DNA of 33,803 bases from a virus. The notes beneath the pieces are model-generated. The model did no database searches, was not told where the DNA came from, and saw only the letters and a list, made by a program, of their open reading frames with translations. The position numbers were made by a program, and so were the translations under genes. The first letter of the stretch is position 1, and each line of letters opens with the position of its first letter. Below are positions 1 through 33,803 of this stretch, piece after piece. The stretch is taken from IMG/VR virus record IMGVR_UViG_3300035228_001434, positions 1 through 33,803 of that record; one strand, written 5' to 3'.

Positions 1-1
1 C

Positions 2-1570
2 GGCACTTCTTCTATTGCCACTCTCTTGACAGAGTTTGATGTTTTTGTCCATAAAGTAAAGGGGCTTGCCTCCATGCTGGCGGCTGGCAAAGAGTCACAA
101 GTGAGAAATCGCTTGGAGCTTAATGACATGAGCAAGAGCATCTACCGAGGGTATGCAATTGACGCCGAAAAGGAAGAACTGGCTTTCGTGAGTCGTCAGT
201 TTGGAGGAGTGTCTGAGATCCTTGAAAAATTACGGCTTGATGTTATTGGAGCCTCTGGCATTCCTCACACATTGCTTTTTGGCCAATCACCTTCAGGGCT
301 TGGAGCGACTGGTCGTAGTGAAGAGCGGGACTTTGCTAAGACATGTCACCACTATCAAGAAACGCATATGAGAAAACAGCTTTACAAGCTGATGAAGTAT
401 GTGATGTTAAGCAAGAACGGGCCAACAAAAGGAAAAATGCCCGACAACTGGAGGATTGGCTGGAAGCCACTATTCGAGATGAATGAGCGAGAGCTGGCTG
501 ATGTTCGCGCTCGCGTGGCTGCTGTCGATGCTCGCTACATTCAAGTGGGAGTGCTTACGCCGCAAGAGGTTACAGACAGTCGCTTTGGTAAATCTGAATA
601 CAGTATTGAAACGACAATCGACGCATCCATCCGTCGCGAACTGCCGGAAAAGGCTGAGAAGGGTGATGTTCCTGCTGGTGGCAGGGATCCTCTTGACCAG
701 TCCAATGGAACACTACCTATTGATGGCACGCGGGGCGCAGCAGACAGCACGGAGGTTGAGGACGTGGCCGGGCTCTTTCTACCCAAAGACCTTGACTACC
801 CTCGTGAAGATGTAACATTCACAGACAAAAGCCTGCATAGTTCTGCTGTAGCAGCAGCCAAAAGCAAGTTCAAAGTCTGGCCAAGTGCTTATGCAAGTGC
901 TTATGTAGTCAAGCACTACAAGGCTGCGTACAAGCGCAAGAATGGCAGTTTGTCAGGAGCTTTTAAGAGTGATTCCGGCGAAGTACATGCTGATGATCTT
1001 GACAAGTGGTTTAAAGAGGAATGGGTGAGGATTGGGGCTAACGGAGAAATCCTCGGACCTTGCGGTGATCGCAGTGGCAAGGAAGGGAAACCCAAGTGCC
1101 TTCCAAAGGCCAAGGCGCAAAACATGTCAACGGAAGGACGAAAACAAGTTGTTGCGCGTAAACGCCGCAAAGATCCCGACGCTAATCGCAAGGGTGAGGC
1201 CAAGATGGTCAGCAGCAAGGTTGATGCCAAGAACCTTGCAGCGCATGCCTATAAAACCAAGGAAGAGGCCGAAGTAGAAGCGAAACGACTTGGTTGCAAT
1301 GGCCATCATTTCCACGAGACAGATGATGGTCCCGTGTACATGCCATGCTCTACTCATAAGGCATTTGAAGATATTCACAGGAAAGTGCTTCAAGAGAAAG
1401 AGGATGCAATCGAGCCAATTAAGGCTGAAGGCTTGATTTTGGCGGACATTGATGAAGCGGCATTTGTCAATGAAGCTGACATTGAAGCAGCCTTAAATGA
1501 ATGGAAAGAAGAGGCCCCTAACCGCTTTAAAGACATCCTGGAGTCTGATGATGTTGAGCTCACTAAGTGA
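2..1570 (+). CDS. Portal protein (DUF1073 type), 5'-truncated, with extra C-terminal domains
   Basis: This gene runs in from the left edge: the frame is open from base 2 and the TTG at 26 is only an internal codon. Numbering from that TTG, residues 1-200 match the C-terminal half of DUF1073 phage portals, with the signature SGIPHTLLFGQSPSGLGATG at 77-96. The portal is the dodecameric ring at the capsid vertex through which DNA is packaged. After a linker (about 205-265) come two added parts. Residues about 278-397 are basic and resemble DUF5872 (KFKVWPSAYASAYVVKHYK, then Lys/Arg-rich). Residues about 404-450 form a small Cys/His region (GCNGHHFHE, YMPCSTH). The tail is acidic. The portal assignment is firm. 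The roles of the added domains are unknown; virion-internal or DNA-contacting functions are guesses. The stop at 1568-1570 overlaps the next gene. Confidence 0.85.
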   Translation, partial: GTSSIATLLTEFDVFVHKVKGLASMLAAGKESQVRNRLELNDMSKSIYRGYAIDAEKEELAFVSRQFGGVSEILEKLRLDVIGASGIPHTLLFGQSPSGLGATGRSEERDFAKTCHHYQETHMRKQLYKLMKYVMLSKNGPTKGKMPDNWRIGWKPLFEMNERELADVRARVAAVDARYIQVGVLTPQEVTDSRFGKSEYSIETTIDASIRRELPEKAEKGDVPAGGRDPLDQSNGTLPIDGTRGAADSTEVEDVAGLFLPKDLDYPREDVTFTDKSLHSSAVAAAKSKFKVWPSAYASAYVVKHYKAAYKRKNGSLSGAFKSDSGEVHADDLDKWFKEEWVRIGANGEILGPCGDRSGKEGKPKCLPKAKAQNMSTEGRKQVVARKRRKDPDANRKGEAKMVSSKVDAKNLAAHAYKTKEEAEVEAKRLGCNGHHFHETDDGPVYMPCSTHKAFEDIHRKVLQEKEDAIEPIKAEGLILADIDEAAFVNEADIEAALNEWKEEAPNRFKDILESDDVELTK

Positions 1571-2213
1571 CTGTTTGCCGCGCTTAGACGCGGAGTGGAG
1601 TTACGACCCTGTACTGGGGCGCTTTAGGCGCCCCTCTGGGCGGTTTATGAGCGAAGAAGCCGTGTCCTCATTGGTAGATGGCAGAGTAAACAAGCTAGGT
1701 AAAGATTTAAAAAATTTCACCCGAATGTTGGTCGATGGAAACATCACTATCGATCAATGGCAGTTAAGCGTGAGGGATGCGATTAAGGGGGCTCATATTC
1801 AATCAGTAGTGCTTGGCTATGGCGGACGAAAGAATATGGGTGCTGCTGAATACGGACGTATTGGTCAAAGATTGCGTGCTGAGTATCGCTATTTGCAAAG
1901 CTTTGCTAGCGATGTCTTGGCGGGCCGTGTGTCAGCCCCTATGGCTCTTGCTCGTGTTCAGTTATACGCAGAATCAATTCGTAGCAGTTACTGGGAGGGC
2001 AATACCTTGCGCAAGACAAAGCAGGGTTACACCTTGATGGTGCGACGACTTGATCCACAGGCGGCTCATTGTGATGACTGCTTGCGTTATGCAGCGCGAG
2101 GAATGGTTGCTATCGGTGGATTGCCATTGCCTGGGCAGCGTTGTGAATGTCGCAGCAACTGTCGTTGTTCAGTTGAATACAAGAGAGGAGCTGGCATGAA
2201 CGTCCCGGTTTGA
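1551..2213 (+). CDS. Minor head / head morphogenesis protein (Mu gpF, SPP1 gp7-like)
   Basis: The predicted protein is 220 residues. The C-terminus carries the cysteine cluster typical of this family: HCDDC (C174, C177), a GLPLPG turn, then CECRSNCRC (C198, C200, C204, C206) followed by VEY. These proteins are usually encoded next to the portal and are present in few copies inside the head. I chose ATG 1551 because a GGAG lies 7 bases upstream; ATG 1548 is the adjacent alternative, and an upstream ATG at 1497 would add 18 residues overlapping the portal. The gene overlaps the portal end by 20 bases, which suggests translational coupling. Family assignment rests on the motif pattern and position. 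Confidence 0.78.
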   Translation: MLSSLSDCLPRLDAEWSYDPVLGRFRRPSGRFMSEEAVSSLVDGRVNKLGKDLKNFTRMLVDGNITIDQWQLSVRDAIKGAHIQSVVLGYGGRKNMGAAEYGRIGQRLRAEYRYLQSFASDVLAGRVSAPMALARVQLYAESIRSSYWEGNTLRKTKQGYTLMVRRLDPQAAHCDDCLRYAARGMVAIGGLPLPGQRCECRSNCRCSVEYKRGAGMNVPV

Positions 2214-2249
2214 GATGAGCCTTAAGATGGCGCAGATCATCAAATTTGC

Positions 2250-3455
2250 ATGGCAAAAATTCTCTACTGTGGCGATTGCGCTATCCAGACTGGTTTTGGT
2301 CGTGTCGCTGAAAATGTGCTGAAGGCTTTAGCCACAGAGCATGAAGTGGTTGCTTTGGCAGTGAATTACTGGGGTGACCCTCATGATTTGCCTTACAGGC
2401 TTTACCCAGCGCAGAACGGCGGAAGTGACCCGTTTGGAACGCATCGCATCCGAGAAGTAATCTCGCAAGAGAAACCCGACATTGTTTTTGTTGTTAATGA
2501 TATTTGGGTGGCAAATAAATTGTGGGAGGCAGCCAAGCCCTTAAAAGATGAGCTGGGATTCAAGTGGTATGTCTACTTCCCAGTGGATAGCTACGGTTTT
2601 TTCCCTGAAGTCTTTGCACCGGCTGCGGAATGGGATGGCATGGGGACATATACAGCGTTCGGATTAGAAGAGGTAAAGAAAGCTGGCTGCGAACTACCTT
2701 GCGACGTTATTCCTCATGGAATCGATCATGACAATTTCTTCAAGATTGACAAGAATGAAGCTCGCAAGACATTCGATTTAACCCCTGAAGATTTCATTGT
2801 CTTTAATGGCAACAGGAATCAACCGCGTAAGCGGATTGATTTGACCATTAAAGGATTTCTTCAGTTCGCGAAGGACAAGCCTGACGCCAAGCTTTGGCTT
2901 CACATGGGCCGGAAAGATCAGGGTTGGGACATCGTGTCATTGTTCAAGCGAGTTGCAAAGAGTCATGGCATTGATCCAAAAGGTCGCTTGATATTGACAG
3001 CCAATGAATTTGAAGTAACACAATGTCTGCCAGTCAAGCAATTGAACGTTGCTTATAACTGCGCAGATGTCGGGGTGAATACTTGTCTGGGAGAAGGGTG
3101 GGGGCTGGTTAATTTTGAACAAGCTGCTACAGGGGTGGCTCAAGTTGTGCCAGATCACACCTCTCTCAAGGAAATTTTTTCCAGCATTCCTCGTATTCCT
3201 ATCGAGAGCTGGGAAGTTGATCGAAACTATGGCCTAGATAGGGGCCAGCCCTCCCCAGAGGGGCTGGCCTCTATTCTTGAGCACTATTATGACAATCGAG
3301 AAGATTTGAATGCAGTGGCCAACTGGTGTCACAAGATGACTCAGCAAGAGATCTACACTTGGGAAGTTATCGGTGAAGCTTTCTTGACAGTCATGAATCG
3401 CACGCTTGCTGCGCCTCCGAAGCTGCCTCGCAAGCGCAAAATTCAAGAGGCTTGA
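2250..3455 (+). CDS. Glycosyltransferase, GT4-like (GT-B fold)
   Basis: The protein has 401 residues and the two-domain layout of GT-B glycosyltransferases. The N-terminal domain opens with a beta strand and glycine turn (ILYCGDCAIQTGFGRV). The linker carries IPHGID (154-159), common before the nucleotide-sugar domain, followed by NRNQPRKR (188-195). The C-terminal domain holds the E-x7-E signature of GT4 enzymes (EGWGLVNFE, E282 and E290). Donor and acceptor cannot be read from sequence. It sits between minor head and accessory genes and is followed directly by a methyltransferase, so the pair probably acts together, either on virion proteins or on host surface glycan; this is inference. No Shine-Dalgarno is visible before ATG 2250. 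Confidence 0.85.
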   Translation: MAKILYCGDCAIQTGFGRVAENVLKALATEHEVVALAVNYWGDPHDLPYRLYPAQNGGSDPFGTHRIREVISQEKPDIVFVVNDIWVANKLWEAAKPLKDELGFKWYVYFPVDSYGFFPEVFAPAAEWDGMGTYTAFGLEEVKKAGCELPCDVIPHGIDHDNFFKIDKNEARKTFDLTPEDFIVFNGNRNQPRKRIDLTIKGFLQFAKDKPDAKLWLHMGRKDQGWDIVSLFKRVAKSHGIDPKGRLILTANEFEVTQCLPVKQLNVAYNCADVGVNTCLGEGWGLVNFEQAATGVAQVVPDHTSLKEIFSSIPRIPIESWEVDRNYGLDRGQPSPEGLASILEHYYDNREDLNAVANWCHKMTQQEIYTWEVIGEAFLTVMNRTLAAPPKLPRKRKIQEA

Positions 3456-3457
3456 TC

Positions 3458-4171
3458 ATGAACTTTCATTTTCGGGAAAACACTTACGACGCTTCTATTT
3501 TTGACTTTGTTGTTCGTCAAAATGAATACGAATTAGGCGATTTATCTGGCAAGCGCATTCTTGATATTGGCGGTCATATTGGCTGCTTTTCTTTAAAAGC
3601 ATTGCGCTGCAATGCTGAAAAAGTTATTTCATTTGAGCCAAACCAGGACAACTACGACCTGGCATCTTCTAATCTGGCAGGTAATGCAGGGAAAGCGAAA
3701 GTCGTCAGGGCTGCTGTTTCCCGCAGTGACAAATCAGTCGAGGTACGCTTTGAGCCCAGTGATAATCCCGTCAATTCTGGTGGCGGTTGTAGTGTTACTG
3801 GCCTCGGAGAGGTTGTTCCTTCCATCTCTCTTGATGACGCTATTGAGCAGTACAACGCGAATTGGATCAAGATTGACGCGGAAGGTGCGGAGTTTCCTGC
3901 TCTCTACACTTGCACCAAGCTCGATCAGATCGAAACGATTGTTGGAGAGTTCCACAATGGCGTGGGAACGCAAGGAATGGGAGCATTCTTGTTCGAGGAA
4001 AACACCCCGGAGTTCCTGGCAGACTTCAAGGGTCGTCTCACGATGGTGAAGTTGGCTGAGTTTTTAAAGGAGCAAGGTTTTCGAGTGTTGTTTGAATACA
4101 CAGCAGGAGAACAGCTCGGATTATTCTGGGCTTCAAAAGATTTTGATTGCCTCCTTGTTGAACCTGCATAA
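3458..4171 (+). CDS. FkbM-family SAM-dependent methyltransferase
   Basis: The protein has 237 residues. The SAM-binding motif I is clear (ILDIGGHIGCFSL, 34-46), with an acidic residue ending the next strand (ISFEP, E60). WIKIDAEGAEF (136-146) is the hallmark of FkbM-type methyltransferases, which commonly O-methylate sugars. The substrate is likely a glycan made by the adjacent glycosyltransferase, by inference from context. ATG 3458 is preferred over TTG 3452: an AGAGG sits 7 bases upstream and the ATG lies 2 bases after the upstream stop (3453-3455). Coupled translation with the glycosyltransferase is likely. Confidence 0.87.
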   Translation: MNFHFRENTYDASIFDFVVRQNEYELGDLSGKRILDIGGHIGCFSLKALRCNAEKVISFEPNQDNYDLASSNLAGNAGKAKVVRAAVSRSDKSVEVRFEPSDNPVNSGGGCSVTGLGEVVPSISLDDAIEQYNANWIKIDAEGAEFPALYTCTKLDQIETIVGEFHNGVGTQGMGAFLFEENTPEFLADFKGRLTMVKLAEFLKEQGFRVLFEYTAGEQLGLFWASKDFDCLLVEPA

Positions 4172-4205
4172 CTTAAGATGTTTTAAGTTGTTCTTACTAT
4201 TTAGT
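4170..4205 (+). promoter_or_regulatory. Intergenic leader with inverted repeat and ACTATTTAGT motif
   Basis: The short gap holds AACTTAA (4170-4176) and its complement TTAAGTT (4183-4189) around a 6-base loop, then ACTATTTAGT (4196-4205), two bases before ATG 4207. TACTAT (4195-4200) resembles a -10 box, but no convincing -35 is present. The CTTAAGATG and ACTATTTAGT elements recur elsewhere in the window near starts. It could be a phage promoter, an operator or simply an AT-rich leader. Confidence 0.3.
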
Positions 4206-4206
4206 C

Positions 4207-4464
4207 ATGACAGGGCGTCAGAAAAAAATTGCCAAAGTTATGAATGAGTTTGAGGCTGGAACGCTAAAAAGCAGTAGCGGTGAAGTCGTCAAAGATCCTC
4301 GTCAAGCCATGGCAGTTGCCATGAGTGAAGCTGGCGTATCCAAGGATGGTAAAAGCGATGAGTATATTGCTGGTTATTTAGATCAGATGATGGGGCCTGG
4401 CGAGAAACGTTGTCGCGGCTACATGAAGAAGTTGGCGTCAGATCGCCGTAAGAAAAAAAAGTAG
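4207..4464 (+). CDS. Small basic DUF6496-like protein (0-frame product, ends at slippery site)
   Basis: The product has 85 residues. It resembles the small DUF6496-type proteins seen in phages: VMNEFEAGTLKSSSGEVVKD followed by PRQAMAVAMSEAG. A second half (GYLDQMMGPGEKRCRGYMKK) leads to a strongly basic end, DRRKKKK. The function is unknown. The last codons form AAA AAA AAG immediately followed by TAG, a canonical bacterial -1 slippery heptamer (A AAA AAG, 4455-4461), so a fraction of ribosomes may continue into the next frame and make a fusion of about 203 residues ending at 4817. No Shine-Dalgarno precedes ATG 4207. Confidence 0.75.
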   Translation: MTGRQKKIAKVMNEFEAGTLKSSSGEVVKDPRQAMAVAMSEAGVSKDGKSDEYIAGYLDQMMGPGEKRCRGYMKKLASDRRKKKK

Positions 4465-4493
4465 ACAGGGGCGATGCCGAAGGTTTCGCCCCT
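4455..4493 (+). promoter_or_regulatory. Predicted programmed -1 frameshift signal
   Basis: The slippery heptamer A AAA AAG (4455-4461) is in the correct phase of the upstream gene and is followed at once by TAG (4462-4464). After a 5-base spacer, AGGGGCGA (4467-4474) pairs perfectly with TCGCCCCT (4486-4493). The 11-base loop can add three inner pairs (GCC with GGT). This is the layout of dnaX-type frameshift sites. There is no T-run after the hairpin, so it is not a terminator. The competing explanation is a one-base sequencing error in the A8 run. Confidence 0.75.
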
Positions 4494-4817
4494 CCTAAAG
4501 GTGTTCAAGCAGCAGCTCGTCGCGGCCTAGAGCTGAGAAAAAAGCATGGAAAGGGAGGATTGACAACGCAAGAAGCTGGTAAGCAAGGCATTGGCAGTGG
4601 CGTTGCTCGCGCTACAAGCTTGTCAAATGGACAGAATGTCAGCGAGAAAACTTTGCGCAAGATGTCTGCATTCTTTTCTCGGCACGAAAAGAATAAAAGC
4701 GGTGGAGAGGATGATGCTGGTTATATTGCGTGGCTGTTATGGGGAGGAGACCCTGGCAGAACTTGGGCAAACAAGACAATTAGGATGATCGAAAATCGCA
4801 AGCAAAACGATGGATGA
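4461..4817 (+). CDS. Downstream half of frameshift fusion, 'RHE / WLLWGGD' domain
   Basis: Read in the -1 frame after the slippery site, this segment encodes about 118 residues with a domain common in phage head-region proteins. Its parts are FAPPKGVQAAARRGLELRK, GSGVARATSLSNGQ, MSAFFSRHEKNK and GYIAWLLWGGDPGRTWANK. The conserved N-terminal part lies upstream of the only weak start, a TTG at 4560 that also has its GGAGGA directly abutting it. No ATG or GTG exists in this frame between the previous in-frame stop (4449-4451) and the domain. Expression as a fusion to the DUF6496-like protein (4207-4817, about 203 residues) is therefore the most economical reading. The function is unknown; the domain is often fused to other phage head proteins. 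Confidence 0.72.
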   Translation, partial: VDRGDAEGFAPPKGVQAAARRGLELRKKHGKGGLTTQEAGKQGIGSGVARATSLSNGQNVSEKTLRKMSAFFSRHEKNKSGGEDDAGYIAWLLWGGDPGRTWANKTIRMIENRKQNDG

Positions 4818-5109
4818 CACTAAAGTGGTGAGAGAAGAGGATGGTATTGGCATTCTTGATGCCTGTCAAGTCCTTTCTCGCAATGCTCATAGGTCAACAA
4901 CTCAGTGGGAGTATGTTCATAAGCATGTCTTCAAGAATGGTCGCCTAGAAGAGACGCATGAATATGTGTTGAGTTCATACGACACTCCAGACGAAATGTT
5001 CGAGCCAGCGAAGTTCCTTTTGTTTGAAGCGCTTGCGATGGCAAAAGCCTATGTAATGGAGGGGATTGAAGAAGCCCTTGCAGATATTCAGGCAGAAGAT
5101 GATGATTAA
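4810..5109 (+). CDS. Hypothetical acidic protein
   Basis: The protein has 99 residues and I do not recognise its family. It is acidic, with a predicted helical C-terminal half (FLLFEALAMAKAYVMEGIEEALADIQ) ending in EDDD. ATG 4810 overlaps the stop of the preceding gene by 8 bases, a sign of coupling. Its 3' end overlaps by 4 bases the end of the oppositely oriented repressor-like gene. The central stretch (TQWEYVHKHVFKNGRLEETH) could be a small beta fold. Confidence 0.6.
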   Translation: MDDTKVVREEDGIGILDACQVLSRNAHRSTTQWEYVHKHVFKNGRLEETHEYVLSSYDTPDEMFEPAKFLLFEALAMAKAYVMEGIEEALADIQAEDDD

Positions 5110-5384
5110 CGCCTTGTCGTTGCGTGAACGACGAAGCTGGGGTAGCCCATAAGCCAAAGGACACTGAGCCGAAATAGTCCACTCATCATGCGAATTTGGG
5201 CCGCATCAGGGGCAACCAATCCACGTTCCATTCGAGAGATGGTTGCTTGATCGCAAAATAAAGCTTCAGCAACGTTTTTCTGACTTAGTCCAGATTCTTG
5301 ACGAGCTTCCCGAATGCGGGAAGCTATGAGTTCTCGTACTTCAAGAAAGGACAGATCAGGAGCGATAACTTGCAGTGTCTTCAT
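5106..5384 (-). CDS. XRE/Cro-CI-like helix-turn-helix regulator
   Basis: The protein has 92 residues and is the only convincing minus-strand gene in the window. Residues about 20-80 form an XRE-type HTH: IASRIREARQESGLSQKNVA, then the recognition helix region CDQATISRMERG (44-55). Such proteins bind palindromic operators as dimers. It is transcribed away from the capsid genes, and its upstream region holds a 17-bp palindrome next to a GATAAT box on its own strand (5412-5407). Autorepression and control of the protease/capsid operon are plausible but inferred. It has no dimerisation or protease domain beyond the HTH and a short C-terminal tail (YPSFVVHATTRR). The CAT complement of the start codon is at 5382-5384, without a clear Shine-Dalgarno. 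Confidence 0.82.
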   Translation of the reverse strand: MKTLQVIAPDLSFLEVRELIASRIREARQESGLSQKNVAEALFCDQATISRMERGLVAPDAAQIRMMSGLFRLSVLWLMGYPSFVVHATTRR

Positions 5385-5400
5385 AGAAGGCTATGCTTTC

Positions 5401-5435
5401 TTGCATATTATCAATTAGCATAACTAATTATGTGG
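5401..5435. promoter_or_regulatory. Divergent promoter/operator region with 17-bp palindrome
   Basis: AATTAG (5413-5418) and CTAATT (5424-5429) form a perfect inverted repeat around CATAA, a size usual for XRE-family operators. On the minus strand GATAAT (5412-5407) directly abuts the palindrome and suits a -10 for the regulator gene, with the palindrome filling the usual -10/-35 spacer; no good -35 is visible. On the plus strand TATTAT (5406-5411) is -10-like. The arrangement suggests an operator serving both directions. Confidence 0.5.
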
Positions 5436-5449
5436 ATTACAGTAGTTGT

Positions 5450-6646
5450 ATGAGCACCACATGTTGTCGATACGACTTCTCGCCTATTGAGAAGTTTGAA
5501 ACCACACCGGAAGGTTATCTTCGGGTGTGGGCTTCGATAGCTCGTACCGGCATCCAGCATTACACCGATGCTGATGGTTCCATTCGTAAGGAATTTCGAC
5601 CGGAATCAGAAGTGGCGTCTCCCGAAAGCTTGGCCTCGTTTGCGGGCAAAGCTATCACTATGGAACATCCTCCTGCCCTTTTGGACAGTGAGAACACTAA
5701 GGATTACCAGATCGGCTTTACTGGATCTGAAATTGTTTATGACAACGGATTCGTCCGTGCAGTCATGACAGTTACTGATCAAGAAGTGATCGACAGGGTG
5801 ATGCGAGGTGATGTTCGCGAAGTGAGCGCGGGGTATCGAGTCAGTTACGATTCGACGCCTGGCATCACAGATAGTGGCGAGCATTATGACGGAATTCAAA
5901 CTGGGATTTCAGGTAATCATGTCGCTATCGTGCGTCGGGGCCGCGCTGGCCCGCAAGTGAAGCTGCACTTGGATCGCCAAGATGCTGCGGATCCATCCCT
6001 TTTCTCCACAGAGGAAAATCAAACTATGTCTGCGAAAATCGTTTTCGACGGCGCCGAGTTTGAGGTGAGTGAGAGCGTTGCTCTGGCGATCACCAAAGAA
6101 CGCGAAGACGCCAAGATGTCCTACGAGGACATGAAGATGAAGTATGACCAGCTTCTCAAAGAAGCCAAAGATATGGAGTCAAAAATGACTGCCATGAAAG
6201 AAGACATGCAGAAGAAAGAAGATTCTTCTGAAGGCTGCACGGATGCTCTTCAAGAGCAACTGGATAGCCTCAAGGTCGAACTAGAAGAAGCCAAAGAGAT
6301 CAACGTTGATTCCATCGTTGCTGATCGCTTGGCTCTCATTGAAAAAGCTAAACCTGTCTTGGATGCTGAATATGCATTCGCAGGCAAAGCTGACCGTGAA
6401 GTGATGGTTGACGCCATTCAAGCTGTTCGCGGTGATTCTGTTGAACTGGACGAGCGTTCCGACGACTACGTCCTAGCAATGTTTGACACTATTGCTGACA
6501 CGGCTGCTGCTCGCGCTGATTCAACTGAGGATCTTCGCAAAGCTGTCGCCGCTGCTGTTGCTCCGGCTTCTGCACCCTCCTCTTACATGGAGCGGCTTCA
6601 GAATGCATGGAAGACTCCCCTTTCTATCTCCAAGGAGGCTAAGTAA
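5450..6646 (+). CDS. Head maturation protease (DUF2213-like) fused to scaffold region
   Basis: From ATG 5450 the protein has 398 residues. The first 175 or so match DUF2213-type phage proteases: GYLRVWASIARTG, KAITMEHPP (H73), DVREVSAGYR (S126) and SGNHVAIVRRGRAG (H157). The two His and the Ser are candidate catalytic residues by analogy with prohead proteases, not demonstrated. From residue 193 the sequence changes to a scaffold-like region: KIVFDGAEFEVSESVA, a long charged coiled coil (about 210-290), and a helical Ala-rich end. ATG 5393 is in frame, but it would add 19 unconserved-looking residues and span the palindromic operator. It stands directly before the decoration and capsid genes, as expected for a protease/scaffold. 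Confidence 0.8.
   Translation: MSTTCCRYDFSPIEKFETTPEGYLRVWASIARTGIQHYTDADGSIRKEFRPESEVASPESLASFAGKAITMEHPPALLDSENTKDYQIGFTGSEIVYDNGFVRAVMTVTDQEVIDRVMRGDVREVSAGYRVSYDSTPGITDSGEHYDGIQTGISGNHVAIVRRGRAGPQVKLHLDRQDAADPSLFSTEENQTMSAKIVFDGAEFEVSESVALAITKEREDAKMSYEDMKMKYDQLLKEAKDMESKMTAMKEDMQKKEDSSEGCTDALQEQLDSLKVELEEAKEINVDSIVADRLALIEKAKPVLDAEYAFAGKADREVMVDAIQAVRGDSVELDERSDDYVLAMFDTIADTAAARADSTEDLRKAVAAAVAPASAPSSYMERLQNAWKTPLSISKEAK
6026..6646 (+). CDS. Possible nested scaffolding protein (internal start)
   Basis: An in-frame ATG at 6026 begins exactly where the scaffold-like region starts (MSAKIVFDGAEFEVSESVA) and is preceded by AGAGGA (6010-6015) about 10 bases upstream. It would give a separate 206-residue product sharing the protease C-terminus, as lambda Nu3 does within gene C. 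The product would be mostly coiled coil. The internal start is inferred from the ribosome-binding-site-like sequence and the domain boundary. Confidence 0.42.
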   Translation: MSAKIVFDGAEFEVSESVALAITKEREDAKMSYEDMKMKYDQLLKEAKDMESKMTAMKEDMQKKEDSSEGCTDALQEQLDSLKVELEEAKEINVDSIVADRLALIEKAKPVLDAEYAFAGKADREVMVDAIQAVRGDSVELDERSDDYVLAMFDTIADTAAARADSTEDLRKAVAAAVAPASAPSSYMERLQNAWKTPLSISKEAK

Positions 6647-6648
6647 TC

Positions 6649-7218
6649 ATGGCCGTTACTTTTTCCACTAGCTCTGGTTCTGCTGGTGGCGTTCAGTCTG
6701 CTTACGCAAATGAACTGACCGCTGCACTGGAAGGCCAGTTTGCGGATATTGCTGATAACAACGTTCTGACTTTTGTCAACGAAACTTCAGCCGTGCTTGC
6801 CTATGGCGGCCTGGGTGTTGTGAATGGCTCTGGCAGCGTTGGCAATTCTGTCAAGACTGTGTCTGCTCCGACTGACACTGCAGTTGGCATTGTCGCCCTC
6901 ACCTATGTAGATGAGAGTGCAACCGATTCCAACAGCCGTCCCGGGGTTAAAGACGATCAAGCGGTGAACATTCTTTCCAAGGGTGTTGTTGCTGTTTTCT
7001 GTGTTGAAGCTGTTGACTACACCAGCGCCGTTCGTGTTTATCACGATGCCGACACAGGCACTACCAGCGGCTCTTTCGCTGGTCGTTTTGCAGCAACTGC
7101 TGCTGCTAACAAGACCGCCGTCCTAAGTGGTGCCCGTTGGGTATCCAAGACATCTGCTGCTGGCATTGCACTGCTAGAGCTGAATGGTCCTGACTTCTCC
7201 CTTACCGCTGACACCTGA
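6649..7218 (+). CDS. Capsid decoration / structural cement protein (DUF2190-like)
   Basis: The protein has 189 residues, rich in Ala, Gly, Ser, Thr and Val with predicted beta structure. The central part (SVKTVSAPTDTAVGIVALTY and VNILSKGVVAVFCVEAV) resembles phage structural cement proteins that cap the shell at lattice vertices. Its position between protease and major capsid protein fits. It has one of the few strong ribosome binding sites in the window, AAGGAGG about 10 bases before ATG 6649, consistent with a high-copy virion protein. The exact family is inferred from composition and context. Confidence 0.65.
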   Translation: MAVTFSTSSGSAGGVQSAYANELTAALEGQFADIADNNVLTFVNETSAVLAYGGLGVVNGSGSVGNSVKTVSAPTDTAVGIVALTYVDESATDSNSRPGVKDDQAVNILSKGVVAVFCVEAVDYTSAVRVYHDADTGTTSGSFAGRFAATAAANKTAVLSGARWVSKTSAAGIALLELNGPDFSLTADT

Positions 7219-7231
7219 TAGGAGGCCCCCA

Positions 7232-8140
7232 ATGAGCGAATTTCGTCTTGATGATGCTGGCCTCTTCCTTGATCGCCAGCTTGAGTACATCCGTCCACAA
7301 ATTTTTGAAGTTGAATATTCGGACATCAAATATTCAACAATCCTGCCCGTAACAAGCGAGGCCGGACCAGGCGCACAAACATTCACGTATCGCATCATGG
7401 ATGCGACCGGTGACTTCAAGCTCATCTCTGATGCTGCTGATGATCTGCCGCGTGCTGATGTGACCCAAACCGAGAAGAGCATCAACATCCGCTCCTTTGG
7501 TGGTTCCTTCGGGTACACCGTGCAGGAGCTGCGTGCTGCTCAAACGGCCAATGTTGCTCTTGAAAATCGTCGTGCTTCTGCTGTTCGCAGGGCATACGAA
7601 GAGAAGGTAGAAAGTGTCGCCATGTTTGGCGAATCTTCTGTTGGTCTGTCTGGTTTCTTCAACAATTCAACTGTTGATGTGATCAGCGCTAACAAGTGGT
7701 TCTCTACTTCTGGCGCAACTGCAGATGAAATGCTTTCCATCTTGAATAAAGGTGTAAGTGCAATCATCAGCGGTTCCAAAATGAAGGAACAGCCCGACAC
7801 AATCCTCATTTCATACGAGGACTACAACACTATTTCAACCACTCGTAATTCCGATAGCTCGGACGTAACGGTGCTTGAGTATTTCTTGCGGACTAATCCA
7901 TACATTCGCAATGTTGAGCCTGTCAATCAGCTTGATGCTGATAACAGCTCACTCACTCGTAACCGTATGGTGGTTTACAAGCGTGACCCCCAGAAGGTTC
8001 AACTTCACATTCCTCAGCCCCTCGAACTGTTCCCGCCTCAGCAGCGTGGTCTTGAGTTCGTCGTTCCAGCTCACGCTCGCGTGGGCGGAGTTGCGCTGTA
8101 CTACCCCAAGAGTGTGATTTACGTTCAGGCTCCTTCCTGA
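7232..8140 (+). CDS. Major capsid protein (DUF2184 type, HK97 fold)
   Basis: The protein has 302 residues from ATG 7232, which follows TAGGAGG with a 7-base gap; an upstream in-frame GTG at 7184 would overlap the preceding gene and is rejected. The sequence matches DUF2184 major capsid proteins: IFEVEYSDIKYSTILPV near the N-terminus, TFTYRIMDATGDFKLI, the E-loop-like region, SFGGSFGYTVQELR, and the C-terminal LEFVVPAHARVGGVALYYPK. It forms the icosahedral shell. It lies directly after the decoration protein and before the neck genes. A 52-base gap without a clear hairpin follows. Confidence 0.85.
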   Translation: MSEFRLDDAGLFLDRQLEYIRPQIFEVEYSDIKYSTILPVTSEAGPGAQTFTYRIMDATGDFKLISDAADDLPRADVTQTEKSINIRSFGGSFGYTVQELRAAQTANVALENRRASAVRRAYEEKVESVAMFGESSVGLSGFFNNSTVDVISANKWFSTSGATADEMLSILNKGVSAIISGSKMKEQPDTILISYEDYNTISTTRNSDSSDVTVLEYFLRTNPYIRNVEPVNQLDADNSSLTRNRMVVYKRDPQKVQLHIPQPLELFPPQQRGLEFVVPAHARVGGVALYYPKSVIYVQAPS

Positions 8141-8192
8141 TCTAATTAAGGAATGGGCGGCTAAGCTTTAACGTGCTGAATCATTATTTAAC

Positions 8193-8579
8193 ATGCTGAT
8201 TGCTTATCGCCCTGAACTTGAAAATCCGCCTCGCGAGGCTGGTTTTGGAATTATCACGGATAAGGGTTTGATTAGCCTCACCCCTGGTCTTAATCAGGAA
8301 ATTCCTGAAGATCAATGGGAACTGGCAAAGTCAAACCCTACCGTTCAAGCTCTGTTGAATATCGGGGCTATCGAAGAAATGAAAGAGCGAGTGGAAGTAG
8401 AAACCATTCCTCGATCCATCGAAAGTCTCCAACAGCTTCCACTAACTCAAGCTATGCAAGCGATTGAACTTCTTCATGATGAAGACAAGTTGAATGGCTG
8501 GAAAAAGGTTGAAGGACGTGTCAGGGTTCGTAACGCAATCAGTCGTCGCCTTGAAGCTATTAGGACAGGTAAAGCATGA
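8193..8579 (+). CDS. Hypothetical protein downstream of capsid gene
   Basis: The protein has 128 residues and I cannot assign a family. The N-terminal part has short beta-like segments (FGIITDKGLISLTPGLNQEI) and the rest is helical, with a repeated-looking pattern IPRSIESLQQLPLTQAMQAI and a basic C-terminus (VRNAISRRLEAIRTG). Position between the major capsid protein and a DUF4054 connector suggests a head-completion role or a small internal head protein, analogous in place to lambda FI. The end overlaps the next start by 4 bases (ATGA). Confidence 0.6.
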   Translation: MLIAYRPELENPPREAGFGIITDKGLISLTPGLNQEIPEDQWELAKSNPTVQALLNIGAIEEMKERVEVETIPRSIESLQQLPLTQAMQAIELLHDEDKLNGWKKVEGRVRVRNAISRRLEAIRTGKA

Positions 8580-8890
8580 CGGTAACTTATTCGGGATTTC
8601 TGGAACGATTCCCTGAGTTCAGTCCTCACCCTTCGGGGATTGTAAATGGAGCAATTGAAAGTGCTTCTTCCGATGTGTCTGATGACGTTTTCGGCAATCA
8701 AACAGATCGGGCTGTTCGCTGCTTAGCTGCCCACATTATTTCTATTCAGCTTGCTCAAATGGGTGTGCAGATTGGAGCTACTGAGGGCAAAGTTTACGGC
8801 AAAGGACTTGAGGCCACTCTTTATGGCCAAGAGTTTAAGCGTCTTTCTGACACAGCTTCTAACGCTTCAATGATTGGTTTTGTCATCTAA
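8576..8890 (+). CDS. Head-tail connector (DUF4054-like)
   Basis: The protein has 104 residues and the usual DUF4054 pattern: FLERFPEF near the start, acidic helix, AAHIISIQLAQMG in the middle, and LYGQEFKRLSD toward the end. These adaptor proteins attach under the portal. ATG 8576 overlaps the preceding stop (ATGA) and its own stop overlaps the next ATG by one base, so the three neck genes are probably coupled. Confidence 0.72.
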   Translation: MTVTYSGFLERFPEFSPHPSGIVNGAIESASSDVSDDVFGNQTDRAVRCLAAHIISIQLAQMGVQIGATEGKVYGKGLEATLYGQEFKRLSDTASNASMIGFVI

Positions 8891-9279
8891 TGACTAATCC
8901 CGCTAATCCATTAGCAAATGCCACCCTGGTCTTTCCAGTGGCTAGCGGTTATTCAGTTGATGCCATGACAGGTAATTTTGTGGCATCAACGACAGATGTA
9001 ACGTATTACGCGACATTGAAGCAAAGCAGGGATCCTCAATACGAGCAGCGGGTCGGGGCTGATGAGACTGCCATTTATATGAAGGGCCGCCTTGTCAGTC
9101 CACTCGCAACATCGGGAGTGTCCGCCGGAGATGTGGCAGAAGCCACAATTGAAGGTCAAGAAGGACGTTTTGAATTACTCCCAACTATCGAGATGACTGA
9201 ACATTATCGACAATTCTTAGGCACTCCTATACACGGCTACTTTAGAGTAGTTGGAGCAGGAAGTGTCCTGAATCGTTGA
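8890..9279 (+). CDS. Putative head closure / stopper protein
   Basis: The protein has 129 residues and predicted beta-barrel character. Features such as VTYYATLKQSRDPQYEQRVG, AIYMKGRLVSP and GQEGRFELLPTIEM recall small head-closure proteins that seal the connector. The assignment relies mainly on position, directly after the DUF4054 connector and before the tail tube. ATG 8890 uses the last base of the preceding stop (TAATG). No Shine-Dalgarno is present. Confidence 0.5.
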   Translation: MTNPANPLANATLVFPVASGYSVDAMTGNFVASTTDVTYYATLKQSRDPQYEQRVGADETAIYMKGRLVSPLATSGVSAGDVAEATIEGQEGRFELLPTIEMTEHYRQFLGTPIHGYFRVVGAGSVLNR

Positions 9280-9303
9280 CCCAGCTCCCTTGCATTTGTT
9301 TCA

Positions 9304-9894
9304 ATGGCAATTCAACATCCAACTCAAATTATCAAGAGTCAGGACACCATTATTAAAGTTGGTGCTTTGGCCCATCCCGTTCGCCCGGCTATCACCACAG
9401 CCGCAGCGGGCATTTTGACAATGCCTGCTACGGGTAAACCTGCCAGCATGTATTTCCTGGGCGGCGTTACTAACGCTTCCGTGTCTCTCAATGACGGAGA
9501 GCAAGAATATTACATTCTTGGAGCTGGTGGTTTTGCCGATAGCGTGAAAGTTACCACCAGAGCTCAAGCTTCTATTACTTCATACTTCCAAAAAGACTTG
9601 GATGATGGCGCTATGGATGAGACCGGTTACGACGAGGCAATGGAAATTGTCTTAAGAGGTCGTAATGACCGCGACTTTGAACTTTACGCCGAAATTTATA
9701 AGCACTTTGGCGGCACAACTTATGACGTGACTGTCTTCGCTGCAACTGTGATGAACTACAGCGAAAGCTATCCGGCTGATAACTTGGTTGAAGTTACTTT
9801 TGACCTGATGAGCCGTGGTACTGTTGGAGCAGGTAAAGCAACTATTGCCGGGACATCCCTTATTCCTGGTGCTGGTGGCACTCCTAACGAGTGA
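9304..9894 (+). CDS. Major tail tube protein
   Basis: The protein has 196 residues. It looks like a lambda V / HK97 tail-tube type protein: a variable N-terminal part, a central ISFYF-like segment (QASITSYFQKDLDDG), EIVLRGRNDRDFELYAEIYK, and the typical C-terminal strand pattern YPADNLVEVTFDLMSRG. It forms stacked hexamer rings of the tail. A very strong intrinsic terminator follows the stop, as expected for one of the most expressed virion genes. The role is inferred from size, pattern and position. Confidence 0.7.
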   Translation: MAIQHPTQIIKSQDTIIKVGALAHPVRPAITTAAAGILTMPATGKPASMYFLGGVTNASVSLNDGEQEYYILGAGGFADSVKVTTRAQASITSYFQKDLDDGAMDETGYDEAMEIVLRGRNDRDFELYAEIYKHFGGTTYDVTVFAATVMNYSESYPADNLVEVTFDLMSRGTVGAGKATIAGTSLIPGAGGTPNE

Positions 9895-9917
9895 TCGTAG
9901 ATTATTTTCTGCACGCT

Positions 9918-9942
9918 ATAGCCCCCGAAAGGGGGCTATTTT
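9918..9942 (+). terminator. Strong Rho-independent terminator after tail tube gene
   Basis: ATAGCCCCC (9918-9926) and GGGGGCTAT (9931-9939) form a perfect 9-bp stem with a GAAA tetraloop, followed by TTTT and AGTT. It lies 24 bases after the tail tube stop and just before ATG 9949. It would reduce transcription from capsid and tail tube into the tail tip genes. Confidence 0.9.
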
Positions 9943-9948
9943 AGTTAT

Positions 9949-10359
9949 ATGACTTTAATTGAACTGCGCGAATCGCTAGAGACCCTGCTTGGCGATCTCA
10001 TTGGCACCTACAAGCTTCCGCAAGGCACTGAAATCCCTGCGGTGTATGTGGATGGGAGTAGTGGAGTGCCAAAGGATTGGCAGGTTTCAGGGCTGGAAGT
10101 TTCAATCAGGCAATATCCAGCGAGAGCTACTCGTCGATTGATGAGCATGGTTGAGATGACAGTTTCTTGGGAGGTGAGACTTTCTCAATACAATCCAGAA
10201 AATTCATCACTAGATACAGCTATAGATCGTTTGTTAAGGCATTTCCCAGACGCGACTTTAACTGGATTTCCGACAACAGATGGAGGTTATCAATATGCTC
10301 GTTTAATTGTTTCTGATATTGAATTAGCCTTCCAGTACAGAAGAGCGGGGACTATTTAG
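9949..10359 (+). CDS. Putative tail terminator (lambda U-like position)
   Basis: The protein has 136 residues. It has an N-terminal helix (LIELRESLETLLGDLIGTY), a strand-rich middle (IPAVYVDGSSG, VSGLEVSIRQYP) and TVSWEVRLSQYN followed by a helix with paired acidic and basic residues. This is the usual pattern of tail terminator proteins that cap the tail tube. ATG 9949 lies just beyond the terminator T-run. In lambda the equivalent gene comes before the tail tube gene, so the order is changed. I am only moderately sure of the role. Confidence 0.55.
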   Translation: MTLIELRESLETLLGDLIGTYKLPQGTEIPAVYVDGSSGVPKDWQVSGLEVSIRQYPARATRRLMSMVEMTVSWEVRLSQYNPENSSLDTAIDRLLRHFPDATLTGFPTTDGGYQYARLIVSDIELAFQYRRAGTI

Positions 10360-10821
10360 ATGTCGTTGCTGGTCACAGGAGCAAGCTTTCATAATATCCA
10401 ATCTCTAGAAGCGCAACTGATTGCTGCTTTTACTGATTGGGTTGATAAGGAAGTAAACGATGACTACATGAAAGAACAATTCAGAACAGACAAGTGGCCC
10501 TATAACGCCAAAACGCGCAGAAAAAATGGAAGCACTCAGTATCCTGGCAAGCGTGATATTTACGACTTAGGAAATCTCTATCGCAGTGGCCAAAGAAGCT
10601 TTCAAATTCGCAACGGTCCAACTGAAATAGTTGCTTCTTGGCATTGGGACGCAACGAATTCAAGTGGAGATGAATACGCCTGGTATGTTCATGAAGGTAA
10701 GGGGCCTCATTCCATCGAGCCGCGCCCCTGGACAGATGAAATTGCAGTGCCAACTCTTTTCTACAGAAGCCCTTTAAAGAAGGCGCTAGAGGCAAATATC
10801 ACGCTTAAGATGAGCCGATGA
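10360..10821 (+). CDS. Tail completion / HK97 gp10-like minor tail protein
   Basis: The protein has 153 residues. The C-terminal half carries AWYVHEGKGPHSIEPRPWTD, close to the sequence seen near the end of HK97 gp10/lambda Z-type neck proteins (hydrophobic 'VHEG' followed by 'RPW'). YDLGNLYRSGQRSF precedes it. These proteins join head and tail. ATG 10360 directly follows the preceding TAG (10357-10359), and the stop overlaps the next ATG (ATGA). Role is inferred. Confidence 0.55.
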   Translation: MSLLVTGASFHNIQSLEAQLIAAFTDWVDKEVNDDYMKEQFRTDKWPYNAKTRRKNGSTQYPGKRDIYDLGNLYRSGQRSFQIRNGPTEIVASWHWDATNSSGDEYAWYVHEGKGPHSIEPRPWTDEIAVPTLFYRSPLKKALEANITLKMSR

Positions 10822-11078
10822 AAAGCTTTGACTATTTAGTCAGCAACGACAGTCGCGTTCATGCAATTAATTGCAAGTCATCTGGCAGCACTTTGAGTGT
10901 TGGGATTTTTTGCGCTATTGCTATGGACAAAAACAGTTGTAGAATTTCTGACGAAAACGATTCTTTTACAGTTGAGCTCTCTGACGAGCTTTTCTCTCGA
11001 GGTAATCGAGTCAAAGCTTTTAACGTTAATCTGGCAATCTTGAAACATGAGCAAGTACAGCTTTCTTCTTCAATCTGA
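10818..11078 (+). CDS. Small hypothetical protein before tail chaperones
   Basis: The product has 86 residues with no family I recognise. It is Ser/Asn-rich with alternating hydrophobic residues (TLSVGIFCAIAM, DSFTVELSDELFSRG), suggesting a small beta fold. ATG 10818 overlaps the preceding TGA, which supports it as a real coupled gene, but its 3' end overlaps the next gene by 32 bases, more than other pairs here. An ACTATTTAGT element occurs just inside it (10831-10840). Confidence 0.5.
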   Translation: MKSFDYLVSNDSRVHAINCKSSGSTLSVGIFCAIAMDKNSCRISDENDSFTVELSDELFSRGNRVKAFNVNLAILKHEQVQLSSSI

Positions 11079-11589
11079 AGAACCTGAATATTTTGAGCTA
11101 TTGTCAACGCTTCGTTTGAAAAAGCATGGTGGCTGGCTGGTTGCAGAATCTATTGAGCAGGAAGAAATTTCTCGCAATCAAAGCCAGGCAACTGTTCGCG
11201 CTGTGCAGCTTGCAAAACGTATTGCCAAAGACAAGGACATCTCTCTTGAAGAGGCTTTCAATGCGCTTCAGGGAGCCGGAGGATTGTCTGAAATGGACCT
11301 TCTCAGTGATTACACAGAAGATGCCTTAGATATGCTCACAGGAGGTAATTCCGCTGAAGCTGGAAATGCAAAGCTGGTGACCGTCTTTATTCGCACTCGT
11401 GGTGAAGGTTTAATTGAGGGTGAATGGGAGCCTGTCGAAGATTGGTCATTAGAAGACACCAAAGGTATGGGGCGTCAGCTTGTCGCCAAGGTCTTGGAAT
11501 TTGTCATGGAGGAACAGCAAGCTGAGTCTGGAGAGGCCGAGCAAAAAAAAGGCCGGAGCCGGAAGAAGATCCCGGCCCTAGAGGGCTAG
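11047..11589 (+). CDS. Tail assembly chaperone (lambda G-like, 0-frame product)
   Basis: The product has 180 residues. It lies directly before the tape measure, where lambda G and GT lie, and ends in a charged tail (EAEQKKGRSRKK). The middle is helical (NALQGAGGLSEMDLLSDYTE) with conserved-looking acidic stretches. Such chaperones coat the tape measure during tail tube growth and are absent from the finished virion. The gene contains a slippery A AAA AAA near its end (11544-11550), and the -1 frame continues open for 155 codons, giving a longer GT-like form. Confidence 0.72.
   Translation: MSKYSFLLQSEEPEYFELLSTLRLKKHGGWLVAESIEQEEISRNQSQATVRAVQLAKRIAKDKDISLEEAFNALQGAGGLSEMDLLSDYTEDALDMLTGGNSAEAGNAKLVTVFIRTRGEGLIEGEWEPVEDWSLEDTKGMGRQLVAKVLEFVMEEQQAESGEAEQKKGRSRKKIPALEG
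11544..11576 (+). promoter_or_regulatory. Predicted programmed -1 frameshift signal (G/GT type)
   Basis: The heptamer A AAA AAA (11544-11550) is in phase with the chaperone frame (codons CAA AAA AAA). GCCGG (11558-11562) pairs with CCGGC (11572-11576) after a 7-base spacer, with a 9-base loop; an alternative 6-bp stem GGCCGG/CCGGCC starts directly after the heptamer. Lambda G/GT and many other tailed phages use -1 frameshifting here, so position supports it. Confidence 0.78.
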
Positions 11590-12014
11590 AAAAAAGAGCT
11601 CAGCGTGTCTTAAAGAATGTCACCGACTGGAATGACCTTTATTTCAGGATTAGTTCATCTGATCTGAACGACCCAAGGTGGAACCATACAAACTTTGGCA
11701 AGCAGCGCGTTGTCGATGTTGTTACTGCTATTAAATACCTAGAGCTGCATGACATTTCCAAAGCAAACGTTCAAAGCGTAAGCACTGCAAAACTTGGATG
11801 TGTTGTGGTCCAGGGGCTGGCTGGCAAGAAGGCTAACGTTACTGCTGATGATTTCTTGCCTTATGACACACGCAAGATTAAGAAAGACACTGGCGTTTCT
11901 GATGAAAGCATGCAAGTGCTGAAGCGATTGATGAAGACAAGGAAGCTTGATGCGCGATTGTTTAGTACTCTTGCTAATGAAATAAAAATGGCCTCAATGC
12001 GAGGGGATGAATAG
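11550..12014 (+). CDS. Frameshifted T-like extension of the tail assembly chaperone
   Basis: In the -1 frame the reading is open from the slippery site to the TGA/TAG region ending at 12014, about 154 residues. The fusion from ATG 11047 would be about 322 residues. The segment begins RPEPEEDPGPRGLEKRA, continues NVTDWNDLYFRISSSDLNDP, and ends with a helical basic part (KRLMKTRKLDARLFSTLANE). The only in-frame start is a GTG at 11805, well after the sequence has begun to look structured. In lambda the T domain recruits tail tube subunits. The reading is strongly supported by position and by the second open frame. Confidence 0.75.
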   Translation, partial: RPEPEEDPGPRGLEKRAQRVLKNVTDWNDLYFRISSSDLNDPRWNHTNFGKQRVVDVVTAIKYLELHDISKANVQSVSTAKLGCVVVQGLAGKKANVTADDFLPYDTRKIKKDTGVSDESMQVLKRLMKTRKLDARLFSTLANEIKMASMRGDE

Positions 12015-12054
12015 CGCTAAACTATTTAGTGAATATTTAGTCTCGTAATAAAGG
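12015..12054 (+). promoter_or_regulatory. Leader before tape measure with repeated TATTTAGT motif
   Basis: The leader contains ACTATTTAGT (12021-12030) and AATATTTAGT (12033-12042), a near-direct repeat, followed by TAATAAAGG directly before ATG 12055. The same ten bases occur at 4196 and 10831. They may be a phage-specific promoter or regulatory element, but no -35-like partner is clear here. Confidence 0.3.
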
Positions 12055-15000
12055 ATGGCGGCTGAGCTTAGGCTAAATGTTGCGCTTGATCTGCAGTATT
12101 TCAAGCGCCAACTTCCAAAACTCAGCCAAGCTGCTGCTGGCTTTCAACTGCCTATTCAAATTAAGTTTGACGGCAGACAGATACGAAAAGAGTTAAATAA
12201 GCTCACTGGGCGTAGAGAATTTAGGATCAATATCAATGACACGGCAATTCGCAGTGCGTTAGAGAATACTAAAAAACTTGAAAAGGCTCTTAGAGACTTA
12301 GAGACTGTATCAAAAAGGTCAGTAACTGCTGCATCTCCAGTCGGAGCAGGGCGGCTTTCGAGAACCGCGAGTCAAGGTGGTCTTAATGCTGGTGAGATTC
12401 GAGCCCTTTACCAGCAGGCAGCAACAGAAGGGCTGGCTGGATTCAAGGCGGGTGTAAGAGTAAACCGCAAGGATGCAGAACTGCAACTGGGTCAACTAGC
12501 GGCTGATGCCGTCAAAGGCTTAATTGCAGGCTTGAAGAAGGGACAAGGCAAGGTTGGCACGGCTTCTGAAGGTCTTGCAAATGAACTTGTCGATTCAATG
12601 GAGGATCGTCTTCAGATAAGTTCTCCATCCAGGCGGCTGATGGAGGTTGGCCGTCAGGCAGCAAAAGGTTTTGAGATTGGCATGAGTAAGGGCCTGAAAA
12701 GGGCTCAAACTGCGGCGCTAAGTCAATTGCAGGCAATGCTGATTGCCATGCAGGCAGAGGTGAGAAGCTTTGGAAGTGGCAGTGCTCAGAGGCAAATGAC
12801 AGCAATGTCAAGGGGAGCTGCGGCTGTACCTGCGGGCATGATGACCAGCGCGACTGGTCGTCCACGCTTTAGATCTTCAAGAGTTGGAGATGTCAATCAA
12901 GTTGCCGGTGCTTTTGGCCGCATTGGTTCTGTAGGTGGAGGCCCTGGTAGAGGATCTTTCAGATTTGCACCTCGTCAGTTAACAGGAGCTGCATCACCTT
13001 TATCGCTGCCAAGCGGAGAGATGCGTGCTTCTGCGCGTTCTGCAATGCTGCAGGGTCGAATAGCTGCCGCACAAGCCCGCGGAGGCTCCACCGGATCTCA
13101 CTTCCATTCCGCATCGCGTGGAGGAGGACGGATGCAATCCGCTCTTCCTCCTGCAGCAAGTTCTCAAAGGACTGGTGGCTCAGGGCCTCGTCTTAGTGGT
13201 GCTGCTTTTCCAGGGCAGTTGCCTAACTTGCCAGGAGCTGCTGCTGTTAGTGGACTGGCGAATGAATTCAGCAATGCAACAAAACAAGTGTTGCTGTTTG
13301 GTACTGCGTATAAAGCACTTGCGTTCTTTATGGACTTCCCTTCGCAAGTTGGGGCTGCAGTTGGTGCGCTGCAAAGTTTCAACAATACGTTGGCAGCAAT
13401 ATCGCCATCGGCTGAAGAAGCAGCCAAGTCAAATGCCTTTATTTTGGGCATTGTTAACCGTTACAACGTACCGCTTCAAAGTGCTCGTGATGGCTTCACG
13501 AAACTCTACGCCTCAATGGCTCCGGCTGGGTTTGAGGGAGATGAGATCAAAGAACTTTTCTTAGGAGTTAGCCAAGCGGCGGCAACGTTTGGGATGAGCT
13601 CTGACAAGGTTGATCGCATGAATTATGCGTTCGCCCAAATGGCATCGAAGGGCCAAATTATGTCAGAAGAGCTCAAAGGGCAGCTCGGAGACGTGCTCCC
13701 TGGCGCCATGGGCATCTTTGCGGAAGCTGCGGGACTTGAAGGCCCTGATGCGATTCAGAAGTTTACAAAAGCTTTGGAAGATGGCGCTTTCCAGGGCGAA
13801 AACATGACAGCGTTGCTGAAGAATGTTGGTCAAGTATTGCAAGACGAATTCGGCCCTGGAGCTGAAGGTGCTGCTCGAACGTTCCAAGGCTTAATGAATC
13901 GACTGCAAACGTCATTGACACTTCTTTATGAATCTTTTGAACCACTTGCTGTTCAATTCTTAAACACTTTTGTTGTGCCTCTGTCTGAGGGAATTAAAAC
14001 AGTAACTGACGGCTTCAAGGCGTTCTTCTCTGGCACTGCCGCAGAAACTACGAAGGGTCAAGCATTCGCGAATCAGTTGAATGAAATGCGAGGAGCTTTC
14101 GCTGGCATTAGAGCAAATGCTGTCACTGTAATTGAGACATTGAAGCAGTTTGGTGCGGTGTTATTGCCCATCTTGCAAATAACATTGCAGATTGCATCTA
14201 GTCCCTTTGTTGGCTTCTTAGCGCGACTGTACTTAATTGTCTTGCCGTTAGTCAAGGTGTTTGGCTTATTAAAGCTCGCATTTGTTGCGTTCAACACGGT
14301 GTTGTTCTTGAGCACTGGAAAGCTTTCGGCCTTCCGCGCATTGATGCTGATGACAGGCAAGTCAGCAGCCCTTACTGCTGGGTCAGTTAGAGGCGCTGGT
14401 TTGGCTATAAAATCAGCTTTTGCATCTACAGGTATTGGACTGGTTCTTGTCGGCCTGGGATTGTTGATTGAAAAAATCATGACTCTTCGCATGAAGATGG
14501 ATCAGGTGAGGCAGTCTGCTCAGGAGGCTGCTCTTGCTATTCAATTCATGTCAGGCGCTGAAGCCAAAGCAACACAATCACAGGCGGAGTCTGATGTTAA
14601 AGTTCTGAGAAATCTTCGCGAAAGAACTCAAGGTAAATCGGCTGCAACTAAAACAAAAGTTACACCTGCAGAGCAAGCGGCTCTTGAAAGAGCTGGTCAA
14701 ATGGCTCAAAAATTTACATCAAAGAGAGATGCGGGAGGTGCTATAGAAACGTCTTTAGGTGCCAGCAATCAACAAGTTAGTGACGCACTTGGTCAAGCGC
14801 AAACTAATAGAACCTTGGCATCAAACCGAGTGTTAGAGACAGTTGCTGAAGAGGCAAGTACGAAAGCTGAGATGGAGAAATTGATGGAGGAGGTAAAGCT
14901 TGCCAGCTCTGGAGATGGCTCTGCAGGTGGAAGTGGCGCTGAAGGTCCAACAGATATCACGGGCGATCAGCTAGTAGTTATCGAAGCAATTAATCAGAAA

Positions 15001-16023
15001 CGAAGAGAAGGAAACCAAGCAGCTCTTATTCATTTAGAGTTTGCAAGAGAATTGCTTGATATTCATAATTCTGATCTGGGCGTAAATGATAAAGCCGGTA
15101 AACTAGATAGTGCTCGGACGAAGCATTCTGAAGCACTTAAGAAGCTTGACAAAGAAAAAGCCGAAGAAAGCAAAAAGGCATTAGAAATTGAACAAAAGAC
15201 TCGTGAAGACCTAAATCTCATCTTGCGCGACGCTCAACTCGCTTCTGGTGCGATATCTCAAGAAGCTTATGACGCTGCAATGTTTGAGCGCGACAGGGAG
15301 TCAACATTGAGAAGAATTAAAAAAATGGAGGAAGATGGTGCGCCTCCTGAATTGGTCGCACGCACTAGAGCGGCTGTTGAGGCAGGTGAGCCTCCGTCTG
15401 ATGACAAGTCTTTTGGAGCTGGCATTGATTCATGGATAGAGAAGACAGAGGAAGAATTAACTAATTTCAAAGCAATGGCGGAATCTGCTGCTGACGGAAT
15501 TGCAAGTGAATTTGGTACTGCATTCAGTGGCATCCTTCAAGGAACCATGTCTTTACAAGAAGGACTCGGTCAGGCATTTACAAACATTGGAGCCATGTTT
15601 GCCGACATGGTCGCTCAGATGCTTGTTAAGTGGGCAATGGTTCAGATCTTTAAAAGCGTATTCCCAGGTTTTGCTGATGGTGGTGTCGTAAATGCTTCTG
15701 GAGGTGGCGGTGCTCCAAAATTTGGCCCTGGATTTGCAAATGGCGGTCTTGTGACTGGTCCGACAATGGCAATGGTTGGTGAAGGCCGCTTCAACGAGGC
15801 CATCGTGCCTCTGCCAAATGGCAAGTCCATTCCTGTTGAAATGAATGGAGGTGCTGGCGGCAACATTGCTACTAACATTACAGTCAACGTCAACAATGGT
15901 CAGGCGTCCTCTAAATCTTCAGGATCGCAAGGTAATAACCTTGCTCGCAGTCTTGAAGGAGCTGTCAAGCAGGTTATCATGCGTGAAATGCAACCAGGCG
16001 GCATGATCAATAGCAAGCGTTAA
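12055..16023 (+). CDS. Tape measure protein
   Basis: This is the longest gene, 1322 residues. Residues about 140-235 contain SSPSRRLMEVGRQAAKGFEI, common in tape measures. Residues about 410-625 match the TIGR02675-type tape measure domain (for example VNRYNVPLQSARDGFTKLYA and ELKGQLGDVLPGAMGIF). Hydrophobic segments lie at about 700-760 and 790-808, and a helical, probably coiled region follows. Residues about 1138-1205 (GTAFSGILQGTMSLQEGLGQ) resemble the C-terminal part of lambda gpH, and the Gly-rich end with GEGRFNEAIVPLPNGK is typical. Using about 0.15 nm per residue, the tail would be near 200 nm long, before any processing. ATG 12055 directly follows AAGG, too close for normal Shine-Dalgarno use. 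Confidence 0.92.
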   Translation: MAAELRLNVALDLQYFKRQLPKLSQAAAGFQLPIQIKFDGRQIRKELNKLTGRREFRININDTAIRSALENTKKLEKALRDLETVSKRSVTAASPVGAGRLSRTASQGGLNAGEIRALYQQAATEGLAGFKAGVRVNRKDAELQLGQLAADAVKGLIAGLKKGQGKVGTASEGLANELVDSMEDRLQISSPSRRLMEVGRQAAKGFEIGMSKGLKRAQTAALSQLQAMLIAMQAEVRSFGSGSAQRQMTAMSRGAAAVPAGMMTSATGRPRFRSSRVGDVNQVAGAFGRIGSVGGGPGRGSFRFAPRQLTGAASPLSLPSGEMRASARSAMLQGRIAAAQARGGSTGSHFHSASRGGGRMQSALPPAASSQRTGGSGPRLSGAAFPGQLPNLPGAAAVSGLANEFSNATKQVLLFGTAYKALAFFMDFPSQVGAAVGALQSFNNTLAAISPSAEEAAKSNAFILGIVNRYNVPLQSARDGFTKLYASMAPAGFEGDEIKELFLGVSQAAATFGMSSDKVDRMNYAFAQMASKGQIMSEELKGQLGDVLPGAMGIFAEAAGLEGPDAIQKFTKALEDGAFQGENMTALLKNVGQVLQDEFGPGAEGAARTFQGLMNRLQTSLTLLYESFEPLAVQFLNTFVVPLSEGIKTVTDGFKAFFSGTAAETTKGQAFANQLNEMRGAFAGIRANAVTVIETLKQFGAVLLPILQITLQIASSPFVGFLARLYLIVLPLVKVFGLLKLAFVAFNTVLFLSTGKLSAFRALMLMTGKSAALTAGSVRGAGLAIKSAFASTGIGLVLVGLGLLIEKIMTLRMKMDQVRQSAQEAALAIQFMSGAEAKATQSQAESDVKVLRNLRERTQGKSAATKTKVTPAEQAALERAGQMAQKFTSKRDAGGAIETSLGASNQQVSDALGQAQTNRTLASNRVLETVAEEASTKAEMEKLMEEVKLASSGDGSAGGSGAEGPTDITGDQLVVIEAINQKRREGNQAALIHLEFARELLDIHNSDLGVNDKAGKLDSARTKHSEALKKLDKEKAEESKKALEIEQKTREDLNLILRDAQLASGAISQEAYDAAMFERDRESTLRRIKKMEEDGAPPELVARTRAAVEAGEPPSDDKSFGAGIDSWIEKTEEELTNFKAMAESAADGIASEFGTAFSGILQGTMSLQEGLGQAFTNIGAMFADMVAQMLVKWAMVQIFKSVFPGFADGGVVNASGGGGAPKFGPGFANGGLVTGPTMAMVGEGRFNEAIVPLPNGKSIPVEMNGGAGGNIATNITVNVNNGQASSKSSGSQGNNLARSLEGAVKQVIMREMQPGGMINSKR

Positions 16024-16025
16024 TC

Positions 16026-16439
16026 ATGACACAACCAGTATTATTCGATATAAATCCAGGCCCTGACTCGACTGCCAGGGACTCGCGAGAGTTTTTTGAG
16101 ATAGGAATCACGCGCAATCGTCAACAACGTGTGAAAAAATTTCAAATGGGCGACGGTTACCAACAAGTGACGCCTGATGGCATTAATAATGTTATCGACA
16201 TTTTCCGTTTGCAAACCCGTCCCTTGACATTGATAGAAGCGCAAGCTTTAGATGACGATTTTGAGGCGCTTAATGGTGATTTTTTCTTTGCAAACTTTCA
16301 TCGAGACAGCATTCAACACAAATATCGATTAGAGCCTAATGAGTGGACATGGGAGGATATTGGCGGCGTTCGGTCAGCAGCTTCCCGCACACATGTTATC
16401 ACTTTTTCTGTTAAACGAATTTACGATTACAGGACATGA
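16026..16439 (+). CDS. Lambda M-like minor tail protein
   Basis: The protein has 137 residues. The central KKFQMGDGYQQVTPDGINN matches the lambda gpM family, which also has the following 'R..TRPL' segment (FRLQTRPLTLIEAQALDDDF). These proteins connect the tape measure to the tail tip. Position after the tape measure and before the gpL homologue supports the call. The stop overlaps the next ATG (ATGA). Confidence 0.75.
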   Translation: MTQPVLFDINPGPDSTARDSREFFEIGITRNRQQRVKKFQMGDGYQQVTPDGINNVIDIFRLQTRPLTLIEAQALDDDFEALNGDFFFANFHRDSIQHKYRLEPNEWTWEDIGGVRSAASRTHVITFSVKRIYDYRT

Positions 16440-18079
16440 CTTACAGCAGTTCTGATTTTTCGGGCGGTGATTTTGATGCAGTCCTCGCCAAGCAGGATGC
16501 CTTTGACAAGGCAGAAAGGAAAGTACGTTCTACGTTTTACGATACTGTCGTGGAACTGTTTGAATTTGACCTATCACCATTGAACACAAGCGGTACTAAT
16601 GTTGTAAGCGGCACTCTGAACTATTACTTCGCCAACTTTGTTGTTCCTACAGAGCTTGGCACTCAGGAAGGTGGTAACTTCCCAATATGGAGAACAAGCG
16701 AAACCAGCAGTATTGAGCGAGTGTATCAGCCCGTTCCGATTCTTGCTAGCGGATATGAGCGAACCAGTAAAGGTCAGATCCCACAACCTGAGATTACAGT
16801 TTCAAACGTTTTCGGCCTTCTTTCGGGACTAATTAACAGCCTTGACGATCTTGTTGGGGTGAGAGTGCTCCGTCGTCGAACACTAGCAAAATATCTTGGC
16901 AACTTTGACACAAAAGATTTTGACACTTATTTTCCAACCGATATTTTTTACATTGAACGAAAAGTTTCAGAAAATAACATATCTGTAACTTTTCAACTTG
17001 CCAGTCCTTTTGATGTAGAAGGATTGATGATACCGCGACGTATCGTCACTCATAACCATTGCCTTTGGACGTACAGAGGTCGTGAATGCGGGTACGGTGG
17101 AGCGCTGAGAGCTAGCGACCTGAACGGCATGCCCGTCGCAAATGCATTGGACAGAGTGCCAGCAAGTGGCGATGCTTTTTATGACAGCGCCTCGTTGAAT
17201 ATACGAAACTATTTCAATGCATTAGAAGCATGGCGCACTGCTTCTATAACAGCAAGAAATGCAGAAGCGGTTTTTAACGTTGCCAGGGGAAAACAGCAGA
17301 TAAAGTGCGATCTCGAGGAATCCGTCAAGACAAGAAAATATGATTTCGATAGAGAGGATGATGATGATGGCACTTATGAACTTGTCAGCAGCCCAACTTT
17401 TGCATTGGTGTTAAATTCAGACGGCGGCACTGATGTGACAATATGTGTCGTATGGGAAGGAAACGATGTTACCGACCAACCTGAAAAATATAGAGCTAAT
17501 AATAGTAAAGTGGGCAGCCAGGATGGTAGATCTGCTGAAAGCAAAATTCGTAATGTGCAGCTTTACAAATTCAGCAGCAATTGGGATGGAAGTTCTGGAA
17601 GCGCACCACAAATAAATTTACAACACGATAATCTGGATGTTGCGTTTCATCCTCAATCGCAATCTACGGGCAATGTTTTTGCTTTTGAAAACGGAAATTT
17701 CTTTCTAAGAGATATAGATCCAGATTTCAAAGCTGATGATGAGGACGATGAAATCTTTGATCGCGTGGATAGCTTGGATTATATTAATAATATTGGACTT
17801 CGAGAAGTGGAAGAGATTGATGAGGGAGATGTTGCAGGCTGCACGGCGGCTACAACGGAACTTGCGGCGGCCACAACAGCTCTCGAGAATGCAAACACTG
17901 CTTTTAACACTGCCAGAGGTACTCTGAACGCAAGATACAGTTCTTTAACTGTCAGTGAAATAGATACGCTTGTACAACAGTTTGACGTTTGCGGTAAACG
18001 GCTGACAAGCTGTCAACTTAGATTTGGAGAGCAAAATTTACCGTATGGTGGCTTTCCTGGGTCAAACCTTGCCAGATGA
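16436..18079 (+). CDS. Lambda L-like tail tip protein with a large insertion
   Basis: The protein has 547 residues, against about 230 for lambda gpL. Its N-terminal 200 residues correspond to the gpL N-terminal domain (QPEITVSNVFGLLSGLINS). The iron-sulfur ligands of gpL, four cysteines in two pairs, appear at C209/C218 (HCLWTYRGRECGYGG) and C519/C526 (CGKRLTSCQLRFG, followed by LPYGGFPG). The spacing within each pair (9 and 7) matches lambda as I recall it. About 300 residues separate the pairs here instead of about 23. The insertion includes a helical stretch (TAATTELAAATTALENANTA) and an acidic segment (FKADDEDDEIFDRVDS). It forms part of the tail tip. It overlaps both neighbours by 4 bases. 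Confidence 0.85.
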   Translation: MTYSSSDFSGGDFDAVLAKQDAFDKAERKVRSTFYDTVVELFEFDLSPLNTSGTNVVSGTLNYYFANFVVPTELGTQEGGNFPIWRTSETSSIERVYQPVPILASGYERTSKGQIPQPEITVSNVFGLLSGLINSLDDLVGVRVLRRRTLAKYLGNFDTKDFDTYFPTDIFYIERKVSENNISVTFQLASPFDVEGLMIPRRIVTHNHCLWTYRGRECGYGGALRASDLNGMPVANALDRVPASGDAFYDSASLNIRNYFNALEAWRTASITARNAEAVFNVARGKQQIKCDLEESVKTRKYDFDREDDDDGTYELVSSPTFALVLNSDGGTDVTICVVWEGNDVTDQPEKYRANNSKVGSQDGRSAESKIRNVQLYKFSSNWDGSSGSAPQINLQHDNLDVAFHPQSQSTGNVFAFENGNFFLRDIDPDFKADDEDDEIFDRVDSLDYINNIGLREVEEIDEGDVAGCTAATTELAAATTALENANTAFNTARGTLNARYSSLTVSEIDTLVQQFDVCGKRLTSCQLRFGEQNLPYGGFPGSNLAR

Positions 18080-18795
18080 TTATTAAGCATGTCACTCGAG
18101 AGCAATTAATAGCGCTTATCGCTGATTGCGATAAGCGCTACCCAGAAGAAGGTTGCGGTTTTATTGTTGACGGCCAAGTCTTTCCTTGCGACAATATTAA
18201 TTCAGATCCTGCCAATCATTTCACTATTTCTGCTGAAGATTATGTGACGGCAGAGGAGAAAGGCCGAATTGAATGCATTTATCATTCTCACACGAATAAA
18301 AGAGATGGGTTCTCTCCTGCTGATATCAAGGCTTGTAAGTATTCCAATATTCCTTGGCTTGTTTACAATTGCAATTCTAAAAACTGGTCATATGCCGATC
18401 CAAGGGGAAATCAGCCGTATATTGGAAGAGAGTGGCTTTACGGTATTAATGACTGCTACTCTTTGACTAGAGATTTTTATCGTCGCGAATTCAACATCAT
18501 CTTGGATGATTTTGAACGAGGAGAGGATGGAGAATGGGCGGACCTTAACTGGAACATGTTCTTGCAGAACTACAAGCAACAGGGATTTGTAGATGTTGAC
18601 GACATTGAGCAAAAAGGTGACATTGTTTTAATGAAGATCGGCTCTCGATGGCCGAATCACTTCGCAGTAGCGAAGGGAGAGGGCTTAAGGCTTTATCATC
18701 ACTATGTTGACAGACTGTCTTGCGAGGGGAGTTATGGTAGATATTGGCGGGAATTTACAGCTAAAGTGTTACGTCATAGGAGCTTGTTAACATGA
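18076..18795 (+). CDS. Lambda K-like tail tip peptidase (JAMM + NlpC/P60)
   Basis: The protein has 239 residues with two domains. Residues 1-110 are a JAMM/Mov34 domain with the metal-site signature HSH (70-72), S80, D83, and an upstream Glu near 24-25. Residues about 115-235 are an NlpC/P60-type cysteine peptidase domain: YGINDCYSLTRDF (Cys127) and WPNHFAVA (His195). Lambda K has the same pair; the NlpC part is thought to cut peptidoglycan during DNA entry. The start overlaps the L-like stop and the end overlaps the I-like start, both by 4 bases. Confidence 0.87.
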   Translation: MIIKHVTREQLIALIADCDKRYPEEGCGFIVDGQVFPCDNINSDPANHFTISAEDYVTAEEKGRIECIYHSHTNKRDGFSPADIKACKYSNIPWLVYNCNSKNWSYADPRGNQPYIGREWLYGINDCYSLTRDFYRREFNIILDDFERGEDGEWADLNWNMFLQNYKQQGFVDVDDIEQKGDIVLMKIGSRWPNHFAVAKGEGLRLYHHYVDRLSCEGSYGRYWREFTAKVLRHRSLLT

Positions 18796-19409
18796 TGCAG
18801 GAACAATGGGTAGAAGTAAAGATCTTGGGCGAGTTAGGACGCAAATTCGGCTCTGAGTATCGTTTTCTTGTGCGCAATCCTAGAGACGTGATTTCTGCAT
18901 TGTGTCGTCAAATATCTGGATTTAAAGAATATTTGTGTACAGCTCATGAAAACAATATTGGTTTTAAGCTTATAACCAAGGATCCAGAAGGTCTTGATTA
19001 CGAGCATTTAACAATGAGCTGTAACTCTTTAACCATCGCCCCAGTAGTCGCAGGAAGCGGCGGAGCCGCCGGAAAAATACTCTTAGGGGTGGCACTAGTC
19101 GGATTGTCTTTTGTCAGCTTTGGAGCGGGCACCGTGGCCGCTGGTATGGGAGCTGCTTTCGCTGGAGGCAGTGCGGGTATTGTCAGCACTGCCCTGTTTG
19201 GTATTGGCTTGAGCATGATTGCTACTGGCATTGGAGCGATGCTGACGCCACAAGTCAAAACACCTGGATCTGATTCAGAAAAGAAAGAAAGTTTTTTGTT
19301 TGACAGATCGGCTGAATTAACTACACAGGGTTTTCCTGTGCCATTGGTCTACGGGCGATATCTGGTTGGAGCTCCTCTGGTAATATCAGCTTCTATCGGA
19401 TTGAGATAA
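18792..19409 (+). CDS. Lambda I-like tail tip assembly protein
   Basis: The protein has 205 residues. The N-terminal 80 or so look like the ubiquitin-like fold of lambda I (VEVKILGELGRKFGSEYRFL and LTMSCNSLTIAPVVAGSGG). Two hydrophobic Gly/Ala-rich segments follow (about 90-113 and 123-153, KILLGVALVGLSFVSFGAGT). The end is FPVPLVYGRYLVGAPLVISA, a strand pair often seen just before J. Position between K and J homologues fits. The protein is thought to chaperone tip assembly. Confidence 0.78.
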   Translation: MMQEQWVEVKILGELGRKFGSEYRFLVRNPRDVISALCRQISGFKEYLCTAHENNIGFKLITKDPEGLDYEHLTMSCNSLTIAPVVAGSGGAAGKILLGVALVGLSFVSFGAGTVAAGMGAAFAGGSAGIVSTALFGIGLSMIATGIGAMLTPQVKTPGSDSEKKESFLFDRSAELTTQGFPVPLVYGRYLVGAPLVISASIGLR

Positions 19410-21424
19410 TGATTGACGAGATCAACGCAAAAGCATTCTTATCTGGATCCGGTGGTGGTGGCAAAGGCGGCGGCGGCGGCGGCGACACGCCAGAGGAGCA
19501 AGATGACACATTGCAAAGCAGTTCAGTAGGAAAAATTGTCCTTGCAGTTTGCGAGGGGCCTATTGAGGGTTTTGTGGAGGACGGCAACTTGAAAAATGTC
19601 TACTTAAACGATGTTGTGGTCGAAACTCCAAGCGGCGGTTTCAATTTTTCCAAAGACGATTTTTCGGTTTCAAATATCACCCGGGGGATTAATAATCAGG
19701 ATGTACTAGACGGATACGACGATATTGAGATTGAGCAATCTGTCGATGCAAAGGTCACAAAAGAAGCCGGTCAAACTTCTGTGGGAACAACTCGTGATGA
19801 TTTACGATCGGTGCGAGTTAGGGTTGGAGTTTCTGCATTGTATCAAATAGACGACGAGTCAGGCGATATTACTGGGACAAACGTTGAGTACAGGATTAAA
19901 ATTAAAGATTCTTTTTCTCAGTCAAATATTATCAACAGCACATTTACTATTGATGGCAAAAGTCGTGGTCCTTTTGAGAGAGAGCACTCTTTTGCATTGA
20001 CAGGCGGCGGTCCTTGGATGATCACAGTAAAGAGAGAAAGCGATGATTCAGACAGGACAACACTTGTTAATGACCTTTTCTTTAAAGCAATAGTCGGGGA
20101 GGTAGGGTCAAGGTTTACATATCCAAACACTGCCGTCTTGGGACTAACATTTAATGCCGAAGCTTTTAGTTCAATTCCTCGTGTGTCTTTGATGATTGAT
20201 GGCAAAAGAATACGAGTGCCATCAAACTACAATGCAGCCGATGTGGACAGTAGTTTTACAGGCGCCTATAGTGGCACATGGGATGGCAGCCTAATACTTC
20301 AATACAGCAATAATCCCGCATGGGTTTTTTACGACTTACTTGTCAACGATAGGTATGGTTGTGGCGATTTTATGAGGTCAAGTGATATTGATAAATTTGC
20401 ACTTTATGAAATTGCTAAATACTGCGATGAACCGGTGGACGACGGGCAGGGCGGGCAAGAGCGAAGATTTGTATTTAACGGCCATATTAATAATCGTGGC
20501 GAAGCTTTTGATGTTTTAAATTCAATTGCGGCAACTTTTAGGGGGATGTTGTATTACCATCAGGGGACTGTAGTGGCAGTGCAAGATGCTCCTGCTACAA
20601 CTTGCAAGATCTTTAGTCCGTCTAATGTAATTCAAGAAGTAGACGACAGCGGCGGCGTTACAAGTCCTGGGTTTAATTATGAAGGCACTGCTCTCAAAAC
20701 TCGCAAAACTGTTTGCTTGGTTTCGTGGAATGACCCTGCCGACTTGTATAAAACCAAGGTGGAGTATGTTGAAGACAGCTTCGGGGTGAATCGTTATGGC
20801 CACAGAGAGATAGAAATAAGGGCTTTTGGTTGCACGTCACAGGCCCAAGCGCAGCGTCTTGGAAGATGGAACTTGCTTACTAGCTTGACTGAAACAGAAA
20901 CAGTTGCATTCAAAGTAGCGGCTGAAGGTTTCTTTCTTTTGCCTGGAGAAATTATCGAAATTGCAGATCCAAACAGGCAAAGTAATGTTGCTGCTGGATT
21001 TCTTCGAGACATTACGTTAAAAGATGATTTCGTCTTTTATCTAGATAGAAATGTTCAACTTGCAGCAGGAGAACTTTACAATTTAAGCGTCGTAATAAAT
21101 AATGAGATAAAAACCTCTATCGTCACCACATTGGCAGGTCTTCATCAAAACTTGACAGTATCAAGCAATCGTAGCGCCAGAGCAAGACAAGGAGATATGT
21201 GGTTTTTAAAGGCTAATGACAGTGAAAGAAAGAGATATCGTGTTATTGGAGTGCAAGAAGATGATGATGGCACGGTTGCTGTTATGGCCGTCTCTCACAA
21301 TGCGGCCAAATACGACGACATTGATAGCGCAACATTGATTCAAAGGCAGCGACCTGCCTCTGTTAACACTAATTTGCTTCCTACAGTTTCCCCTGAAAGC
21401 ATTCAAGTGGGATTTACCGACTAA
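19409..21424 (+). CDS. Lambda J-like tip attachment / central tail fibre protein
   Basis: The protein has 671 residues, shorter than lambda J (1132). Its start has a Gly-rich linker (SGSGGGGKGGGGGG) and then the J signature VCEGPIEGFVEDGNLKNVYL with NFSKDDFSVSNITRGINNQD. The later part (WVFYDLLVNDRYGCGDFM, FNGHINNRGEAFDVLNSIAA) corresponds to the tip attachment region, Pfam Phage-tail_3-like. The C-terminal fibronectin-like and receptor-binding parts of lambda J are missing, and the following small gene may supply an FN3-like domain. It overlaps the I-like stop by one base (TAATG). It forms the tail tip hub. Confidence 0.85.
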   Translation: MIDEINAKAFLSGSGGGGKGGGGGGDTPEEQDDTLQSSSVGKIVLAVCEGPIEGFVEDGNLKNVYLNDVVVETPSGGFNFSKDDFSVSNITRGINNQDVLDGYDDIEIEQSVDAKVTKEAGQTSVGTTRDDLRSVRVRVGVSALYQIDDESGDITGTNVEYRIKIKDSFSQSNIINSTFTIDGKSRGPFEREHSFALTGGGPWMITVKRESDDSDRTTLVNDLFFKAIVGEVGSRFTYPNTAVLGLTFNAEAFSSIPRVSLMIDGKRIRVPSNYNAADVDSSFTGAYSGTWDGSLILQYSNNPAWVFYDLLVNDRYGCGDFMRSSDIDKFALYEIAKYCDEPVDDGQGGQERRFVFNGHINNRGEAFDVLNSIAATFRGMLYYHQGTVVAVQDAPATTCKIFSPSNVIQEVDDSGGVTSPGFNYEGTALKTRKTVCLVSWNDPADLYKTKVEYVEDSFGVNRYGHREIEIRAFGCTSQAQAQRLGRWNLLTSLTETETVAFKVAAEGFFLLPGEIIEIADPNRQSNVAAGFLRDITLKDDFVFYLDRNVQLAAGELYNLSVVINNEIKTSIVTTLAGLHQNLTVSSNRSARARQGDMWFLKANDSERKRYRVIGVQEDDDGTVAVMAVSHNAAKYDDIDSATLIQRQRPASVNTNLLPTVSPESIQVGFTD

Positions 21425-21428
21425 ATTT

Positions 21429-21821
21429 ATGGCTATTGAAGCAACTTGGCAAGCTCCTAGGTTTACAACGTATGCGACGTTGAGATCAATCTATCCATTT
21501 ATTGCGTTCAACGCCCCCATCAACCACCCACAAGTGGCACGATATCGAGTGCAATTGCTTAGCTTGAGCGAAAATCGTATTGATGACTTAGGCATTGTCC
21601 CTGAAACTTACAAGTTGATACCTTCTGACAGTTATACTATTTTGTCGGCTTATCGTGTGAGGGTAGCTACAATCAGTCCTAGCGGCAGGCAGTCGCCATT
21701 TACCACTAGCGCAACTGCCATTGCTTCACCGTTGAGGTTTGACTTTTCAACACAACCAACAGCAAGACTTCCGTCTGGTGTGGTTGTAGGCTCTCAGCGA
21801 TTGTTGTTTTTAATTATTTAA
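21429..21821 (+). CDS. Small FN3-like tail tip protein
   Basis: The protein has 130 residues. ARYRVQLLSLSE and AYRVRVATISPSGRQSPFTT have the strand spacing and 'Y.VRV.......S.....' pattern of fibronectin type III domains, which are usually part of lambda-J-type proteins. It lies 4 bases after the J homologue and may have split from it. No signal peptide is visible. The C-terminus ends in a hydrophobic stretch (VGSQRLLFLII). The FN3 call is tentative. Confidence 0.5.
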   Translation: MAIEATWQAPRFTTYATLRSIYPFIAFNAPINHPQVARYRVQLLSLSENRIDDLGIVPETYKLIPSDSYTILSAYRVRVATISPSGRQSPFTTSATAIASPLRFDFSTQPTARLPSGVVVGSQRLLFLII

Positions 21822-21823
21822 CC

Positions 21824-22231
21824 ATGGCGCTTTTTGGACTTGATGCTGCTGGCAACTCTGCTTATGTCAGAGCCACTGGAGCTGGAACCACTGCCACTCC
21901 TTACACAATGCAGCATGACCTGTTTACGACAGGCATGAGAAGTGCTTTTGTGCAATCAACATCAGGTGAAACCTTGATTGCAGCATCAGGCACACTCGCT
22001 TACCGAGTGACTGACTTAGTCATAACAGCAACGTCTGGATGCACGGTGAAGTTGCAAACTAGCGGAGTAACTGCAACAGACTTAACTCCTGATTTTCCGA
22101 TTCAATCATCAGGCAGTCTTGTGGTATCCAATCCTCTTGGCTTATTTCAATGCGCTGCAGGCGAAAACCTGATTACCGCTGTAAGTGCTGGTGGTGAATA
22201 CCAAGTAATGGTCACTTACAGAGCGATTTAA
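21824..22231 (+). CDS. Hypothetical tail-associated protein
   Basis: The protein has 135 residues with a beta-rich, Gly/Thr/Ser-rich composition (ALFGLDAAGNSAYVRATG; TLAYRVTDLVITATSG). I do not recognise the family. Its place among tail tip and fibre genes and its tandem tight packing (2 bases after the preceding stop, 2 before the next start) suggest a small baseplate or fibre-connector component. Confidence 0.62.
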   Translation: MALFGLDAAGNSAYVRATGAGTTATPYTMQHDLFTTGMRSAFVQSTSGETLIAASGTLAYRVTDLVITATSGCTVKLQTSGVTATDLTPDFPIQSSGSLVVSNPLGLFQCAAGENLITAVSAGGEYQVMVTYRAI

Positions 22232-22233
22232 TT

Positions 22234-23040
22234 ATGACGCGAATTATTGGTTCTTTGGGATCCGACAAGACTGGATATTTCATTTTCAAACCTTCTGCTG
22301 TTTTTGCAGGGGCGAGTAGAGAGCCTGTTCGGTCAAGAGTTGTAGATGGAGTTGTTGACGTGGTGCTTCCTGCAAATCCTGCAGGAACTTGTTGGTTGGT
22401 TGCCTGGCGAGAACAATTTGATGGCAAACCCCCTGAATTCACAGAAAAGTGGATTGTACCATGGGAAGAAGAAGTGAATCTCGACGAGATCAGAGCAGGA
22501 GCGAGCTATCGCCGCAGTCCTAGAGGACGGTCTGCTGCTTTAGACAACACAATTTCAAAGAATGAGGTGCATGAGGCTCAGCGCAAGGTTTTTGAACTGG
22601 AAGAGCAGAACGCAAAACTGCTAAGCAAGCTTGTCAAGGCTGAAGGCAATGCCGCACATGCCGTGGGCAATCTTGCCTCTTACAAGTCAGAGGTAGGGCG
22701 GCTGCAGCAGCGCCTTAACGCTGCTGCTGAGCCCATAGTGCAAACAACAACGCAAGTTGTCGAGAAGAAGATCCTGCCTGCTGATGCACGTCAGATGATG
22801 GCCGACGCAAGAGCAGAGATTGTTTTTCTTCAGCAAGAGAACGAAGAATTAAAACAGCAACTTGAAGATCGGATTTCATTGAGCACTCATTTCACTAATT
22901 TGAACTCTGAAATTGATAGACTTAATAGTGAAAAGCTACAACTTCTTGTTCGTATCGATGAGTTGAAGCAACCACGGCGTCATGCCTCTTCATTGCGCAA
23001 GGAAATGATTGCCAACCTCGACCGACTGCTTGACGGTTAA
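22234..23040 (+). CDS. Coiled-coil tail protein, hypothetical
   Basis: The protein has 268 residues. The first 90 are a globular beta-rich domain (TRIIGSLGSDKTGYFIFK, CWLVAWREQFDGKPPEFTEK). Residues about 105-265 are a long, mostly charged coiled coil (KVFELEEQNAKLLSKLVKAE, AEIVFLQQENEELKQQLEDR). A trimeric stalk or a connector is plausible. The family is not recognised. The stop uses the next gene's first base (TAATG). Confidence 0.62.
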   Translation: MTRIIGSLGSDKTGYFIFKPSAVFAGASREPVRSRVVDGVVDVVLPANPAGTCWLVAWREQFDGKPPEFTEKWIVPWEEEVNLDEIRAGASYRRSPRGRSAALDNTISKNEVHEAQRKVFELEEQNAKLLSKLVKAEGNAAHAVGNLASYKSEVGRLQQRLNAAAEPIVQTTTQVVEKKILPADARQMMADARAEIVFLQQENEELKQQLEDRISLSTHFTNLNSEIDRLNSEKLQLLVRIDELKQPRRHASSLRKEMIANLDRLLDG

Positions 23041-23723
23041 TGGAAACTATTAATTTAACAGTGAGAGAGGGTGACAGCTTTGACGAGCTGTTTTTAGCCT
23101 ATCAAAAACCTGTGGGAACTTCTCACGACTTTTCAAGTTCTGAGCTGTCTGCACAAATTCGATCTGCGTTTAGTTCTGCAGCTACGATTGATAGTTTTAA
23201 TGTACAAAAACTTGCAACAACTGGCCACTTAAAGCTGTCACTAACATCGGCTCAGACCGAGGCTATGGCTCGCAATATTCAATCCGGTTATATAGAAAGA
23301 AATGTTGAATATGATGTAGCTCGTCAAGCTGTTGACCCTGTAGATGTAGATGCCAAGTTTCTTTGGGACTTGAAGGAACTGTTTTATATTGCCGAGGGTA
23401 ATGGCATTGCCAGTATTGGATCTGGGACAACAATCGATGAAGGATTGAGCCAATATCGTATTAGAGTGACAACCAGTGGTGGGCACAACTTAGCTGCTTC
23501 TGATATCATAAGAATCGCTGGAGCCTCAGTTAGTGGCTACAATCAAACCTACACAACGAACACTGTGAGTATTGTCTCAGATACAGTGTTTGAAATTGTA
23601 CCCGGCAGTGGGGGAACACCAAATTTCAGTGCCAATGCTTCTGGAGGCACATTAAATGTGCTTAAAGAAGATACGATTGTATTGGGGACACTGCAGGTCA
23701 TCCCGCGCATCTCTGTAATCTAA
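23040..23723 (+). CDS. Hypothetical tail fibre-cluster protein
   Basis: The protein has 227 residues. The N-terminal 115 residues have an organised fold with SSELSAQIRSAF and DVDAKFLWDLKELFYI, reminiscent of small baseplate proteins that bind fibres. The C-terminal half is a beta module (RIRVTTSGGHNLAASDIIRI, TVFEIVPGSGG) resembling modules in the two neighbouring fibre genes. It starts in the preceding stop codon (TAATG). The exact role is unknown. Confidence 0.58.
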   Translation: METINLTVREGDSFDELFLAYQKPVGTSHDFSSSELSAQIRSAFSSAATIDSFNVQKLATTGHLKLSLTSAQTEAMARNIQSGYIERNVEYDVARQAVDPVDVDAKFLWDLKELFYIAEGNGIASIGSGTTIDEGLSQYRIRVTTSGGHNLAASDIIRIAGASVSGYNQTYTTNTVSIVSDTVFEIVPGSGGTPNFSANASGGTLNVLKEDTIVLGTLQVIPRISVI

Positions 23724-23729
23724 GGAATC

Positions 23730-25280
23730 ATGCCTGACATTGAAGAAGGAAAACAGGTAGTCTCAGTAGGACGCTCAGAACCGATTCCTGCTGGTCAGGG
23801 CTCCATGGCAAAATCGTTGCCCGTGGTGATCGCGAGCGACCAAACTCCAGTTCCTATTCTTGACAACTTAAGCGCTCCTAGTGAAGTTCACGACGATCTT
23901 CTGGGAAATCCTCGGGTTCAGAGTAGTTTACAACTTTGGGACTCTACTAATATCCTTGCCATTGACCCAAAAGCCTGGGACTTGACGGCAGATGACGAAG
24001 GAACTCCTGATTTCTCTACGATCACTCACTTGCCTTTGGAAAGTGGTGCTCAACTTTTAATTAATACGAATGCAGACAATGCGACAATTGCTCGCATGCA
24101 AAGTCGTTTTGTTTTCCCGTATCAAACAGGTCGAATTACTGATGTAAGCTTTGGCGTCAGTATGCTGCGTAACAGCAATGCTACTCATGAGCTTGGAGTT
24201 TTTGATGGCAAGAATGGATACATTATTCGTATTATTGGCAACGATTTATTCTTTGTACGTCGCACTAACTCTGGCGAGACTCCGCAAAACCATGGAGCTC
24301 CAATTGGCAGTACTGATTTCACTGTCGATGACTCCAGTGACCTTTACGACAAGCATCGTTATCGGTTGTTAACAAGTGATCCATCTGTTTTAGAAGAGAT
24401 TGTCCCTCGTACCGCTTTTAACGGAGACAAGCTAGACGGCACAGCTCCAAGTGTTCACACTCTGAGCTTGTCAAACGTCACGATGTTCCGCATCCAGATG
24501 GGCTGGTACGGCGGATCTGCGGCACGTTTAATGGCTTATGTTCCAGTAGATGAAAACTTAGCTGCTGGCCAAATCGCTAAAAATGCCCGCTGGGTGACAA
24601 TTCATCAAATTAATACTGCTGATCGCCTTCCGTTCCCCAGCCTTGGCAATCCAAACCTCCCATTAACTTTCCAGATTACAAAAGATGGCTCTCTGACTCA
24701 AGCCGTTTTCTTGAAGGTTTATGGCACCAAGGCCGAGATTGATGGAGGTGATGCTAGTAAGTACGACATCTTCTCTCAATCTGGAGCAACTGCTGCCGTT
24801 GACCCTGGCACAGATCGCCCACTTCTCACCATTCGCTGCAAAGAACTGATTACAAATGCTGACGGGAACAGCAAAACCAATATCGCACGAGTTGTGCCTC
24901 TCATGGCAAACTTGTCATCGGAATACCGCACCAAGTTTCGATTGGTTAAAAACCCTACTGGGATAGACATTGCTGGCACTGTCGTCGATCCTCAGACAGT
25001 TAGCAGTGGCTTTACGTCTTCAGCACAACTGTCTGCCATTGAGTACAACACCACGGCCACAGGAATCACAGGAGGTAGCACTGTTGCTACGTTCTTTGCT
25101 GGAGACGATGATGGGCAGAACATTGTCTTGGAAGAGATCTTCCGTTACAACCGAGAATTCCTCACTCGTCCCATCTCAAGTTCTGGTGGCTCTTCAGGAG
25201 ATGTCTTAACTCTTGTCGCTCAAAGCGTTGCCGACAGTGGCAATACCGTAAACGGCTCCATTACTTGGGGTGAACGCTAA
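23730..25280 (+). CDS. Tail fibre / virion structural protein, first of tandem paralogues
   Basis: The protein has 516 residues. Its core (about residues 125-350) contains RFVFPYQTGR, ELGVFDGKNGYIIRI, AFNGDKLDGT, IQMGWYGGSAARLMAYV and PLTFQI. The next gene has the same motifs in the same order (FRYQTGR, FNHDKLDGT, WGWYGASGVR, RWVLLHEI, DGG), so the two are tandem duplicates. I have seen this module type in cyanophage structural proteins but cannot name the family. Such modules may bind the host surface or form the fibre base. An AAGGA lies 4 bases before ATG 23730. Confidence 0.68.
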   Translation: MPDIEEGKQVVSVGRSEPIPAGQGSMAKSLPVVIASDQTPVPILDNLSAPSEVHDDLLGNPRVQSSLQLWDSTNILAIDPKAWDLTADDEGTPDFSTITHLPLESGAQLLINTNADNATIARMQSRFVFPYQTGRITDVSFGVSMLRNSNATHELGVFDGKNGYIIRIIGNDLFFVRRTNSGETPQNHGAPIGSTDFTVDDSSDLYDKHRYRLLTSDPSVLEEIVPRTAFNGDKLDGTAPSVHTLSLSNVTMFRIQMGWYGGSAARLMAYVPVDENLAAGQIAKNARWVTIHQINTADRLPFPSLGNPNLPLTFQITKDGSLTQAVFLKVYGTKAEIDGGDASKYDIFSQSGATAAVDPGTDRPLLTIRCKELITNADGNSKTNIARVVPLMANLSSEYRTKFRLVKNPTGIDIAGTVVDPQTVSSGFTSSAQLSAIEYNTTATGITGGSTVATFFAGDDDGQNIVLEEIFRYNREFLTRPISSSGGSSGDVLTLVAQSVADSGNTVNGSITWGER

Positions 25281-25286
25281 TTTCAA

Positions 25287-27377
25287 ATGACCTATTATCA
25301 GCTTCCGCATGAAGTAGGGAAAAAAGCAGCCACAGCTTCTGGAGAAAACGTTGTCAATTCTGGCAGCACGCTTCAGAAGCAAGGAGACTTCCCTGTCGGC
25401 CAAGCCTTGATGGCAAGTGGCATTCCCATAACGTTGCCATTGAGCGGAGGTGACGTTCCCATTGTTCTCTTTAAAGAAAAGCCCACTGAAATTGGGAAAG
25501 ATCTTTTAGGCAATAAAAAAGCTCAGCCAACTCTTAGCCTTTTTAATATCACAGACGACCTTGCTTTTCGCGAGGACGTGTACGTTGCAGAGATTCAAGG
25601 TTTAAATGAGGTCGGTGTAGACGGTATAGAAAGCGCCAAATGGGCTCAACTTAAAGATGTTCTGATTGACTATACGCCTAAACCTACTGGGTACATTACT
25701 CATGATTTCAAGCGTCAAGCTGTAAAGCTTGAGCTTGCTAAATCCGAAGGTGGATTTCAGCGCGTTCGCATTGCAACTAAAAAAAGATTTCGTTATCAAA
25801 CTGGCAGATCACTAAGAAGCTCGGTCTGTTTACAGATGAGCCTGGCCTCTCTTGTTGCATGTGAAAAGACTTGGGGTATTGGCGACTCCCTTGACGGATA
25901 TTTTTTCAGAATTAAAGCTGATGGTAGTGGTGATAATTTCATGGTGGTTCATCGCCGCTCTGCTGGGGATGGATTGGCCACCGAAACTGTTGTACCGCGT
26001 AGCCAGTTCAATCATGACAAGCTCGATGGTACTGGAGGCTCAGGTACAACAATTGACTTTACAAAGAATTGCATGTACATGGCCGAATGGGGCTGGTACG
26101 GCGCTTCAGGAGTGCGTTTCTATGCATTTGTAGTTGATAAGGGAGAGGAGATCCCTGACAGCATCAAGGGCATCCCCAGGGCTCGCTGGGTGCTATTGCA
26201 TGAGATACTGATTCCTGACAGCTTGTCCACGCCAAGCTTAGGATTGCCTGTTCTGCCCTTTAGCATTGAAATTACAAACAATGGATATCTAACAGAGCCT
26301 CAGTTTATTGTTAAATATGGCCTCAGCCTTCAGATTGATGGCGGCGAAACAGAAAAAGCTGAAATACATGGTGCTGATTTATCTGCAGGACGCAATATTG
26401 GACCTGCTTTAGGCGGCGACGAGCCGGTACAGCCTTATCCGTTAATGCTTTTGCGTGCCAAAGATTTCGCGCCTGGCGGCTTGTTAAATATTGAACAAGG
26501 CATTCCCAAAACCATAACAGCTCTAGCAAATTACGCAACAGAATTGCTAATCATTAGAGATCCAGTTTTCAAGAATTCTGCGACCACTCTTGGCCATTTC
26601 AATGGACAATTGACAGACAATTTTACTGGTCAGTTTGGGTTTAGCGAGACTATTATCACAGGCCCTGACGGAACTGGAGGTCTGTTGGCTCTAACAACAG
26701 AAGAGCCTGAAGAGCTCAATATTTCAGCGCAGGAGCGATATGACTTGACCGACATGGGAACTGTTGAAGCGAACTTTTTAAGCAAGCAAATTGCTTCTGG
26801 TAAAGTTTTGGGGACGTTTTTTGCTCCTAAAAATAAATCTACAGAAATTGATCTGACAAAGATTTACGATCTTGTTCGGGAATCTATTACAGCAGAGTAC
26901 GATAGTCAGTTTGACTTTCCTCCCTCCAATGAAAATATTGAAATTTTAAACATTGCAGCAGACGGGACTTTGACTGTGGAACGTCGTCATACGTTTGAGC
27001 CAGGTTCAAGATTTTCACTTAATAATCAAAACTTTTTTGTCATAGCAACACCAGATCAGTTCACCTTGCAGCTTAGCCAGTCGCGAAATGGACCCTTATA
27101 CAACGATTACACCGCAGACAATATTACGGCGCCAATCTTTGGCACTGGATTTTATGATTTAGTTATAGATGCAGCCGTCGCCCCAAAAGGAAGGACTATT
27201 TCTCAGGGATTGATTGTAATTGCTGCTAGAAGGGTGAAGGATGGACTGATTCAAGAGAATTTTGAGGAAAAAGATGCAGAGTGGATGAGAGCCTATAACG
27301 TCACGACGAATAACACTTATACTGTTGTAAGTCCTGCACCTGAAGTAAGGGCTTATCTGCATTACGGGCTTCGCTAA
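25287..27377 (+). CDS. Tail fibre / virion structural protein, second of tandem paralogues
   Basis: The protein has 696 residues. Its first 370 residues parallel the preceding protein: DLLGNKKAQPTLSLF, RFRYQTGRSLRSS, GIGDSLDGYFFRIKADG, RSQFNHDKLDGTGGSG, MAEWGWYGASGVRFYAF. It is longer at the C-terminus, where FEPGSRFSLNNQNFFVIATP and RKIS-like beta segments appear. It lies 6 bases after the first paralogue. The two copies may occupy different positions in the tail tip, or one may carry extra binding domains. No Shine-Dalgarno is visible. Confidence 0.65.
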   Translation: MTYYQLPHEVGKKAATASGENVVNSGSTLQKQGDFPVGQALMASGIPITLPLSGGDVPIVLFKEKPTEIGKDLLGNKKAQPTLSLFNITDDLAFREDVYVAEIQGLNEVGVDGIESAKWAQLKDVLIDYTPKPTGYITHDFKRQAVKLELAKSEGGFQRVRIATKKRFRYQTGRSLRSSVCLQMSLASLVACEKTWGIGDSLDGYFFRIKADGSGDNFMVVHRRSAGDGLATETVVPRSQFNHDKLDGTGGSGTTIDFTKNCMYMAEWGWYGASGVRFYAFVVDKGEEIPDSIKGIPRARWVLLHEILIPDSLSTPSLGLPVLPFSIEITNNGYLTEPQFIVKYGLSLQIDGGETEKAEIHGADLSAGRNIGPALGGDEPVQPYPLMLLRAKDFAPGGLLNIEQGIPKTITALANYATELLIIRDPVFKNSATTLGHFNGQLTDNFTGQFGFSETIITGPDGTGGLLALTTEEPEELNISAQERYDLTDMGTVEANFLSKQIASGKVLGTFFAPKNKSTEIDLTKIYDLVRESITAEYDSQFDFPPSNENIEILNIAADGTLTVERRHTFEPGSRFSLNNQNFFVIATPDQFTLQLSQSRNGPLYNDYTADNITAPIFGTGFYDLVIDAAVAPKGRTISQGLIVIAARRVKDGLIQENFEEKDAEWMRAYNVTTNNTYTVVSPAPEVRAYLHYGLR

Positions 27378-27379
27378 GA

Positions 27380-28195
27380 ATGGCAGACGGTAGTTCAATC
27401 ATCAACGCAAGCGCGAGCGGTTTGCCGAGTCAAAACGAAGATCGCGCCTATGCATTTTGCCTGGGAACGCAAATTCTTCAAAATCCAGCATCTGATCCTC
27501 GGAACGGTACGCTGTCATTTAAGGTTGCTCCTGAATTGTTTGACGTGTCTCAAAGCAGCAGTGTCGGCGCAACAGCAATTGGGCTGGCCACTGCTGACAA
27601 TATTTCCACCATTGCAACATGGTCATCTGGTCAGGAGATTTCTGACGATGGCTCCGTTTATGAGGTCTATGCCGTCAGCTTTGCGGAGGATGTGAGTGAA
27701 AGTTCCCTTGTGAACGTGGCAATTGCAGGTGCTTCTGTCGACAAACTCGCAAAAAATCGCACTGCTAGTGGTGTTGATGTTGTTGTAAATACAATCAACT
27801 GCACTGCTCATGGCTACCAGGCCGGTGATGCCGTAGTAATTGCCAGCGGAAGTGTTCCCGGCCCACTGGCGACAGGTATCACTTATTTTGTCGTTCCATC
27901 TGGTGCTGATAAAATTGCTTTTGCCTTAACTCGTGCAGCGGCATTGTCAGGATTCGGCAGTGAAATCGACATCAACACTACAGCAAGTCCCATTCACTTA
28001 GAGTCTGATGATGTTTTTGTCATCGCTCGTAACGGTGTTTCGGGAAATGTAAATGTTTCTCGGAATGGAGCAGTAATTTCCTCTGGACTTGTTGCTACTT
28101 CTGAAACTTTACGTCCATTCTTTTGGACCAGGGAGACTAGCAATAGCGCTAGCATTCCTGTCTTCAAGGAGATTAAAGTCAGCGGAGCTTCCTGA
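27380..28195 (+). CDS. Tail fibre-type structural protein
   Basis: The protein has 271 residues. The C-terminal half has a beta module also found in the next gene: CTAHGYQAGDAVVIASGSVP, ATGITYFVVPSGADKI, EIDINTTASPIHL. Its sequence resembles short adhesion modules in phage fibres where the 'GDxVxxxxxGSVPxxL...YFV' pattern repeats. Its start is 2 bases after the preceding stop. It probably belongs to the fibre or host-contact assembly. Confidence 0.6.
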   Translation: MADGSSIINASASGLPSQNEDRAYAFCLGTQILQNPASDPRNGTLSFKVAPELFDVSQSSSVGATAIGLATADNISTIATWSSGQEISDDGSVYEVYAVSFAEDVSESSLVNVAIAGASVDKLAKNRTASGVDVVVNTINCTAHGYQAGDAVVIASGSVPGPLATGITYFVVPSGADKIAFALTRAAALSGFGSEIDINTTASPIHLESDDVFVIARNGVSGNVNVSRNGAVISSGLVATSETLRPFFWTRETSNSASIPVFKEIKVSGAS

Positions 28196-28198
28196 TTC

Positions 28199-30094
28199 AT
28201 GGCACAAAATCGACTAATTACAGACCTCGTTTCGCTGGTCATTCCTAGTAATAATGATGCGCTTGTCATTGTTGACAACACGACAAACCCATCATTAGCT
28301 GAAACGAAGCAAATAACCTACGCAAACTTGAAGGAAAACCTTCAGGACATGATTGATATTTTAGTGGCTAGTGATGCCACTATTACGTCTACATATAGCG
28401 ATGTTGGGAACAGTATTACGCTGTCTGTTAATAACAATACCAGCACTCAAAAAATTATTGTTTCTAATGGTGGAACAACGACTGGCACCAGGCAGCAGCT
28501 AAATGTCATGCCAGGAGCTGGAATTACAATTGCCAGCGCTGATTCCGCAGATGACGATCGAGTAAATCTTAGCTTTGCGACTACTGCCGTATCTACTGCT
28601 TCAGGACTAGCTGGTGTAGGAACAACAATATCAACGCTAGGTGGAGTTACGTCGCTTGCCGACTCCACTCAAAGTATCAATCTGCGAGCACTAAAGGCTG
28701 GCAGCTCGAAAATATCACTAGCACTTACTGATAGCAATGAAAGCATTGCAATAGATATTGATTCGTCTCAGATCAACATCAACGATGTTTCTTCTGCAAC
28801 GCCTCTTGGTACTGCTCGTGGTGGTACAGGAGCCTCTGCTGTTGGGCAGGCGCGAACAAATCTTGGTGCCGCTTCAGCGGGTGTCAACAATGACATTACA
28901 AGCCTGACTGGGATGACCACAGCGTTAAGCGTGGGTCAAGGGGGTACTGATGCTGGCAATGCTGCCGACGCATTGTTCAATCTCAACGGCATGCGAGTCA
29001 TTGAGAATGCCGGTGCTGTTGGTCAGTCGCTGGTTGTCAATGGAGCTCAAAACGTTTCAGGTGAATACAGGGGACAGCTTAAAAGCATTCGCCCTGCTTC
29101 AAACAAAACAAGCGTTGCGACTGTTAACAACGAAATTACAATTGACGTTGATCCAGACAATATTCTTGCCGAAGCTAGTCAAAATCTTAATTTCAACGGC
29201 TTCCGCATAACTAACGTTGCGCTGCCTTTAGCAGATACTGATGTCGCGACCAAGGCTTACAGCGACAGTGTTGCTCAAGGATTAACAGTTAAAGAAGCAG
29301 TTCGAGCTGCTTCGCTTATTAATTTTCCTTCTACTTACTTTGACAGCATTGAGCTAATCACTGCTGTAACTACTGCTACAAACAATCTCTTCTCGGAAGC
29401 TCACGTTTTTAATACGGGAGATCGAGTTCGGATTAGCTCGGATGGCTCCGTCCCAGGCGGTCTTGTTGCGGGCAGGATTTATTTTGTCATCGACGTTGAC
29501 GCCGATAATATCCAGCTTGCAAATACTGTCGCTGACGCAAACGGCGGCACTGAGATTAATATTACAAGCGTTGGCAGTGGCGTGATCACTGTCACTCACG
29601 CCCTATATCTACAAGCTCCAGGCAATGGTGCGCTGACGATGGATGGCGTCAACGTGGTAGCAAACGACCGCGTCATATTGCAAGACCAGACTGATGCCAC
29701 TCAAAACGGCATCTATGTAGTTGCCGACCCAGGCACCGTTAGTGCTCCCGCAATCCTCGTTCGTGCTGACGACTTTAATGCTTCTGCAGAAGTAATTAGT
29801 GGTTCGTTTGCATTTGTAAATGAAGGTACAGATAATGGTGATGTGGCATTTGTCCAAATCACGCAAGATCCAATTCTGGATGTCAGTAATCTGGTCTTTA
29901 CGCCTTTCTCCACAAATAACGTTCCCGACAATAGTGTCACCAATGCAAAATTGGCAGACATGACTGTGGCCACCATTAAAGGCCGACCAAATGGCGTTGC
30001 CACTGGGGATCCAATAGATCTTTCTGCTGATCAAGTTGTGGCTATCATTAATACGATGACATCCGCAGTGTCTATTGACTGCGGCGAATTTTAA
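28199..30094 (+). CDS. Long tail fibre protein
   Basis: The protein has 631 residues, rich in Ser, Thr, Asn, Val and Gly. Fibre signatures include SSATPLGTARGGTGASAVGQ, AYSDSVAQGLTVKEAVRAAS and LTMDGVNVVANDRVILQDQT followed by 'NGIYVV', and the C-terminal block NVPDNSVTNAKLADMTVATI, all common in phage tail fibres. The middle contains the same 'GSVPGGLVAGRIYFVIDV' module as the neighbour. The product is probably a trimeric fibre that contacts the host. The start follows a weak context without a Shine-Dalgarno. Confidence 0.75.
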   Translation: MAQNRLITDLVSLVIPSNNDALVIVDNTTNPSLAETKQITYANLKENLQDMIDILVASDATITSTYSDVGNSITLSVNNNTSTQKIIVSNGGTTTGTRQQLNVMPGAGITIASADSADDDRVNLSFATTAVSTASGLAGVGTTISTLGGVTSLADSTQSINLRALKAGSSKISLALTDSNESIAIDIDSSQININDVSSATPLGTARGGTGASAVGQARTNLGAASAGVNNDITSLTGMTTALSVGQGGTDAGNAADALFNLNGMRVIENAGAVGQSLVVNGAQNVSGEYRGQLKSIRPASNKTSVATVNNEITIDVDPDNILAEASQNLNFNGFRITNVALPLADTDVATKAYSDSVAQGLTVKEAVRAASLINFPSTYFDSIELITAVTTATNNLFSEAHVFNTGDRVRISSDGSVPGGLVAGRIYFVIDVDADNIQLANTVADANGGTEINITSVGSGVITVTHALYLQAPGNGALTMDGVNVVANDRVILQDQTDATQNGIYVVADPGTVSAPAILVRADDFNASAEVISGSFAFVNEGTDNGDVAFVQITQDPILDVSNLVFTPFSTNNVPDNSVTNAKLADMTVATIKGRPNGVATGDPIDLSADQVVAIINTMTSAVSIDCGEF

Positions 30095-30103
30095 ATCATC
30101 ACT

Positions 30104-30117
30104 CCCTTAATTAAGGG
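30104..30117. repeat. Perfect 14-bp palindrome between fibre genes
   Basis: CCCTTAATTAAGGG stands 10 bases after the stop of the long fibre gene and 13 bases before the next start. As RNA it would give a short CCCTT/AAGGG stem with an AATT loop; no T-run follows, so it is a poor terminator. It may be an attenuator, a protein binding site, or chance. Confidence 0.35.
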
Positions 30118-30129
30118 GTTAATTGTCTT

Positions 30130-30747
30130 ATGACTGCTAACATTCAGCAACTCAGGAGCGGGACTGCATCAAAGCGGCCAATCCCAACGTCACTTGGCCT
30201 AGGGGTTTTAGCTGTTAATTACAATGATGCTGATCCAGCTATCTACATCCGTGACGACAACGGTGACCTAGTCAAGATTGCTCCTGCTTTTATTGGAGCC
30301 ACTCAACCCAATAACACTCCCGTCACGGTTACTGCAGGCAGCTTTGTCGTCGGTACGGCATATCAGATCTTAGTTCCTGGTAATACCGACTACACCCTTA
30401 TTGGTGCTGCAGACAGTGCTGCTGGAACAATTTTTACGGCAACTGGAGCGGGTACAGGAACGGGTACAGCGTCCAGTTTCCAGGGCAATGCAGTAGGAGA
30501 AATATGGTTAAACACCACCACGACACCACCCAAACTCCAGATTTACAACGGGAGTGCCTGGCTTGACGCTGGCGGTGCAGGTGCAGTTGGTGCAGGAGGC
30601 GATCAGATCTTCCTAGAGGTAGATCAAACTCTTTCGACATCATATTCAGTCAGCGCGGGCAAAAATGCCCTCACGGCGGGACCGCTGGAAATTGCAAGCG
30701 GCCAGACCCTGACGATTCCGTCAGGCGGAAATCTAGTAATCGTTTAA
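30130..30747 (+). CDS. Short tail fibre-type protein
   Basis: The protein has 205 residues. Fibre-like features are MTANIQQLRSGTASKRPIPT at the start (the 'QLRSGT...RP' opening is common in phage fibre proteins), DADPAIYIRDDNGDLVKI, and GEIWLNTTTTPPKLQIYNGS with WLDAGG. The C-terminal end QTLTIPSGGNLVIV resembles the start of a triple beta-helix. It lies between two longer fibre genes and is likely a fibre module or adaptor. Confidence 0.65.
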   Translation: MTANIQQLRSGTASKRPIPTSLGLGVLAVNYNDADPAIYIRDDNGDLVKIAPAFIGATQPNNTPVTVTAGSFVVGTAYQILVPGNTDYTLIGAADSAAGTIFTATGAGTGTGTASSFQGNAVGEIWLNTTTTPPKLQIYNGSAWLDAGGAGAVGAGGDQIFLEVDQTLSTSYSVSAGKNALTAGPLEIASGQTLTIPSGGNLVIV

Positions 30748-30763
30748 TCCTGAGGATCTAATT

Positions 30764-31918
30764 ATGTCTGTAACTATTAACGGCGATACTGGAATCTCAG
30801 GCGTCAACGGTTCAGCGGCAACACCCGCTATTCAAGGTGGTGATGCGGATACTGGTATCTTTTTCGGCTCTGATACTGCATCAATCTCAACTGGCGGTAC
30901 GTCTAGGATTTCTGTAGACAGCTCGGGCAGGCTGTTGGTGGGTACGACAACTGAAGGTAATGCAGATGCTGACGATCTAACTTTGCAAGCGGCTTCTGGT
31001 TATACCGGTATTACGTTAAGAAGTGGCTCGACTACAGGTGGTGCAATTTACTTCTCTGATGCAACCAGCGGAGCAGGAGAATTCGACGGCTACATCACGT
31101 ATGCCCAAAGCAATCAATCAATGTCTTTTGGAACCGCTGGGAACGGTTCACCAAGAATGCTTATTGACAGCTCGGGCAATGTGAGGATTGGTCAAACAAC
31201 AGGAGCAAGTGCAAAGCTAAGTGTCTATGGAAGTCAGTGCAGATTTCAAGGCGCTGGCACAGGTGCAGGCGAAAGTGATGGTTTTGGTATCGGCAACAAC
31301 GGGGCAACTGATTCGTTTATTTGGAATTACGAAAACGGATTTATCCAATTTGGTACTAACAATACCCAGCAAATGCTGCTCAATAGCGGTGGGGACTTGC
31401 ATATTAACAAAAACGAATTTACTTCTCACAACACCATGGGGCACACACTGCACGCCTCAGGCTGGACTCACCATAGTTCTATGGCTGGTGTAACTACTCT
31501 TTTTCTAAACAGAAGTACTAGTGTAGCGTCTGCTGAAGGCAACATTGTTGAATTTTATCTTGCCGGAAGCTATGAAGGCAATATTTATATCAACTCCTCT
31601 GGGATCTTTTTCAATTCGGTTTCTGATTACCGTCTGAAGGAAAACGTTATTAATATCGCTGATGGCATTACTCGTCTAAAGCAGTTATCGCCCAGGCGCT
31701 TTAACTTTATTAAAAATACAGACGTAACTGTTGATGGCTTTATCGCGCATGAAGTACAGACAGTGGTTCCAGAAGCGGTATGTGGTGAAAAAGATGGTGA
31801 AGAAATGCAAGGCATGGATCACGCAAGATTAGTACCCCTGTTAACGGCAGCCTTACAAGAGGCAATCGCAAAGATTGAAACCCTAGAAGAGCGTCTGAAT
31901 GACGCTGGTATTTCCTAG
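30764..31918 (+). CDS. Tail fibre with C-terminal S74 self-cleaving chaperone
   Basis: The protein has 384 residues. The last 98 are the peptidase S74 intramolecular chaperone: SDYRLKENV (S287 and K292 form the likely catalytic pair), then RFNFI...VDGFIAHEVQ, VPEAV and the trimerising helix KIETLEERL. The chaperone drives trimerisation of the fibre and is then cut off just before S287. The N-terminal part is repeat-like (DSSGRLLVGTTTEG, DSSGNVRIGQTTG). A TGAGGA lies 9 bases before ATG 30764. Confidence 0.85.
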   Translation: MSVTINGDTGISGVNGSAATPAIQGGDADTGIFFGSDTASISTGGTSRISVDSSGRLLVGTTTEGNADADDLTLQAASGYTGITLRSGSTTGGAIYFSDATSGAGEFDGYITYAQSNQSMSFGTAGNGSPRMLIDSSGNVRIGQTTGASAKLSVYGSQCRFQGAGTGAGESDGFGIGNNGATDSFIWNYENGFIQFGTNNTQQMLLNSGGDLHINKNEFTSHNTMGHTLHASGWTHHSSMAGVTTLFLNRSTSVASAEGNIVEFYLAGSYEGNIYINSSGIFFNSVSDYRLKENVINIADGITRLKQLSPRRFNFIKNTDVTVDGFIAHEVQTVVPEAVCGEKDGEEMQGMDHARLVPLLTAALQEAIAKIETLEERLNDAGIS

Positions 31919-31952
31919 TACTAATTACTTTTCATCTTTTTAACTTTTTATC

Positions 31953-32951
31953 ATGACTCTTCGTCTTAATGGTGACACCTCGGGCTTTACCGAGATCAAG
32001 GCAGCCAATGCTGCTGGTGACAATTCAATCAAGCTGCCTGCTGCTAATGGCAGTGCTAATCAACTGCTGCAAAACGGCGGCACTGCGGGTGAGTTGCAAT
32101 ATACAAGTGCCAATGGAGGTCTGCATTACGACAGTTCTGGTCGTTTATTGGTGGGCAGGTCTAGTGCTCCTGACAATGACGGCGCTCTGATAATTCAAGG
32201 ATATGCAGGAGTAACTGCTGGCGAAGGGACTATTCAACTTCTCAGAGGCAACAATGTTACTACAACTACGCAGGGTTTAGGCACTATTGATTTTGGTCAC
32301 GATCAATATCTAGGGGCTTCAATCGATGCTCTAAGTGCAGCGGGTTGGACTGAGGGCGTTTCACACCCTACAAAGCTAACTTTCTCTACTACAGCAACTG
32401 GCTCAGTTTCCCCTACGCCAAGAATAGAGCTAGCTAACACTGGCGAATTAAAGCTGCTGGCTGGTTGCCCCGGCATTGATTTCAGCGCGATTCAGACGAA
32501 TGCTTCTGGTATGACCAGCGAAACGCTGGACAGTTATGAGGAAGGATCTTGGACGCCAACTATAAACAAATCAGGAACTACAGGTTCAATTACTGGTTAC
32601 ACTGACCGATTCGGTTTTTACAGAAGAGTAGGAAATTTGCTGTGGGTGTCTTTTTATGTATACAAAAATGCTGGAACATTTGGTACAGGCACTAACCAGT
32701 GGTACATCAGCGGGTTGCCCTTCGGCTTGTCGACGTTAACTAGCAGTGCTTACGCATTTATCCCAGGTGGCTATCTGTCGATCAATGGTACGAGTTACGG
32801 CTTTTCCGGCGATGTAGCTGCTGGACATAGGTTCCAAGCAAATAATGTTAATGGTGCAGCCACCTTGTCCCTGTATGGAGTGGAGCATAACACTAACTGG
32901 ACATCTAGTGTTATAGAAATGTCTGGTTGCGGTGTGTTGATGCTTGCATAA
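31953..32951 (+). CDS. Tail fibre protein without S74 domain
   Basis: The protein has 332 residues. N-terminal: MTLRLNGDTSGFTEIKAANA and DSSGRLLVGRSSAPDNDG, parallel to the preceding fibre. The C-terminal YEEGSWTPTINKSGTTG, then GFYRRVGNLLWVSFYVY, is a receptor-binding type domain frequent at phage fibre tips. It lacks the S74 chaperone. The leader is pyrimidine-rich (TTTTCATCTTTTTAACTTTT) without a Shine-Dalgarno. Confidence 0.75.
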   Translation: MTLRLNGDTSGFTEIKAANAAGDNSIKLPAANGSANQLLQNGGTAGELQYTSANGGLHYDSSGRLLVGRSSAPDNDGALIIQGYAGVTAGEGTIQLLRGNNVTTTTQGLGTIDFGHDQYLGASIDALSAAGWTEGVSHPTKLTFSTTATGSVSPTPRIELANTGELKLLAGCPGIDFSAIQTNASGMTSETLDSYEEGSWTPTINKSGTTGSITGYTDRFGFYRRVGNLLWVSFYVYKNAGTFGTGTNQWYISGLPFGLSTLTSSAYAFIPGGYLSINGTSYGFSGDVAAGHRFQANNVNGAATLSLYGVEHNTNWTSSVIEMSGCGVLMLA

Positions 32952-33024
32952 GTTATTTTTAGCCCGTAACTGGCTTAAAACTAAAAATCATTAAACCTGT
33001 CTCTACCAGTCGGTAGTTCCTAAT
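32952..33024 (+). promoter_or_regulatory. Intergenic hairpins before small fibre-cluster gene
   Basis: The gap contains TTTTTAGCC...GGCTTAAAA (about 32956-32981), an imperfect AT-capped hairpin that could act as a weak bidirectional terminator, and CTACC-AGTC-GGTAG (33003-33016), a perfect 5-bp hairpin just upstream of ATG 33025. A T-run is lacking on the plus strand. Function unproven. Confidence 0.3.
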
Positions 33025-33279
33025 ATGGCTTTTACAGAACGCCAAGAATACAAGCTCGAAATCCTCCCTCCTTTTCAGATCATTCAATGCCGCCGTGCTG
33101 ACATTGTCGAGAAAGACGGTGTTGAAGTTGGTCGCACTTACCACCGCCACCTTCGGTCTCCTGGCGATGATGTCTCTGAAGACTGTGCAGAGCTGCAGGC
33201 CGTCGCTGGTTCGCTCTGGACCCAGGAAGTGATTGACGCATATGCCGCCAACCAAGCTGCTAATCAACTCGAAGCTTGA
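33025..33279 (+). CDS. Small conserved fibre-cluster protein
   Basis: The protein has 84 residues. It resembles small proteins found next to fibre genes in several cyanophages and related phages: MAFTERQEYKLEILPPFQII, QCRRADIVEKDGVEVGRTYH and SLWTQEVIDAYAANQAA. The function is not known. It is followed by a strong terminator, suggesting an end of the preceding transcript. No Shine-Dalgarno is visible. Confidence 0.72.
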   Translation: MAFTERQEYKLEILPPFQIIQCRRADIVEKDGVEVGRTYHRHLRSPGDDVSEDCAELQAVAGSLWTQEVIDAYAANQAANQLEA

Positions 33280-33288
33280 TCTACATTG

Positions 33289-33311
33289 ACCCCGCCCGCT
33301 GGTGGGGTTTT
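33289..33311 (+). terminator. Rho-independent terminator
   Basis: ACCCCGCC (33289-33296) pairs with GGTGGGGT (33301-33308), one G-T wobble, with a CGCT tetraloop, followed by TTTT (33308-33311) and more T-rich sequence. It lies 9 bases after the preceding stop and is well formed. Confidence 0.87.
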
Positions 33312-33341
33312 CACTTTTAATTCTTTTATTGGCTTTTAATA

Positions 33342-33803
33342 ATGAGCACTTTACAAACCACGATCCTTAAGCACCCAGATGCTGCTGGTAGTCAGGTTAC
33401 GTTTACCAGTGGTGGTGACATTAATTTTGACAGTGGCACAGTTTACATTGACAGCACAGCTAATCGATTAGGCATCGGTACAAATACCCCAACTGCAAAA
33501 CTAACGGTAGAAGACAGCACAGCTACCAAAGCAAATTTTACACACGCCTCTAGCAACAAAACAGCTCTATATATAGAGAGTGACGATACTTCAGCACGAA
33601 TTGGCTCTACATATTATGGAAGTGGCGGATCATTTAAGCCTTTAGCTTTTTTGACTGCTGGGACCGAGCGGATGTCAATATCCAGCTCGGGCACGTCCAC
33701 ATTTGCGAGTACCGTTCAAGTAGGTGGTAATCCATTCCCAGGTACAGCAACTGGTTTTGCTGCTTACATCGATGGTTCTATAGCTTTAAGTTCTGCTAGT
33801 GCA
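33342..33803 (+). CDS. Tail fibre protein, 3'-truncated at window edge
   Basis: Translation from ATG 33342 stays open for 154 codons to the right edge. The sequence MSTLQTTILKHPDAAGSQVT, then VYIDSTANRLGIGTNTP with LTVEDS, has the 'N/GRLGIGTxxPxxxLxV' pattern found just upstream of S74 domains in phage fibres. It may therefore be another S74 fibre whose chaperone lies beyond the edge. The start is 30 bases after the terminator, which may mean a new transcript begins here, though no promoter is obvious in the AT-rich gap. Confidence 0.75.
   Translation, partial: MSTLQTTILKHPDAAGSQVTFTSGGDINFDSGTVYIDSTANRLGIGTNTPTAKLTVEDSTATKANFTHASSNKTALYIESDDTSARIGSTYYGSGGSFKPLAFLTAGTERMSISSSGTSTFASTVQVGGNPFPGTATGFAAYIDGSIALSSASA

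Follow-up and report, generated by a model that had tools for sequence, protein, structure and literature searches.

Organization of the Locus

The window, meaning the whole 33.8-kb viral contig that was analyzed, carries portal, glycosyltransferase, and FkbM methyltransferase genes followed by a DUF6496 gene paired with a region encoding what is called here the WLLWGGD domain. Downstream of the pair, the window annotation places a DUF2213 head protease, a cement protein, and the major capsid gene. The 85-residue product of the upstream gene matches DUF6496 (PF20106) over residues 5–42 with 26.1 bits against a curated cut-off of 24, which bears out the family assignment given in a preliminary description made from the sequence alone. 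No Pfam or NCBIfam family covers the WLLWGGD domain, and a search of the window against Rfam found no family.

The 3' end of the DUF6496 gene reads AAG AAA AAA AAG TAG, and the features that surround it are listed in Table 1. The preliminary description had proposed that a −1 frameshift joins the two domains, on the grounds of an in-phase slippery heptamer abutting the stop codon, an 8-bp stem beginning five bases after the heptamer, and a −1 frame with only one weak start. On re-examination of the sequence all of its coordinates for the locus were correct. The 29-nt hairpin folds with an energy of −18.6 kcal/mol, and the 66-nt cassette has a z score of −2.5 against shuffles. The −1 frame is open from the slip site as far as the TGA at 4815–4817, and the TTG at 4560 is the only start listed for it. 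Slippage would yield a product of 203 residues (85 + 118), with a mass of about 22 kDa. The heptamer overlaps a run of eight adenines (A8, 4453–4460). The run was rejected as evidence by itself because about 1.8 such runs are expected by chance in the window; what goes beyond chance is the combination of features and their conservation.

Table 1 Features of the proposed frameshift locus and the basis on which each was assigned
Feature	Coordinates	Strand	Basis
Zero-frame gene, short form: 85-aa DUF6496 protein with lysine-rich tail	4207..4464	+	ORF; Pfam
Predicted 203-aa frameshift fusion, DUF6496 plus WLLWGGD domain	4207..4817	+	Natural one-frame fusions in ten related clusters
Slippery heptamer A_AAA_AAG, in phase	4455..4461	+	Sequence; position common to 83/83 frameshift-type clusters
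−1 frame ORF: 118-aa helical WLLWGGD domain after the slip (V D R G D A E G F ...)	4461..4817	+	Translation; selection; AlphaFold
Zero-frame stop TAG abutting the heptamer	4462..4464	+	Sequence
Stimulatory stem, 5' arm AGGGGCGA	4467..4474	+	Fold; co-variation
Stimulatory stem, 3' arm TCGCCCCT	4486..4493	+	Fold; co-variation
TTG, sole listed −1 frame start, residue 34 of the domain	4560..4562	+	ORF list

Slip Site and Stem Across Relatives

Relatives were gathered by searches with both halves of the pair and with two divergent second domains, giving 264 related viral loci, which clustering at 92% identity reduces to 99 clusters. In 83 of the 99, the upstream gene is followed by the second domain in its −1 frame. 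Automatic frame calls account for 80 of these, and L240, L056, and L156 were assigned by inspection because their DUF6496 match is weak or absent: L240 was first scored as fused through a weak upstream match, its frame being open only 18 nt upstream, and the other two have no upstream match.

Slip site, stop, and hairpin are conserved in all 83 frameshift-type clusters. The heptamer is A_AAA_AAG in 57, G_GGA_AAG in 20, and C_CCA_AAG in 6, and its position is identical throughout, exactly 12 nt 5' of the Arg codon of RGD. Atkins and colleagues, in their review, name these three as the highly shift-prone heptamers of E. coli (PMC5009743). Canonical in-phase heptamers elsewhere upstream are rare, occupying 3 of 4878 positions. 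The zero-frame stop comes 0 or 1 codon past the heptamer in 81/83 clusters. In L043 and L274 the stop beside the slip site is altered and translation would end at a more distal one (15 nt past the heptamer for L043), with heptamer and stem unchanged in position. The cultured phage S-CBS4 has A_AAA_AAG GGC TAA GGGGCGACGC at its junction, and the stem is present.

The three heptamers encode differing residues (KK, GK, and PK), in both frames, and the X_XXY_YYZ geometry never breaks. On a tree of the second domain from which the junction was excluded, the frameshift-type genes require at least 15 changes of heptamer type. Recombination may inflate this count, and the clusters are related. The slippery geometry is therefore kept while the encoded residues change. 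Selection at the slip site apparently acts on the nucleotides and not on the peptide. Recombination does not explain the absence of any non-slippery version.

Among the relatives the stem has a 7-bp core located 6 nt downstream of the heptamer, with 99.1% of cells paired across 80 distinct junctions. Both-side changes are found in 36 cells of this core, against an average of 16.6 in shuffles and with 0/500 shuffles reaching 36; three stem pairs never vary, and most of the both-side changes are on one pair. The core outscores every version of itself slid by 1–3 columns. The best co-varying column pair occurs as C-G, A-U, U-G, and G-U, and another changes from G-C to A-U. Because the stem overlaps the codons of the RGDAE(S/G)FxPP motif, its conservation is partly a protein constraint. 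This caution is answered by the fused genes described below, in which most of the motif survives without the pairing: stem pair 2 is kept in 3/10 and pair 4 in 6/10 fused clusters, and mean stem folding energy is −5.5 kcal/mol in the fused class versus −14.2 kcal/mol in the frameshift type. A Shine-Dalgarno-like stimulator 6–20 nt upstream gives no clear signal, since the core motif is found there in 27/83 clusters versus 22 and 18 in neighboring stretches.

Evidence for Translation of the −1 Frame

The pattern of substitution points to translation of the −1 frame from the slip site onward, under purifying selection. In this frame pN/pS is 0.20 for codons 1–10, 0.17 for codons 11–30, and 0.16 for the rest of the domain, so that the coding signal starts, as had been claimed from the window sequence, well before the TTG. 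The same two codon sets give 1.9 and 1.6 in the zero frame, and values in the two other frames range from 1.6 to 3.6.

Start codons are scarce over this interval. No ATG occurs between the upstream stop and codon 33 in 82/83 clusters, and 21/83 have no ATG, GTG, or TTG at all through codon 33. The TTG at residue 34 is present in only 34/83 clusters. In the AlphaFold model of the window domain (mean pLDDT 88.6) the first helix spans residues 13–29, and the TTG is probably just a Leu codon because it is located after this helix. A GTG at codon 12, absent from the window, is found in 18/83 clusters and leaves some room for extra internal initiation in those 18.

Natural One-Frame Fusions

In ten clusters one continuous reading frame covers both DUF6496 and the second domain; L155 and L165 were recognized as members of this group from their translation. 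No canonical heptamer was found near the junction of the fused clusters in any phase (0/600 placements), and the stem is weak or broken. The change between frameshift and fused states occurred 7 times on the second-domain tree with L011 counted, a number that recombination among related clusters may also inflate. L011 (4704–5351) reads as one gene only because of one extra A in the run of an otherwise frameshift-type site; either a genuine indel or a mistake in assembly could account for it. The fused genes are a natural control for the slip site and the stem, and their existence indicates that the joined protein is a genuine product of the gene family.

Proposed Mechanism and Alternatives

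Taken with this comparison, which strongly supports the proposed joining of the two domains, the locus very probably represents programmed −1 ribosomal frameshifting among the head genes of a cyanosiphovirus-like phage. The majority of ribosomes would translate the DUF6496 gene and terminate at the TAG at 4462. A fraction would pause at the hairpin (4467–4493) while the P- and A-site tRNAs are paired with AAA AAG. A backward slip of one base would re-pair these tRNAs with AAA AAA, and reading would continue from the GTA at 4461 to 4817, producing the 203-residue protein that carries the WLLWGGD domain. The mechanism is ordinary, standard −1 programmed frameshifting. The slip site, the stem, the reading frame, and their conservation are features of the compared sequences themselves; from their exact match to signals active in E. 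coli we infer that ribosomes would slip here and with what frequency.

Two other explanations concern the run of adenines. In transcriptional slippage, RNA polymerase would add or drop A's at the A8 run and the changed mRNAs would be translated normally into the fusion; with its eight A's, the run in the window comes close to the runs of nine on which bacterial polymerases slip (PMC5009743). Alternatively, sequencing or assembly could have lost one A from a continuous gene. Homopolymers are error-prone, and L011 with its one extra A does read as a fusion. The A8 run is found in L002, a separate contig 99.9% identical over 9.8 kb, and in L003, a contig 88% identical, so it is not a private assembly error. 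The relatives decide against both explanations. A long homopolymer is not conserved among them: 26/83 clusters have only three A's in the same place, as GGGAAAG or CCCAAAG, types that neither homopolymer miscounting nor poly-A transcription slippage could produce. With no A run to miscount in such relatives, the alternative of nine A's making one continuous gene, named in the preliminary description as a possible refutation, fails. The frame relation is common to all 83 clusters, including S-CBS4, a cultured phage, and the types that lack an A run. Polymerase slippage would have no use for a conserved stem 6 nt downstream. Transcriptional slippage is accordingly rated very improbable here, and an error of sequencing or assembly, already refuted by the relatives, is scarcely conceivable.

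A third explanation treats the pair as two separate genes, with the second domain started alone by reinitiation after the stop or at an internal GTG or TTG. S-CBS4 is annotated in this way, as the hypothetical genes gp018 and gp019, with gp019 starting at GTG 13217; the GTG at codon 12 of 18 clusters is a possible internal start, and the bacterial second domain is a stand-alone protein with its own ATG. Against a separate start, selection on the −1 frame begins directly after the slip site and no start codon is conserved, ATG being absent in nearly every cluster; the good start before the second domain that would have told against frameshifting is thus missing from nearly all relatives. Initiation at the TTG, the sole start in the window, would remove the first helix. 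Separate genes would also leave the heptamer and stem unexplained, and this explanation is very unlikely.

The Second Domain and a Possible Function

The pair is placed between the portal gene and the genes for DUF2213 protease, cement protein, and major capsid protein, and the frameshift and fused classes keep the same gene order: a 99-aa gene (at 4810 in the window), a reverse-strand HTH gene, DUF2213 protease, cement, and major capsid protein. The HTH-type gene (5106–5384, − strand) lies inside the head module and occupies the same place in 81/83 frameshift-type and 10/10 fused clusters. The glycosyltransferase and FkbM methyltransferase genes (2250–4171) lie between the MuF-like and DUF6496 genes, and the FkbM gene is found in only 13 related frameshift-type loci. 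The portal protein (26–1570) carries DUF5872 and DUF3721 at its C-terminal end, more small unnamed domains on a head protein.

Elsewhere the second domain keeps similar company. Three phage proteins carry it at the N terminus: an S-CBS1 protein of 836 aa that also has protease-like and capsid domains, a Vibrio phage protein of 661 aa that matches DUF2213 weakly, and a Vibrio phage protein of 258 aa from the head module. In HRTV-4 it is internal to the portal/MuF protein. In BFVD it is found in predicted prohead proteases and in XkdF-like and portal proteins. Bacterial and archaeal copies are mostly small independent proteins that have their own start, one copy lying beside a topoisomerase IB gene and another beside a Hva1_TUDOR gene; the domain is present in many Rhizobiales, Xanthomonas, and archaeal MAG genomes (L297–L374). 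One further sequence, L295 (NYTN01000090.1), is filed in a Rhodobiaceae MAG and is probably phage DNA binned with the bacterium, because at 12725 bases it is the same size as the viral contig of L090.

Both products are basic, with a pI of about 10. A PDB search with the two AlphaFold models gave no significant match (for the WLLWGGD domain, best Foldseek E 1.7 and VIA Z ≤4.4). A remote profile match to the designed DNA-binding protein 8tac (E 0.21) was dropped when a wider alignment gave a different weak match. The idea that DUF6496 is a general frameshift partner was likewise dropped, as all but one of the viral loci that have DUF6496 without the second domain lack a slip site before the stop. 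The one locus, L117 (5001–5132), has A_AAA_AAG one codon before the stop and a −1 frame open for about 266 nt, which is possibly an unrelated frameshift or chance.

Gene neighborhood and domain company suggest a role for the pair in head assembly. In this view the DUF6496 short form would be the abundant partner, and the fusion, kept scarcer by frameshifting, would carry the basic helical domain into the growing head in smaller quantity, where the WLLWGGD domain may act in the interior, perhaps contacting DNA; the structure searches weigh neither for nor against such a role. A distinctly tentative extension is that the pair could be a head counterpart of gpG/gpGT, in which the ratio of abundant DUF6496 protein to minority fusion matters for building or filling the capsid, and that the domain, delivered elsewhere by direct fusion to protease, capsid, or portal proteins, could be a widespread unnamed domain of the head interior.

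Significance

In the PMC literature, which was the part searched, no paper names DUF6496 and none combines programmed frameshifting with cyanophage capsids. The gene family, a head-module pair that is neither a tail chaperone nor a major capsid gene, is apparently undescribed, a judgment that is provisional because of that scope. Among phages, the catalogued cases belong mostly to tail chaperone or major capsid genes, and the present one would add a conserved frameshift family to phage head modules. It also offers an unusually clean natural experiment, with many heptamer switches within the shift-prone set and with repeated transitions between the frameshift arrangement and one-frame fusions that preserve neither slip site nor stem. 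An explanation is offered for the two "hypothetical" genes of S-CBS4, a case of how such genes are mis-split in annotation. Finally, the family points to an unnamed domain common to phage head proteins and to bacterial and archaeal genomes.

Comparison with Known Frameshift Systems

The stem-loop of E. coli dnaX is spaced from its heptamer much like the hairpin in the window. The dnaX case differs in that slippage there gives the short product and here would give the long one, an arrangement reported for a few bacteria in which the site is immediately followed by a zero-frame stop. It differs too in its Shine-Dalgarno-like stimulator, which is not consistently present in the window family. What the two share is the A_AAA_AAG heptamer with a 3' stem-loop and long and short products with a common N-terminal part, as in tau and gamma (PMC5009743).

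The lambda gpG/gpGT pair and other tail assembly chaperones are similar in that a −1 slip close to the 3' end of a short gene in a structural module gives a minority of the molecules a second domain, and G_GGA_AAG, among the heptamers seen here, is also used in phage g-t genes (PMC5009743). The DUF6496 pair differs in position: it belongs to the head genes and is well removed from the tape measure gene (12055–16023), the gene that tail chaperone genes directly precede. The window has a separate site at that place. The second A8 run mentioned in the preliminary description is real (11543–11550); it reads CAA AAA AAA GGC, with A_AAA_AAA in phase, in a gene at 11047–11589 whose −1 frame runs without a stop to 12014, and the tape measure gene comes directly after. 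Both layout and position fit a tail assembly chaperone frameshift.

The capsid frameshifts of T7 (10A/10B), T3, Lactobacillus phage A2, and Listeria A118/PSA likewise extend some of the molecules of a virion head protein by a domain (PMC5009743; PMC10885494). In T7 10B-type cases the zero-frame product is the major capsid protein, whereas here it is the DUF6496 protein, the major capsid protein has a separate gene (7184–8140), and the added domain is not Ig-like. A further parallel comes from the CsoS2A/CsoS2B proteins of alpha-carboxysomes, which are unrelated and encoded by cellular genes. Some CsoS2 homologues are predicted not to use frameshifting (PMC5009743). As proposed for the DUF6496 pair, frameshifting in CsoS2 gives short and long forms of a protein, in that case a builder of an icosahedral shell (PMC5009743).
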